This document shows positions 1-40,170 of a DNA stretch of 40,170 bases, one piece after another. This stretch comes from a virus, in IMG/VR virus record IMGVR_UViG_3300027749_000221, positions 1-40,170 of that record. One strand, given 5' to 3'. Position numbers and translations under genes: made by a program. The notes beneath the pieces are model-generated. The model saw only the letters and a list, made by a program, of their open reading frames with translations, did no database searches and was not told the origin of the DNA. The stretch's first letter is position 1. Each line of letters begins with the position of its first letter.

Positions 1-23
1 GGGGGTAAAATCTCCCGCCTTTT
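1..23 (+). terminator. right half of a terminator cut by the window edge
   Basis: The window opens with GGGGG, and positions 14-21 (CCCGCCTT) run into a short T stretch. The matching left arm AAGGCGGG lies at 38945-38952, just after the last gene of the head cluster. Joined through the G run they would make an 8-bp stem with a T tail between the capsid accessory gene and the 58-aa gene. This assumes the two ends are adjacent in a circular genome, which is inferred. Confidence 0.4.
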
Positions 24-38
24 CCTTTAAGGTGAAAT

Positions 39-215
39 ATGGCAATCGATTATCCATGCTCGATGCACAAAGACTCATACGCCAATTCAACAATTGCCGT
101 TGATGAGCAAGAATATAAAGCTTTATCCAAGGATGGATGGCTTACTTCCCAAGAATGGGACGATCAGGGTAAAGCCCCTAAAAAACGTATTAGAAATACC
201 CCATTTGAGGAATAA
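39..215 (+). CDS. small phage protein, 58 aa, unknown function
   Basis: An ATG ORF of 58 codons begins 5-8 nt after AAGG and ends 3 nt before the tailspike start, so it fits the operon. The product is hydrophilic (begins MAIDYPCSMHKDSYANST, ends in the basic/acidic tail KKRIRNTPFEE) with no membrane segment. If the genome is circular it would directly follow the coat/accessory genes (37297-38937), a place where P22-like phages carry small head or completion proteins. I do not recognise the family; a virion accessory role is only suggested by position. Confidence 0.7.
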   Translation: MAIDYPCSMHKDSYANSTIAVDEQEYKALSKDGWLTSQEWDDQGKAPKKRIRNTPFEE

Positions 216-218
216 CGA

Positions 219-2414
219 ATGTCTAGCCTAGCGAATCAGCAACAAAATCTATCCTTCCCAGGCTTATTGCAGGTTCCTGGCGGCATTACTACTACTTTAC
301 AACAAGTTCAAGATGGCGATGGAAATGCCACAGGTTTAAGCTTAAGCTCTGCTGGGGCTTCAGTAACTACATCAAGCACTTTTCAAGCATCTAAAAACGG
401 CACTACGTTAGTTGGAGCGCTACCTAGATTAATCAGCGATGGTTTTGGAGACCTTCCAACTGTTAAAGATTTTGGTGCGGTAGGTAATGGGGTAACTGAT
501 GATACTGCCGCTTTTACTGCTGCTATTGCTGCAAGCCCTACTGGTGTAGCCGTCCCCGCAGGAAGTTATAAGATTACAGGTACTGTTACAGGGGCTTTTT
601 ATAGCTTTGGAACAGTGACTATAGTTACAGGTATAGTTACAACAATTCAGAATGTAACTGGAAAAAATACTTCAATTAAAGATTTCGGCGCTGTTGGCGA
701 TGGCGTAACTGATGATACTGCAGCCATCCAGCGTGCATTAAATAGTGGACTACCACTATATGTTCCAGCAGGGACTTATATATGTTCTTCAGCATTAACT
801 AGCGCAAATAAAAATGTGGTGCTGTATGGTGAAAGTTCATTTTCAGCTATTTTAAAATTTACTACAAATTCACATGGATTATCTTTTACTTTTGTAGTAG
901 CTAATGTAACACATATCCCACAAACATTAGATTTAAAGAATATAGGTATTGTCACTACAAGCACTAACGCTTTAACAGCGCTTAAATTATCATGGGACCC
1001 TTGGCAACCGCAGCCCTATATGAGCTGCGTTTTGGATAATGTTCGTGTAACTGGTAAACCATGGGATATTGGATTAAGCATAGTTAATTGTTTTCAAGCA
1101 AATATAACAAATTGTGATTTTATAGGTGGCGCAGCTGGAACAGCTGGAACAGGAGTCATTGTTGATTCATGTATTACAGCTCAATTTATAGGAGTACAAG
1201 TTGAAGGTTGGGATATAGGATTTGAAACTTTAGATACTACACATCAATGCGAAGGTATTATTGTTAGTAATTGTACTATATACAATAATAATATAGGTAT
1301 GCGAATAGGCCATGCTATTTTTGTTAATGTATCTGACACTCATATTTTAGGGGTTACAAATACGCTTATAGTTAATGGGTTTCTTGCACACTCTAATTTT
1401 ACCAATAATACTTTTTATGTAACTGGCGCTAACGGTGTAGGTATAACGTTAAATAATACTCAAGCTTGTGGATTTTCAAACATGGTAGTTGAAGCTGTAG
1501 GGGCAGCGTATATAACTGCAACTACGTTTCTTGTTAAATCAACAGCAATTCAAAATAGATTTACATCATTAGCTTTAGATGGCGGTCTTATTGGGATGCA
1601 AATAGATACTGGCGCTTCCGATAATATGATTATTGGAGGAATGTATCAGGCGGTAACATCTATTATTGATAATTCAACAACTACAAGATATTCAGGGTTT
1701 GCAAAACAAGGTGGAGTCTCTACAACTACTTTTGGTATATCAGCTAACACTTTAGTTTTTGAAACTTCATCAGCAACATTTAATAATCCGCTTTACTCAA
1801 AAAACTTACTTTATCCGCGCGCTGGAATAGAGTTAGGTGATCCGACTACAGGTACAGGCGGTGTATTAGATTTCCATTCTGTAGTTGGATCAGTAGATTA
1901 TGATTCCAGATTATCAAGCGTAGGTGGATCAGTACCAACTGCAGGACAAGGAGCATTGGTAGTAGCTGCATTATCTTTTAGACCCCAAATTGATAATACA
2001 ACCGCTTTAGGTGGAGGATCATCCCGATGGACTACTGTTTATGCAGCGACTGGCACTATCAATACCTCTGATGGCAGATTAAAAACAGAGATTGAATCTT
2101 TAGATGCTGCTGAATTAGCTACCGCAAAAGCATTAAAAGGCCTAATCAAGAAATTCAAATATATCGATTCTGTTGCTGAAAAAGGAACTGCTGCTCGCAT
2201 ACATGTGGGGGTTATAGCTCAAGAAGTAGAAGCAGCGTTTATAGCTAACGGCCTTGATGCTACTCAATATGGTATATTTTGCTATGATGAATGGGAAGAA
2301 ACTTTAGAAGTTATAAGTGAAGAGGGTAAAATTGAAACCCCATATTCTCCAGCAGGAAATAGATATGGTATTCGATATGAAGAATTATTAGCTTTTATAA
2401 TCGCAGCGCTTTAA
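219..2414 (+). CDS. tailspike/tail fibre: pectate-lyase fold plus S74 intramolecular chaperone
   Basis: Probable receptor-binding or glycan-degrading tail protein of 731 aa. Two copies of the Pectate_lyase_3 entry motif (KDFGAVGnGVTDDTAA...VPAGtY) sit at about residues 82-118 and 152-190, followed by an N/I/T/G-rich region typical of a right-handed beta-helix. The C-terminus, from TSDGRLK at about residue 616 to the end, is a peptidase S74 chaperone domain: the Ser of TSD is the expected self-cleavage nucleophile, and GVIAQEV and YGIRYEELLAFIIAAL are conserved. In this family the chaperone trimerises the fibre and cuts itself off. The start follows GAGGA. The substrate cannot be told. Confidence 0.85.
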   Translation: MSSLANQQQNLSFPGLLQVPGGITTTLQQVQDGDGNATGLSLSSAGASVTTSSTFQASKNGTTLVGALPRLISDGFGDLPTVKDFGAVGNGVTDDTAAFTAAIAASPTGVAVPAGSYKITGTVTGAFYSFGTVTIVTGIVTTIQNVTGKNTSIKDFGAVGDGVTDDTAAIQRALNSGLPLYVPAGTYICSSALTSANKNVVLYGESSFSAILKFTTNSHGLSFTFVVANVTHIPQTLDLKNIGIVTTSTNALTALKLSWDPWQPQPYMSCVLDNVRVTGKPWDIGLSIVNCFQANITNCDFIGGAAGTAGTGVIVDSCITAQFIGVQVEGWDIGFETLDTTHQCEGIIVSNCTIYNNNIGMRIGHAIFVNVSDTHILGVTNTLIVNGFLAHSNFTNNTFYVTGANGVGITLNNTQACGFSNMVVEAVGAAYITATTFLVKSTAIQNRFTSLALDGGLIGMQIDTGASDNMIIGGMYQAVTSIIDNSTTTRYSGFAKQGGVSTTTFGISANTLVFETSSATFNNPLYSKNLLYPRAGIELGDPTTGTGGVLDFHSVVGSVDYDSRLSSVGGSVPTAGQGALVVAALSFRPQIDNTTALGGGSSRWTTVYAATGTINTSDGRLKTEIESLDAAELATAKALKGLIKKFKYIDSVAEKGTAARIHVGVIAQEVEAAFIANGLDATQYGIFCYDEWEETLEVISEEGKIETPYSPAGNRYGIRYEELLAFIIAAL

Positions 2415-2429
2415 AAAAAGGTTATTTTT

Positions 2430-3533
2430 ATGGCCCGATATTTTACTCTTGATTTAGTTCCTCAGTTAGGAGGTCAATTAGGTTTGATCTCCGCAGGCGT
2501 ATTCTATGCGAATACTTCTTCTGCGGTAGCGATCTTTGAAGATCAGGCGATGACTACGCCTATAGCTAACCCTACCGTAATTACTAGCGGGTATAATATA
2601 TCTTTTTGGGTTGCAGATGGTACTCAGAACTATGATATTCAGTTAAAGGGTGGCAATTTAATATCGACTGGTTTCATTAATGATATTTGGACACTTCCTG
2701 CGCCAATTTGGGGTAATTTATCAGTATTTTGGAGCAATCAACCTAATGTTTGGGCTTATATAACTCCTTATACTGTTGCCGTTTCAATGGTCAGTAATGT
2801 CGGTCAACTTTATACAGCGAATGATTTAGTACGCGCTGCAATGCGATTAATCCAAGTATCTTCCGTAGATACTGATTTAACCGCAAACGAGCTTAAGGAT
2901 GGCATAGAATCGCTTAATCGCATGTTAGATTCTTGGTCAGCTGATGAATTAATGCTTTATCAGATCACTAGAGAAACATTCCCTTTATCTTCAGGTACTA
3001 ACCCTTATACTATAGGGCTTGGGGCTATGTGGAATACTATCAGGCCAAGCCGAATTATAGATGCGTATTTTACTATTTATACCGGAAGTATCCCTGTTGA
3101 TTATCCTATGCAAATTATGGAATGGGATGATTATAATGCTGTAAGGCTTAAAAGTTTACAAACTAATTTCCCAGGATATTTATTTTACGATAGGGGTTTT
3201 CCTATCGGAAATGCTTATATATACCCTATATGTTCTTCAAGTAATGAAACTATTACCCTGACATCTTGGAAGCCATTTACAGTTGTTAATGACCCTACTG
3301 CTTACATTAGCCTACCTCCCGGCTATTGGGAAGCAATAGTATTTAATTTAGCGATTCGTATTGCTGAAGAATATCAATTTGATATTAGACAAACAACTGT
3401 TGCATTAGCTCAAAATGCTATTAAACGTATTAAGAGAATTAATCAACGAACTCCTACCCTTAGTACGGACGTAGCGCTTATGAGTACCAGCCAAATGAGA
3501 TATAATATTTATAGTGATGGGTATGGACGATAA
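2430..3533 (+). CDS. head-tail adaptor, P22 gp4-like, with an extra N-terminal domain
   Basis: From about residue 128 on (LYTANDLVRAAMRLIQV...ELKDGIESLNRMLDSW...) the protein resembles the P22 tail accessory factor gp4, which binds the portal and begins closing the DNA exit channel. P22 gp4 is about 166 aa; this protein has 367. The first ~125 residues are a separate domain (FYANTSSAVAIFEDQAMTTPIANP...FWVADGTQNYDIQLKGG) resembling the N-terminal part of the collar fibre at 13879. The stop overlaps the next start (TAATG), so it is coupled to the gp10-like gene, as expected for tail-completion proteins. The gp4 assignment is by motif and gene order. Confidence 0.7.
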   Translation: MARYFTLDLVPQLGGQLGLISAGVFYANTSSAVAIFEDQAMTTPIANPTVITSGYNISFWVADGTQNYDIQLKGGNLISTGFINDIWTLPAPIWGNLSVFWSNQPNVWAYITPYTVAVSMVSNVGQLYTANDLVRAAMRLIQVSSVDTDLTANELKDGIESLNRMLDSWSADELMLYQITRETFPLSSGTNPYTIGLGAMWNTIRPSRIIDAYFTIYTGSIPVDYPMQIMEWDDYNAVRLKSLQTNFPGYLFYDRGFPIGNAYIYPICSSSNETITLTSWKPFTVVNDPTAYISLPPGYWEAIVFNLAIRIAEEYQFDIRQTTVALAQNAIKRIKRINQRTPTLSTDVALMSTSQMRYNIYSDGYGR

Positions 3534-6025
3534 TGCCAGAAGCCATTGTACTACCTATATTAGGGGCTGGCATAGCTGGACGGTCTAAAGCTGTTTCTGC
3601 TCAAAAAAGGCAGAATCTTTTTCTTGAAGTTAAACCTGAAAAAGATAAAACAAATTTAGCTGCGTATCCAACACCAGGACTAACTTTATTTGCTAATGCG
3701 GGTAAAAATCCTTCACGCGGGTTATGGTGGCTACAAGCATTAAATTTACTTTATTCAGTAAACGCTAATAAGCTAATAGAAATTGATAAAAATGGCGTAG
3801 TTACTGAAAGAGGAACGCTTTCAACGGCTGAAGGCACAGTATCAATTTCGGATAACGCTCAGCAAATCATAATTGTCGATGGCGAAAACGGCTATATTTA
3901 TGAGCCTAAAACGCTTCAATTAAGCTATACCTATCCTGCCAATTCAGTTTCAAATGTTTATAGCCGTACAGGGCTAACTATAACTGTATCAGGGATTGTT
4001 AATGCTGGCATCGCTGGCGATACTGCTACCATTACTACTGATGGCGGGGATGTACTTTCAGGAGCCTATACAATTGCTACAGCTACACAAGGCAGTTGGA
4101 CTTTTGCTGTTGTTTTACCTTCATTGCAAACCCCAATCCTAGCAACTGCATTAGTAGCAGGATCAAAATATGTTGTTTTAACATTAGGTACATCAGATTT
4201 TACTATTGCAGGCGCAGCAGCTAACGTATTAGGCGCTGTTTTTACAGCTACTAAAGCCTCTACTGGTACAGGCACAGCGGTTCCAGCCACTATTGATGTT
4301 AATGTTCCAGCAACATCTTTAATAGCAGGGCAGAAATATATAATTTTAATTGTAGGCTCTACAGACTTTACTCTTTATGGCGCTGCAACCAATACTGTAG
4401 GCTTAGAATTTACTACCTCATTACCAGTCGTTAATGCCACAGCTTTAGTAGCTAGTACAATTTATCAAATTCTAACTTTAGGCACTACAGACTTTACACT
4501 TTATGGCGCTGCGGCTAATACTGTAGGCACTATATTTACTGCAACTGGTGTAGGTATTGGTACGGGAACAACTTATAAAACGCCTATTGGTACAGGCGTA
4601 GTCATCAATAACAGTGCTACCGGATTGCTTACATATACACAAAACGGTATTGTTGCAGTAACTGAAACTGCAACTAATCGCCATTCTAACGATAATATTG
4701 AAATTTTAAAAACGGCTGGCCCTGTACCATCAGGTAACTATGTTGTTAATTTCCCTTTGACAGCTGCTACAGCTTTAGTTGTTAGCACTCAATACATTAT
4801 CAATAGCGTAGGCACTTCTGATTTTCAATTAGTTGGCGCTATAAATAATGAAGTTGGTACTTCTTTTGCGGCTACTGGAGCTACACCAGGAACTGGCACA
4901 TGTACATTAGCTAATGAATGGACGTTTAATGTTCCTATTACTACTCCTGCTGGTGCAGGGGGATTAGAGGTAATAAATAACTTTAGAGAAATAACTACTG
5001 AAGGTTTCCCTAACGGCAATACTGTAACTTTCTTAGATGGGTATTTTATCGTCAATGCGCCTAATACACGTCAATTTTATTTATCCCAACTATATGATGG
5101 ATTTACTTGGAACGCTTTATCATTTGCTAGTAAAGAAGCCTATACCGACAATTTAGAAGCTGTTGCGGTGGATAATAGCTGTTTAGTTTTATTAGGTTTT
5201 ATTTCACAAGAATATTGGCAAGATATAGGCGCGTTTCCTTTTCCATTATTAAGAATACCTGGATCGCCTACCGATATGGGCGTGGCTGCACGGTGGAGCG
5301 TTGCGCGATGTAATGGTGAATTAATCTATTTAGGCCGAGCAAGACGGGGCGGTTTATCAGTTGTAATGATCCGAAATTATCGCCCTGTTACAGTATCAAC
5401 GCCCGACTTAGATTTTCTATTCAATGAATATGTAAACCCAGGTGACGCTATAGCATTTAGCTATCGTCAAAATGGGCATGAATTTTATCAGATAAGCTTT
5501 CAACAACAAGGCGTTACTTGGCTTTACGATGCAACTTCAGAAGTTTGGAGTACATTATTGTCAGGGGCTACGACAAGGCATTACGCAAATTTTGGCTGTC
5601 AGTTTGATTTCCATGTAATAACTTCTGACTACCGTAATGGTAATTTGTATATTCTTGATCCTGCATCTTATACGGACAATGGTGATTTAATTGCACGAGA
5701 ATTAATCACTCCTCATTTCTTTGCAAACACATCGTTTAATAACCTTCATATTTATCGGCTTAGATTAGATATGGAACAGGGCGGCGGTCTTAATGACGGG
5801 CAAGGTCAAACTCCACAAGTTATGTTACAAGTAAGCCGCGATGGGGGATATACTTGGGGTGATGAAATGTGGGCGACTTGCGGTGCGCAAGGTGATTTTT
5901 TAAGCCGAGCTGAATGGCGCAGATTAGGCGTTTCAAGAAATTACGTTTTTAAATTTAGAATAACTGATCCAATTAAGACAGTTTTAATTGGTGCTGCGGC
6001 TTACGCAACACAGGCATCTAAATAA
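3533..6025 (+). CDS. DNA-stabilisation/tail accessory protein, P22 gp10-like, with repeat insertion
   Basis: The N-terminal ~130 residues (PEAIVLPILGAGIAGRSKAV..., YPTPGLTLFANAG..., RGLWWLQALNLLYSV) and C-terminal ~330 residues (LDGYFIVNAPNTRQFYLSQL, WQDIGAFPFPLLRIPGSP, WSVARCNGELIYLG, SRDGGYTWGDE) follow P22 gp10, the tail hub protein below gp4 that helps retain DNA. P22 gp10 is 472 aa; this one is 830. Most of the excess is an insertion of roughly residues 150-470 with four ~45-residue repeats listed separately. It lies directly after the gp4-like gene as in P22 and is coupled at both ends by TAATG. The family call is good; the role of the insertion is unknown. Confidence 0.75.
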   Translation: MPEAIVLPILGAGIAGRSKAVSAQKRQNLFLEVKPEKDKTNLAAYPTPGLTLFANAGKNPSRGLWWLQALNLLYSVNANKLIEIDKNGVVTERGTLSTAEGTVSISDNAQQIIIVDGENGYIYEPKTLQLSYTYPANSVSNVYSRTGLTITVSGIVNAGIAGDTATITTDGGDVLSGAYTIATATQGSWTFAVVLPSLQTPILATALVAGSKYVVLTLGTSDFTIAGAAANVLGAVFTATKASTGTGTAVPATIDVNVPATSLIAGQKYIILIVGSTDFTLYGAATNTVGLEFTTSLPVVNATALVASTIYQILTLGTTDFTLYGAAANTVGTIFTATGVGIGTGTTYKTPIGTGVVINNSATGLLTYTQNGIVAVTETATNRHSNDNIEILKTAGPVPSGNYVVNFPLTAATALVVSTQYIINSVGTSDFQLVGAINNEVGTSFAATGATPGTGTCTLANEWTFNVPITTPAGAGGLEVINNFREITTEGFPNGNTVTFLDGYFIVNAPNTRQFYLSQLYDGFTWNALSFASKEAYTDNLEAVAVDNSCLVLLGFISQEYWQDIGAFPFPLLRIPGSPTDMGVAARWSVARCNGELIYLGRARRGGLSVVMIRNYRPVTVSTPDLDFLFNEYVNPGDAIAFSYRQNGHEFYQISFQQQGVTWLYDATSEVWSTLLSGATTRHYANFGCQFDFHVITSDYRNGNLYILDPASYTDNGDLIARELITPHFFANTSFNNLHIYRLRLDMEQGGGLNDGQGQTPQVMLQVSRDGGYTWGDEMWATCGAQGDFLSRAEWRRLGVSRNYVFKFRITDPIKTVLIGAAAYATQASK
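4141..4903 (+). repeat. four degenerate ~45-residue protein repeats inside the gp10-like gene
   Basis: Four copies of the pattern AT-[AS]-L-[VI]-x4-Y-x-[IV]-x3-G-[ST]-[ST]-DF-x3-GA-x2-N-x-[LV]-G-x3-[FT]-x-AT, mostly ending GTGT. They start near nt 4141, 4309, 4435 and 4765. The second is truncated at its GTGT end, and a ~190-nt non-repeat segment separates the third and fourth. The unit resembles short repeats scattered through many phage structural proteins. They are diverged in DNA, so the expansion is not recent. Confidence 0.75.
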
Positions 6026-8757
6026 TGGCTATTTCCCAACCCCCATTCCAGTCTACTTTAGTTGATGCTGATGATCGGGTGCAAACTCCTTGGGCGCAAT
6101 GGTTTAGTCAATTACAGCCTATTTTACAATCAGTTGTAGCTAGTGGCCCTACATCAGGTAGACCAACTCAAAATCTTTTCATAGGGTATCCTTATTTCGA
6201 TACAACATTAGACCAAATGGTTTATTGGAATGGTGTCATTTGGGTAACTTATGCGCCCTCTACTACCGGAACGAGTATTTTAAAGGGTAATGGTACAGGT
6301 GGGTTTAATAACGCTATAGCTGGCATTGATTTTGCTCCTGCAACTTCTGGTAATGCTATTCTTTATGGTAATGGTGCTGGCGGTTTTAGTTCAGTCGCTA
6401 TTGGTTCAGGCGTTACTTTTGCAGGCGGTGTTTTATCGGCTTCTGGATCAGGTGGAACAGTTACTTCTGTAAGCGGAACTGCACCTATAGCATCATCTGG
6501 AGGAACTACCCCCGCGATCAGTATTAGTCAAGCTGGAATAAGTACAAATGGGTATTTAAGCGCAATTGACTGGACAACTTTTAACAATAAAGGCTCAGTA
6601 ACTTCTGTTAGTGGAACAGGTTCAGTTAATGGCATCACCTTAACAGGAACGGTTACTTCATCTGGAAGCTTGACGCTAGGGGGAATGCTAGGCGGTATTG
6701 GTAATAGCCAATTAACTAATTCTTCAGTTACGATTAACGGGTCTACCGTTAGCCTTGGTGGATCAACTACAGTTACAGCTACTGCTACAAACGCGCTGAC
6801 TATTGGTACAGGTTTAAGTGGTACTTCCTATAATGGTTCGTCTGCGGTTACGATTGTAAATACTGGTGTTTTATCAATTACAGGAACGGTTAACCAAGTT
6901 ATAGCTTCAGCATCTACAGGCGCAGTTACTTTAAGTTTACCTCAAAGTATTAATAGTGGGGCAACGCCTACTTTTACAGGCACAAATTTTACAGGTATCC
7001 CTAATGCAGGATTGACCAATTCATCCATTACTATTAATGGAACCTCTACTAGCTTAGGCGGGGCAATATCAGTAGGCACAGTTACAGGCGTTACTGGAAC
7101 TGCACCTGTCGTATCTTCTGGCGGTACAGCTCCTGCAATCAGTATGGCCGCCGCTACAGCATTAGTTAATGGATACCTTACTTCAACCGACTGGACTACC
7201 TTTAATAACAAATCTAATACCAATGGCACAGTGACAAGCGTAGCCGCAATTACTTTAGGCACTACTGGTACTGATTTAAGCTCAACTGTAGCAACGGGCG
7301 CTACAACACCAGTTATTACTTTGCAAGTGCCTACAGCCTCAGCTACGAACCGAGGGGCATTATCTTCAACTGACTGGACTACTTTTAATAACAAACAGCC
7401 TGCTGGAGCGTATTTAACTGCAAGCACAGGTGTAACAACATTTGCGGGCAATTCTACAGGATTAACTCCTGCAACCGCTACATCAGGTGCAATTACTCTG
7501 GGGGGAATATTAGTTGGCGCTAATGGTGGTACAGGCGTAGCTAATACGGGTAAGACATTCACGATAGGTGGAAATTTTACTACTTCAGGCGCGTTTACTA
7601 CGTCATTAACAGTTACCGCTAATACGTCATTAACTTTACCTAATAGTGGTACAGTTATTAGTTCTGTTACTGCGCCAGCCGCTAACCCTATCACTGGTAC
7701 ACCTTCAGCATCTAATTATTTACGAGGAGATGGAACTTGGGCTACTTTTACAACGGGTACAGTTACTTCAGTAGGTTTTACCGGAGGGCTAATAACAGTT
7801 GCAACACCTACTACTACGCCCGCATTTACTGTTGCGGGAACTTCTGGCGGCATCCCTTATTTCAGTTCAGCGTCTACTTGGGCTACATCCACAGCATTAG
7901 CATTAAACTCTTTAGTTATTGGTGGAGGGGCAGGATTAGCTCCTGCCACAACTACAACTGGAACTGGCGTAGTAACTGCGCTTGGAACGAATGTAGGCTC
8001 TGCTGGCGCATTTGTAACTTTCAATGGTGCGTTAGGAACTCCATCTAGCGGTACAGTAACTAATTTAACTGGCACAGCATCAATTAACATTAATGGCACT
8101 GTTGGTGCGACAACGGCAGCAACGGGCAAATTTACCACTTTAGAATACACAGGCACACTCACAGGCGGCACAGGTGTAATAACCATAGGCACAAACCAGA
8201 TATACAAAGACGCCTCGGGTAATGTGGGGATTGGGACGAGTAGTCCCGCTGCACTATTAGATGTTAATGGTGCTTTTAATGTTACTGGACAAGTTAGTAC
8301 AGGGGCTGCGATAGAGCTTGGTCAATTACGAACAGTAGCAGGGCCAAGTTTTATTGATTTCCATTCAGCAATACCTGCTACTGATTATGAATCTCGTATT
8401 ATTAGAGGTACTGGAGCTAATGGCGTATTTACTTTTGCCCAGACAGGCATAGGAAATATGGATTTAAATTGTGCTGGAGCTTCAGCCATAACGCTTACGA
8501 CTTCTGCTTTAGAAAGAGTGAGGGTGGACTCCTCCGGCAACGTGGGGATTGGGACTAGCTCACCAACAGGAAAATTAGACGTAGCTGGAACAATAAAAAC
8601 TTTAGGTTATACAGTAGCTACATTGCCCACAGGAGTTGTGGGAGCAAGAGCCTATGTAACTAATGCTTTAACTCCTGTATTTGGATCAACAGTCGTAACA
8701 GGCGGCGCGGTCACCATACCTGTATTTTATAATGGTACAAATTGGATAGTAGGGTAA
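6025..8757 (+). CDS. long repetitive tail fibre, 910 aa
   Basis: The N-terminus has a compact head (MAISQPPFQSTLVDADDRVQTPWAQWFSQLQ..., then FIGYPYFDTTLDQMVYWNGVIWV) likely to attach to the virion. Residues ~85-700 are Ser/Thr/Gly-rich with at least three imperfect units of the form GTVTSVSGTAP, GGTxPAIS, NGYLSxxDWTTFNNK. Near the C-terminus are two GNVGIGTSSPxxxLDV motifs (about residues 733 and 835), common in phage and environmental fibre proteins. No S74 chaperone is visible, unlike the tailspike at 219. The start overlaps the gp10-like stop (TAATG). Probable adhesion fibre; the receptor is unknown. The large antisense ORFs in this region are by-products of the repeated codons. Confidence 0.75.
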   Translation: MAISQPPFQSTLVDADDRVQTPWAQWFSQLQPILQSVVASGPTSGRPTQNLFIGYPYFDTTLDQMVYWNGVIWVTYAPSTTGTSILKGNGTGGFNNAIAGIDFAPATSGNAILYGNGAGGFSSVAIGSGVTFAGGVLSASGSGGTVTSVSGTAPIASSGGTTPAISISQAGISTNGYLSAIDWTTFNNKGSVTSVSGTGSVNGITLTGTVTSSGSLTLGGMLGGIGNSQLTNSSVTINGSTVSLGGSTTVTATATNALTIGTGLSGTSYNGSSAVTIVNTGVLSITGTVNQVIASASTGAVTLSLPQSINSGATPTFTGTNFTGIPNAGLTNSSITINGTSTSLGGAISVGTVTGVTGTAPVVSSGGTAPAISMAAATALVNGYLTSTDWTTFNNKSNTNGTVTSVAAITLGTTGTDLSSTVATGATTPVITLQVPTASATNRGALSSTDWTTFNNKQPAGAYLTASTGVTTFAGNSTGLTPATATSGAITLGGILVGANGGTGVANTGKTFTIGGNFTTSGAFTTSLTVTANTSLTLPNSGTVISSVTAPAANPITGTPSASNYLRGDGTWATFTTGTVTSVGFTGGLITVATPTTTPAFTVAGTSGGIPYFSSASTWATSTALALNSLVIGGGAGLAPATTTTGTGVVTALGTNVGSAGAFVTFNGALGTPSSGTVTNLTGTASININGTVGATTAATGKFTTLEYTGTLTGGTGVITIGTNQIYKDASGNVGIGTSSPAALLDVNGAFNVTGQVSTGAAIELGQLRTVAGPSFIDFHSAIPATDYESRIIRGTGANGVFTFAQTGIGNMDLNCAGASAITLTTSALERVRVDSSGNVGIGTSSPTGKLDVAGTIKTLGYTVATLPTGVVGARAYVTNALTPVFGSTVVTGGAVTIPVFYNGTNWIVG

Positions 8758-8761
8758 TAAC

Positions 8762-9088
8762 ATGATTACAAACACTTGGAACATCGTAGCGATGAACTGC
8801 AAACCTGATGTAAATGGCATGCTTGATTATGTCGTTACAGCACACTGGACTCTCAGCGCTACAGATGGTACTTACACAGGCTCAGTGTACGGAACAGCCT
8901 CATTTGAAGTTGATCCTGACAAACCTGACTATACCCCTTACGAAGATTTAACTTTGGATGAAGTTGTCGCTTGGACTAAAACAGCATTGGGTGCAGAACA
9001 AGTAGCATCTTATGAAAAGTCTGTTGCCGACCAAATTGAAGCACAAATAAACCCAACTATCATAACACCTAAACTTCCTTGGCTATGA
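8762..9088 (+). CDS. small conserved phage protein after tail fibre, 108 aa
   Basis: Begins MITNTWNIVAMNCKPDVNGM; its beta-rich middle (DYVVTAHWTLSATDGTYTGSVYGTASFEVD) and helical tail (LTLDEVVAWTKTALGAEQVASYEKSVADQIE) match a short protein type often found beside phage fibre genes. Function is unknown; a fibre-associated or structural role is inferred from position. It lies 4 nt after the fibre stop and overlaps the next gene by ATGA, so the block 6025-10133 is probably one translational unit. Confidence 0.75.
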   Translation: MITNTWNIVAMNCKPDVNGMLDYVVTAHWTLSATDGTYTGSVYGTASFEVDPDKPDYTPYEDLTLDEVVAWTKTALGAEQVASYEKSVADQIEAQINPTIITPKLPWL

Positions 9089-9561
9089 TAGATTTTATGG
9101 TTTTAGCACTTCCTAGATCAGGAACAGCATGGGTTTCTAACTTGCTGACAACTGATACTTCACTTTGTATTCATGAATCAGCAATGGATTATCATACGTC
9201 TGATTTAGATGCGATGGAGTATAAAGGAACTTTAGGGATTGCTGAAACCAGTGCATTTATTAGAGTGGACGAATTTAATCTACACTCTGCTAAAAAGCTA
9301 ATTATAGGCCGTCCTTTTGATGAAATAAATAAATCAATAGCAAAGCTAGGCTTTAAAGCGATGCCATCATATTCGGCTGATTTGATGATTCAACTTAAAG
9401 GGTATAGAATAGCTTATAAAGACTTGTTTAATTACGATATTATGGCTGAAGCGTATTATTATTTACTGCGTAAAGAGCTTAACCAAGAACGGCATCGGAT
9501 GTTATGCCAAATGAATATAGAAAACACCGTAGCTATTGAACGTGTCAGAGGGTTAGTATGA
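9085..9561 (+). CDS. sulfotransferase-like P-loop protein
   Basis: The N-terminus LALPRSGTAWVSNLL (PRSGTAW at residues 10-16) is the 5'-phosphosulfate-binding loop of PAPS-dependent sulfotransferases. Further recognisable parts are HESAMDYH and the central IIGRPFDEINKSIAKLGF, where that family has its 3'-phosphate-binding segment. At 158 aa it is shorter than cellular sulfotransferases (usually 250-300 aa), a size I associate with phage versions. The ATG at 9085 overlaps the upstream TGA (ATGA); an in-frame TTG six bases earlier is less likely. It sits between the fibre genes and a 2OG oxygenase, so it may modify a tail protein or a host surface glycan; that is inference. Confidence 0.6.
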   Translation: MIDFMVLALPRSGTAWVSNLLTTDTSLCIHESAMDYHTSDLDAMEYKGTLGIAETSAFIRVDEFNLHSAKKLIIGRPFDEINKSIAKLGFKAMPSYSADLMIQLKGYRIAYKDLFNYDIMAEAYYYLLRKELNQERHRMLCQMNIENTVAIERVRGLV

Positions 9562-10133
9562 ACAACATTATGGCTATTGCTAAGGTAGATATTACGCAGA
9601 TACTGTTACAGTTGAAGCGTAATCCTCAGCTTTGGAATAGAAATCCTATTAGGACTAATACACCTTCTAGCCCTCATTATGGATTTGAGGACATCCATGT
9701 TAGATTCCGCGATCTTGCTGAGTATGACGGTGGTGATTGGACTAAGTTCAATGGTGAACATCGTTCATGCTGGTATAAAGAAGCGGATAGTCTTCCAGCT
9801 ATTAAAGACTTAGCCTTTCAGTTAATGGCTACCATGAAAGGTGAAGAACTAGGGGGAATTTTAATTTCTAAAATCCCTCCCGGTGGATTATGCAAACCCC
9901 ATACTGATACTACTTGGCACGCCAAGTATTATGACAAATATGCCGTACAGTTAGAAAGCCATCCAGATCAAGCGTTCTGTTTTGAAGAAGGAGAGCATAT
10001 ATCTCCACCAGGTGAAGTCTATTGGTTTAATAACCAAGCCGTTCATTGGGTGCGTAATAATTCTCCGGTTGACCGGGTCACATTAATTTTCTGTATTAAA
10101 TCAGATAGGAGGTTTTCATGCCTTGGGGAATAG
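9558..10133 (+). CDS. 2-oxoglutarate/Fe(II)-type oxygenase-like protein
   Basis: Residues 106-119 (IPPGGLCKPHTDTT) and 158-175 (NNQAVHWVRNNSPVDRVT) give the double-stranded beta-helix iron site: H115-x-D117 and distal H163, with R173 placed to bind 2-oxoglutarate. This resembles the aspartyl/asparaginyl beta-hydroxylase-like group. Expected chemistry is hydroxylation using Fe(II), O2 and 2-oxoglutarate, in the host cytoplasm; the substrate is unknown. It overlaps the sulfotransferase stop by ATGA and runs 16 nt into the next gene, so it is co-translated with fibre and ejection genes rather than with metabolism genes. Tail-protein modification is a possible role. Confidence 0.65.
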   Translation: MNNIMAIAKVDITQILLQLKRNPQLWNRNPIRTNTPSSPHYGFEDIHVRFRDLAEYDGGDWTKFNGEHRSCWYKEADSLPAIKDLAFQLMATMKGEELGGILISKIPPGGLCKPHTDTTWHAKYYDKYAVQLESHPDQAFCFEEGEHISPPGEVYWFNNQAVHWVRNNSPVDRVTLIFCIKSDRRFSCLGE

Positions 10134-10828
10134 CAGCATCAGCCGCAATAGGCGGTATATCACAAGGTCAAGGCGAGAAAGCGGGGGCTAAAGCACAAGC
10201 AGCGAACGCAGCAGCGCAAATAGCTTGGACAAAGCAAGTCTATGGAAACGCTCAACAAGGCCTCCAACCATACACGCATTTAGGTGAAGTAGGTGCTAAA
10301 GGTTATGAAGCTAATCTACCATATTTAACTTCGCGTTACGGTATGGAGGACTATAAAAAGAGTCCTTTATACACACCGATGGTCAGTAACTTAGCTGAAT
10401 TGCAAGCAACGCCTGGATACCAATTCCAATTGCAACAAGGCCTGCAAGGGGTTCAGCAAGGTGCAGCCTCTAAAGGTGGCTTGCTATCTGGTGCGGCTGG
10501 TCAAGCCATGAACAATTACGCGCAAGGTCAAGCAGCTCAAGGTTATCAATCGGCTTGGGAAAGAGCGCAAAAAGCGTACGGTACAGCATTTACTCAAGAT
10601 TTAAACCAAAAAGCACAAATTGGTAATATGTATTTAGAACCTGCCAAGCTAGGTCAAAATTCTGTACTAGGTTTAGGTCAAATCGGTGTAGGCGCGGCTA
10701 CAGCAATGCAGCCTGCTTATGCAGCTTTAGGCGCTGCAAACTCAGCTTCAGCGATGGCGCCTTATGGACAAATTTCTAGCTTGGCAGGCACAGCAGGTAG
10801 CTTATTTGGCAGTGGATTAGGGGGATAA
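10118..10828 (+). CDS. DNA ejection protein, P22 gp7-like
   Basis: 236 aa against 229 for P22 gp7. The Gly/Ala-rich start (PWGIAASAAIGGISQGQ) and the centre (ATPGYQFQLQQGLQG then SKGGLLSGAAGQAMNNYAQG) are the typical signature of gp7-type DNA transfer proteins, which are packed in the virion and ejected to help DNA cross the envelope. The ATG follows a strong AGGAGG at 10110-10115 located inside the end of the oxygenase gene, so it can initiate independently. First of three ejection genes in P22 order (7, 20, 16). Confidence 0.75.
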   Translation: MPWGIAASAAIGGISQGQGEKAGAKAQAANAAAQIAWTKQVYGNAQQGLQPYTHLGEVGAKGYEANLPYLTSRYGMEDYKKSPLYTPMVSNLAELQATPGYQFQLQQGLQGVQQGAASKGGLLSGAAGQAMNNYAQGQAAQGYQSAWERAQKAYGTAFTQDLNQKAQIGNMYLEPAKLGQNSVLGLGQIGVGAATAMQPAYAALGAANSASAMAPYGQISSLAGTAGSLFGSGLGG

Positions 10829-10829
10829 A

Positions 10830-12215
10830 ATGAGCGACTTAACTGAATTATACAAATTTTACGGTGAGAAATTTCCCGGCGCTTTAAAGACTGGACAAGA
10901 AGCCCAGTCTAACGCTATTGCTTTAGATAACGCCCGTAGAGCGCAACAAGAGCGTATGGACTTGAAAGCCTTATACGCTCAACAAGCTCAACCTTCAATG
11001 GCGCAATTAGGTGCAGTTAGCCCTGAATACGCTCAAGCAGCAAGGAAAAATGAATTAGAGATGCAACAAGCTATGATGGGTATGCAACATCAACAAGCGC
11101 AGACAGGTGATATACAACGTAAAGCTAATGAAGATCAATCAAAACTAAGAGCGCAAGCAGTAGTTCCAATTGTTGATAAGTATAATGAAATGATAGCTTC
11201 TGGTATGCCTAAAGAGCAAGCGGATCAATGGTTTCATTCTACAAGCGGTCAAGCCATAGCTGGGCTTCAACAACAAGGCTTAATTCCTGAAAATTTTTCT
11301 TACGATGCTAATAATATATCGCCAGAAATGGCTGAACGCACTGCGGCAGGGCTAGGTTATCCTTCACAAAAGTTTCAAGCAATGCTGAAAAGTTCCCAAA
11401 CAACTGCTGAACAACAGGCGAAAAATACGGCAGGTGTTCCAATGACTTCGGAGCAACAGTATGGGTCTGTAGAAATAGACCCCCTTACAGGATTGCCATT
11501 TAAAAAACCAGCGCTTTCTGCACCAATTCAGCATGAAATTTCAGTTGCTCCTGGTGAAGTTAACCCTGTAGCAGATTATGAAGCTATTATGAATTCTCCT
11601 ACTGCACCTAAAGAATTAAAAGATTTTGCAACTCAACAAATTGAAAATCTAGTAAAAAAAGCGCCTTCACCATTTGCAACCCCTGAACAATTACAAACTA
11701 AAAGAGTTGAGCAAAAAGCTAATGAAGAAGCTGCTGTAATTACAGCTAAACAACAAGCTGAAGAACAGCAGACTATTAATAAATCGCTTAATTCATTTGA
11801 AACGCTTCCTGATATTAACCATATCCGAGATTTGGTTAAAGGCTCTATAGGAAGCGATATTGAATATTGGACTAATAGATTAGGTCAAACTGTCGGTGAA
11901 TCATTAGCTTCGGGTGATATTCAAGCGGCCTTAGCTGTTGTAGCTAATGATATGGCTAACACTGTACCTTTTGCACCAGGTTCGCAATCAGATAAAGAGT
12001 TAGCCCAACGATTAAAACAAGTGGGTAATCTTGAATCTAAAATGACTATCGATCAAAAAATGTCAGCACTTGAAGAATGGTATCAAAAAGAGCAACGTTA
12101 CATTGGAAAATACGGTAAATATTCAGACGCTGAATTGTTAGACTTGGGTAAAGAAGGTAAAATTACCCATGACACAGCGATGAAAGTTAGGGCTAACCGA
12201 AAGAAAGGACAATAG
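10830..12215 (+). CDS. probable DNA ejection protein, P22 gp20-like
   Basis: 461 aa (P22 gp20 is 471), rich in Gln and Ala with long helical stretches (DNARRAQQERMDLKALYAQQ; QQAMMGMQHQQAQTGDIQRK; AAVITAKQQAEEQQTINKSL). Low-complexity helical composition, size and place between gp7-like and gp16-like genes all fit gp20, an ejected virion protein. No catalytic motif is seen. The gene starts one base after the previous stop and uses the G-rich tail of that gene as its ribosome site. The assignment rests mostly on order and composition. Confidence 0.6.
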   Translation: MSDLTELYKFYGEKFPGALKTGQEAQSNAIALDNARRAQQERMDLKALYAQQAQPSMAQLGAVSPEYAQAARKNELEMQQAMMGMQHQQAQTGDIQRKANEDQSKLRAQAVVPIVDKYNEMIASGMPKEQADQWFHSTSGQAIAGLQQQGLIPENFSYDANNISPEMAERTAAGLGYPSQKFQAMLKSSQTTAEQQAKNTAGVPMTSEQQYGSVEIDPLTGLPFKKPALSAPIQHEISVAPGEVNPVADYEAIMNSPTAPKELKDFATQQIENLVKKAPSPFATPEQLQTKRVEQKANEEAAVITAKQQAEEQQTINKSLNSFETLPDINHIRDLVKGSIGSDIEYWTNRLGQTVGESLASGDIQAALAVVANDMANTVPFAPGSQSDKELAQRLKQVGNLESKMTIDQKMSALEEWYQKEQRYIGKYGKYSDAELLDLGKEGKITHDTAMKVRANRKKGQ

Positions 12216-12217
12216 CG

Positions 12218-13858
12218 ATGAATGATGACGAGTTCACTTCTGCGTTTAATGCGCCTCAAGCTGAAGATGGGTTTTCTAAAGCTTTTAGAACGGCTACGTC
12301 TAAGCAGATGCCTCAAGCTGTATCGCCTTGGGAAGCTTATGGTGTACCTAAATATCCGGCTCAAGAAAGTACATTAATGCGAATGGGGCGCGGTGCAAAT
12401 GTCGCCTTAACTAAAGCTGGAACAGGGCTGAAAGGCTTATTTGCTGATTTATCTGAAGAAGATATTGCTAAATTAAGAGCTGGTGAAGCCTATATGCAAG
12501 AAGCAGGGCTTCCCGCTACTGTAGGTGGGCTAGGCGTTGATATAGCCGCACAAGCAGCTGCTATGACTCCTATGGGTAAATTACCATTCCTAATGCGTGT
12601 ATTAGGCGCTGGCGGTACTGCTGCTGCATTATCACCTGAAGATCGCGCAAAGGCGGGGATGTATGGCGCTGCTGGTCAAGGCGTAGGTGAAGGTGTGGCT
12701 AAAGGTTTAGGTGCAATGTTTAGAGGCCCTTCTGCTGCACCGGGCGTTAGGGAATTTGTTGAAGCTGGCGGTGAACCTACCATTGGTCAAGCATTAGGTG
12801 GAACACCTAAAGCCTTTGAAGAAAAATTAACGTCATTACCTTTTTTAGGGGGTCATATTACTGAAGCCCAAAAAAGAGCATTAGAAAGTTTTAACACTTC
12901 TACACTTCAAGGTATTGTTGACACTTTAAATAAAGGTATTCGAACTGCTCCCGGTCAAGAAGTTGCAATACCTGGTCAAGCCGCTGTTCAACGTGAGCTT
13001 GTTGACTTAGGTAAAATTAAACCTGATTCATCAGGATATAAGGCTGTTAAAAAAGCGGCTATTAAAGCTTATGATAATTTAGCACTACAAACTAGCGGTG
13101 AAATGACACCTGAGCTTGCATCTGGGCTTCAAGGTATTAAAGATTTATCAAAAAATCTACGTCTTGAATTTAGAAATCAAATTGATGATATTTTAGAAAA
13201 CAGCGTAATTAGCCGTTTTAAAGATGGTCAAAGATTAAATGGTACTACATTAAAAGAAATGCTAACCGAATTGCGTCTAATTAGTGAAGATTATAGAAAA
13301 AGTTCAATTGTTGATGAAAGACGTGTTGGCGATGCGGCTAAAGAAGCCGCAAGTCAATTAAAGCAAATGATGGAAGTGCAAAATCCACGTTATGCAGAAG
13401 CGTTAAACGCTGCAGATAATGCGTATCGTGATGCTAAACGAATGGAAACTGCAATGACATCAAGCGTAAGCCATGAAATGGCTACGCCAGCTTCGCTTCT
13501 ACAAGCTTTGCGAGGTAAAAATCGTGTAGGTTACGCTGAAGGTGAAATGCCTATGCAAGTTGAAGCTAGAAGGGCGCAAGAAATTATAGGTAACAAACTT
13601 CCTTCTTCAGGCTCGGCAGAACGATTAAACGCAACTAAAGGATTTAATGAACTAGCAGGAGATGTCGCTGGTGCAGTTCCTGGTGCGTTAATAAAACATT
13701 TCGGAGGGGCGCATTTTTATTCTCCTGCGTTTCAAAGAATGATGGTTGAACAATCGTTAAAAGAAGCAGGGCCTATAAGAGGCGCATTTGGTCAAGGCTT
13801 ATCTCGAATGGGGCCTTATGTAGGTTCTATTGGTGCAGGCGCAGCGCAACAAAGATAA
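12218..13858 (+). CDS. probable DNA ejection protein, P22 gp16-like
   Basis: 546 aa (P22 gp16 is 609). Residues about 95-165 are Gly/Ala-rich and amphipathic or membrane-active in character (LPATVGGLGVDIAAQAAAMTP, MRVLGAGGTAAALSPEDRA, AAGQGVGEGVAKGLGAMF). A helical central part and a second Gly/Ala block at the C-terminus follow (YVGSIGAGAAQQR). This is what is expected of the large ejected protein that conducts DNA across the inner membrane. It follows AAGGAC at good spacing, two bases after the gp20-like gene. No lysozyme or protease motif was found. Confidence 0.6.
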   Translation: MNDDEFTSAFNAPQAEDGFSKAFRTATSKQMPQAVSPWEAYGVPKYPAQESTLMRMGRGANVALTKAGTGLKGLFADLSEEDIAKLRAGEAYMQEAGLPATVGGLGVDIAAQAAAMTPMGKLPFLMRVLGAGGTAAALSPEDRAKAGMYGAAGQGVGEGVAKGLGAMFRGPSAAPGVREFVEAGGEPTIGQALGGTPKAFEEKLTSLPFLGGHITEAQKRALESFNTSTLQGIVDTLNKGIRTAPGQEVAIPGQAAVQRELVDLGKIKPDSSGYKAVKKAAIKAYDNLALQTSGEMTPELASGLQGIKDLSKNLRLEFRNQIDDILENSVISRFKDGQRLNGTTLKEMLTELRLISEDYRKSSIVDERRVGDAAKEAASQLKQMMEVQNPRYAEALNAADNAYRDAKRMETAMTSSVSHEMATPASLLQALRGKNRVGYAEGEMPMQVEARRAQEIIGNKLPSSGSAERLNATKGFNELAGDVAGAVPGALIKHFGGAHFYSPAFQRMMVEQSLKEAGPIRGAFGQGLSRMGPYVGSIGAGAAQQR

Positions 13859-13878
13859 CTATATTTTTAGGAATTGAA

Positions 13879-14826
13879 ATGACTCAAGCTTACTTATCAC
13901 CGATTTTACAAAACGCGCAGTTTAGCGATGACGGTACTTTCTTAAATGGAGGCCTTATTTGGTTCTACGCGGCGGGTACATCTACGCCATTAACTGCTTA
14001 TCAAGATGCAGCAGGAACAATCGCTTGGCCTAATCCTATAGTGCTAAACGCTAGAGGTGAAACAGGCGGTGAACTTTGGCTAGGTGGCATCTACAAGATG
14101 GTATTGCAAGGCCCTCCTTTAGCCGGTGAAACTAACGGGCCTGCTATCTCAACCTTTGATAACATTTACGGTGTCAACGCTCCGACATCGTTTGCACCTC
14201 CTTATGTGTTTGCTGGTACATCAACTTCACAATCCAACACCAATATCTTCATGGGTTGGAACGGTGTTAATTTTACAGCTTCACAAGAAACAACCGATTT
14301 TGGTGCTAACTGGCCTATCAATATCACAGGCGCTGCTGGCCCTATTGGTCATGTAGCTGCCTATGCTGGTAATGTAGTACCTTTAGGTTACTTAGAATGT
14401 AATGGGGCTGCGGTATCAAGAACCACTTATGTTAAGCTGTTTGGTGTCTGCGGCATCTTATACGGTGCAGGCGACAGTTCAACGACTTTTAACCTTCCTG
14501 ATTTAAGAGGACGTTTTATCCGTGGATGGGATGATTCAGCGGGAGTTGATGTTGGACGAGCATTAGGGTCTTATCAAGCAGATTTAGTTGGGCCAGTTAC
14601 AATTACCGATCCTGGGCATACGCATACTGATGCAGGGCATACACATTCATATACTAATAATATGGGTGGGGGAAATGGGGGTTCGTCAGGATCAGCATCG
14701 CCTACTGGCGCAACTACAGGTTCAGGTGTCGCCAATATTCAATCCAGCGTAACTGGTATTCTGATTGCGTCAGGTGCTGAAACCCGGCCTAAAAACGTAG
14801 CAATGATGTACATCATCAAAACATGA
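13879..14826 (+). CDS. tail collar fibre with virion-anchoring N-terminus
   Basis: 315 aa in two parts. Residues 1-95 (YLSPILQNAQFSDDGTFLNGG..., AYQDAAGTIAWPNPIVLNA, GGELWL) are a common short-tailed-phage fibre anchoring domain. Residues about 150-260 are a phage tail collar domain (PF07484 type): GHVAAYAGNVVPLGYLECNGAAVSRT, LFGVCGILYGAGDSSTTFNLPDLRGRFIRGWD. The C-terminus carries HTHTDAGHTHSY, the His-rich iron-binding pattern of trimeric fibre tips, and ends RPKNVAMMYIIKT. This is the third adhesin-like protein in the window. Its stop overlaps the holin start (ATGA), linking it to lysis genes. Confidence 0.8.
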   Translation: MTQAYLSPILQNAQFSDDGTFLNGGLIWFYAAGTSTPLTAYQDAAGTIAWPNPIVLNARGETGGELWLGGIYKMVLQGPPLAGETNGPAISTFDNIYGVNAPTSFAPPYVFAGTSTSQSNTNIFMGWNGVNFTASQETTDFGANWPINITGAAGPIGHVAAYAGNVVPLGYLECNGAAVSRTTYVKLFGVCGILYGAGDSSTTFNLPDLRGRFIRGWDDSAGVDVGRALGSYQADLVGPVTITDPGHTHTDAGHTHSYTNNMGGGNGGSSGSASPTGATTGSGVANIQSSVTGILIASGAETRPKNVAMMYIIKT

Positions 14827-14984
14827 AAATAGAATGGTCTGAAGCTTCCACTAAACGAGGCGTTATTTGGGTCATAACTGCTGTAATAGGAAGTGTATTT
14901 ATTTTTATGGGTAAGCCTGTGGATCAATTACTATTACTTGCTGGTGGTGTTGCTGGTGGGCTTGGCGTGATACTAAAAGACTGA
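14823..14984 (+). CDS. holin-like membrane protein, 53 aa
   Basis: Short ORF with two hydrophobic segments: GVIWVITAVIGSVFIFMG (residues 13-30) and LLLLAGGVAGGLGVIL (36-51), a tight KPVDQ turn between them and a charged N-terminus (MKIEWSEASTKR). Size, two-TM topology and position just before Rz/Rz1 suit a class II holin that opens the inner membrane for the signal-less lysozyme at 16734. ATGA overlap with the collar gene; its TGA overlaps the next ATG (TGATG). Holin function is inferred from topology and context. Confidence 0.7.
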   Translation: MKIEWSEASTKRGVIWVITAVIGSVFIFMGKPVDQLLLLAGGVAGGLGVILKD

Positions 14985-15451
14985 TGCCATACTTATTCGT
15001 TGGTATTATTATCGCAAGTTTTGCCTCTGGATATGGCTTTGCCTATAAAGTATCACAAGCAGAAATTAGAGAAATGTCAGAAAGTATATCTGATATGAAC
15101 CGAGAAGCTGAGATACAATTAGCTACTCTTACTGAAGAAGTGGATAAGGCTCATACAGAAGCCTTGAAGCTTAATAAAGAACTGGAGGACGCTAATGTTT
15201 CAGCGATCAACGCAATTAATAGCCAGCACGATAGTTTTAAGTCTGTGCGCATGTACGACAACAGCCGGAAAGGTAGTAGTTGCACCCCAACAAAAGGTGA
15301 TAATACCACAGAAGTTGCTAGAGCCAATGAAGATAGAACCGAACTTTCAGACGAACTTACAAGCTTTCTCAAGTCTGAAGCCTACCGAGCAGACCAAATA
15401 GCCCAGTATGCTATAATGTGCCAAAAGTTTATTGAAAGGATTAAATCGTGA
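14984..15451 (+). CDS. Rz: i-spanin, Rz-like
   Basis: 155 aa with a single N-terminal membrane anchor (about residues 2-22, PYLFVGIIIASFASGYGFAY) and then a long hydrophilic, heptad-like helix (about 25-75). This is the standard inner-membrane spanin topology: periplasmic coiled coil after one TM. A lipoprotein ORF (Rz1) lies wholly inside it in another frame. The start overlaps the holin stop. With Rz1 it would fuse inner and outer membranes in the last step of lysis. The call is strong because of the nested partner. Confidence 0.8.
   Translation: MPYLFVGIIIASFASGYGFAYKVSQAEIREMSESISDMNREAEIQLATLTEEVDKAHTEALKLNKELEDANVSAINAINSQHDSFKSVRMYDNSRKGSSCTPTKGDNTTEVARANEDRTELSDELTSFLKSEAYRADQIAQYAIMCQKFIERIKS
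15195..15401 (+). CDS. Rz1: o-spanin lipoprotein, Rz1-like, nested in Rz
   Basis: 68-aa ORF in a different frame from and fully inside the Rz gene. It has a signal peptide (MFQRSTQLIASTIVLSLCAC) whose LCAC is a workable lipobox, so Cys20 would be lipidated after cleavage. The mature part is short and proline-containing (VVVAPQQKVIIPQKLLEPMK), as in outer-membrane spanins. GGAGG (15184-15188) upstream of the ATG gives a good ribosome site. Nested Rz1 is well known from lambda and P22. Confidence 0.8.
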   Translation: MFQRSTQLIASTIVLSLCACTTTAGKVVVAPQQKVIIPQKLLEPMKIEPNFQTNLQAFSSLKPTEQTK

Positions 15452-15678
15452 CAGACTTAAATTGCCGAGTAGCTAAAATAGAAGAAAGATTAGACGGGCT
15501 GGTTAAAGATATGCATTGTGATAGAGAAGATGCGCGTAGACGTTCAGACCGAATTTTTGTGGCTCTTGACGAATTGCAAAGAACTTCTCAATCAAATAAA
15601 GGCTTTTTTGGGGGAGTGGTTTTCAGCGTAAGCGCCATCTTTGCTTTTATCGTTTATATAACTTCAAGAGGTAATTAA
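15448..15678 (+). CDS. XhlA-like small membrane protein
   Basis: 76 aa: a charged helical N-terminus with Leu/Ile heptads (CRVAKIEERLDGLVKDM..., RRRSDRIFVALDELQ) followed by one C-terminal TM (GFFGGVVFSVSAIFAFIVYI, about 53-72) and a short basic tail. This matches haemolysin XhlA-type proteins in phage lysis clusters. The start is GTG overlapping the Rz stop (GTGA), after GAAAGGA. It may modulate lysis or be a second holin; which one cannot be told. Confidence 0.6.
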   Translation: MTDLNCRVAKIEERLDGLVKDMHCDREDARRRSDRIFVALDELQRTSQSNKGFFGGVVFSVSAIFAFIVYITSRGN

Positions 15679-15679
15679 T

Positions 15680-16123
15680 ATGCCTAGTTTATCTGATTTA
15701 ATACCTAATAATAATGTTTATGGTTATAAAGTACGACAACCCTATCAAAGCGAGAATACATTTTTTAAGCGGAACCCTAGTGTTGCAGGAATGGCGGCTG
15801 AAGATAATCAAATTACGCTTAACCCTTATTCACCTTTAACAAATGAAAGAAAAGCGGCGGTGGCACAAAATGAAGCAATGCGGCTTTACATGCGTGAAAA
15901 CGGTCTTGACCCCCAATTTCAAGTAACTCCAGAACAAATCAAATACTTTGCTGGTATGGAATATGGAAAACCTGAAAATGCAAAATATATGCGCCAAACT
16001 ATATTAGGTCGTATATTTTCAGGCGACCCTACTGCAAATGCTACGCCAGAACAAATAGCAATTTCAAAAAGAATAGCTGATGGACTGCGAAGAAGAAATA
16101 GTTTGTCGGATTTATTTGAATGA
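15680..16123 (+). CDS. phage protein of unknown function, 147 aa
   Basis: Hydrophilic protein (PSLSDLIPNNNVYGYKVRQP..., AAEDNQITLNPYSPLTNERK, QNEAMRLYMRENG, PEQIKYFAGMEYGKPENAKY) with no membrane segment or metal motif. It starts one base after the XhlA-like gene. Its stop overlaps the ATG of the 7-codon lysozyme remnant, implying it was once coupled to the endolysin gene. Probably real by coupling and coding character; I do not recognise the family. Confidence 0.7.
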   Translation: MPSLSDLIPNNNVYGYKVRQPYQSENTFFKRNPSVAGMAAEDNQITLNPYSPLTNERKAAVAQNEAMRLYMRENGLDPQFQVTPEQIKYFAGMEYGKPENAKYMRQTILGRIFSGDPTANATPEQIAISKRIADGLRRRNSLSDLFE

Positions 16124-16176
16124 GCGCATTAGAGATATTAATCAAGCTCAGACCATCTTTTGCCATCACGTATTAA
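16120..16176 (+). pseudogene. orphan 5' end of a lysozyme gene left beside an HNH insertion
   Basis: The ATG at 16120 overlaps the upstream stop (ATGA) and reads MSALEIL for seven codons, the same seven residues that begin the intact lysozyme at 16734. The DNA differs at three synonymous third positions (AGC/AGT, GCA/GCG, GAG/GAA). After 16140 the frame enters the end of the inverted HNH gene and stops at 16176 (18 codons). Best explained as the original lysozyme start, separated by the endonuclease insertion, with a slightly diverged copy of the start supplied on the far side. Confidence 0.6.
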
Positions 16177-16680
16177 ATATATTGTTTTTGGGCATAAATC
16201 TAATAATACGCTTAGACTATTTGGTGATGCTCCAAGCGCAAGTAAATCTCGAATAATTCTTACTTTTCCAGAAGATAGTTTTTTTAATGGATGGTTATCA
16301 CCTCTTAGATTAACAAGCCCTGTTTCCCATTGAAGTTCTGAGTTTCTGGCTAAAGTTACCCATTCTAAGTTTGATATGTCGTTATTTAATTTGTTTCCAT
16401 CTATGTGATTTACTGTAAGGTCTTTTGAATACCCAGATACAAATTCTTTAGCAACCAATCTATGGACTCTAAATTTATTTCTTTTTGCGCCAACTGTTAC
16501 GCAAACTTCAAGGTATCCATTGTTTGCGGTACATTGAGATATTATTTTTTCAGGGCGAATTTGAGTTATTTCTTTACCGTTTCTAATGCATGGTGATATT
16601 CTTTCAAGAACTTTAACTCTTGAATGACTAGATACTTGCATAATTTCTTCAAATCCTGAACATGCTTTCCAAATTTCCAT
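16138..16680 (-). CDS. HNH homing endonuclease (NUMOD4 plus HNH_3)
   Basis: 180 aa, opposite to the surrounding genes. The N-terminal MEIWKACSGFEEIMQVSSHSR matches the NUMOD4 DNA-binding module. The centre FRVHRLVAKEFVSG...LTVNHIDGNKLNNDISNLEW is an HNH_3 nuclease with the catalytic His of VNHIDGN and the following Asn residues. The C-terminus (SSGKVRIIRDLLALGASPNSLSVLL) looks like a helix-turn-helix for target recognition. It is flanked by two copies of the lysozyme 5' end, so the lysozyme gene was its likely insertion site. Leader DNA has a (CTAA)n tract at about 16690-16712. Confidence 0.85.
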   Translation of the reverse strand: MEIWKACSGFEEIMQVSSHSRVKVLERISPCIRNGKEITQIRPEKIISQCTANNGYLEVCVTVGAKRNKFRVHRLVAKEFVSGYSKDLTVNHIDGNKLNNDISNLEWVTLARNSELQWETGLVNLRGDNHPLKKLSSGKVRIIRDLLALGASPNSLSVLLDLCPKTIYLIRDGKRWSELD

Positions 16681-16733
16681 AAATTTACCTATGTTAGTTA
16701 GTTAGTTTAGGTCATTATATCACAAGGACATAT

Positions 16734-17165
16734 ATGAGTGCGTTAGAAATATTACTTAATCTTATAAAAGTTAGTGAAGGGTGCAAATTAAATTCATATA
16801 AGGATTGTATAGGAATCTGGACGCTGGGTTATGGCCAAACTTGTGGAATAAAACAAGGTATGACATGGACACAGCAGCAAGCGGATGAAGATGTAGCTAA
16901 AACAGCGTTAGCAGTACTTAACCGAGCGGTAAAGTATTCCCCCATCCTAGCAACGGCTAACATTGAAAAATTAGCTGCTATCGCTGACTTCATTTATAAT
17001 CTGGGTGTTGGTAATTATGCCAAGTCAACGTTAAAAAAACAAGTTGATGCGGGTAACTGGCTGGCGGCTTCCTCCGAAATAAAGAAATGGGATAAAGCAG
17101 GCGGTAAGGTCTTAAAAGGTCTTACTATTCGTAGAAATAAAGAAGCAGAATTAATACTCCTATGA
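16734..17165 (+). CDS. endolysin, GH24 lysozyme
   Basis: 143 aa with the T4-type catalytic triad spacing: E15, D24 and T30 (SEGCKLNSYKDCIGIWTLGYG). Downstream helices (IADFIYNLGVGNYAKSTLKK and GLTIRRNKEAELILL) match the family. It would cut the glycan strands of host peptidoglycan. No signal peptide or SAR domain is visible, so it should depend on the holin. ATG follows AAGGA with good spacing. Its first seven codons are duplicated at 16120 across the HNH gene. Confidence 0.9.
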   Translation: MSALEILLNLIKVSEGCKLNSYKDCIGIWTLGYGQTCGIKQGMTWTQQQADEDVAKTALAVLNRAVKYSPILATANIEKLAAIADFIYNLGVGNYAKSTLKKQVDAGNWLAASSEIKKWDKAGGKVLKGLTIRRNKEAELILL

Positions 17166-17317
17166 TTAACTTAGAATTAGAACTAGAAGAAATTAACATC
17201 ATTATGAACGCTTTAGGTGTAGGCCAATTCGTTCAAGTAGCTGGCGTTATCAAAAAGATTCAAGAACAAGCAGGCCCACAAGTTGCTGCGATGCCTGCTG
17301 AAGAAGAAGTTATTTAA
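17162..17317 (+). CDS. small conserved phage protein, 51 aa
   Basis: Coupled to the lysozyme by ATGA. Sequence MINLELELEEINIIMNALGV then FVQVAGVIKKIQEQAGPQVA. This helical pattern (LxLEExNxIxNALG...V..L/IKKI.QQ) is typical of a very common tiny phage protein of unknown function that occurs in many operon positions. No membrane segment. Converges with the - strand operon, overlapping its last gene by 8 nt. Confidence 0.8.
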   Translation: MINLELELEEINIIMNALGVGQFVQVAGVIKKIQEQAGPQVAAMPAEEEVI

Positions 17318-17600
17318 TTCCTGGTATTGGTGGGATAGGAACAACTAGCATAGCAGGCGCTATTTGTTCCATCGGTGGTAAGATCGATTCAGGTGTAGTG
17401 ATATTAGTTCCTAATGCCATGCGGTTAATCACCATCCCATTAGTACAGGTAGTTTGCGTACCAAAAGTAGTGCAGTTAATTGTTTCTGCTGATGCCACAT
17501 TAACCATTATTGATATGATTAACGCTATAGTAAGGTATAAATTAATCATTCTAGCTTTATAAAGTTTAGTTTCTAATTCTTCACAGTTGTAAAAGATCAT
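17310..17600 (-). CDS. small exported or membrane-anchored protein
   Basis: Last gene of the early - strand operon. The 96-aa frame has a hydrophobic stretch INLYLTIALIISIMVNVASA (about 19-38) ending in an ASA-like signal peptidase site, then a polar part with two Cys (INCTTFGTQTTC) and a Pro-rich tail (PPMEQIAPAMLVVPIPPIP). The upstream stop overlaps ATG 17600 by one base (TAATG), supporting that start; the Met at residue 18 (17549) would give a cleaner signal peptide. Function unknown; periplasmic location inferred. Confidence 0.6.
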   Translation of the reverse strand: MIFYNCEELETKLYKARMINLYLTIALIISIMVNVASAETINCTTFGTQTTCTNGMVINRMALGTNITTPESILPPMEQIAPAMLVVPIPPIPGIK

Positions 17601-17782
17601 TATTGTTCTCCAAATAATTGATTGCGTTCCCTAGCCATTCTCAAGGTGCAAAAGCGTTGATGTAGTCGTATCAATACCATCGCACGTCTAGCACCTACTT
17701 TTTCTTTCTCAAGAAGGGAAAGGACTTCTTTTTCATCTAAATCTATTAATACTTCATTCAGCTTTCGCCAACTCAAATTCAT
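17600..17782 (-). CDS. small basic/acidic early protein, 60 aa
   Basis: The start at 17782 is fixed by ATGA overlap with the helicase stop and by GGAG five bases upstream; an in-frame ATG at 17818 would lie inside the helicase gene. Sequence begins MNLSWRKLNEVLIDLDEKEV and is helical and highly charged (LLEKEKVGARRAMVLIRLHQ), without cysteines suggestive of a finger. Possibly an accessory of the adjacent SNF2 helicase, by coupling only. Function unknown. Confidence 0.7.
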   Translation of the reverse strand: MNLSWRKLNEVLIDLDEKEVLSLLEKEKVGARRAMVLIRLHQRFCTLRMARERNQLFGEQ

Positions 17783-19119
17783 CGAAGCTCCAAAATAGCT
17801 ATTTCTGATAAGGTGCATTTCTCCTGCAAAACAGAGTAGATGCGTTCGTCTATCGTTTTATCGGTCAGCATGACGTAACACCACACTTCCCGCTTTTGAC
17901 CACTCCTATGGATACGCCCTATTGCCTGTTCGTACAGCTCCAGTGACCACGGGAGCGATAAGAACACTATCTTATTGCCATGATGCTGAAGATTTAGGCC
18001 ATGCCCTGCGCTCTTAGGGTGCGCCAATAACAACTCAATCTGCCCCGTATTCCAACGATCAACAGCGTTATGGTCATCTAAAGTTTGCGCATGGGGGTAT
18101 CTGCGCTTCAATTCAGCTAACTCCTCCTTGTAGGTGTAAAAAATCATTGTACAGTCTCGCTGATTTTCTGCAAGCAATTCTTCTAACCTATCGAATTTAT
18201 GACTGGAAAACCAAATCGATTCAGTTGACGAATCATACTTACCTGGAGTCTTAGCAGGCGTAGTAGTCGTATGATAAACAAAGCCTGAACTCATTTGTTG
18301 CAGTTTGCTTGTCACGACTGCCGAATTAACCGCAACGGCCGTCACGCTAGGAAATTTCACTACAAAATCCTTCTTCATGGTGTTGTAGAGTTCCAAATCC
18401 ATTTGGCACTTTACTTCAACAATGTGCAAAGGGGGCATTAAGTCAGTATAATCCCCTGCGTCTAATAGATAAGTCGCTGGACGTATCGCTTTCATAATCT
18501 TAGGTAAGGAATCAGAACGTGCAGCCCATTCTCCATAATCACGATTCAACAGTACGAAATACTTTTCTAAGAAAGCACCTTTGCTTCTACCTAGCAATGT
18601 TTGGTCTACTACTTTACATTGCCCAAACACATCTTCTAAACCATTGCTAGTGAATGACCCTGTTAAACCCCAACGTATCTTGAACAGATCAATTACTTTA
18701 AACAAAGCTTTAAAGCGTGAGCCAGAAGGGTTCTTTAAGCGTGTCAGTTCATCGAAAACAATACCATCGAATTTCAACAGTTCCGGATGTTCACGGCATA
18801 GCCATAGCAAATTATCGTAATTCGTTACGATGACATTGGAGCTGCATTTAAAAGCGTCCAATCTGTTCTTAGCTGTACCAACAGCTACTTCAATGTATAG
18901 ATTAGAAGCCCATTTAAGCCCTTCCTGCCTCCAAACATCTGTGCACACACGCTTGGGCGCAAGCACTAGGAATCGCTTAACATGCCCATCCTGTATCATC
19001 GCCTGCATAGCTGTTAGAGTGATGGCCGTCTTGCCAGCACCAACAGGCGCAAGGATCATCGCTCGATCACGGCTGTACAAGAAGTCAGCAGCTTCATCCT
19101 GATACGGTCTTAATACCAT
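17779..19119 (-). CDS. SNF2-type superfamily 2 helicase
   Basis: 446 aa. Motif I LAPVGAGKTA with GKT at 29-31; motif Ia VLAPKRV; motif II FDELTRLKN with DE at 123-124; motif III LTGSFTSNG; a second RecA lobe with MIFYTYKEELAELKRR, AHPKSAGHGLNLQ and the SNF2 motif VI AIGRIHRSGQ (near residue 400). It translocates on dsDNA using ATP. Phage copies usually lie near VRR-NUC and DUF2800 nucleases and a family A polymerase, as here, suggesting a replication or recombination role. ATG 19119 overlaps the upstream 41-aa ORF by 10 nt. Confidence 0.9.
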   Translation of the reverse strand: MVLRPYQDEAADFLYSRDRAMILAPVGAGKTAITLTAMQAMIQDGHVKRFLVLAPKRVCTDVWRQEGLKWASNLYIEVAVGTAKNRLDAFKCSSNVIVTNYDNLLWLCREHPELLKFDGIVFDELTRLKNPSGSRFKALFKVIDLFKIRWGLTGSFTSNGLEDVFGQCKVVDQTLLGRSKGAFLEKYFVLLNRDYGEWAARSDSLPKIMKAIRPATYLLDAGDYTDLMPPLHIVEVKCQMDLELYNTMKKDFVVKFPSVTAVAVNSAVVTSKLQQMSSGFVYHTTTTPAKTPGKYDSSTESIWFSSHKFDRLEELLAENQRDCTMIFYTYKEELAELKRRYPHAQTLDDHNAVDRWNTGQIELLLAHPKSAGHGLNLQHHGNKIVFLSLPWSLELYEQAIGRIHRSGQKREVWCYVMLTDKTIDERIYSVLQEKCTLSEIAILELR

Positions 19120-19235
19120 TGCCTTGTCCAGTTCAAGTAAGCTTTACACGGAGTGCTTCCAAAACCTTTAATCTCATAAGGCCCAATGCACAGCCTCATA
19201 TTGCCTACACGTTTAATTCTAGGTTTAATGTTCAT
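19110..19235 (-). CDS. tiny early protein, 41 aa
   Basis: Fills the gap between the 67-aa Cys protein and the helicase, overlapping both. It reads MNIKPRIKRVGNMRLCIGPY then EIKGFGSTPCKAYLNWTRQWY. The pattern basic N-terminus, Cys, GxGxTPxxAYxxW is one I recognise in small phage early proteins of unknown function. An in-frame ATG two codons earlier (19241) is possible; neither has a strong Shine-Dalgarno sequence, so translation probably relies on coupling. Confidence 0.55.
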   Translation of the reverse strand: MNIKPRIKRVGNMRLCIGPYEIKGFGSTPCKAYLNWTRQWY

Positions 19236-19428
19236 ATTCATGCGCGTTGCGCCAATCTATAAATAGGGTGCACTCAAGTTCTTTTAATTCTTTCTTTGCG
19301 TCCATGTGCCACATGTAATCTTTGGAGTCTATCTCAATAGTAAGATGACGCTGACAGTCTTGCTTCTTCTCGCAGTTGCTACCAAGACAACGTGCTGTTT
19401 CTTCAGATAGTGGGCGTTTTATTTTCAT
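19225..19428 (-). CDS. small three-Cys early protein, copy A
   Basis: 67 aa: MKIKRPLSEETARCLGSNCE...CQRHLTIEIDS. Three cysteines spaced C-x4-C-x5-C plus a nearby His suggest a small metal site. Clearly paralogous to the 65-aa protein at 21511 (same order M-K-x-K-x-P-L, C-x-G-S-x-C, C-Q-R-x-L-T-I-E-x-D-S). It uses the GGAGGTGGGGAATGA start context carried by the end of the upstream gene. Function unknown. Confidence 0.7.
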   Translation of the reverse strand: MKIKRPLSEETARCLGSNCEKKQDCQRHLTIEIDSKDYMWHMDAKKELKELECTLFIDWRNAHEYEH

Positions 19429-19841
19429 TCCCCACCTCCAATACCGTGTGCTGGTTTTGTTTTTTGTAATCTACCAATAAATCTTTTTACAAGCCCTCTA
19501 TACGCTAGTATTATTTCATCATCATCACTCAAAGGCTCACGCTTCAAATCTAGCTCTGCTTGTGCATAACCTTCTTGGTAAAACACTCGATTACTTTTAA
19601 CCTGCTTCATTAACTCTTCACCTGTAATATGTGACACAGGTGCCTCTACAGCCAACTTCATCCGTTCTAAATCAAAGTTGATAGGCTCTTGTTCAGGTTT
19701 TGGTGGTGCTGTGTAGAGTGGTATAACATAACCTCTTAAAATGTTTTTTTCTTTTAGCACATATAATTCAATACTATCTTGCATCCAAGCCACAGGTTCA
19801 CACTCAGGTTGGGCGAGGAGTTCTTTTATTCTAGTGCTCAT
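19425..19841 (-). CDS. EPVAWM/PLYTAPP-family early protein, copy 1
   Basis: 138 aa. Contains the modules LLAQPECEPVAWM, VIPLYTAPPKPEQEP, LKREPLSDDDEI and a C-terminal HGIGGGE. Proteins with this modular string are common in phages of environmental proteobacteria; no function is established that I know of. Two relatives lie at 19838 and 21092. ATGA overlaps at both ends make it part of one translational chain. Segments between the modules differ freely among copies, suggesting shuffling. Confidence 0.65.
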   Translation of the reverse strand: MSTRIKELLAQPECEPVAWMQDSIELYVLKEKNILRGYVIPLYTAPPKPEQEPINFDLERMKLAVEAPVSHITGEELMKQVKSNRVFYQEGYAQAELDLKREPLSDDDEIILAYRGLVKRFIGRLQKTKPAHGIGGGE

Positions 19842-20284
19842 AATCTTATTTCCTCCAATGATATTGTATGTTCTCTACCTAGATTATTAACTACAATTCC
19901 TGTTCCTAATGTCCACCCACACGCTTCCTTAAATCTAACTACGTGCACATACAAGATGTTATTTGGGTAATGTGGTCTATGGTATTCTACTACACGACCG
20001 ACATGTAATTGCTTCAACAACTCTCTTTCATCACTCAAAGGCTCACGTTTTGGTGGTGCTGTGTAGAGCAAATCCCCATCCTTTAAGTCTCTATGTCTAC
20101 ATGTTAATTTAACTGTATGCGCAGAGTCGTCTGGGTAGCCTCCAATAGTTATTACAATACCAACAGGCTCTTGCTCAGGTTGGTCTAGTGCAGACTGTAT
20201 GTCCCAATATAAGTCATAATAAGGGCCTTTTAATCCATGCAATATATCTCGTACTCTTATTAGTAAATCTCTTTCTTTACTCAT
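19838..20284 (-). CDS. EPVAWM/PLYTAPP-family early protein, copy 2
   Basis: 148 aa, starting MSKERDLLIRVRDILHGLKG. GGAGG sits upstream of ATG 20284, which overlaps the stop of a 14-codon ORF by ATGA, so I prefer this to the longer frame from 20347. It has LDQPEQEPVG (a degenerate EPVAW), LLYTAPPKREPLSDE, then a unique C-terminal half (VVEYHRPHYPNNILYVHVVR..., GWTLGTGIVVNNLGREHTIS) unlike the other copies. Function unknown. Confidence 0.65.
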   Translation of the reverse strand: MSKERDLLIRVRDILHGLKGPYYDLYWDIQSALDQPEQEPVGIVITIGGYPDDSAHTVKLTCRHRDLKDGDLLYTAPPKREPLSDERELLKQLHVGRVVEYHRPHYPNNILYVHVVRFKEACGWTLGTGIVVNNLGREHTISLEEIRL

Positions 20285-20325
20285 TCCCCACCTCCAGTTA
20301 TACCGTGTGGCTTTACTGTATTCAT
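20281..20325 (-). CDS. 14-codon relay or remnant ORF
   Basis: ATG 20325 overlaps the stop of the ATPase gene (ATGA) and the ORF reads MNTVKPHGITGGGE then stops in an ATGA with the next start. Its last eight residues are the same C-terminal tail as the PLYTAPP proteins. It is either what is left after deletion of a family member, or a kept translational bridge that brings ribosomes across the 37-nt gap. Below normal size for a gene. Confidence 0.4.
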   Translation of the reverse strand: MNTVKPHGITGGGE

Positions 20326-21095
20326 ATCGCACATCCACACCCCCCATATTCTTGACTATCTTCTGGCGATACCAAATTAGGTTCTAAATATTCTTCTCTA
20401 TATTGCTTAAGAGTTAATCTTCTTAATACTTTAGCTTCTGTTTTCTTAAGGAAGGGATATACAGCACCAATAGTTTCATAAACATCAGCTTCTTTAGCTT
20501 CAAATTCAGCATATCTTTCTGGGTTTGCTTCAAATAAAGCTTTGTAATGGCCTAATCCCGCCTTGATACAAAACCCACCGCAGTTATTATGTCCTAGTTT
20601 CCATTCATAAAGCCTTGGTCGTTTAATCCCAAATTGCTCTGAAAAGTCTTTATGTATTATCCTTCCATCTTCTATTAATGTTGATCTGTAAACATAAGGT
20701 TTCATTCTTTTCTGAACATTGACAAGGCGATGTTCTTCGGAATAATCAATCCCTAAGTGCATTTCTGCTTCTTCTGGTTGATAATTCTTTTTAAACCACT
20801 TATTAAGTGGTTCACGTTTTAATAATTTACTGCAAGGGTCAACCATTGAATTACCCATAAACTTTACGTCTTTAAATACTTCAAACGGAGTTCTTCCATC
20901 TGCTATAGTTACTAATTCACAGCCTAGAAAAGCAACGCACTCATATTTAAATCTGTATAAGTCCTCATCTTCCATCATGGTGTCAGCAAATAGCAAGGTG
21001 ACATTTTCTTTGCCAAACTTATCGACACAAGCTTTCGCTTCTGCAAAACTACCCATGCCGCCACTAAAGCTTATTATGTGTTTTATGTTACTCAT
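20322..21095 (-). CDS. PAPS-reductase-like N-type ATP pyrophosphatase
   Basis: 257 aa. The N-terminus IISFSGGMGSFAEAKACV carries the PP-loop SGGxxS (residues 11-16) of adenine nucleotide alpha-hydrolases, followed by TLLFADTMMEDEDLYRF. Cysteine motifs NCGGFCIKAG (about 171-180) and the terminal GGCGCAI suggest a metal or Fe-S site. The family includes PAPS reductases and DndC-type DNA modification enzymes; many phages carry this type with unknown substrate. Coupled by ATGA to the upstream PLYTAPP gene. It may have a link to the sulfotransferase at 9085 or to base modification, but neither is shown. Confidence 0.7.
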   Translation of the reverse strand: MSNIKHIISFSGGMGSFAEAKACVDKFGKENVTLLFADTMMEDEDLYRFKYECVAFLGCELVTIADGRTPFEVFKDVKFMGNSMVDPCSKLLKREPLNKWFKKNYQPEEAEMHLGIDYSEEHRLVNVQKRMKPYVYRSTLIEDGRIIHKDFSEQFGIKRPRLYEWKLGHNNCGGFCIKAGLGHYKALFEANPERYAEFEAKEADVYETIGAVYPFLKKTEAKVLRRLTLKQYREEYLEPNLVSPEDSQEYGGCGCAI

Positions 21096-21511
21096 TCCCC
21101 ACCTCCAGTTATACCGTGTGCTTTTTCTATTGCTCTTGATAGTTCAAATACGCCTGTACCTTTAAAATCTTTCGGGTTCATTTCTAAACCCATATCTTCT
21201 AAGCATACTTTTGTCGCTATTTTTAGTACATCTTCATCACTCAAAGGCTCACGTTTTGGTGGTGATGTGTAGAGTGGTATAATATTAGTAATTGCACGAT
21301 TACTAGTTATCGATTCGGCTCTTGTAAGACAGTCGTACCGTGTCTCTCCATATTCATCTTCTCCTTTAATATTCCAGTCATACATCCAAGCCACAGGCTC
21401 ACACCGGCTCTGTTCAGGTTGGGTTAGGACTGCTTCTACTTCACAACTTAACTCGTGATTTAACCAACCTGTAGTTAAAATCTTTTTCAACAACTCTCTT
21501 TCTTCACTCAT
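21092..21511 (-). CDS. EPVAWM/PLYTAPP-family early protein, copy 3
   Basis: 139 aa, the most complete family member: MSEERELLKKILTTGWLNHE, then VLTQPEQSRCEPVAWMYDWN, IIPLYTSPPKREPLSDEDVL and C-terminal AIEKAHGITGGGE. The ATG at 21511 overlaps the preceding TGA by one base (TGATG) with GGAGG seven bases upstream; the GTG just before it is less likely. Its 3' end gives the start context of the ATPase gene. Function unknown. Confidence 0.7.
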   Translation of the reverse strand: MSEERELLKKILTTGWLNHELSCEVEAVLTQPEQSRCEPVAWMYDWNIKGEDEYGETRYDCLTRAESITSNRAITNIIPLYTSPPKREPLSDEDVLKIATKVCLEDMGLEMNPKDFKGTGVFELSRAIEKAHGITGGGE

Positions 21512-21708
21512 CACACACCTCCAAACGGTATAAGGAAATCACAGGCTTCATCGTTGGTATAGTTCAGCTCAACACTGGCGTCCATAAAAAACTGGTAAGG
21601 ACTGCTATCTAACTCGATGGTCAGGTATCGCTGGCATATGTTCTTCTGATCGCACTTACTGCCTACACACCTAGATGTGTCAGTATTCAGGGGTATTTTC
21701 ATTTTCAC
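21511..21708 (-). CDS. small three-Cys early protein, copy B
   Basis: 65 aa: MKMKIPLNTDTSRCVGSKCD...CQRYLTIELDSS, paralogous to the 67-aa protein at 19225 over the first ~33 residues with the same C-x4-C-x5-C spacing, but with a different C-terminus (ACDFLIPFGGV). The start lies 29 nt inside the HTH gene, with AGGAGATAACTGTGAAAATG as ribosome site. Function unknown. Confidence 0.7.
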   Translation of the reverse strand: MKMKIPLNTDTSRCVGSKCDQKNICQRYLTIELDSSPYQFFMDASVELNYTNDEACDFLIPFGGV

Positions 21709-21955
21709 AGTTATCTCCTATACCAATATAATCTCCCACTCTGGGAGGCGTTTCACCTACCGCTTTACGGTAGTAGTCTTGCATTGCCATACCCTCCCAT
21801 CCATCATGCCAGCCGACAGGTACAGGCTTAGTTTCCTGCTTTACCGTGGATAAAGTACTCCTTGTTGTGCCTGTTTTTCTTGCTATGTCGGCAAGGCTAA
21901 AGCCTTTGCTGTAAAGCACCTGAAGAATTAAAGAGTAATCAATATCTCGCACCAC
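21680..21955 (-). CDS. small helix-turn-helix protein
   Basis: 91 aa. Residues about 19-40 (FSLADIARKTGTTRSTLSTVKQ) form a clear HTH (ADIARKTGTTRSTLS). The C-terminal half (VPVGWHDGWEGMAMQDYYRK, VGETPPRVGDYI) resembles a tail found with other small phage HTH proteins. GTG start with GGGAGG seven bases upstream; it overlaps the upstream gene by 17 nt. Likely DNA-binding regulator of early genes; the target is not visible, though the divergent region at 23084-23204 is a reasonable candidate. Confidence 0.7.
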   Translation of the reverse strand: MVRDIDYSLILQVLYSKGFSLADIARKTGTTRSTLSTVKQETKPVPVGWHDGWEGMAMQDYYRKAVGETPPRVGDYIGIGDNCENENTPEY

Positions 21956-22406
21956 TGTTAATCCTCCCGTCCATCATTCTGCGTCTGGCTTCATCGCAGT
22001 ACAGTTCCATGTCCTTACTGCGGTGCATGAACTGAACGATCTGTGCAGACATTCCGGTAATCTTAATGACCGGACGTTTGTACATGAACGCGCACATTTC
22101 TCTTATGTACGGTAGCCAATCCATGATCTCAGCGCGGTTATACAGGACTGTTCCATCCATGTGAGTGCTGGTATGCTTAGGCATACAATAGCGCGCGTCT
22201 TTGACGATCTTGTCGAGCGTTAAAGCTTTGATGCCTATTAGCGTTAGTATTTCTTTCTTGGTGATGTTAAATTGAGCGATAGGTCGGATACCATCTACAC
22301 TTAAGCGCTTGTTGAGGCGTTTCAAGCGGACACGCTCATTGATAGCGATTCGATTCTTGTCGTAGTAGGCAAAGCTTCTTTGCCGTTGTAGTTCTTGTGC
22401 GCTCAT
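21939..22406 (-). CDS. probable DNA-binding protein, AlpA/excisionase-like fold
   Basis: 155 aa, basic N-terminus (NERVRLKRLNKRLSVDGIRP). The middle KEILTLIGIKALTLDKIVKD...GTVLYNRAEIMDWLPYI has the winged-helix pattern of AlpA/excisionase proteins (helix, turn, strand, then a WDRAEIxxWL-like segment). The C-terminus is Met/Arg-rich. ATGA overlap with the 57-aa ORF upstream. A transcription or replication regulator is plausible; the fold is inferred by eye. Confidence 0.55.
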   Translation of the reverse strand: MSAQELQRQRSFAYYDKNRIAINERVRLKRLNKRLSVDGIRPIAQFNITKKEILTLIGIKALTLDKIVKDARYCMPKHTSTHMDGTVLYNRAEIMDWLPYIREMCAFMYKRPVIKITGMSAQIVQFMHRSKDMELYCDEARRRMMDGRINSGARY

Positions 22407-22576
22407 ACCATGACCTCTTTAAAAGCTTTAGTTCTAGCTGAAGCTGTGGTTAAGCCGTTCATGCGTTTGTAGCGGCTGACTAAGTAATCAAATTCATCTT
22501 CCTGCTTGTCAGTTGGACGTTTAAGCTTTCCTTTTACTACTTGTTCGTACAGCCAATCTATATCTTGATCTATCAT
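22403..22576 (-). CDS. small early protein, 57 aa
   Basis: Begins MIDQDIDWLYEQVVKGKLKR, with charged helices (TDKQEDEFDYLVSRYKRMNG) and a basic tail (TASARTKAFKEVMV). It fills the only gap between the VRR-NUC gene and the 155-aa gene, and its stop overlaps the next start by ATGA, so it is probably translated. No known domain recognised. Confidence 0.6.
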   Translation of the reverse strand: MIDQDIDWLYEQVVKGKLKRPTDKQEDEFDYLVSRYKRMNGLTTASARTKAFKEVMV

Positions 22577-22585
22577 TTCAATATC

Positions 22586-22873
22586 CTAAGTGTGAGTCCC
22601 CAAATACTCTAAAGCCCAGTTATCAATCTGTTCGACTGTCCAAAGACAGGCGTAGTTTTGATTAAGCCTTATCATTTCTTGTGCAAATAATTTTTGTAAT
22701 TCCGATAAGCGCCCACCTTTTGTTTTTAATTCTACGAACCAACATGTGCCATCTGCCAGGCAAGCGATCCGATCCGCTACGCCTCGCTGGGGAGGTGAAG
22801 TAAACTTGAAGGTCTTGCCTCCATTTACGTCAACTACCCATTTGAAATGCTTTTCAATGTCACGCTCTAGCAT
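22586..22873 (-). CDS. VRR-NUC domain nuclease
   Basis: 95 aa, the usual length of stand-alone phage VRR-NUC proteins. Active-site pattern of the PD-(D/E)XK type: GVADRI (D34), then WFVELKTKGGRLSELQKLF (E48-x-K50) followed by the conserved Gln. These nucleases are linked to Holliday-junction or branched DNA processing and occur with SNF2 helicases in phages, as here. The start abuts the upstream stop (TAA-ATG). Confidence 0.85.
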   Translation of the reverse strand: MLERDIEKHFKWVVDVNGGKTFKFTSPPQRGVADRIACLADGTCWFVELKTKGGRLSELQKLFAQEMIRLNQNYACLWTVEQIDNWALEYLGTHT

Positions 22874-23083
22874 TTAATCTCTCAGCGTCACAAAAGAAGT
22901 GACGTTAGTTGGCAGTTCCAATACCTGGTAAATACGTTCATCACCTTTTATACCTTTGTCGATGATAAACATGCCGCTGCCAGTTTTATGAATTACTCGT
23001 CCTTCTTTTGTAAAGGTTGCACCGATAAAACCACCTAATGTAAAAGCAGATAAGATTAATATGATTGCTGTTTTATTGTTCAT
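22874..23083 (-). CDS. small membrane-anchored early protein, 69 aa
   Basis: First gene of the - strand operon. True start is ATG 23083 (MNNKTAIILILSAFTLGGFIGATFTKEG): the longer frame to 23254 would run through the divergent control region into the DUF2800 gene. One TM (about 5-24) is followed by a small beta-rich domain (RVIHKTGSGMFIIDKGIKGD, IYQVLELPTNVTSFVT). Leader shares AAACGAAACGAGA with the divergent gene. Function unknown. Confidence 0.65.
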   Translation of the reverse strand: MNNKTAIILILSAFTLGGFIGATFTKEGRVIHKTGSGMFIIDKGIKGDERIYQVLELPTNVTSFVTLRD

Positions 23084-23204
23084 TTCATTTACTCTCGTTT
23101 CGTTTCGTTTAGTGAGGTGACAGCTTACCACTGTAAAAAAGATTTGTACAATATATTTTTTTGTGAAATAATGTACCCACTTTAAACGAAACGAGAATAA
23201 ATTA
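23084..23204. promoter_or_regulatory. divergent early control region with inverted repeat
   Basis: Lies between the - strand early operon and the + strand replication operon. TCTCGTTTCGTTT (23093-23105, with an extra CGTTT unit to 23110) and its reverse complement AAACGAAACGAGA (23184-23196) flank the region, each within about 10 nt of a start codon. In the centre is TTGTACAA (23144-23151). A possible + strand promoter is TTGTAC (23144-23149), 17 nt, AATAAT (23167-23172). The repeats may be operators or shared ribosome-site leaders. Confidence 0.5.
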
Positions 23205-24311
23205 ATGGCACACTCAAAGATTGTTGGCGGTTCTACTGCTAAACGTGTTATCAACTGCCCCGGTAGCGTTGCACTATGTAATGCTGCACCTGAAAAGCCT
23301 TCTTCTAGTTACGCTGAAGAAGGTACACTTCTTCATAACACCATTGCTGAATGGCTTGCGGATGGAAAAAAACCTATTGCTAGTGATATACTGACGCAAG
23401 ACTTAATTGATGACAAATACTCTGTCGCACTGGAGTTGCTTAATGAAATTGATCCCGAATTTGGTATGGACTACGCGGTGGAAGTTGAAGTCGGATTTGG
23501 CGATTTCATTCCTGATGTATTTGGTTCTTGTGATCTACTCGGCAGGCTGGGTAATCGTGCTATCGTACTGGATTGGAAGTTCGGTAACGGTGTGGCGGTT
23601 GATGCGATAGAAAACGAACAGCTAATGTTCTACGCGGCAGCGGCTATGCGTACTGAGAAGGCTCAGTGGGCGTTCAAGGATGTACAAGAAGTCGAGCTAA
23701 TCATTATACAACCGCCAATGATTAAGCGTTGGGTCACTACGATAGAACGCATTAAAGCGTTTGAACAGCAACTGTTAAGTGCTGTTAATGCTTCAATGAA
23801 GATAGGCGCGCCCCTCCGTGAGGGTAACCATTGTAAATGGTGTGCCGCTAAGCCTACTTGCCCACTAATGACAGGTGCAGTTGATCGCGCTCTGAAAGTA
23901 AAGATTGATGCGATTGATGCGCCTGCTATAGATGCGTACCTTCAAAACGCTGAAATTCTGGAAGAATGGATAAAAGACTTACGCGCTCTAGCGTTCACTA
24001 TGCTTGAATCAGGTCGTGATTTACCGAATTACAAGCTTGTTGCGAAACGTGCAACACGCAAATGGTCAGATGAAGTTGAAGCTAAGAAAGCTTTACTTGC
24101 AACTGGCTTAACAGAATCTGATGTGATGGAATCATCGTTTATCTCTCCTGCCCAAGCTGAAAAAAAGCTCAAGAAGCTTAAGCAGCCCCTGCCAGAAGGA
24201 TCAACGGTATCCATTTCGTCAGGTAGCACTATGGCACATGTGGACGATCCTCGTCCTGCTGTGCTTTTAATCGGTCAGCAATTAACGGCTGCCCTCACTA
24301 AACTTCAATAA
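23205..24311 (+). CDS. DUF2800-type PD-(D/E)XK nuclease
   Basis: 368 aa. RecB/Cas4-like pattern: AEEGTLLHNTIAEWL (E39, H44), GSCDLLG (D110), IVLDWKFGNG (D123, K125), NEQLMFYAAAA (Q139, Y143). The cysteine set CKWCAAKPTCP near residues 208-219, together with C18 (INCPGS), suggests an Fe-S cluster as in AddB/Cas4 relatives. DUF2800 proteins head phage replication cassettes with an ssDNA-binding protein and a PolA, the same order found here. Role in DNA end processing is inferred from the fold. Confidence 0.85.
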   Translation: MAHSKIVGGSTAKRVINCPGSVALCNAAPEKPSSSYAEEGTLLHNTIAEWLADGKKPIASDILTQDLIDDKYSVALELLNEIDPEFGMDYAVEVEVGFGDFIPDVFGSCDLLGRLGNRAIVLDWKFGNGVAVDAIENEQLMFYAAAAMRTEKAQWAFKDVQEVELIIIQPPMIKRWVTTIERIKAFEQQLLSAVNASMKIGAPLREGNHCKWCAAKPTCPLMTGAVDRALKVKIDAIDAPAIDAYLQNAEILEEWIKDLRALAFTMLESGRDLPNYKLVAKRATRKWSDEVEAKKALLATGLTESDVMESSFISPAQAEKKLKKLKQPLPEGSTVSISSGSTMAHVDDPRPAVLLIGQQLTAALTKLQ

Positions 24312-24322
24312 GGTATATTAGC

Positions 24323-24955
24323 ATGTCAAATTTAGTTGCGTTCTCTGGTTCTAACCTTCCTTCTGTTACTTCACTATCTACTGCACTTCGTTCTTTGGAA
24401 ACAGAAGTTGGTGGCTCTGCTGGCTCTGCGATTCTTAAAATGGATCGTACTGGTCATTGGGTGTTTGGTGCAGGCGAATCTGAAGTAGAATCAGACTCTA
24501 CATGGGCGGTTAATCCGTTCTCTTTCGTACACGGTTTTATTTGCTGGGGTGAAGGTGAAGTTCTAGGTGAAAAGATGGTGGGCATCACTCAACCATTGCC
24601 TGAACTTGACGCTGCGCCTGCTGGCGGTAAGCGTGGATGGGAAACTCAAGTCGGTATGAGCTTAAAATGCTTGTCCGGTGAAGATAAAGGTTTGGAAGTT
24701 CGTTACTCAACTACTTCGGTAGGTGGTAAGCGTTCAGTACAAACTCTTGCAGTTGAAATAGCTACGCAAGTTGACCTAGATCAAGGTAAACCTGTTCCAG
24801 TGATAAATCTAAAGAAAGAATTTTACCAGCATAAAGCGTACGGTAAGATTTACACTCCAGTGTTTGATGTAGTTGAATGGGTTGGCTTAGATGGTGAAAC
24901 TAAGGATGAAGATGGTGTACCAGCGGAGACTGGTAGACGTAGACGGTCTAGTTAA
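24323..24955 (+). CDS. probable ssDNA-binding or recombination accessory protein
   Basis: 210 aa, between the DUF2800 nuclease and the polymerase, where related cassettes carry a DUF2815-type ssDNA-binding protein. Beta-rich, with WVFGAGESEVESDSTWAVNP, FSFVHGFICWGEGEV, GWETQVGMSLKC and YGKIYTPVFDVVEWV, and a basic C-terminal tail (ETGRRRRSS). No enzyme motif. The ssDNA-binding role is from context, not from a recognised motif. A strong terminator follows the stop codon. Confidence 0.55.
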   Translation: MSNLVAFSGSNLPSVTSLSTALRSLETEVGGSAGSAILKMDRTGHWVFGAGESEVESDSTWAVNPFSFVHGFICWGEGEVLGEKMVGITQPLPELDAAPAGGKRGWETQVGMSLKCLSGEDKGLEVRYSTTSVGGKRSVQTLAVEIATQVDLDQGKPVPVINLKKEFYQHKAYGKIYTPVFDVVEWVGLDGETKDEDGVPAETGRRRRSS

Positions 24956-24960
24956 GGAGA

Positions 24961-24986
24961 AGCCCTTTCTCGAAAGGGCTTTTTTA
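24961..24986 (+). terminator. rho-independent terminator
   Basis: Perfect 8-bp stem AGCCCTTT / AAAGGGCT (24961-24968 and 24973-24980) with loop CTCG and then TTTTT, five bases after the 210-aa gene stop. Ends the DUF2800 transcript ahead of the HNH/polymerase genes. Confidence 0.9.
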
Positions 24987-25001
24987 TGGTATAGTTTTAT
25001 A
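24984..25001 (+). promoter_or_regulatory. extended -10 promoter behind a terminator
   Basis: TTATGGTATA (24984-24993) gives TGG followed by TATAGT (24990-24995), an extended -10. Initiation would fall near 25001, the first base of the leader stem. The same ten bases occur at 37151-37160 upstream of the coat gene, also just after a terminator. No good -35 is visible, as is usual for extended -10 promoters. Confidence 0.5.
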
Positions 25002-25082
25002 GTGGCTAGGCTGATCCCCGAAAACTCCTTTAGTAAGAGTCCGCCACTTTAACCTTCACTAACCTAACTAAGGGGATTTTCA
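25001..25082 (+). ncRNA. structured leader upstream of HNH/DNA polymerase
   Basis: AGTGGC (25001-25006) pairs with GCCACT (25043-25048). Inside, ACTCCTT/TAAGAGT (25024-25040, one bulge) forms a hairpin. ATCCCC (25014-25019) is complementary to GGGGAT (25072-25077), the ribosome site of the HNH gene, so alternative folding could hide that site. Candidate cis-regulatory RNA; structure judged by eye. Confidence 0.45.
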
Positions 25083-25571
25083 ATGCTTACTCAGCAGCTA
25101 TTAAAAGATTTATTACATTATGATCCTGATACAGGCGTATTCACTAATTTAGTTAATCGCGGTAAAAGAGCTTTGATTGGCGATCAAGCAGGATATTTAC
25201 ACCCTACGGGATACGTTAAAATTGTGGTTAACCGTAAGCTTTATCGCGCTCATCGTTTAGCGTGGCTTTATATGTATGGAGTTTGGCCTAAAGATCAGCT
25301 AGACCATATCAATAGAATCAGAGATGACAATCGGATTAATAATTTAAGAGAAGCTTCTAATTCTGAAAACCTTCAAAATATGTCTTTAACTTCACGCAAT
25401 ACATCGGGTTATAAAGGCGTTAGTTGGAATAAACGGGAGCGTAAATGGTACGCCAGGATTTATTTAAATTATAAGGAAATCTATTTAGGCTATTTTACTA
25501 ATTTAGATGATGCTGTCGCAGCAAGAAAACAAGCAGAAGAACAATTACATCCTTATAGGCGCGTAGCATGA
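25083..25571 (+). CDS. HNH endonuclease with AP2 DNA-binding domain
   Basis: 162 aa. HNH core: YRAHRLAWLYMYGVWPKDQ, then LDHINRIRDDNRINNLREAS (His of DHIN). The C-terminal AP2-type domain is SGYKGVSWNKRERKWYARIY then YLGYFTNLDDAVAARKQAEE. Free-standing phage homing endonuclease, of a different subtype from the one at 16138. It lies between the ssDNA-binding-type gene and the polymerase, with its own terminator/promoter/leader upstream. The stop overlaps the polymerase start (ATGA), so it is translated with it. Confidence 0.85.
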   Translation: MLTQQLLKDLLHYDPDTGVFTNLVNRGKRALIGDQAGYLHPTGYVKIVVNRKLYRAHRLAWLYMYGVWPKDQLDHINRIRDDNRINNLREASNSENLQNMSLTSRNTSGYKGVSWNKRERKWYARIYLNYKEIYLGYFTNLDDAVAARKQAEEQLHPYRRVA

Positions 25572-27445
25572 CTATGCTATTTATCGATTTTGAAACAAAG
25601 AGCGCCTGTGACTTGAAGAAGCATGGGGTTTACAATTACGCGCAAGACAGAAGCACTGAGGTGCTGTGCATGTCTTACGCATTTGATGATGACGTTCTAA
25701 CTTGGACACCGGATCAACCATTTCCTGAGGCTGTCAGAAATTACAAAGGTGAGATACGCGCGCATAGCGCTACCTTTGAGCGCCTAATTTTTTGGTATGC
25801 GTTAGGCATTAACTTTAAGCTGGAACAATTCTACTGCACGGCTACCCAAGCTAGGGCTAACTGCCTCCCCGGTAGTCTTGAAGATATTGGTAGGGCTATG
25901 TCCGCTAAGATGAAGAAAGATCATCGAGGCAAACAGCTAATCCGTCAGTGTTGCGTTCCTCCTTATAATACTGCGTTATTGCCTGAGCTGATTCATTACT
26001 GTGAACAAGACGTGCGGGCTATGCGTGAGATTAGTCTAGCGCTACGTCAGTTAGATGCTGATGAACTGCTTGACTATCATATTAATGAGCGCATCAACGA
26101 TAGGGGTTTGCTAATCGATGTGCCGTTATGTCATGCTGCTATTGGTTACGCTACGGCTGAACTGGAGGACATCCAGACGTTAGTGAAAGATATTACAGGT
26201 ATTAGCTCGGCTAGATCGCCAAAGCTTAAACAGTGGGTAGCTGACCGTATGGATCCTGAACTGATGATGGTTGAGGATAAGTTGTCACTCAACAAAAATG
26301 TTCGTACTGCCTTACTGCAACTTGATCTACCTGATGAAGTATTAGATGTTGTTCAATGTATCGATGACATTAGTGCTTCCTCGGTGGCTAAGTTCAAGCG
26401 TATGGGTGAGCTGGCTGACGTTGAAGATCACCGCGTCCGTGGTGCGTTTGTTTTTAATGGTGGCTCGGCTACTGGCCGTGCTTCATCGTATGGCGTTCAG
26501 CTTCAGAACATGGCTCGTGTGTGTGCTAAAGACCCTGTTGCGGTGCGTAAAGCTATGATGGCTGGTGATTCCTTAAGCGCGTTCGGCAATCGTGTGACAG
26601 ACGTGCTGAAGGGCATGATACGTCCTGCTATCATCCCTGCACTCGGCAATGTTCTGATCGTAGCTGACTGGGCGGGTATTGAAGCACGGTGTAATCCTTG
26701 GTTATCTAATCATGTGGCCTCGGAAGCTAAGCTGGACATCTTCCGATCCGGTGGCGATGTGTATGTCGAGAACGCTAAGTCAACTTTCAACACGAAAGAA
26801 GTCACCAAAGAGCAACGTTTCATTGGTAAGGTGCAAGAACTCGCTTTAGGTTATTCCGGTGGAACTGGCGCTTTTGCGTCAATGGCTAGAATCTATGGGC
26901 TTAACATGCCCGAATACCAAATCAAGCGCATGATTAATGGGTGGCGTGTGGCTAATCCGTGGTGTATCCCGTATGGCCAAGAGTTAGAGCGCGCTTACAT
27001 GAGCGCAATGCGTCATAAAGGGCATGAGTTCTCTGCTGGTCGGGTAACGTATTTGTTTGATGGTGAGCATCTGTGGTATATTCTTCCGTCTAGGAGAGTG
27101 TTGAATTACCCATTCGCTCGGATTGAAGATGGCGCTGTCACTTACCTTAAAGCCGCGTTCAAGCCTGCTTCTGACGCTGTTGAATGGCCTCGCGCTAGAC
27201 TATGGCAAGGTATAGCACAAGAAAACTGCGCTCAAGCTACTGCAAATGATTTATTAAGGTATTCACTTCGGCAGTTGGATGGCGTTATAGCGCACATCCA
27301 TGATGAAATCGTTGTCGAGTGTAGAGAAGATGAAGCTGAAAACATAACAAAAAGAATGACATCCAGCATGTGCAGTGCGCCAGTTTGGGCTGAAGGACTA
27401 CCACTGGATGTCGAAATAGCAACAATGTATCGATATGGAAAATAA
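25568..27445 (+). CDS. DNA polymerase, family A, with 3'-5' exonuclease
   Basis: 625 aa. Exonuclease motif I FIDFETKS (D7, E9), later HSATFERLIFWYA and YCEQDVRAMREI (Exo III-like). Polymerase motif A VLIVADWAGIEAR (Asp near 367; the usual DYSQIELR is altered), motif B RFIGKVQELALGYSGG (about 417-432), motif C IAHIHDEIVVE (HDE near 578). Replicates the phage genome. The length and compact exonuclease are typical of phages with DUF2800/VRR-NUC/SNF2 cassettes. Overlaps the HNH stop and the primase-helicase start, giving a tight operon. Confidence 0.92.
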   Translation: MTMLFIDFETKSACDLKKHGVYNYAQDRSTEVLCMSYAFDDDVLTWTPDQPFPEAVRNYKGEIRAHSATFERLIFWYALGINFKLEQFYCTATQARANCLPGSLEDIGRAMSAKMKKDHRGKQLIRQCCVPPYNTALLPELIHYCEQDVRAMREISLALRQLDADELLDYHINERINDRGLLIDVPLCHAAIGYATAELEDIQTLVKDITGISSARSPKLKQWVADRMDPELMMVEDKLSLNKNVRTALLQLDLPDEVLDVVQCIDDISASSVAKFKRMGELADVEDHRVRGAFVFNGGSATGRASSYGVQLQNMARVCAKDPVAVRKAMMAGDSLSAFGNRVTDVLKGMIRPAIIPALGNVLIVADWAGIEARCNPWLSNHVASEAKLDIFRSGGDVYVENAKSTFNTKEVTKEQRFIGKVQELALGYSGGTGAFASMARIYGLNMPEYQIKRMINGWRVANPWCIPYGQELERAYMSAMRHKGHEFSAGRVTYLFDGEHLWYILPSRRVLNYPFARIEDGAVTYLKAAFKPASDAVEWPRARLWQGIAQENCAQATANDLLRYSLRQLDGVIAHIHDEIVVECREDEAENITKRMTSSMCSAPVWAEGLPLDVEIATMYRYGK

Positions 27446-29744
27446 AATGAACTTTATTGACTACCTAATTAGTATAGCTCCTTCTGAAGAAACAGTATTA
27501 TTCGTTAAGCAAATTCCTAAACCTGATCTTTTTCATGCAGATGGAGCGCAAAAATGCACATGGCCTGCCTATCTTCCTTCTAAGTATGACGGTAAAGGTG
27601 CTTGGTATTGTAACACCGCCAGCTTCATCCTCAAACGCTTTAAAGACGGCAAACCGAGTGCTTCTGCAACTAATTGTGAGTTGGTGGCGTTCTTGGTGCT
27701 GGACGATGTTGGTACGAAATCAAAAATTCCTGATCTAGCACCGACTTGGATCATGGAAACCTCGCCTGGCAACTATCAATATGGCTACACCTTTAGCCTT
27801 GAAGATCAACCGACAAAAGGAAATTTCAGTGCAGCTATTAAATCTATTGCTAGTGCGGGCTATACAGATGGTGGGGCTATTAATGCTGTGCGTAATTTTC
27901 GGCTTCCAAACAGTGTTAATCATAAGCCTGATCGTGGCGGCTTTCTTTCTCGGTTAGTGTCGTTCAATCCTGAAAGAGAGTTCACCCTTCCGCAAATCTG
28001 TGACGCATTAGGTGTTACTCCTGCGGAAGCAGACACCGCCAGCGTGAAGCGTATCGACTTATTAGATGATGGCACTGATGACGTGCTGACTTGGCTTGTT
28101 GGGCGTGGTGATGTCATCGAGGGTGCTAATGGTGAAGGCTGGGTTGGAGTGACGTGCATCAACGCTGGCGCTCACTCGGACGGTAATCCTATGGCGCGGT
28201 ATCATCCGGTTAATCGCTCTTACATGTGCTTCCATGAGTCCTGCCAACATCTTGACAGTAAGACCTATCTTGAGTGGGTACAGGCTGAAGGAGGGCCTAA
28301 GCATACACATGGCTTGCGTGAAGAATTGTTAGCGTCAGTTATGAATGACACCCTAGCCAAGTTAGAACCGTCCGACATGTTCACTAATGATGCAATTACC
28401 GCCATCGCTGAAGTAGATCGTAAGGAGTTAGGCAGACTGGAAAAAAAAGACTGGTTTAGCAGGTTTGCGTACATCCAAGTGGATGAGTCCTATTTTGACT
28501 TGCAAGCTAGACGTGAAGTCAGCAGGGCTACTTTCAACGCCTTGTTTCGTCATGTTGAGTGCAAGTCCATACACTCAGGCCGTAAGATAGAAGCGTCTAT
28601 TTGCTATGACGAGAACAGACAAGCGATGGGCGCTCATGCTTTAGTTGGCATCACCTATGCGGCAGGCGATACGATGCTGACCGCGCTTGATGGTGACATG
28701 TACGGTAATCGCTGGCGTGACGCACGTCCTGATGTGTCGGGTAAAGCTGGCAATGTCACCCGTTGGCTTGACCACTGCAAGACCTTAGTGCCTAATGAAG
28801 CTGAATTGGCGCATATCTTCAACGTCATGGCGTATAAAGTACAGCACCCTAACGTTAAGATCAACCACGCCATTCTGCACGGTGGCGATCAAGGAGCTGG
28901 AAAGGATACCATGTACGCGCCGTTCATTTGGGCGGTGTGTGGCCCTCACCTTAAGAACCGAGGCTTGGTTGATAACGATGGTATTGCTTCACAGTTTGGT
29001 TACGCCCTTGAGTCAGAAATCCTTATCATTAACGAACTAAAAGAACCGGACGCTAAAGAAAGACGTTCGTTAGCCAACAAACTCAAGCCAGTCATTGCAG
29101 CGCCACCAGAAACCTTAACGATCAACAGGAAGGGCTTGCACCCGTATGATATGGTCAATCGTATCTTCGTGCTAGCGTTCTCTAATGATCCCGTCCCTAT
29201 TCAGTTGGAGTCACAAGACAGACGATGGTTCTGCGTTTGGTCACACGCCCCTCGCATGTGTCCGGAAGAAGCACGGTCTATGTGGGACTGGTTCAAGACC
29301 GGAGGCGGCTATGAAGCCATAGCGTCTTGGTTGCTGGTGCGCGACGTTAGCGCGTTCAACCCTGGTGCTACACCCATGATGACGGAGTTCAAACTGAACC
29401 TAGTTGAGCAGGGCATGTCAACTGCCGAGTCGTACCTAGTTGACTTGATGCGCTTGCGTGTCGGAGAGTTTGCATCGGGAGTGATAGCGTCTCCCTTCCA
29501 TGCGCTTTGTGATCGTTTAGCTAATAGCGCACCAGGTAATGTTAAGGTTCCTCAAGCTGCACTACTTCACGCCCTTAAAGAGGCTGGCTGGAATGATATG
29601 GGCCGTATTGCATCAAGGGAATTTACCACACAAAAACATATTTACACCGCCCCTAATGACGAAGCAATTAACGCGCTGAGTAAGTCAGACCTTAGAAGAA
29701 TGGTTGAGCCGGACAGAAACAGAAAATTGACACTTGTCAATTAG
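27435..29744 (+). CDS. primase-helicase (RepB-like primase, Zn motif, SF3 helicase)
   Basis: 769 aa. Residues ~85-165 (LVAFLVLDDVGTK, WIMETSPGNYQYGY, AVRNFRLPNSVNHKP) resemble archaeo-eukaryotic/RepB-type primases, the Asp pair being the likely metal site. Residues ~240-285 have a C/H-rich patch (VTCINAGAH, MCFHESCQH). The C-terminal helicase has Walker A GGDQGAGKDT (about 482-491), Walker B EILIINELKE and RIFVLAFSNDPVPIQ, as in DUF5906/VapE-like SF3 helicases. Supplies priming and unwinding for the adjacent polymerase. Starts 11 nt inside polA; an ATG at 27447 is an alternative start. Confidence 0.8.
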   Translation: MENKMNFIDYLISIAPSEETVLFVKQIPKPDLFHADGAQKCTWPAYLPSKYDGKGAWYCNTASFILKRFKDGKPSASATNCELVAFLVLDDVGTKSKIPDLAPTWIMETSPGNYQYGYTFSLEDQPTKGNFSAAIKSIASAGYTDGGAINAVRNFRLPNSVNHKPDRGGFLSRLVSFNPEREFTLPQICDALGVTPAEADTASVKRIDLLDDGTDDVLTWLVGRGDVIEGANGEGWVGVTCINAGAHSDGNPMARYHPVNRSYMCFHESCQHLDSKTYLEWVQAEGGPKHTHGLREELLASVMNDTLAKLEPSDMFTNDAITAIAEVDRKELGRLEKKDWFSRFAYIQVDESYFDLQARREVSRATFNALFRHVECKSIHSGRKIEASICYDENRQAMGAHALVGITYAAGDTMLTALDGDMYGNRWRDARPDVSGKAGNVTRWLDHCKTLVPNEAELAHIFNVMAYKVQHPNVKINHAILHGGDQGAGKDTMYAPFIWAVCGPHLKNRGLVDNDGIASQFGYALESEILIINELKEPDAKERRSLANKLKPVIAAPPETLTINRKGLHPYDMVNRIFVLAFSNDPVPIQLESQDRRWFCVWSHAPRMCPEEARSMWDWFKTGGGYEAIASWLLVRDVSAFNPGATPMMTEFKLNLVEQGMSTAESYLVDLMRLRVGEFASGVIASPFHALCDRLANSAPGNVKVPQAALLHALKEAGWNDMGRIASREFTTQKHIYTAPNDEAINALSKSDLRRMVEPDRNRKLTLVN

Positions 29745-30037
29745 AAATCTGAAATTTTTGAAAACCAAATCCAATCGGATTAAATTGGGTTTGGTCTAGA
29801 AATAGTTGGGAATTTTAACTTTTAGCTTGATGGAGCATTCAGCCTACGGATTTTATCAGTGGCTTTTTAGTATCGATTCGCTATCAAATCCAAGCGGGAA
29901 TTTAATCGATTTTAAGCGCGTTCTTTTTTAAGGCTATGTAAGTATTACTTTTACATTATCGGGCCTTAAAACGTGTTTTTTAAGGTTAGCTTGTTTGATT
30001 AATAGCTAGGTTATAGACTGGAATACTGGAACACAAG
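29745..30037. other. gene-free stretch with two inverted repeats
   Basis: No ORF with coding character in this region (gene-free to 30092). Hairpin 1: ACCAAATCCAAT / ATTGGGTTTGGT (29764-29775, 29784-29795), 12 bp with one G-T pair. Hairpin 2: TTTTAAGGC / GCCTTAAAA (29926-29934, 29963-29971) enclosing TGTAA/TTACA and followed by CGTGTTTTTT; it could end the + strand replication transcript. Either may be a terminator; neither is classical. Confidence 0.5.
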
Positions 30038-30039
30038 AC

Positions 30040-30066
30040 AAAAAAAAGGCCGCTTATTAGGCGGCC
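30040..30066 (-). terminator. rho-independent terminator of the small early - strand operon
   Basis: Read on the - strand: GGCCGC (30066-30061), 7-nt loop, GCGGCC (30053-30048), then eight T. Lies 27 nt after the stop of the RHH gene. On the + strand there is no T run, so it acts in one direction. Confidence 0.9.
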
Positions 30067-30092
30067 GTGTTAAGTTATTAAGTTAAATTAGT

Positions 30093-30251
30093 CTAAGGTG
30101 TATCGTTAAAATGTTTGGTTAAAAGGTACTGTATCAATTTACTTTTATTTTTCATATCTTTTAACCGCCGCACTTGCCACCTTTTTAAGCTAAAAGTTGC
30201 AAGTATGTTTTTTTCATCATCTGGTATTGATGGTCTACCTGGTAACTTCAT
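30093..30251 (-). CDS. small ribbon-helix-helix-like protein, 52 aa
   Basis: MKLPGRPSIPDDEKNILATF then SLKRWQVRRLKDMKNKSKLI. The strand-helix-helix pattern (ATFSLKRWQVRRLKDM...SKLIQYLL) and basic character fit an Arc/CopG RHH DNA-binding protein. Strong ribosome site AGGAGA eight bases before the ATG. Last gene before the terminator. May regulate early promoters such as the one at 31375. Confidence 0.6.
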   Translation of the reverse strand: MKLPGRPSIPDDEKNILATFSLKRWQVRRLKDMKNKSKLIQYLLTKHFNDTP

Positions 30252-30252
30252 T

Positions 30253-30390
30253 TTAAAATCTCCTTTTATCTATAATTTCATAAATTTTATTTATATCTTT
30301 ATTAAAAATTGAACTAAAATAATTTTTAGCACAATAATAACCATCAGACTCTAGTGTAATAGTAAAATTCTTATAAATTGTATAAAACAT
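30253..30390 (-). CDS. tiny early protein, 45 aa
   Basis: MFYTIYKNFTITLESDGYYC then AKNYFSSIFNKDINKIYEII. The stop lies in the leader of the RHH gene, whose AGGAGA is inside its last codons. Pattern GYYCA...S...IDKR is typical of small phage accessory proteins that occur beside regulators. No function known. Its ATG lies just 5 nt beyond the clamp-like gene, supporting co-expression. Confidence 0.5.
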   Translation of the reverse strand: MFYTIYKNFTITLESDGYYCAKNYFSSIFNKDINKIYEIIDKRRF

Positions 30391-30394
30391 AATC

Positions 30395-30949
30395 TTATAA
30401 CCTACAAGGCATGATTACGTAAATAATGTCGTTTGCTTTAGCAGGCATAAAATAACCGGCCAGCTCAAAACTATATAATCTTTTAGGCGTGGTATTATCA
30501 AAATATTTACCTATCGCATCATTAGCAATGGCTACATATGCCCAGTCGAATTGATGTTGGATAGAGTTTAAATTTTTATCGTGGTCATTTAACTTGATAG
30601 GGTCAATTATCTTTTTAAACCCCGGATATACATGATCAATAGGCGTAAATACTTCGACTTGGTTCATACATTGCAGCTGGTATTGATTATTAATTAATGC
30701 GATGTTACATTCCATGTTTTCATGTTTTGTTCCAACTTTTTTTAATAAAGCTTTAATCGTATCACCTGGCACGATAAGATGCTCATGCTCGGATGGAATA
30801 CTGTTGGCATAGGTGTATAAATGGCATAGCATATGACCATTTGATCCGGTAATATGTGTTGTAGTGATGTTTAATCCGTTAAGATAAAACCTTGTATCCG
30901 GTTTTTTAGGTGTTGCGCTTAGTGCCAGTCTTAAGTCTTTAATTTTCAT
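30395..30949 (-). CDS. beta sliding clamp-like phage protein
   Basis: 184 aa. MKIKDLRLALSATPKKPDTR, FYLNGLNITTTHITGSNGHM, LIVPGDTIKALLKKVG and VFTPIDHVYPGFKKIID match the layout of one DnaN-like clamp module (GHML, IPxxTIKALL, PIDxxYPxxxxII). Bacterial clamps have three such modules (~370 aa); this has about one and a half. It could act as a minimal clamp or a clamp mimic for the phage polymerase. Leader has (ACTAA)n and AAAAGAGAAACTAAAATG. Confidence 0.5.
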   Translation of the reverse strand: MKIKDLRLALSATPKKPDTRFYLNGLNITTTHITGSNGHMLCHLYTYANSIPSEHEHLIVPGDTIKALLKKVGTKHENMECNIALINNQYQLQCMNQVEVFTPIDHVYPGFKKIIDPIKLNDHDKNLNSIQHQFDWAYVAIANDAIGKYFDNTTPKRLYSFELAGYFMPAKANDIIYVIMPCRL

Positions 30950-30983
30950 TTTAGTTTCTCTTTTAGTTTAGTTTAGTGAGTGA

Positions 30984-31139
30984 TTAAGATAAGGCAACAA
31001 GCAATTTACAGATTAGGCGTATGCCGCCAATAAATATCAACGCGCTTGTTGCCGCTAAAATGTAAATTTTTAAGTCGATTGTTGGTATCGCGTTTGCTTT
31101 TAAAGTTATTCTTTCGTTATTAATAATGTATTTTTTCAT
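30984..31139 (-). CDS. small membrane protein, 51 aa
   Basis: MKKYIINNERITLKANAIPT, then one or two hydrophobic stretches (IYILAATSALIFIGGIRLI, CKLLVALS). Sits between the 63-aa gene and the clamp-like gene on the same strand. No Shine-Dalgarno stronger than the A-rich/GAGC leader. Function unknown; possibly an inner-membrane early protein acting on the host. Confidence 0.45.
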   Translation of the reverse strand: MKKYIINNERITLKANAIPTIDLKIYILAATSALIFIGGIRLICKLLVALS

Positions 31140-31151
31140 TGTTTTAAGCTC

Positions 31152-31343
31152 TTATATGGTAATAGATATATTACCGTTTGAGTTGGCATAGTAGCCAACA
31201 AATGAGCCTTTGCGGGTTCTTACGGTTCCGGTTGAATAATGTCTGCCATCAAGGTAGACACCGTAATTGTTACAATCTGGTATTAGTACCAGATTGCCTG
31301 GTAAATAAGACAATGAGAGTTTGTTAATTTTGTATGATTTCAT
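31152..31343 (-). CDS. small early protein, 63 aa
   Basis: First gene after the - strand promoter at 31375-31403. MKSYKINKLSLSYLPGNLVL, then CNNYGVYLDGRHYSTGTVRT and a beta-rich end (GSFVGYYANSNGNISITI). Leader AAAGAGAAAAACTATG resembles that of the clamp-like gene. Soluble, basic and not recognised. Being first to be transcribed, a host-takeover role is possible but not shown. Confidence 0.6.
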   Translation of the reverse strand: MKSYKINKLSLSYLPGNLVLIPDCNNYGVYLDGRHYSTGTVRTRKGSFVGYYANSNGNISITI

Positions 31344-31374
31344 AGTTTTTCTCTTTTTGGTTGATGTGGGTTAA

Positions 31375-31403
31375 ATAATAAAACTATTTAGTTTTAATGT
31401 AAA
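31375..31403 (-). promoter_or_regulatory. sigma70 promoter of the small early - strand operon
   Basis: On the - strand: TTTACA (31403-31398), exactly 17 nt, TATTAT (31380-31375); start near 31368, 25 nt before the 63-aa gene. The first iteron (31425-31440) lies just upstream of the -35, well placed for a regulator. Confidence 0.75.
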
Positions 31404-31424
31404 TAAATCTTTTACAAATATTTG

Positions 31425-31756
31425 TGTATGCAATGTAAGTTAAATGTAAGCAGTCAAAATAGGTGTAATTGCATACACGCGCGCCCATTATTGGCGGGGC
31501 TTTAAACCTATTGTATATAATGTAAGTAGATAGTTAATACTTTAATTTTTAAAATAATATAATATAATAGTTTTATTATTACAGGAAAAAAATGTTATCA
31601 GCCACCGACTTTTTTTTGATGCAAACATTGCTTACATTGCATACATTTTAAAATGCCACGCTTACTGGTCCCATCTAATGTATGCAATGTAAGCTATCAA
31701 AAACAAATAGCTTACATTGCATACATTTTTAATCGTGTACTAAATCGTGGCATTTT
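31425..31756. other. iteron cluster, candidate replication origin or operator
   Basis: A 16-mer TGTATGCAATGTAAGC occurs exactly at 31679-31694 (+), 31630-31645 (-) and 31710-31725 (-), with T as last base at 31425-31440 (+), and as TGTATATAATGTAAGT at 31512-31527. Parts occur at 31443-31452 and 31465-31478. An AT-only-like tract (31531-31580) lies among them. AAAATGCCACG (31650-31660) and CGTGGCATTTT (31746-31756) form an outer inverted repeat. Repeats plus an AT-rich segment in a gene-free region next to a promoter fit an origin or a multi-site operator. A 19-codon ORF at 31592 with AGGA before it is probably chance. Confidence 0.65.
31677..31727. repeat. perfect inverted repeat with 20-bp arms
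   Basis: Arms AATGTATGCAATGTAAGCTA (31677-31696) and its exact reverse complement (31708-31727) separated by 11 nt (TCAAAAACAAA). It contains two of the iterons head to head. Could form a cruciform or bind a dimer of dimers. Confidence 0.9.
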
Positions 31757-32142
31757 ATAAAGCACCGATGCAAAACATTAATGATAACAATAACTTGCGA
31801 TGCTATTCAAGTCCTGTCTCCGGTCTTGAATGGGTACCAGACTCAATACTCAAACCCTAAACTGTATATGATTCAATAGCTTAGACTAGAATGGTATGGC
31901 ATAACATATCTCGGTATGTTTGATGGGGGGGATATAAGGGGATTTTGAACCGTCCGTTGACCATGTCCACCCCCCTCAGTAAAATTTTTTTAAAAAATAA
32001 TTAGGCACCTCAGTAAATTTTTTATTTTTTCTGGTTTTAGCTACCCGCTTAAAAATTTTTTAAAAATTAAATGGTGAAGATGTAAAAAACTTTACTACTA
32101 AATGGAAATGATGTTAAATACAACTTTACACAAGGACAGACG
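31757..32142. promoter_or_regulatory. gene-free region upstream of the terminase, partly conserved in the second copy
   Basis: ATTCAAG/CTTGAAT forms an inverted repeat at about 31806-31831. From 31925 a G7 run, then ATATAAGGGGATTTT, a C6 run (31970-31975) and CAGTAAAATTTTTTT correspond in order to 38950-39030 upstream of the second terminase copy (G run, TATGAGGGGGATTT, C5, CAGTAAATTTTTT). Conservation of this order in diverged DNA suggests a functional element, perhaps terminator or packaging signal. No clear promoter was found; the TerS ribosome site is AAGGAC. Confidence 0.5.
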
Positions 32143-32643
32143 ATGATTTCGATCCCCTTCACTCCAAGAGAAGTGCAAGCCACCGAATGGCGTTTACAAC
32201 AAATATATGACGCTGCCGCCTTGGGGCTAAAAGGTGACAAGCTTGCCTTAGCCGCAGGAATGTTACCTTCCGAATATCGACAGTTATGTCAGCTCGACCC
32301 TGTTGCTGAAATGGCAGCGTTGAAAGGCGCAGCCGATGGAGAATTGGAAGCGTCAACTCAGTTAAGAGAAGCTGCCAGAAACGGCGACGCTAAAGCGGCG
32401 CTGTCAATCCTGCAACACGCTCATGGTTGGACTGCCAAGCAAGAAATATCCATGTCAATTGAAACTATCAATATACAATCTGCCCTAGATGAAGCACGCA
32501 GTCGCGTCATGGAAAAGATGGTTGTTGATGTTCCACACGTTACACTTACAACCAAGGACATTAATGGCACAACAACCAATATACCGACCAGACGAAGAAC
32601 AAACGCTGATGGTGGAGTTATGGTCGCCAAAGATAGCGGATGA
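32143..32643 (+). CDS. terS: terminase small subunit
   Basis: 166 aa. The N-terminal helices (REVQATEWRLQQIYDAAALG, DKLALAAGMLPSEYRQLCQL) form an HTH-like DNA recognition domain. Helical middle (QLREAARNGDAKAALSILQH, HGWTAKQEISMSIETINIQS) and variable C-terminus. Recognises the packaging start on phage DNA and loads TerL. Placed right before TerL, overlapping it by 80 nt in another frame. A diverged copy lies at 39099: the first ~120 residues are about nine in ten identical, while the segment before the C-terminus differs and is 5 residues shorter. Confidence 0.85.
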   Translation: MISIPFTPREVQATEWRLQQIYDAAALGLKGDKLALAAGMLPSEYRQLCQLDPVAEMAALKGAADGELEASTQLREAARNGDAKAALSILQHAHGWTAKQEISMSIETINIQSALDEARSRVMEKMVVDVPHVTLTTKDINGTTTNIPTRRRTNADGGVMVAKDSG

Positions 32644-34093
32644 TCCCGAAGCGTTTGTGCTGTTCGTGTTCCCTTGGGGGAAGAAGAACACCCCACTAGA
32701 ACACTTTCACGGGCCGAGGAAATGGCAACGTGAAGTGCTAAGGGATATTGCTAACCATATTAAGGAGAATAAAGGTGAAATCGACATGTCAACTCTGCGT
32801 TCTGCTGTCTCCTCAGGACGGGGGATTGGTAAGTCTGCGTTAGTGGCGTGGCTAATATTGTGGATGTTGACCACACGGGTAGGCTCAACGGTGATCGTGT
32901 CGGCTAACTCAGAGAGTCAGCTAAAGTCCGTGACCTGGGGTGAACTGTCACGGTGGTACGCCATGTCGATTAACACGCATTGGTTTGAACTGTCTGCTAC
33001 TAAGATGGCTCCCGCTACATGGTTGACCACACTGGTTGAAAATCAACTGAAGAAGGGTACACGGTATTGGGGCGCAGAAGGGAAATTGTGGAGCGCTGAG
33101 AACCCTGACAGTTATGCGGGTGTTCACAACCATGACGGAATGATGCTGATCTTTGACGAAGCATCAGGTATACCTAATGAGATATGGTCGGTAGGGGCTG
33201 GTTTCTTTACTGAAAACATTCTTGATCGGTACTGGTTTGCTTTTAGTAACCCTAGACGGAATGAAGGGTACTTTTTTGAGTGCTTTCATGGAAAACGAGC
33301 GTTTTGGAAAAGTCGGACAGTGGACGCAAGAACTGTCGAGGATACCGACAAGCAAGTGTATGAGCAAATCATTGCGGAATATGGTGAAGATTCCTCCCAA
33401 GCACGAGTGGAAGTGTACGGTGAATTTCCGTCAGCGGGAGAGGATCAGTTCATTTCACCTGACATTATCGAAGATGCGTTTCAGCGTCCTCAATATAAGG
33501 ATACGACTGCTCCTATTGTTATCGGTGTTGATCCTGCACGAGGCGGGGCTGACTCAACGGTGATTGTGGTCAGGCAAGGGCGTGACATCATCAACATTAA
33601 ACGCTACTCCGGAGAGGATACGATGGCGATTGTTGGGCGAGTGATTGAGGCGATTGAACAGTACCGCCCCACACTGACGGTGATCGATGAAGGAGGGCTG
33701 GGGTATGGTATTCTTGATCGCTTGGTGGAGCAACGGTACAAGGTCAGGGGCGTGAATTTTGGTTGGAAGGCGACTAATGCTATCATGTGGGGCAACAAAC
33801 GTGCTGAGATGTGGGGAACCATGAGGGACTGGTTGAAAACTGCCAGCATTAAGGAGGATAGGCAACTGAAGTCAGATTTAATAGGGCCTATGAAGAAACC
33901 TAATTCGTCAGGTACAATCTTCTTAGAAGGTAAGAAAGAAATGCGGTCTAGGGGCCTAGCCTCACCTGACGCAGCGGATGCATTAGCGGTTACTTTTGCT
34001 TTCCCTGTCGCTCAACGCGAACAACGGGAGCAACGCGAACAACGACCAAACAATTCATCCGGGGGTAGTGGTGGTTCTTGGATGGGCGCTTAA
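32564..34093 (+). CDS. terL: terminase large subunit
   Basis: 509 aa from ATG 32564 (MAQQPIYRPDEEQ) with AAGGAC upstream; the frame opens earlier but the second copy at 39505 confirms this start. ATPase: Walker A SSGRGIGKSAL (GKS 89-91), Walker B MLIFDEASG (D198, E199). Nuclease: VIGVDPARGGADST (D323), VIDEGG (D375) and SPDAADAL (D469, D472), the RNase H-fold metal ligands. C-terminus has an (R)EQREQ repeat. Packages DNA into the prohead through the adjacent portal. All catalytic residues are present. Confidence 0.93.
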   Translation: MAQQPIYRPDEEQTLMVELWSPKIADDPEAFVLFVFPWGKKNTPLEHFHGPRKWQREVLRDIANHIKENKGEIDMSTLRSAVSSGRGIGKSALVAWLILWMLTTRVGSTVIVSANSESQLKSVTWGELSRWYAMSINTHWFELSATKMAPATWLTTLVENQLKKGTRYWGAEGKLWSAENPDSYAGVHNHDGMMLIFDEASGIPNEIWSVGAGFFTENILDRYWFAFSNPRRNEGYFFECFHGKRAFWKSRTVDARTVEDTDKQVYEQIIAEYGEDSSQARVEVYGEFPSAGEDQFISPDIIEDAFQRPQYKDTTAPIVIGVDPARGGADSTVIVVRQGRDIINIKRYSGEDTMAIVGRVIEAIEQYRPTLTVIDEGGLGYGILDRLVEQRYKVRGVNFGWKATNAIMWGNKRAEMWGTMRDWLKTASIKEDRQLKSDLIGPMKKPNSSGTIFLEGKKEMRSRGLASPDAADALAVTFAFPVAQREQREQREQRPNNSSGGSGGSWMGA

Positions 34094-34114
34094 CATTTTA
34101 ATAGTTTAGGAATT

Positions 34115-36283
34115 ATGATGAATAAAGATATAGATTCAATAATGGCGTCCTTTGAAGATGCGGATGTGGAAACAGACCAAGATCAAATGGATGAAGATAC
34201 GCTAAAGGACATACGCGAACGCTTTAGTTCAGCTATAGAGTTTACGGCTACAAATAGACAAGAAATGTTGGATGACATTCGTTTTGCACGCTTAGGCGAT
34301 CAATGGCCTGAGTCTGCAAAGTATGACCGTAATCGCCCAGGTAAAGAAAGACCAATGTTGGTCATTAATCGCTTGCTTCAGTATCGTGACCGTGTGGTCA
34401 ATGAGATTCGTCAGAACACACCGAGTATTCGTATTCGTCCGGTCAACGATGAAGCCGATCAGGAAACAGCGGAAGTGTTGCAAGGGTTGATTCGTCACAT
34501 TCAGGACAACAGCAATGCTGGGATGGCTTACGATACCGCTGTTGAATCACAAGTGGATATGGGTATTGGCTATGTGCGTATTCGTAACGACTGGGCAAAT
34601 GATGATTCATTTGACCAAGAGATTTACATTGACCGGATACCTGACCCTTTTAAGGTGTACATGGATCCGCACAGCAAATCACCGGATGGCTCTGATGCCG
34701 AATGGTGTATTTTAGCTGAAGAAATATCTAAAGATGAATTTGAGCGATTGTACCCAGGTGTTGAAGAAACGCATTTTGATGATGCAGGTAATGGTGATGC
34801 TCAAGGTTGGTTTACCAAGGACAGCGTTCGTATTGCTGAATACTATTATATAGAGCATGAAGAAGTCGAGATAACTGACCCACAAGACCCAACGCAAGTG
34901 CGTATAGCTGATAAAAAACGCTGTATGTGGTGTAAGGCTACTGGCGATACTATTTTAGAGCGTGGTGAGCTTCCTACAAAGTATATCCCTATTGTTCCGG
35001 TTATCGGGCATGAATTATGGCTACAAGGTAGACGCTATTTATCAGGATTAATCCGCAATGCTAAAGATGCTCAACGTTTATATAACTATTATCTATCTGC
35101 TAATGCTGAAAATGTCGCTTTATCTCCTAAAGCTCCATTTATAGGCGTAGCAGGGCAATTTGAAACTGACCCTAATTGGGGAAGGGTAAACAAAGAATCA
35201 GTTGCATACCTTGAATATGACCCCGTATCGATAGCTGGAACACCTGTTGGCTCACCTCAACGGGCGATGCCTCCGCAATCTAGCCCTGCGATCATGCAAG
35301 CTATTCAATTAGCTGAAAATGACATCATGCAAAGCATGGGGATTTACCAACCAACGCTAGGCGCTCAGTCTAACGAAACGTCCGGTAGAGCCTTGTTATT
35401 GAGGCAAAAACAGGCTGACATTAATACGTTCCATTATCAGGACAACTTATCACGTTCAGTCCGTCAAATAGGCCGAGTCGTCTTGGATATGATTCCTAAA
35501 GTCTATGATCGTCCTAGAGTTGCACGTATTTTAGGTGAAGATGGAACGCCAAGAACTGTTCAGCTTAATCCTAACATTCAAACGCCGTCTGCTAATACTG
35601 AAAATAGCGCTATCGATTCTATATTTAATCCGACTATTGGACGTTATGATGTGGTTTGTGATGCTGGCCCTTCTTATGCAACTAAACGCGATGAAGCCGC
35701 CACGATGATGTTGACTTTAACCCAAGCAAATCCAGCGCTATTTAATATCATTGGCGATTTGATGTTGAAAAACATGGATTGGCCTGGAGCTGAAGAAATT
35801 AGTAAGCGTTTGCAAGCAATGTTACCTCCACAATTGCAAGCTCAAGCTAAGAGCGGGGATAAAATCAGCCCTGAAGTTTTACAAGCTCAACAAATGATGG
35901 ATCAATTAGCAGGGCAAATGGAACACATGGGCCAAGAAATAGCTCAACTCCGTGACCAACGCTCGATTGAACTTCAAAAACAAGAACGTGAATGGTTTGA
36001 AGCCCAAACTAAACGTATGGATGTGGAAGGTAAAATTATGATGACTGATAGCCAATTACAGGCTGCGGTTAGAGAGAATTTAACATTGATGATGGGGATG
36101 GGAACTCAAGAATTAGTAGAAAATAATGCAGAATTTGAACGATTAGAAATGCAGCCCCCTATGCAACCTCAAGGTATGCCTCAAGGCGCACCACAAGGTC
36201 AGCCTATGCGACCCGGTGCTATGCGGAAGGAACCCGATATTGCAGCATTAACAAGTGAAGCTAAACCAGGAGAATCTATATGA
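34115..36283 (+). CDS. portal protein, P22-like
   Basis: 722 aa against 725 in P22. Typical segments: RFSSAIEFTATNRQEMLDDI, FARLGDQWPESAKYDRNRPG, RPMLVINRLLQYRDRVVNEI, DMGIGYVRIRNDWANDDSFD and YIDRIPDPFKVYMDP. The long Gln/Met-rich helical C-terminus (LQAQQMMDQLAGQMEHMGQE..., MQPPMQPQGMPQGAPQGQP) corresponds to the barrel of P22 portals. Dodecameric DNA channel and motor dock at the capsid vertex. ATG at 34115 or 34118 after AGGA. The stop overlaps the scaffold start (ATGA). Confidence 0.88.
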   Translation: MMNKDIDSIMASFEDADVETDQDQMDEDTLKDIRERFSSAIEFTATNRQEMLDDIRFARLGDQWPESAKYDRNRPGKERPMLVINRLLQYRDRVVNEIRQNTPSIRIRPVNDEADQETAEVLQGLIRHIQDNSNAGMAYDTAVESQVDMGIGYVRIRNDWANDDSFDQEIYIDRIPDPFKVYMDPHSKSPDGSDAEWCILAEEISKDEFERLYPGVEETHFDDAGNGDAQGWFTKDSVRIAEYYYIEHEEVEITDPQDPTQVRIADKKRCMWCKATGDTILERGELPTKYIPIVPVIGHELWLQGRRYLSGLIRNAKDAQRLYNYYLSANAENVALSPKAPFIGVAGQFETDPNWGRVNKESVAYLEYDPVSIAGTPVGSPQRAMPPQSSPAIMQAIQLAENDIMQSMGIYQPTLGAQSNETSGRALLLRQKQADINTFHYQDNLSRSVRQIGRVVLDMIPKVYDRPRVARILGEDGTPRTVQLNPNIQTPSANTENSAIDSIFNPTIGRYDVVCDAGPSYATKRDEAATMMLTLTQANPALFNIIGDLMLKNMDWPGAEEISKRLQAMLPPQLQAQAKSGDKISPEVLQAQQMMDQLAGQMEHMGQEIAQLRDQRSIELQKQEREWFEAQTKRMDVEGKIMMTDSQLQAAVRENLTLMMGMGTQELVENNAEFERLEMQPPMQPQGMPQGAPQGQPMRPGAMRKEPDIAALTSEAKPGESI

Positions 36284-37092
36284 GCGATGAAATTGAAATT
36301 GAAAGTCCAGTAGAGGTTCAAGAAGTTGAATCTGAAGTTGAATCTGAAACGGTAGAGCCGTCCGAAGAAGTTGCCGAAGCTGATCCTTGGTATAAAAAAC
36401 GGATTGATGAACTGACTAAAGATAAGCATGATGCCAGAAGGCAAGCTGAACGCTTAGAACAAATGCTTGAAAAACAAGAGCAAATCCTTAGACAGTATTC
36501 ACCTATTCAAGAGCCATCAGCATTAGCACCACCTGAACCATCGCAATTTGCAGGCGGTCAGTACGATCCTCGGTATATGGACGCAATGATGCAATATACC
36601 CGTGAATCTGCGGTTATGGAGGCTAAACAAGCGGTTGCGCAGGAATATGAGCAAAGAGCAAGAGCGCAAACACAGCAAGTTGCACAAGCGAAATTAGAAA
36701 CTGCGGAAGCCGCAGCTCGTGTTAGATATGCGGATTATGATTCAATTATTGAAAGAATCACTTCAGATCCGATACTGGCTCAAAATCAGACTATTAGAGA
36801 AGCTATATTAGGAATGGAAAACGGCCCTGATATAGCCTATCAATTAGGTCGTAATCTTGATGTAGCCTATGAAATATCTAATATGTCACCTATACAAGCT
36901 GGAATGAGGTTAGCGTCAATTATAAGACAAGACGCTAAATCAAGCACAGCGCCTAAGCCTATCAGACCGATTAACGGTACGGGTGGCACTGTGAATAACG
37001 CTAAATCCTATGCTGAAATGTCTACTTCAGAATATATAGCTGCTCGTAATGCTGAAGATAGAGCAAAATTAGTTGCTCGCATGAAACGATAA
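36280..37092 (+). CDS. capsid scaffolding protein
   Basis: 270 aa between portal and coat. Very acidic N-terminus (EIEIESPVEVQEVESEVESE), long predicted coiled coil (KDKHDARRQAERLEQMLEKQ, KQAVAQEYEQRARAQTQQVA), basic C-terminus (NAEDRAKLVARMKR) as in coat-binding ends of P22-type scaffolds. Guides prohead assembly and leaves before or during packaging. Coupled to the portal gene by ATGA; a strong terminator follows it, so coat is expressed separately. Confidence 0.8.
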   Translation: MSDEIEIESPVEVQEVESEVESETVEPSEEVAEADPWYKKRIDELTKDKHDARRQAERLEQMLEKQEQILRQYSPIQEPSALAPPEPSQFAGGQYDPRYMDAMMQYTRESAVMEAKQAVAQEYEQRARAQTQQVAQAKLETAEAAARVRYADYDSIIERITSDPILAQNQTIREAILGMENGPDIAYQLGRNLDVAYEISNMSPIQAGMRLASIIRQDAKSSTAPKPIRPINGTGGTVNNAKSYAEMSTSEYIAARNAEDRAKLVARMKR

Positions 37093-37101
37093 CCCCACTC
37101 A

Positions 37102-37132
37102 CCGCCAATAAAACTTATTGGCGGTATTTTTT
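37102..37132 (+). terminator. rho-independent terminator between scaffold and coat
   Basis: Perfect 10-bp stem CCGCCAATAA / TTATTGGCGG (37102-37111, 37115-37124), loop AAC, then TATTTTTT. Ends the terminase-portal-scaffold transcript ten bases after the scaffold stop. Confidence 0.92.
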
Positions 37133-37150
37133 ATGTACATCTTAAATAGT

Positions 37151-37164
37151 TTATGGTATATAAT
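37151..37164 (+). promoter_or_regulatory. extended -10 promoter of the coat gene
   Basis: TTATGGTATATAAT: TGG followed by TATATA/TATAAT (37157-37164). Same TTATGGTATA as at 24984. Start expected at about 37169-37171. Gives the coat gene its own strong transcript after the terminator. Confidence 0.6.
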
Positions 37165-37169
37165 ATCCC

Positions 37170-37296
37170 CACGTCTATTTAAGCTTTTGCCTGCTTAGAT
37201 AGTTAGGCAACCTCAGTACAGATAATTCGAGGGATTGGCTCCCATCTGGAATAAAATCAGGCTAAACACCTTTTTCTTTTCATTTGGAGTATATAA
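37170..37296 (+). ncRNA. structured leader RNA of the major coat gene
   Basis: P1: CTATTTAAGC / GCTTAGATAG (37175-37184, 37193-37202), 10 bp with one G-U. Its loop TTGCCT (37187-37192) is exactly complementary to AGGCAA (37205-37210), giving a pseudoknot or an exclusive alternative hairpin. P2: CAGAT / ATCTG (37219-37223, 37244-37248) with GGGA / TCCC inside (37231-37234, 37240-37243); CCTC (37211-37214) can also pair GAGG (37229-37232). CTCC (37239-37242) could pair the ribosome site GGAG (37286-37289). Pairings found by eye. Confidence 0.5.
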
Positions 37297-38550
37297 ATGG
37301 CTAATCAGCTGCTTACCATAAGCATGATTACAAACGAAGCATTGCGGGTCTTGACCAACAGCTTAGTTTTTACTCGTGCAATCAGTCGTCAATATGATGA
37401 CAAATTCGCTATTGAAGGCGCAAAAATCGGTACTACCATTAACTTGAGAAAACCTCCTCGTTATGTTGGTAGATCAGGCCCTGCACTTCAAATTGAATCT
37501 TCTGTTGAAACTTACGTTCCATTAACTCTGAACACTCAGTTCGGTGTTGATATGGCGTTTACAACTCAAGATTTGAGCTTAAACATTTCTGACTTCTCTG
37601 ACAGATTTATCAAACCAGCTATTGCGGCAATTGCTAATAAGATCGATTACGATGGTCTACAACAATTTCTAAACGTATATAATATGGTTGGTACTCCTGG
37701 TCAATTGTCCGGTACACCAACTCAAGCTCAGTCTTTAGCTACAATCTTAGCTGCTCGTGCTAGATTGAACCAAGAAGCTGCGCCTGTTGATGAACTCCGT
37801 CACATTGTTGTCGATCCTACTATTGATGTTGGTCTAGTTTCTGGTTTGACTAACTTGTTCAACCCACAAGGTGTTATTTCTGAAATATTCAAGAAAGGCG
37901 CAATGGGCGACAGCACTTTAGGCTTCAACTTTGCAATGGATCAAAACGTAGGTAACTTTACTTCAGGAACTTTCATTGTTGGTACTGATACAATCGCTGT
38001 AGCTGCACAAGCTGGCGGCGCTGTTCAAACTAACGCTGCAACAACTTTTGGTTTAACTGCTACTATTTCAAACGGTAAAACATTAACTCAAGGTACTGTT
38101 TTCACAATACCTGGCGTTTATGCTGTGAACCCACAAAACCGTCAATCAACTGGTACACTGCGTAATTTCGTAGTAACTGCGTTGACTACTGGCACTGGTT
38201 CTTCACAAACTGTTCAAGTATCACCAACACCTGTCTTTAGCGGTCAATTCCAAAACGTAACTAGCACTGGCGGTACTATTGCTTCTGGCAATGCTACTGT
38301 AATTTCTGGTTCTGCTAGTGCAAGCTATGCTAACGCTATCGCTTTCCATCGCGATGCTTTTGCTCTTGGTACTGCTGATCTGTTATTGCCACAAGGTGTT
38401 GATATGGCTGGACGTGCGTCTGCTGATGGTATGTCAATTCGTTTGGTTCGCCAATACGATATTAACTCTGACCAATTGCCGACTCGTCTTGATGTTCTTT
38501 ATGGTTTCAGCACAGTTTATCCTGAGCTGGCTTGCCGTATCACTGGTTAA
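37297..38550 (+). CDS. major coat protein, P22 gp5-like
   Basis: 417 aa (P22 gp5 is 430). Begins MANQLLTISMITNEALRVLT; then INLRKPPRYVGRSGPALQIE, PLTLNTQFGVDMAFTTQDLS and FIKPAIAAIANKIDYDGLQQ, the HK97-fold N-arm/E-loop/spine order of the P22 coat family. The Thr/Ala/Gly-rich segment ~220-340 probably holds the inserted I-domain. C-terminus AFHRDAFALGTADLLLPQGV then DVLYGFSTVYPELACRI is typical of the family. Ribosome site GGAG seven bases before the ATG. Expressed from its own promoter and structured leader. Confidence 0.88.
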   Translation: MANQLLTISMITNEALRVLTNSLVFTRAISRQYDDKFAIEGAKIGTTINLRKPPRYVGRSGPALQIESSVETYVPLTLNTQFGVDMAFTTQDLSLNISDFSDRFIKPAIAAIANKIDYDGLQQFLNVYNMVGTPGQLSGTPTQAQSLATILAARARLNQEAAPVDELRHIVVDPTIDVGLVSGLTNLFNPQGVISEIFKKGAMGDSTLGFNFAMDQNVGNFTSGTFIVGTDTIAVAAQAGGAVQTNAATTFGLTATISNGKTLTQGTVFTIPGVYAVNPQNRQSTGTLRNFVVTALTTGTGSSQTVQVSPTPVFSGQFQNVTSTGGTIASGNATVISGSASASYANAIAFHRDAFALGTADLLLPQGVDMAGRASADGMSIRLVRQYDINSDQLPTRLDVLYGFSTVYPELACRITG

Positions 38551-38562
38551 TAGGAGTTTAAT

Positions 38563-38937
38563 ATGAGTAATCCAGGCCCTAATGTAGTTGCAGTTACGTC
38601 AATTCGTGCTACAGCTATTGTATCGTTAGCAGTAACTCCTGTTGCGGTTTTAACTATCACAACTGCTGAACAAGATTTTACTCTTGCTGGCGTTGCGGTA
38701 GGTGATTTTGTATCCGTATCAACTACAGCAGCTCAAACTGCTGGCGTTGCTATAGCGGGTGCAAGAGTAAAATCTGCTAACACTATCAGTATCACTTATG
38801 TAAACCCAACTGCAGCAACTAAAACGCCTGCTGCGGATACATATTTAGTTCAAATTGTCCGTTCTTATCCTGTTGTTACTGACTTCATGTCAGCATCACC
38901 AAGTAACTACGGCGCAATTCCAACTAACAACCCATAG
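38563..38937 (+). CDS. probable capsid accessory/decoration protein, 124 aa
   Basis: MSNPGPNVVAVTSIRATAIV, rich in Val, Thr and Ala with regular beta-strand alternation (AEQDFTLAGVAVGDFVSVST, VKSANTISITYVNPTAATKT) and no membrane or enzyme motif. Located 12 nt after coat, with AGGAG, and before a half terminator; decoration or head-completion proteins often stand here. I do not recognise the family, so the role is from position and composition. Confidence 0.65.
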   Translation: MSNPGPNVVAVTSIRATAIVSLAVTPVAVLTITTAEQDFTLAGVAVGDFVSVSTTAAQTAGVAIAGARVKSANTISITYVNPTAATKTPAADTYLVQIVRSYPVVTDFMSASPSNYGAIPTNNP

Positions 38938-39098
38938 TAAGCTGAAGGCGGGGGGGGGGGGGTATGAGGGGGATTTAAATCGTCGGCTGGTATTGGCCAG
39001 CCCCCACAGTAAATTTTTTATTTTTTACAGGAGTGGCCAAGACTAAAATTTTTTTTTAAAACAAAATGGTGTATGATAAAGCTTTACTAGGAAAACTG
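38938..39098. other. poly-G junction and second terminase-upstream region
   Basis: Holds AAGGCGGG (38945-38952), a 13-G run (38950-38962), then a diverged version of 31932-32142: TATGAGGGGGATTT, hairpin GGCTGG/CCAGCC (38985-38990, 38997-39002), CCCCCACAGTAAATTTTTTA. No gene. The G run is the likely point where unrelated flanks were joined in assembly, or the breakpoint of a real duplication. Confidence 0.7.
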
Positions 39099-39584
39099 AT
39101 GATATCAATCCCATACTCCGCCAGAGAAGTGCAAGCGACAGAAAAGCGCTTACAACAAATATATGATGCTGCCGCATTAGGGTTGAAAGGTGATAAGCTT
39201 GCTTTAGCCGCAGGAATGTTACCCTCCGAATATCGACAGCTTTGTCAGTTAGATCCTGTTGCTGAAATGGCTGCTTTGAAAGGTGCTGCTGATGCAGAAG
39301 TGGAAGCATCAGGGCAGTTAAGAGAAGCCGCACGCAACGGAGATGCTAAAGCTGCGCTATCCATACTACAACATGTACACGGATGGACAGCCAAACAAGA
39401 GATCTCAATGTCAATTGAGACTATAAATATACAGATGGCTCTTGATGAAGCGCGTAGTCGTGTCATTGAAAAGACTGTCATAGACATAGTAGCGGAGAAA
39501 CTAGATGGCCCAACAACCGATATACCGACCGGACGAAGAACAAACATTGATGGTGGAGTTATGGTCGCCAAAGATAGCGGATGA
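39099..39584 (+). CDS. terminase small subunit, second diverged copy
   Basis: 161 aa from ATG 39099 (MISIPYSAREVQATEKRLQQ), chosen because it aligns with the first copy and has AGGA eight bases upstream; the frame opens 11 codons earlier. Same domains as the copy at 32143. Differences are mostly synonymous or conservative, plus a 5-residue gap near residue 134. The intact frame and preference for silent changes show both copies have been under selection, whether in one genome or two. Confidence 0.85.
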   Translation: MISIPYSAREVQATEKRLQQIYDAAALGLKGDKLALAAGMLPSEYRQLCQLDPVAEMAALKGAADAEVEASGQLREAARNGDAKAALSILQHVHGWTAKQEISMSIETINIQMALDEARSRVIEKTVIDIVAEKLDGPTTDIPTGRRTNIDGGVMVAKDSG

Positions 39585-40170
39585 TCCTGAAGCGTTTGTT
39601 CTATTTGTATTTCCCTGGGGTAAAAAGAATACTCCCTTAGAACATTTTCACGGGCCTAGAAAATGGCAGAGAGAAGTGTTAAGGGATATTGCAGAACATA
39701 TAAGAGATAATAAAGGTAAGATAGATATGTCAACCTTGCGTTCTGCTGTCAGTAGTGGACGTGGTATTGGTAAATCTGCACTGGTGTCATGGTTGATATT
39801 ATGGATGTTGTCCACTAGGGTAGGCTCAACGGTGATCGTGTCGGCTAACTCTGAATCACAGCTGAAGTCGGTGACATGGGGTGAGTTGAGTAGATGGTCA
39901 GCGATGCTGATCAACACGCACTGGTTTGAACTGTCGGCTACTAAGTTGACTCCTGCTGTCTGGCTGACGGCTCTGGTTGAGCAACAGCTCAAGAAAGGAA
40001 CGCGGTATTGGGGTGCTGAAGGGAAACTGTGGAGCGCTGAGAATCCAGACAGTTATGCTGGAGTTCACAACCACGATGGTATGATGTTGATCTTTGATGA
40101 GGCATCGGGCATACCCAACGAGATCTGGTCAGTAGGAGCTGGATTCTTTACTGAGAATATCTTAGATAGG
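39505..40170 (+). CDS. terminase large subunit, second diverged copy (cut by window end)
   Basis: The first 222 codons are open to the window edge, reading MAQQPIYRPDEEQTLMVELW as in the copy at 32564. Walker A SSGRGIGKSAL and Walker B MLIFDEASG are intact. Substitutions against copy 1 are few and conservative (IAEHIRDNK for IANHIKENK, WSAMLINTHW for WYAMSINTHW). GGAG lies before the ATG, which overlaps TerS by 80 nt as in copy 1. The 3' end and nuclease domain are not in the window. Confidence 0.85.
   Translation, partial: MAQQPIYRPDEEQTLMVELWSPKIADDPEAFVLFVFPWGKKNTPLEHFHGPRKWQREVLRDIAEHIRDNKGKIDMSTLRSAVSSGRGIGKSALVSWLILWMLSTRVGSTVIVSANSESQLKSVTWGELSRWSAMLINTHWFELSATKLTPAVWLTALVEQQLKKGTRYWGAEGKLWSAENPDSYAGVHNHDGMMLIFDEASGIPNEIWSVGAGFFTENILDR

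Follow-up and report, generated by a model that had tools for sequence, protein, structure and literature searches.

Initiator helicases with iteron origins are already known, and PLE RepA is a known case in which an initiator domain and its origin covary as a module (PMC8263062). In phage P4, TGTTCAC (type 1) repeats immediately follow the primase-helicase gene alpha (crr), in both orientations and with a 9-bp period. A passage of PMC4234260 that cites Yeo 2002 reports that the winged helix of P4 alpha binds the origin repeats, after which the protein unwinds and primes; the primase of alpha is a Toprim (PMC4234260). For SaPI Rep and SCCmec Cch2, the iterons lie downstream of the gene and are recognised by a C-terminal domain (PMC7581432). 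In PLE, a satellite of Vibrio cholerae, the origin and the DNA-binding domain of the initiator RepA covary and are swapped as a module, with the cognate pairing shown by swaps, and this modular switching has been linked to the evasion of a nuclease directed at the origin (PMC8263062).

Here we analyse a 40,170-bp phage contig from IMG/VR, hereafter the window, which carries P22-like head genes and a replication module comprising, among others, an exonuclease-like DUF2800 protein, a family-A DNA polymerase and a DUF5906 primase-helicase (Pfam, PHROGs). An Rfam search, a DNA-level comparison with named phages and a search of genome contigs for a host or prophage gave, respectively, no match, no match and no relative. 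The window resembles P4 in its primase-helicase, the proposed initiator, and in the 9-bp period and both orientations of its repeats, and the P4 core TGTTCAC fits the form TGTNNNC; P4 differs in its Toprim primase and in having two repeat regions (ori and crr), as against a single array 1.7 kb downstream of the gene in the window. Comparison of the window protein with P4 alpha by BLASTP gave no significant similarity (best segment 9 residues, E 0.046), and we therefore describe the protein as one that would work like P4 alpha and do not file it as a member. Its full-length model matches the NrS-1 helicase, the SaPI5 primase-helicase PriRep1 (7ola/7pds) and the S-2L AEP primase-polymerase in Foldseek; among solved structures, the helicase part is best matched by the NrS-1 primase-polymerase-helicase (6k9c; Foldseek E 7e-14, phmmer 5e-7). 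SaPI Rep, PriRep1 and Cch2, unlike the window, belong to staphylococcal elements with other iterons (AAGTG for Cch2), and their likeness to the window is structural only. PLE RepA is set apart by a RepA_N-type initiator, by two replicon groups with ~30-bp iterons, and by the exchange of a domain as opposed to the 12-residue wing of the window's protein. The nearest annotated phage is the podovirus ctNMl277 (MW202483.1), whose helicase is 52% identical to the window's and which has, downstream of the primase-helicase, a dense GTTTACGTAAAC array containing TGTTTAC (L362, 10211-10575); it differs in its wing and its word, and lies outside the groups sampled here. We argue that the array in the window is very probably the replication origin of the phage, which its own primase-helicase would bind and open.

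The Iteron Array of the Window

A sequence-only reading of the window had drawn attention to its largest gene-free region, and indeed the 799 bp from 31344 to 32142, flanked by a leftward mosaic cassette and by terS (start 32143), contain no ORF as long as 60 aa. Within this region, 1.7 kb downstream of the end of the primase-helicase gene (29744), behind the mosaic gene cassette, and 0.4 kb upstream of terS, lies an array with an A+T tract of its own (Table 1). The reported cluster of 16-mer sites is real: with up to 3 mismatches, TGTATGCAATGTAAGC has six matches in the window, in both orientations and every one inside 31425-31725, as compared with a mean of 0.61 in shuffled controls (0 of 100 reach six). 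The 16-mer does not stand as the basic unit, since it consists of two head-to-tail units (TGTATGCAA TGTAAGC) of 9 bp each. About 13 such units, some degenerate, occupy both strands from 31425 to 31727 and flank the A+T tract; the unit of the window reads TGT-AWG-CAA and the general form TGT-NNN-YAA. Of the 19 copies of the core TGTAWGC in 40 kb (14 expected), 9 lie within 301 bp. The head-to-head palindrome likewise proved exact, with arms of 21 bp (31677-31697 and 31707-31727) around a 9-bp spacer. The AT-rich tract of the same reading was also borne out and is among the richest stretches present, given that 32 of the 40115 55-mers of the window reach its composition, all of them here or near 30.2 kb.

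Table 1. Coordinates of the array and of associated features in the window.
Feature	Position	Strand	Basis
Family-A DNA polymerase, same replication module as the primase-helicase	25568..27445	+	Pfam, PHROGs
DUF5906 primase-helicase, proposed origin-binding initiator	27435..29744	+	Pfam, PHROGs, fold
Codons of residues 722-733, predicted wing tracking iteron type	29598..29633	+	Covariation; AlphaFold2 structure
Leftward sigma-70-like promoter TTTACA-17-TATTAT beside the array	31375..31403	-	Sequence; conserved form in relatives
Left cluster of 9-bp units: 31425 TGTATGC, 31434 TGTAAGT, 31445 TGTAAGC	31425..31451	+	Sequence matches
Lone unit TGTATGC	31471..31477	-	Sequence match
Degenerate double unit TGTATATAATGTAAGT	31512..31527	+	3 mismatches to 16-mer; conserved in relatives
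91% A+T tract, candidate unwinding element	31528..31582	.	Base composition; backbone conserved
Three tandem 9-bp units TGTATGC, TGTAAGC, TGTTTGC	31621..31645	-	Sequence matches
51-bp palindrome, two double units head to head (31679, 31688 on +; 31710, 31719 on -)	31677..31727	.	Sequence

Other elements of that reading fared less well. The adjoining promoter is present and takes the form TTGACA-17-TATTAT or similar in several relatives, but promoter-like sites are not enriched over the region as a whole (8 vs 5.7 +/- 2.4). The outer AAAATGCCACG inverted repeat exists, but 28 of 100 shuffles also give two such matches, and it is not conserved in relatives. The check by GC skew that the reading had suggested was run and is uninformative: the skew of the window turns where gene orientation changes, near 17-18 and 22.5 kb, and other long contigs have their extremes away from the array. 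Because it is confounded by gene orientation, GC skew is of no use as origin evidence here.

Several further features of the neighbourhood deserve mention. Between the array and terS, at 31924-31977, lies a block GGGGGG...GGGGATTTTGAACCGTCCGTTGACCATGTCCACCCCCC that is strongly conserved in relatives whichever iteron type they have; C-rich/AGTAAATTTTTT repeats come after it there, their number differing among relatives. The block is a candidate packaging or termination site. In the mosaic cassette, the 184-aa protein encoded at 30395-30949 weakly matches the DnaN sliding clamp (in Pfam, and in NCBIfam with TIGR00663 at 2.8e-5, which does not reach the cutoff) but is placed by PHROGs in a RusA-like family, and its slot is filled by other genes in relatives. 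The end of the contig (39066-40170) holds a second terS and the 5' part of terL, 79% identical in DNA to 32106-33219; either the packaging locus is duplicated or the assembly has joined strain variants.

Fixed Layout and Changing Words in Relatives

An exact search of IMG/VR with the 16-mer recovered relatives with the same array. This conservation of the 16-mer in close relatives, a test set beforehand, supports the candidacy of the region as an origin. The site spacing of 87/109/9/49/31 bp is identical in the window and three relatives (L012, L022, L029), is shared by L043/L016 and L049 except for one or two intervals, and is retained in L041 for the 49/31 part; in the alignment of relatives, the iteron sites and the A+T tract are constant and the flanking bases variable. 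A scan upstream of terS in 80 relatives gave a different picture, in that many phages with TerS 83-97% identical have no copy of the 16-mer and instead carry arrays of other words, again in 9-bp steps: TGTATCAWA in L034 and L046; TGTGYAYAA in L035, L037, L040, L044, L047, L050 and L052; TGTTAGCAA in L054; TGTAGGCAA in L082; and further words elsewhere. TGTATCAWA and TGTGYAYAA occupy the same place in phages whose TerS, PolA and helicase mostly share 93-98% identity with those of the window. Among wider relatives there are TGTTAGCAA, TGTGGACAA, TGACCCAAA and still other words, which brings the number of types to at least 12, the 12 iteron classes being our own definition from the first data set. 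Since the word differs while the layout stays constant, a specificity factor must be what changes. The L041 array combines TGTGYAYAA words in its left half, in keeping with its helicase type, with the window's words in its right half, and is either a hybrid or a chimeric assembly. In L041 and L053, an ORF of 64-116 aa upstream of terS splits the iteron array.

The number of arrays bears on an alternative in which the primase-helicase binds the array as an auxiliary cis element (an enhancer, copy control, or autoregulation of the leftward promoter) and replication starts elsewhere. We consider this unlikely, in that each of eight long contigs (8/8) has just one array and the array comes with its own A+T tract, even if P4 has both an ori and a crr, the leftward promoter adjoins the array, and GC skew shows no turn there.

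Which Protein Tracks the Word

In search of the specificity factor, 11 orthologue sets were compared column by column for type-linked positions. In the DUF5906 primase-helicase these positions are confined to residues 722-738. The sequence-only reading had stated that no initiator of a known iteron type is encoded nearby, a view that is not supported: this protein, the proposed initiator, lies 1.7 kb away and changes with the iteron word. A Rep_3-type initiator, as in iteron plasmids, has no Pfam match among the ten proteins tested around the array. The reading had named three small DNA-binding proteins as possible binders in its place, and it is very improbable that the array is the master operator of such a regulator (RHH at 30093, HTH at 21680 or AlpA-like at 21939). 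The inverted and tandem sites do adjoin a promoter, and the degenerate double site (31512) overlaps a TATAAT, but the word tracks the helicase wing and none of the three follows it. The RHH-like protein (30093-30251, 52 aa) exists in relatives as two alleles, with an ILATFSL or a MISL-type strand: the ILATFSL beta-strand occurs in three iteron types, A, B and C, and L049, of type A and thus with the window's word, has the other allele (PVMISL). Although its gene sits between the wing codons and the array, this specificity strand is independent of type. HTH91 and AlpA155 track the core phylogeny, the former with two non-clustered type-linked columns and the latter with none.

That the array is a packaging (pac/cos) site, recognised by the small terminase encoded next to it, is scarcely credible. 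Proximity to terS would favour it, but TerS, which tracks the core phylogeny, is 93-97% identical among phages with quite different words, and its type-linked columns are just two, adjacent (133-134); the few such columns of TerL and TerS do not cluster in any DNA-binding motif known to us. PolA tracks the core phylogeny as well; DUF2800, the 24323 protein, VRR-NUC and portal were rejected in the same comparison; and the small leftward genes (clamp/RusA-like, the 199-229 aa proteins and others) are mosaic, their presence independent of type.

The Predicted Wing of the Primase-Helicase

With a DUF5906 match above the Pfam cutoff and the Foldseek matches already given, the protein unites a primase and an SF3/D5-type helicase. 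AlphaFold2 models its C-terminus with winged-helix topology (mean pLDDT 76): strand 683-685, helix 688-698, helix 707-717, strand 720-725, loop 726-733 and strand 734-738. The residues that vary lie on the wing hairpin, and the second helix hardly changes (99.7% between close pairs whose types differ). The C-terminal model by itself had no significant Foldseek match, nor did profile searching against solved structures recover the origin-binding domain of P4.

The type-linked segment reads NDMGRIASREFTTQKHIYT in the window type, NDNGRLKSTDFPSQKHIYT with the word TGTATCAWA, and (N/K)DMGRLKSREFPS(Q/V)KHIY with TGTGYAYAA. The pattern of one wing, one word recurs in a wider set of 97 loci that cover both the C-terminus of the helicase and the region downstream. 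Clade-conditional mutual information ranks 726 and 731 at the top and also scores 611, 635 and 618, outside the wing, highly, the latter probably through subclade hitch-hiking. Because this measure is confounded by subclades, we relied on pairwise contrasts and on out-of-sample prediction. Pairs were compared that are ~95-99% identical over residues 1-714 and have different words. Between the window and L034, 7 of 17 differences fall in the 12 residues 722-733 (hypergeometric P=5e-10); six more near-identical pairs show a wing excess with P of 5e-4 to 6e-6, and an eighth with P of 0.02. Wing differences average 5.5 in different-type pairs vs 0.7 in same-type pairs of similar divergence. In L037 and L043, the wing segment is a short tract embedded in helicase sequence from the other clade, such as a double crossover would leave.

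Two new scans yielded 78 previously unused loci, 39 of them with a known word type. The nearest neighbour by wing predicted the word in 29 of these 39 and failed in 10, as compared with 9/39 for the core (residues 300-714), 12/39 for the tail and 6/39 for the pre-wing segment; among non-redundant new loci, the wing succeeded in 18/24 and the core in 5/24. At the level of sequence, the C-terminal domain and the iteron are thus paired by covariation and by out-of-sample prediction alike. Even the distant phage L288 joins a window-like wing, GRIASRDYTT, to TGTAAGCA units. Single residues follow single bases: R728 is present in 70/72 loci with TGT words and 0/38 with TGA/TGR words, as well as in the three loci with TG(C/A)GGG words, and K726 in 53/56 loci with G at base 4.

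Proposed Function and Significance

In view of the likenesses to P4 and to SaPI Rep/Cch2, we propose that the primase-helicase binds the array, melts the A+T tract and primes. Its predicted C-terminal winged helix would bind the 9-bp units, the conserved helix 707-717 contacting the constant part (TG...AA) and the variable wing 722-733 reading the central triplet. Multimers may form on the tandem and inverted units such that the A+T tract melts, whereupon the primase-helicase would load onto the exposed single strands and make primers for the family-A polymerase that the phage encodes.

Across relatives the wing changes in step with the repeats, which suggests that a protein-to-DNA code selects the start site of replication. 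We favour, with some reserve, a broader reading in which a large group of uncultured podoviruses has at least 12 exchangeable replicon types. Here a short wing, not the recognition helix, would read the iteron centre by nearly readable rules (R728-TGT, K726-TGTG, D731-TGTGGA), and wing and array would switch together repeatedly, like incompatibility types, perhaps in escape from origin-targeting rivals or satellites. Modular switching of this kind has its known precedent in PLE RepA/ori (PMC8263062).

What is new is the readable wing-to-iteron code. The literature open to searching contains no account of the origin of this phage group or of a residue-level wing-to-iteron code. For most uncultured phages, to our knowledge, replication origins are not known, and in this group origin and initiator can be paired from sequence alone. 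The pairing amounts to a natural mutagenesis series, with some 12 DNA words set against 12-residue wings on nearly constant proteins, and makes two matters directly testable: origin choice by a replicative helicase, and specificity switching without loss of function. The range of types extends further still, in that L333, L345, L359 and L360 combine the wing GRLHSGKYQT with ATGTATACA words and constitute a further, unclassified type.
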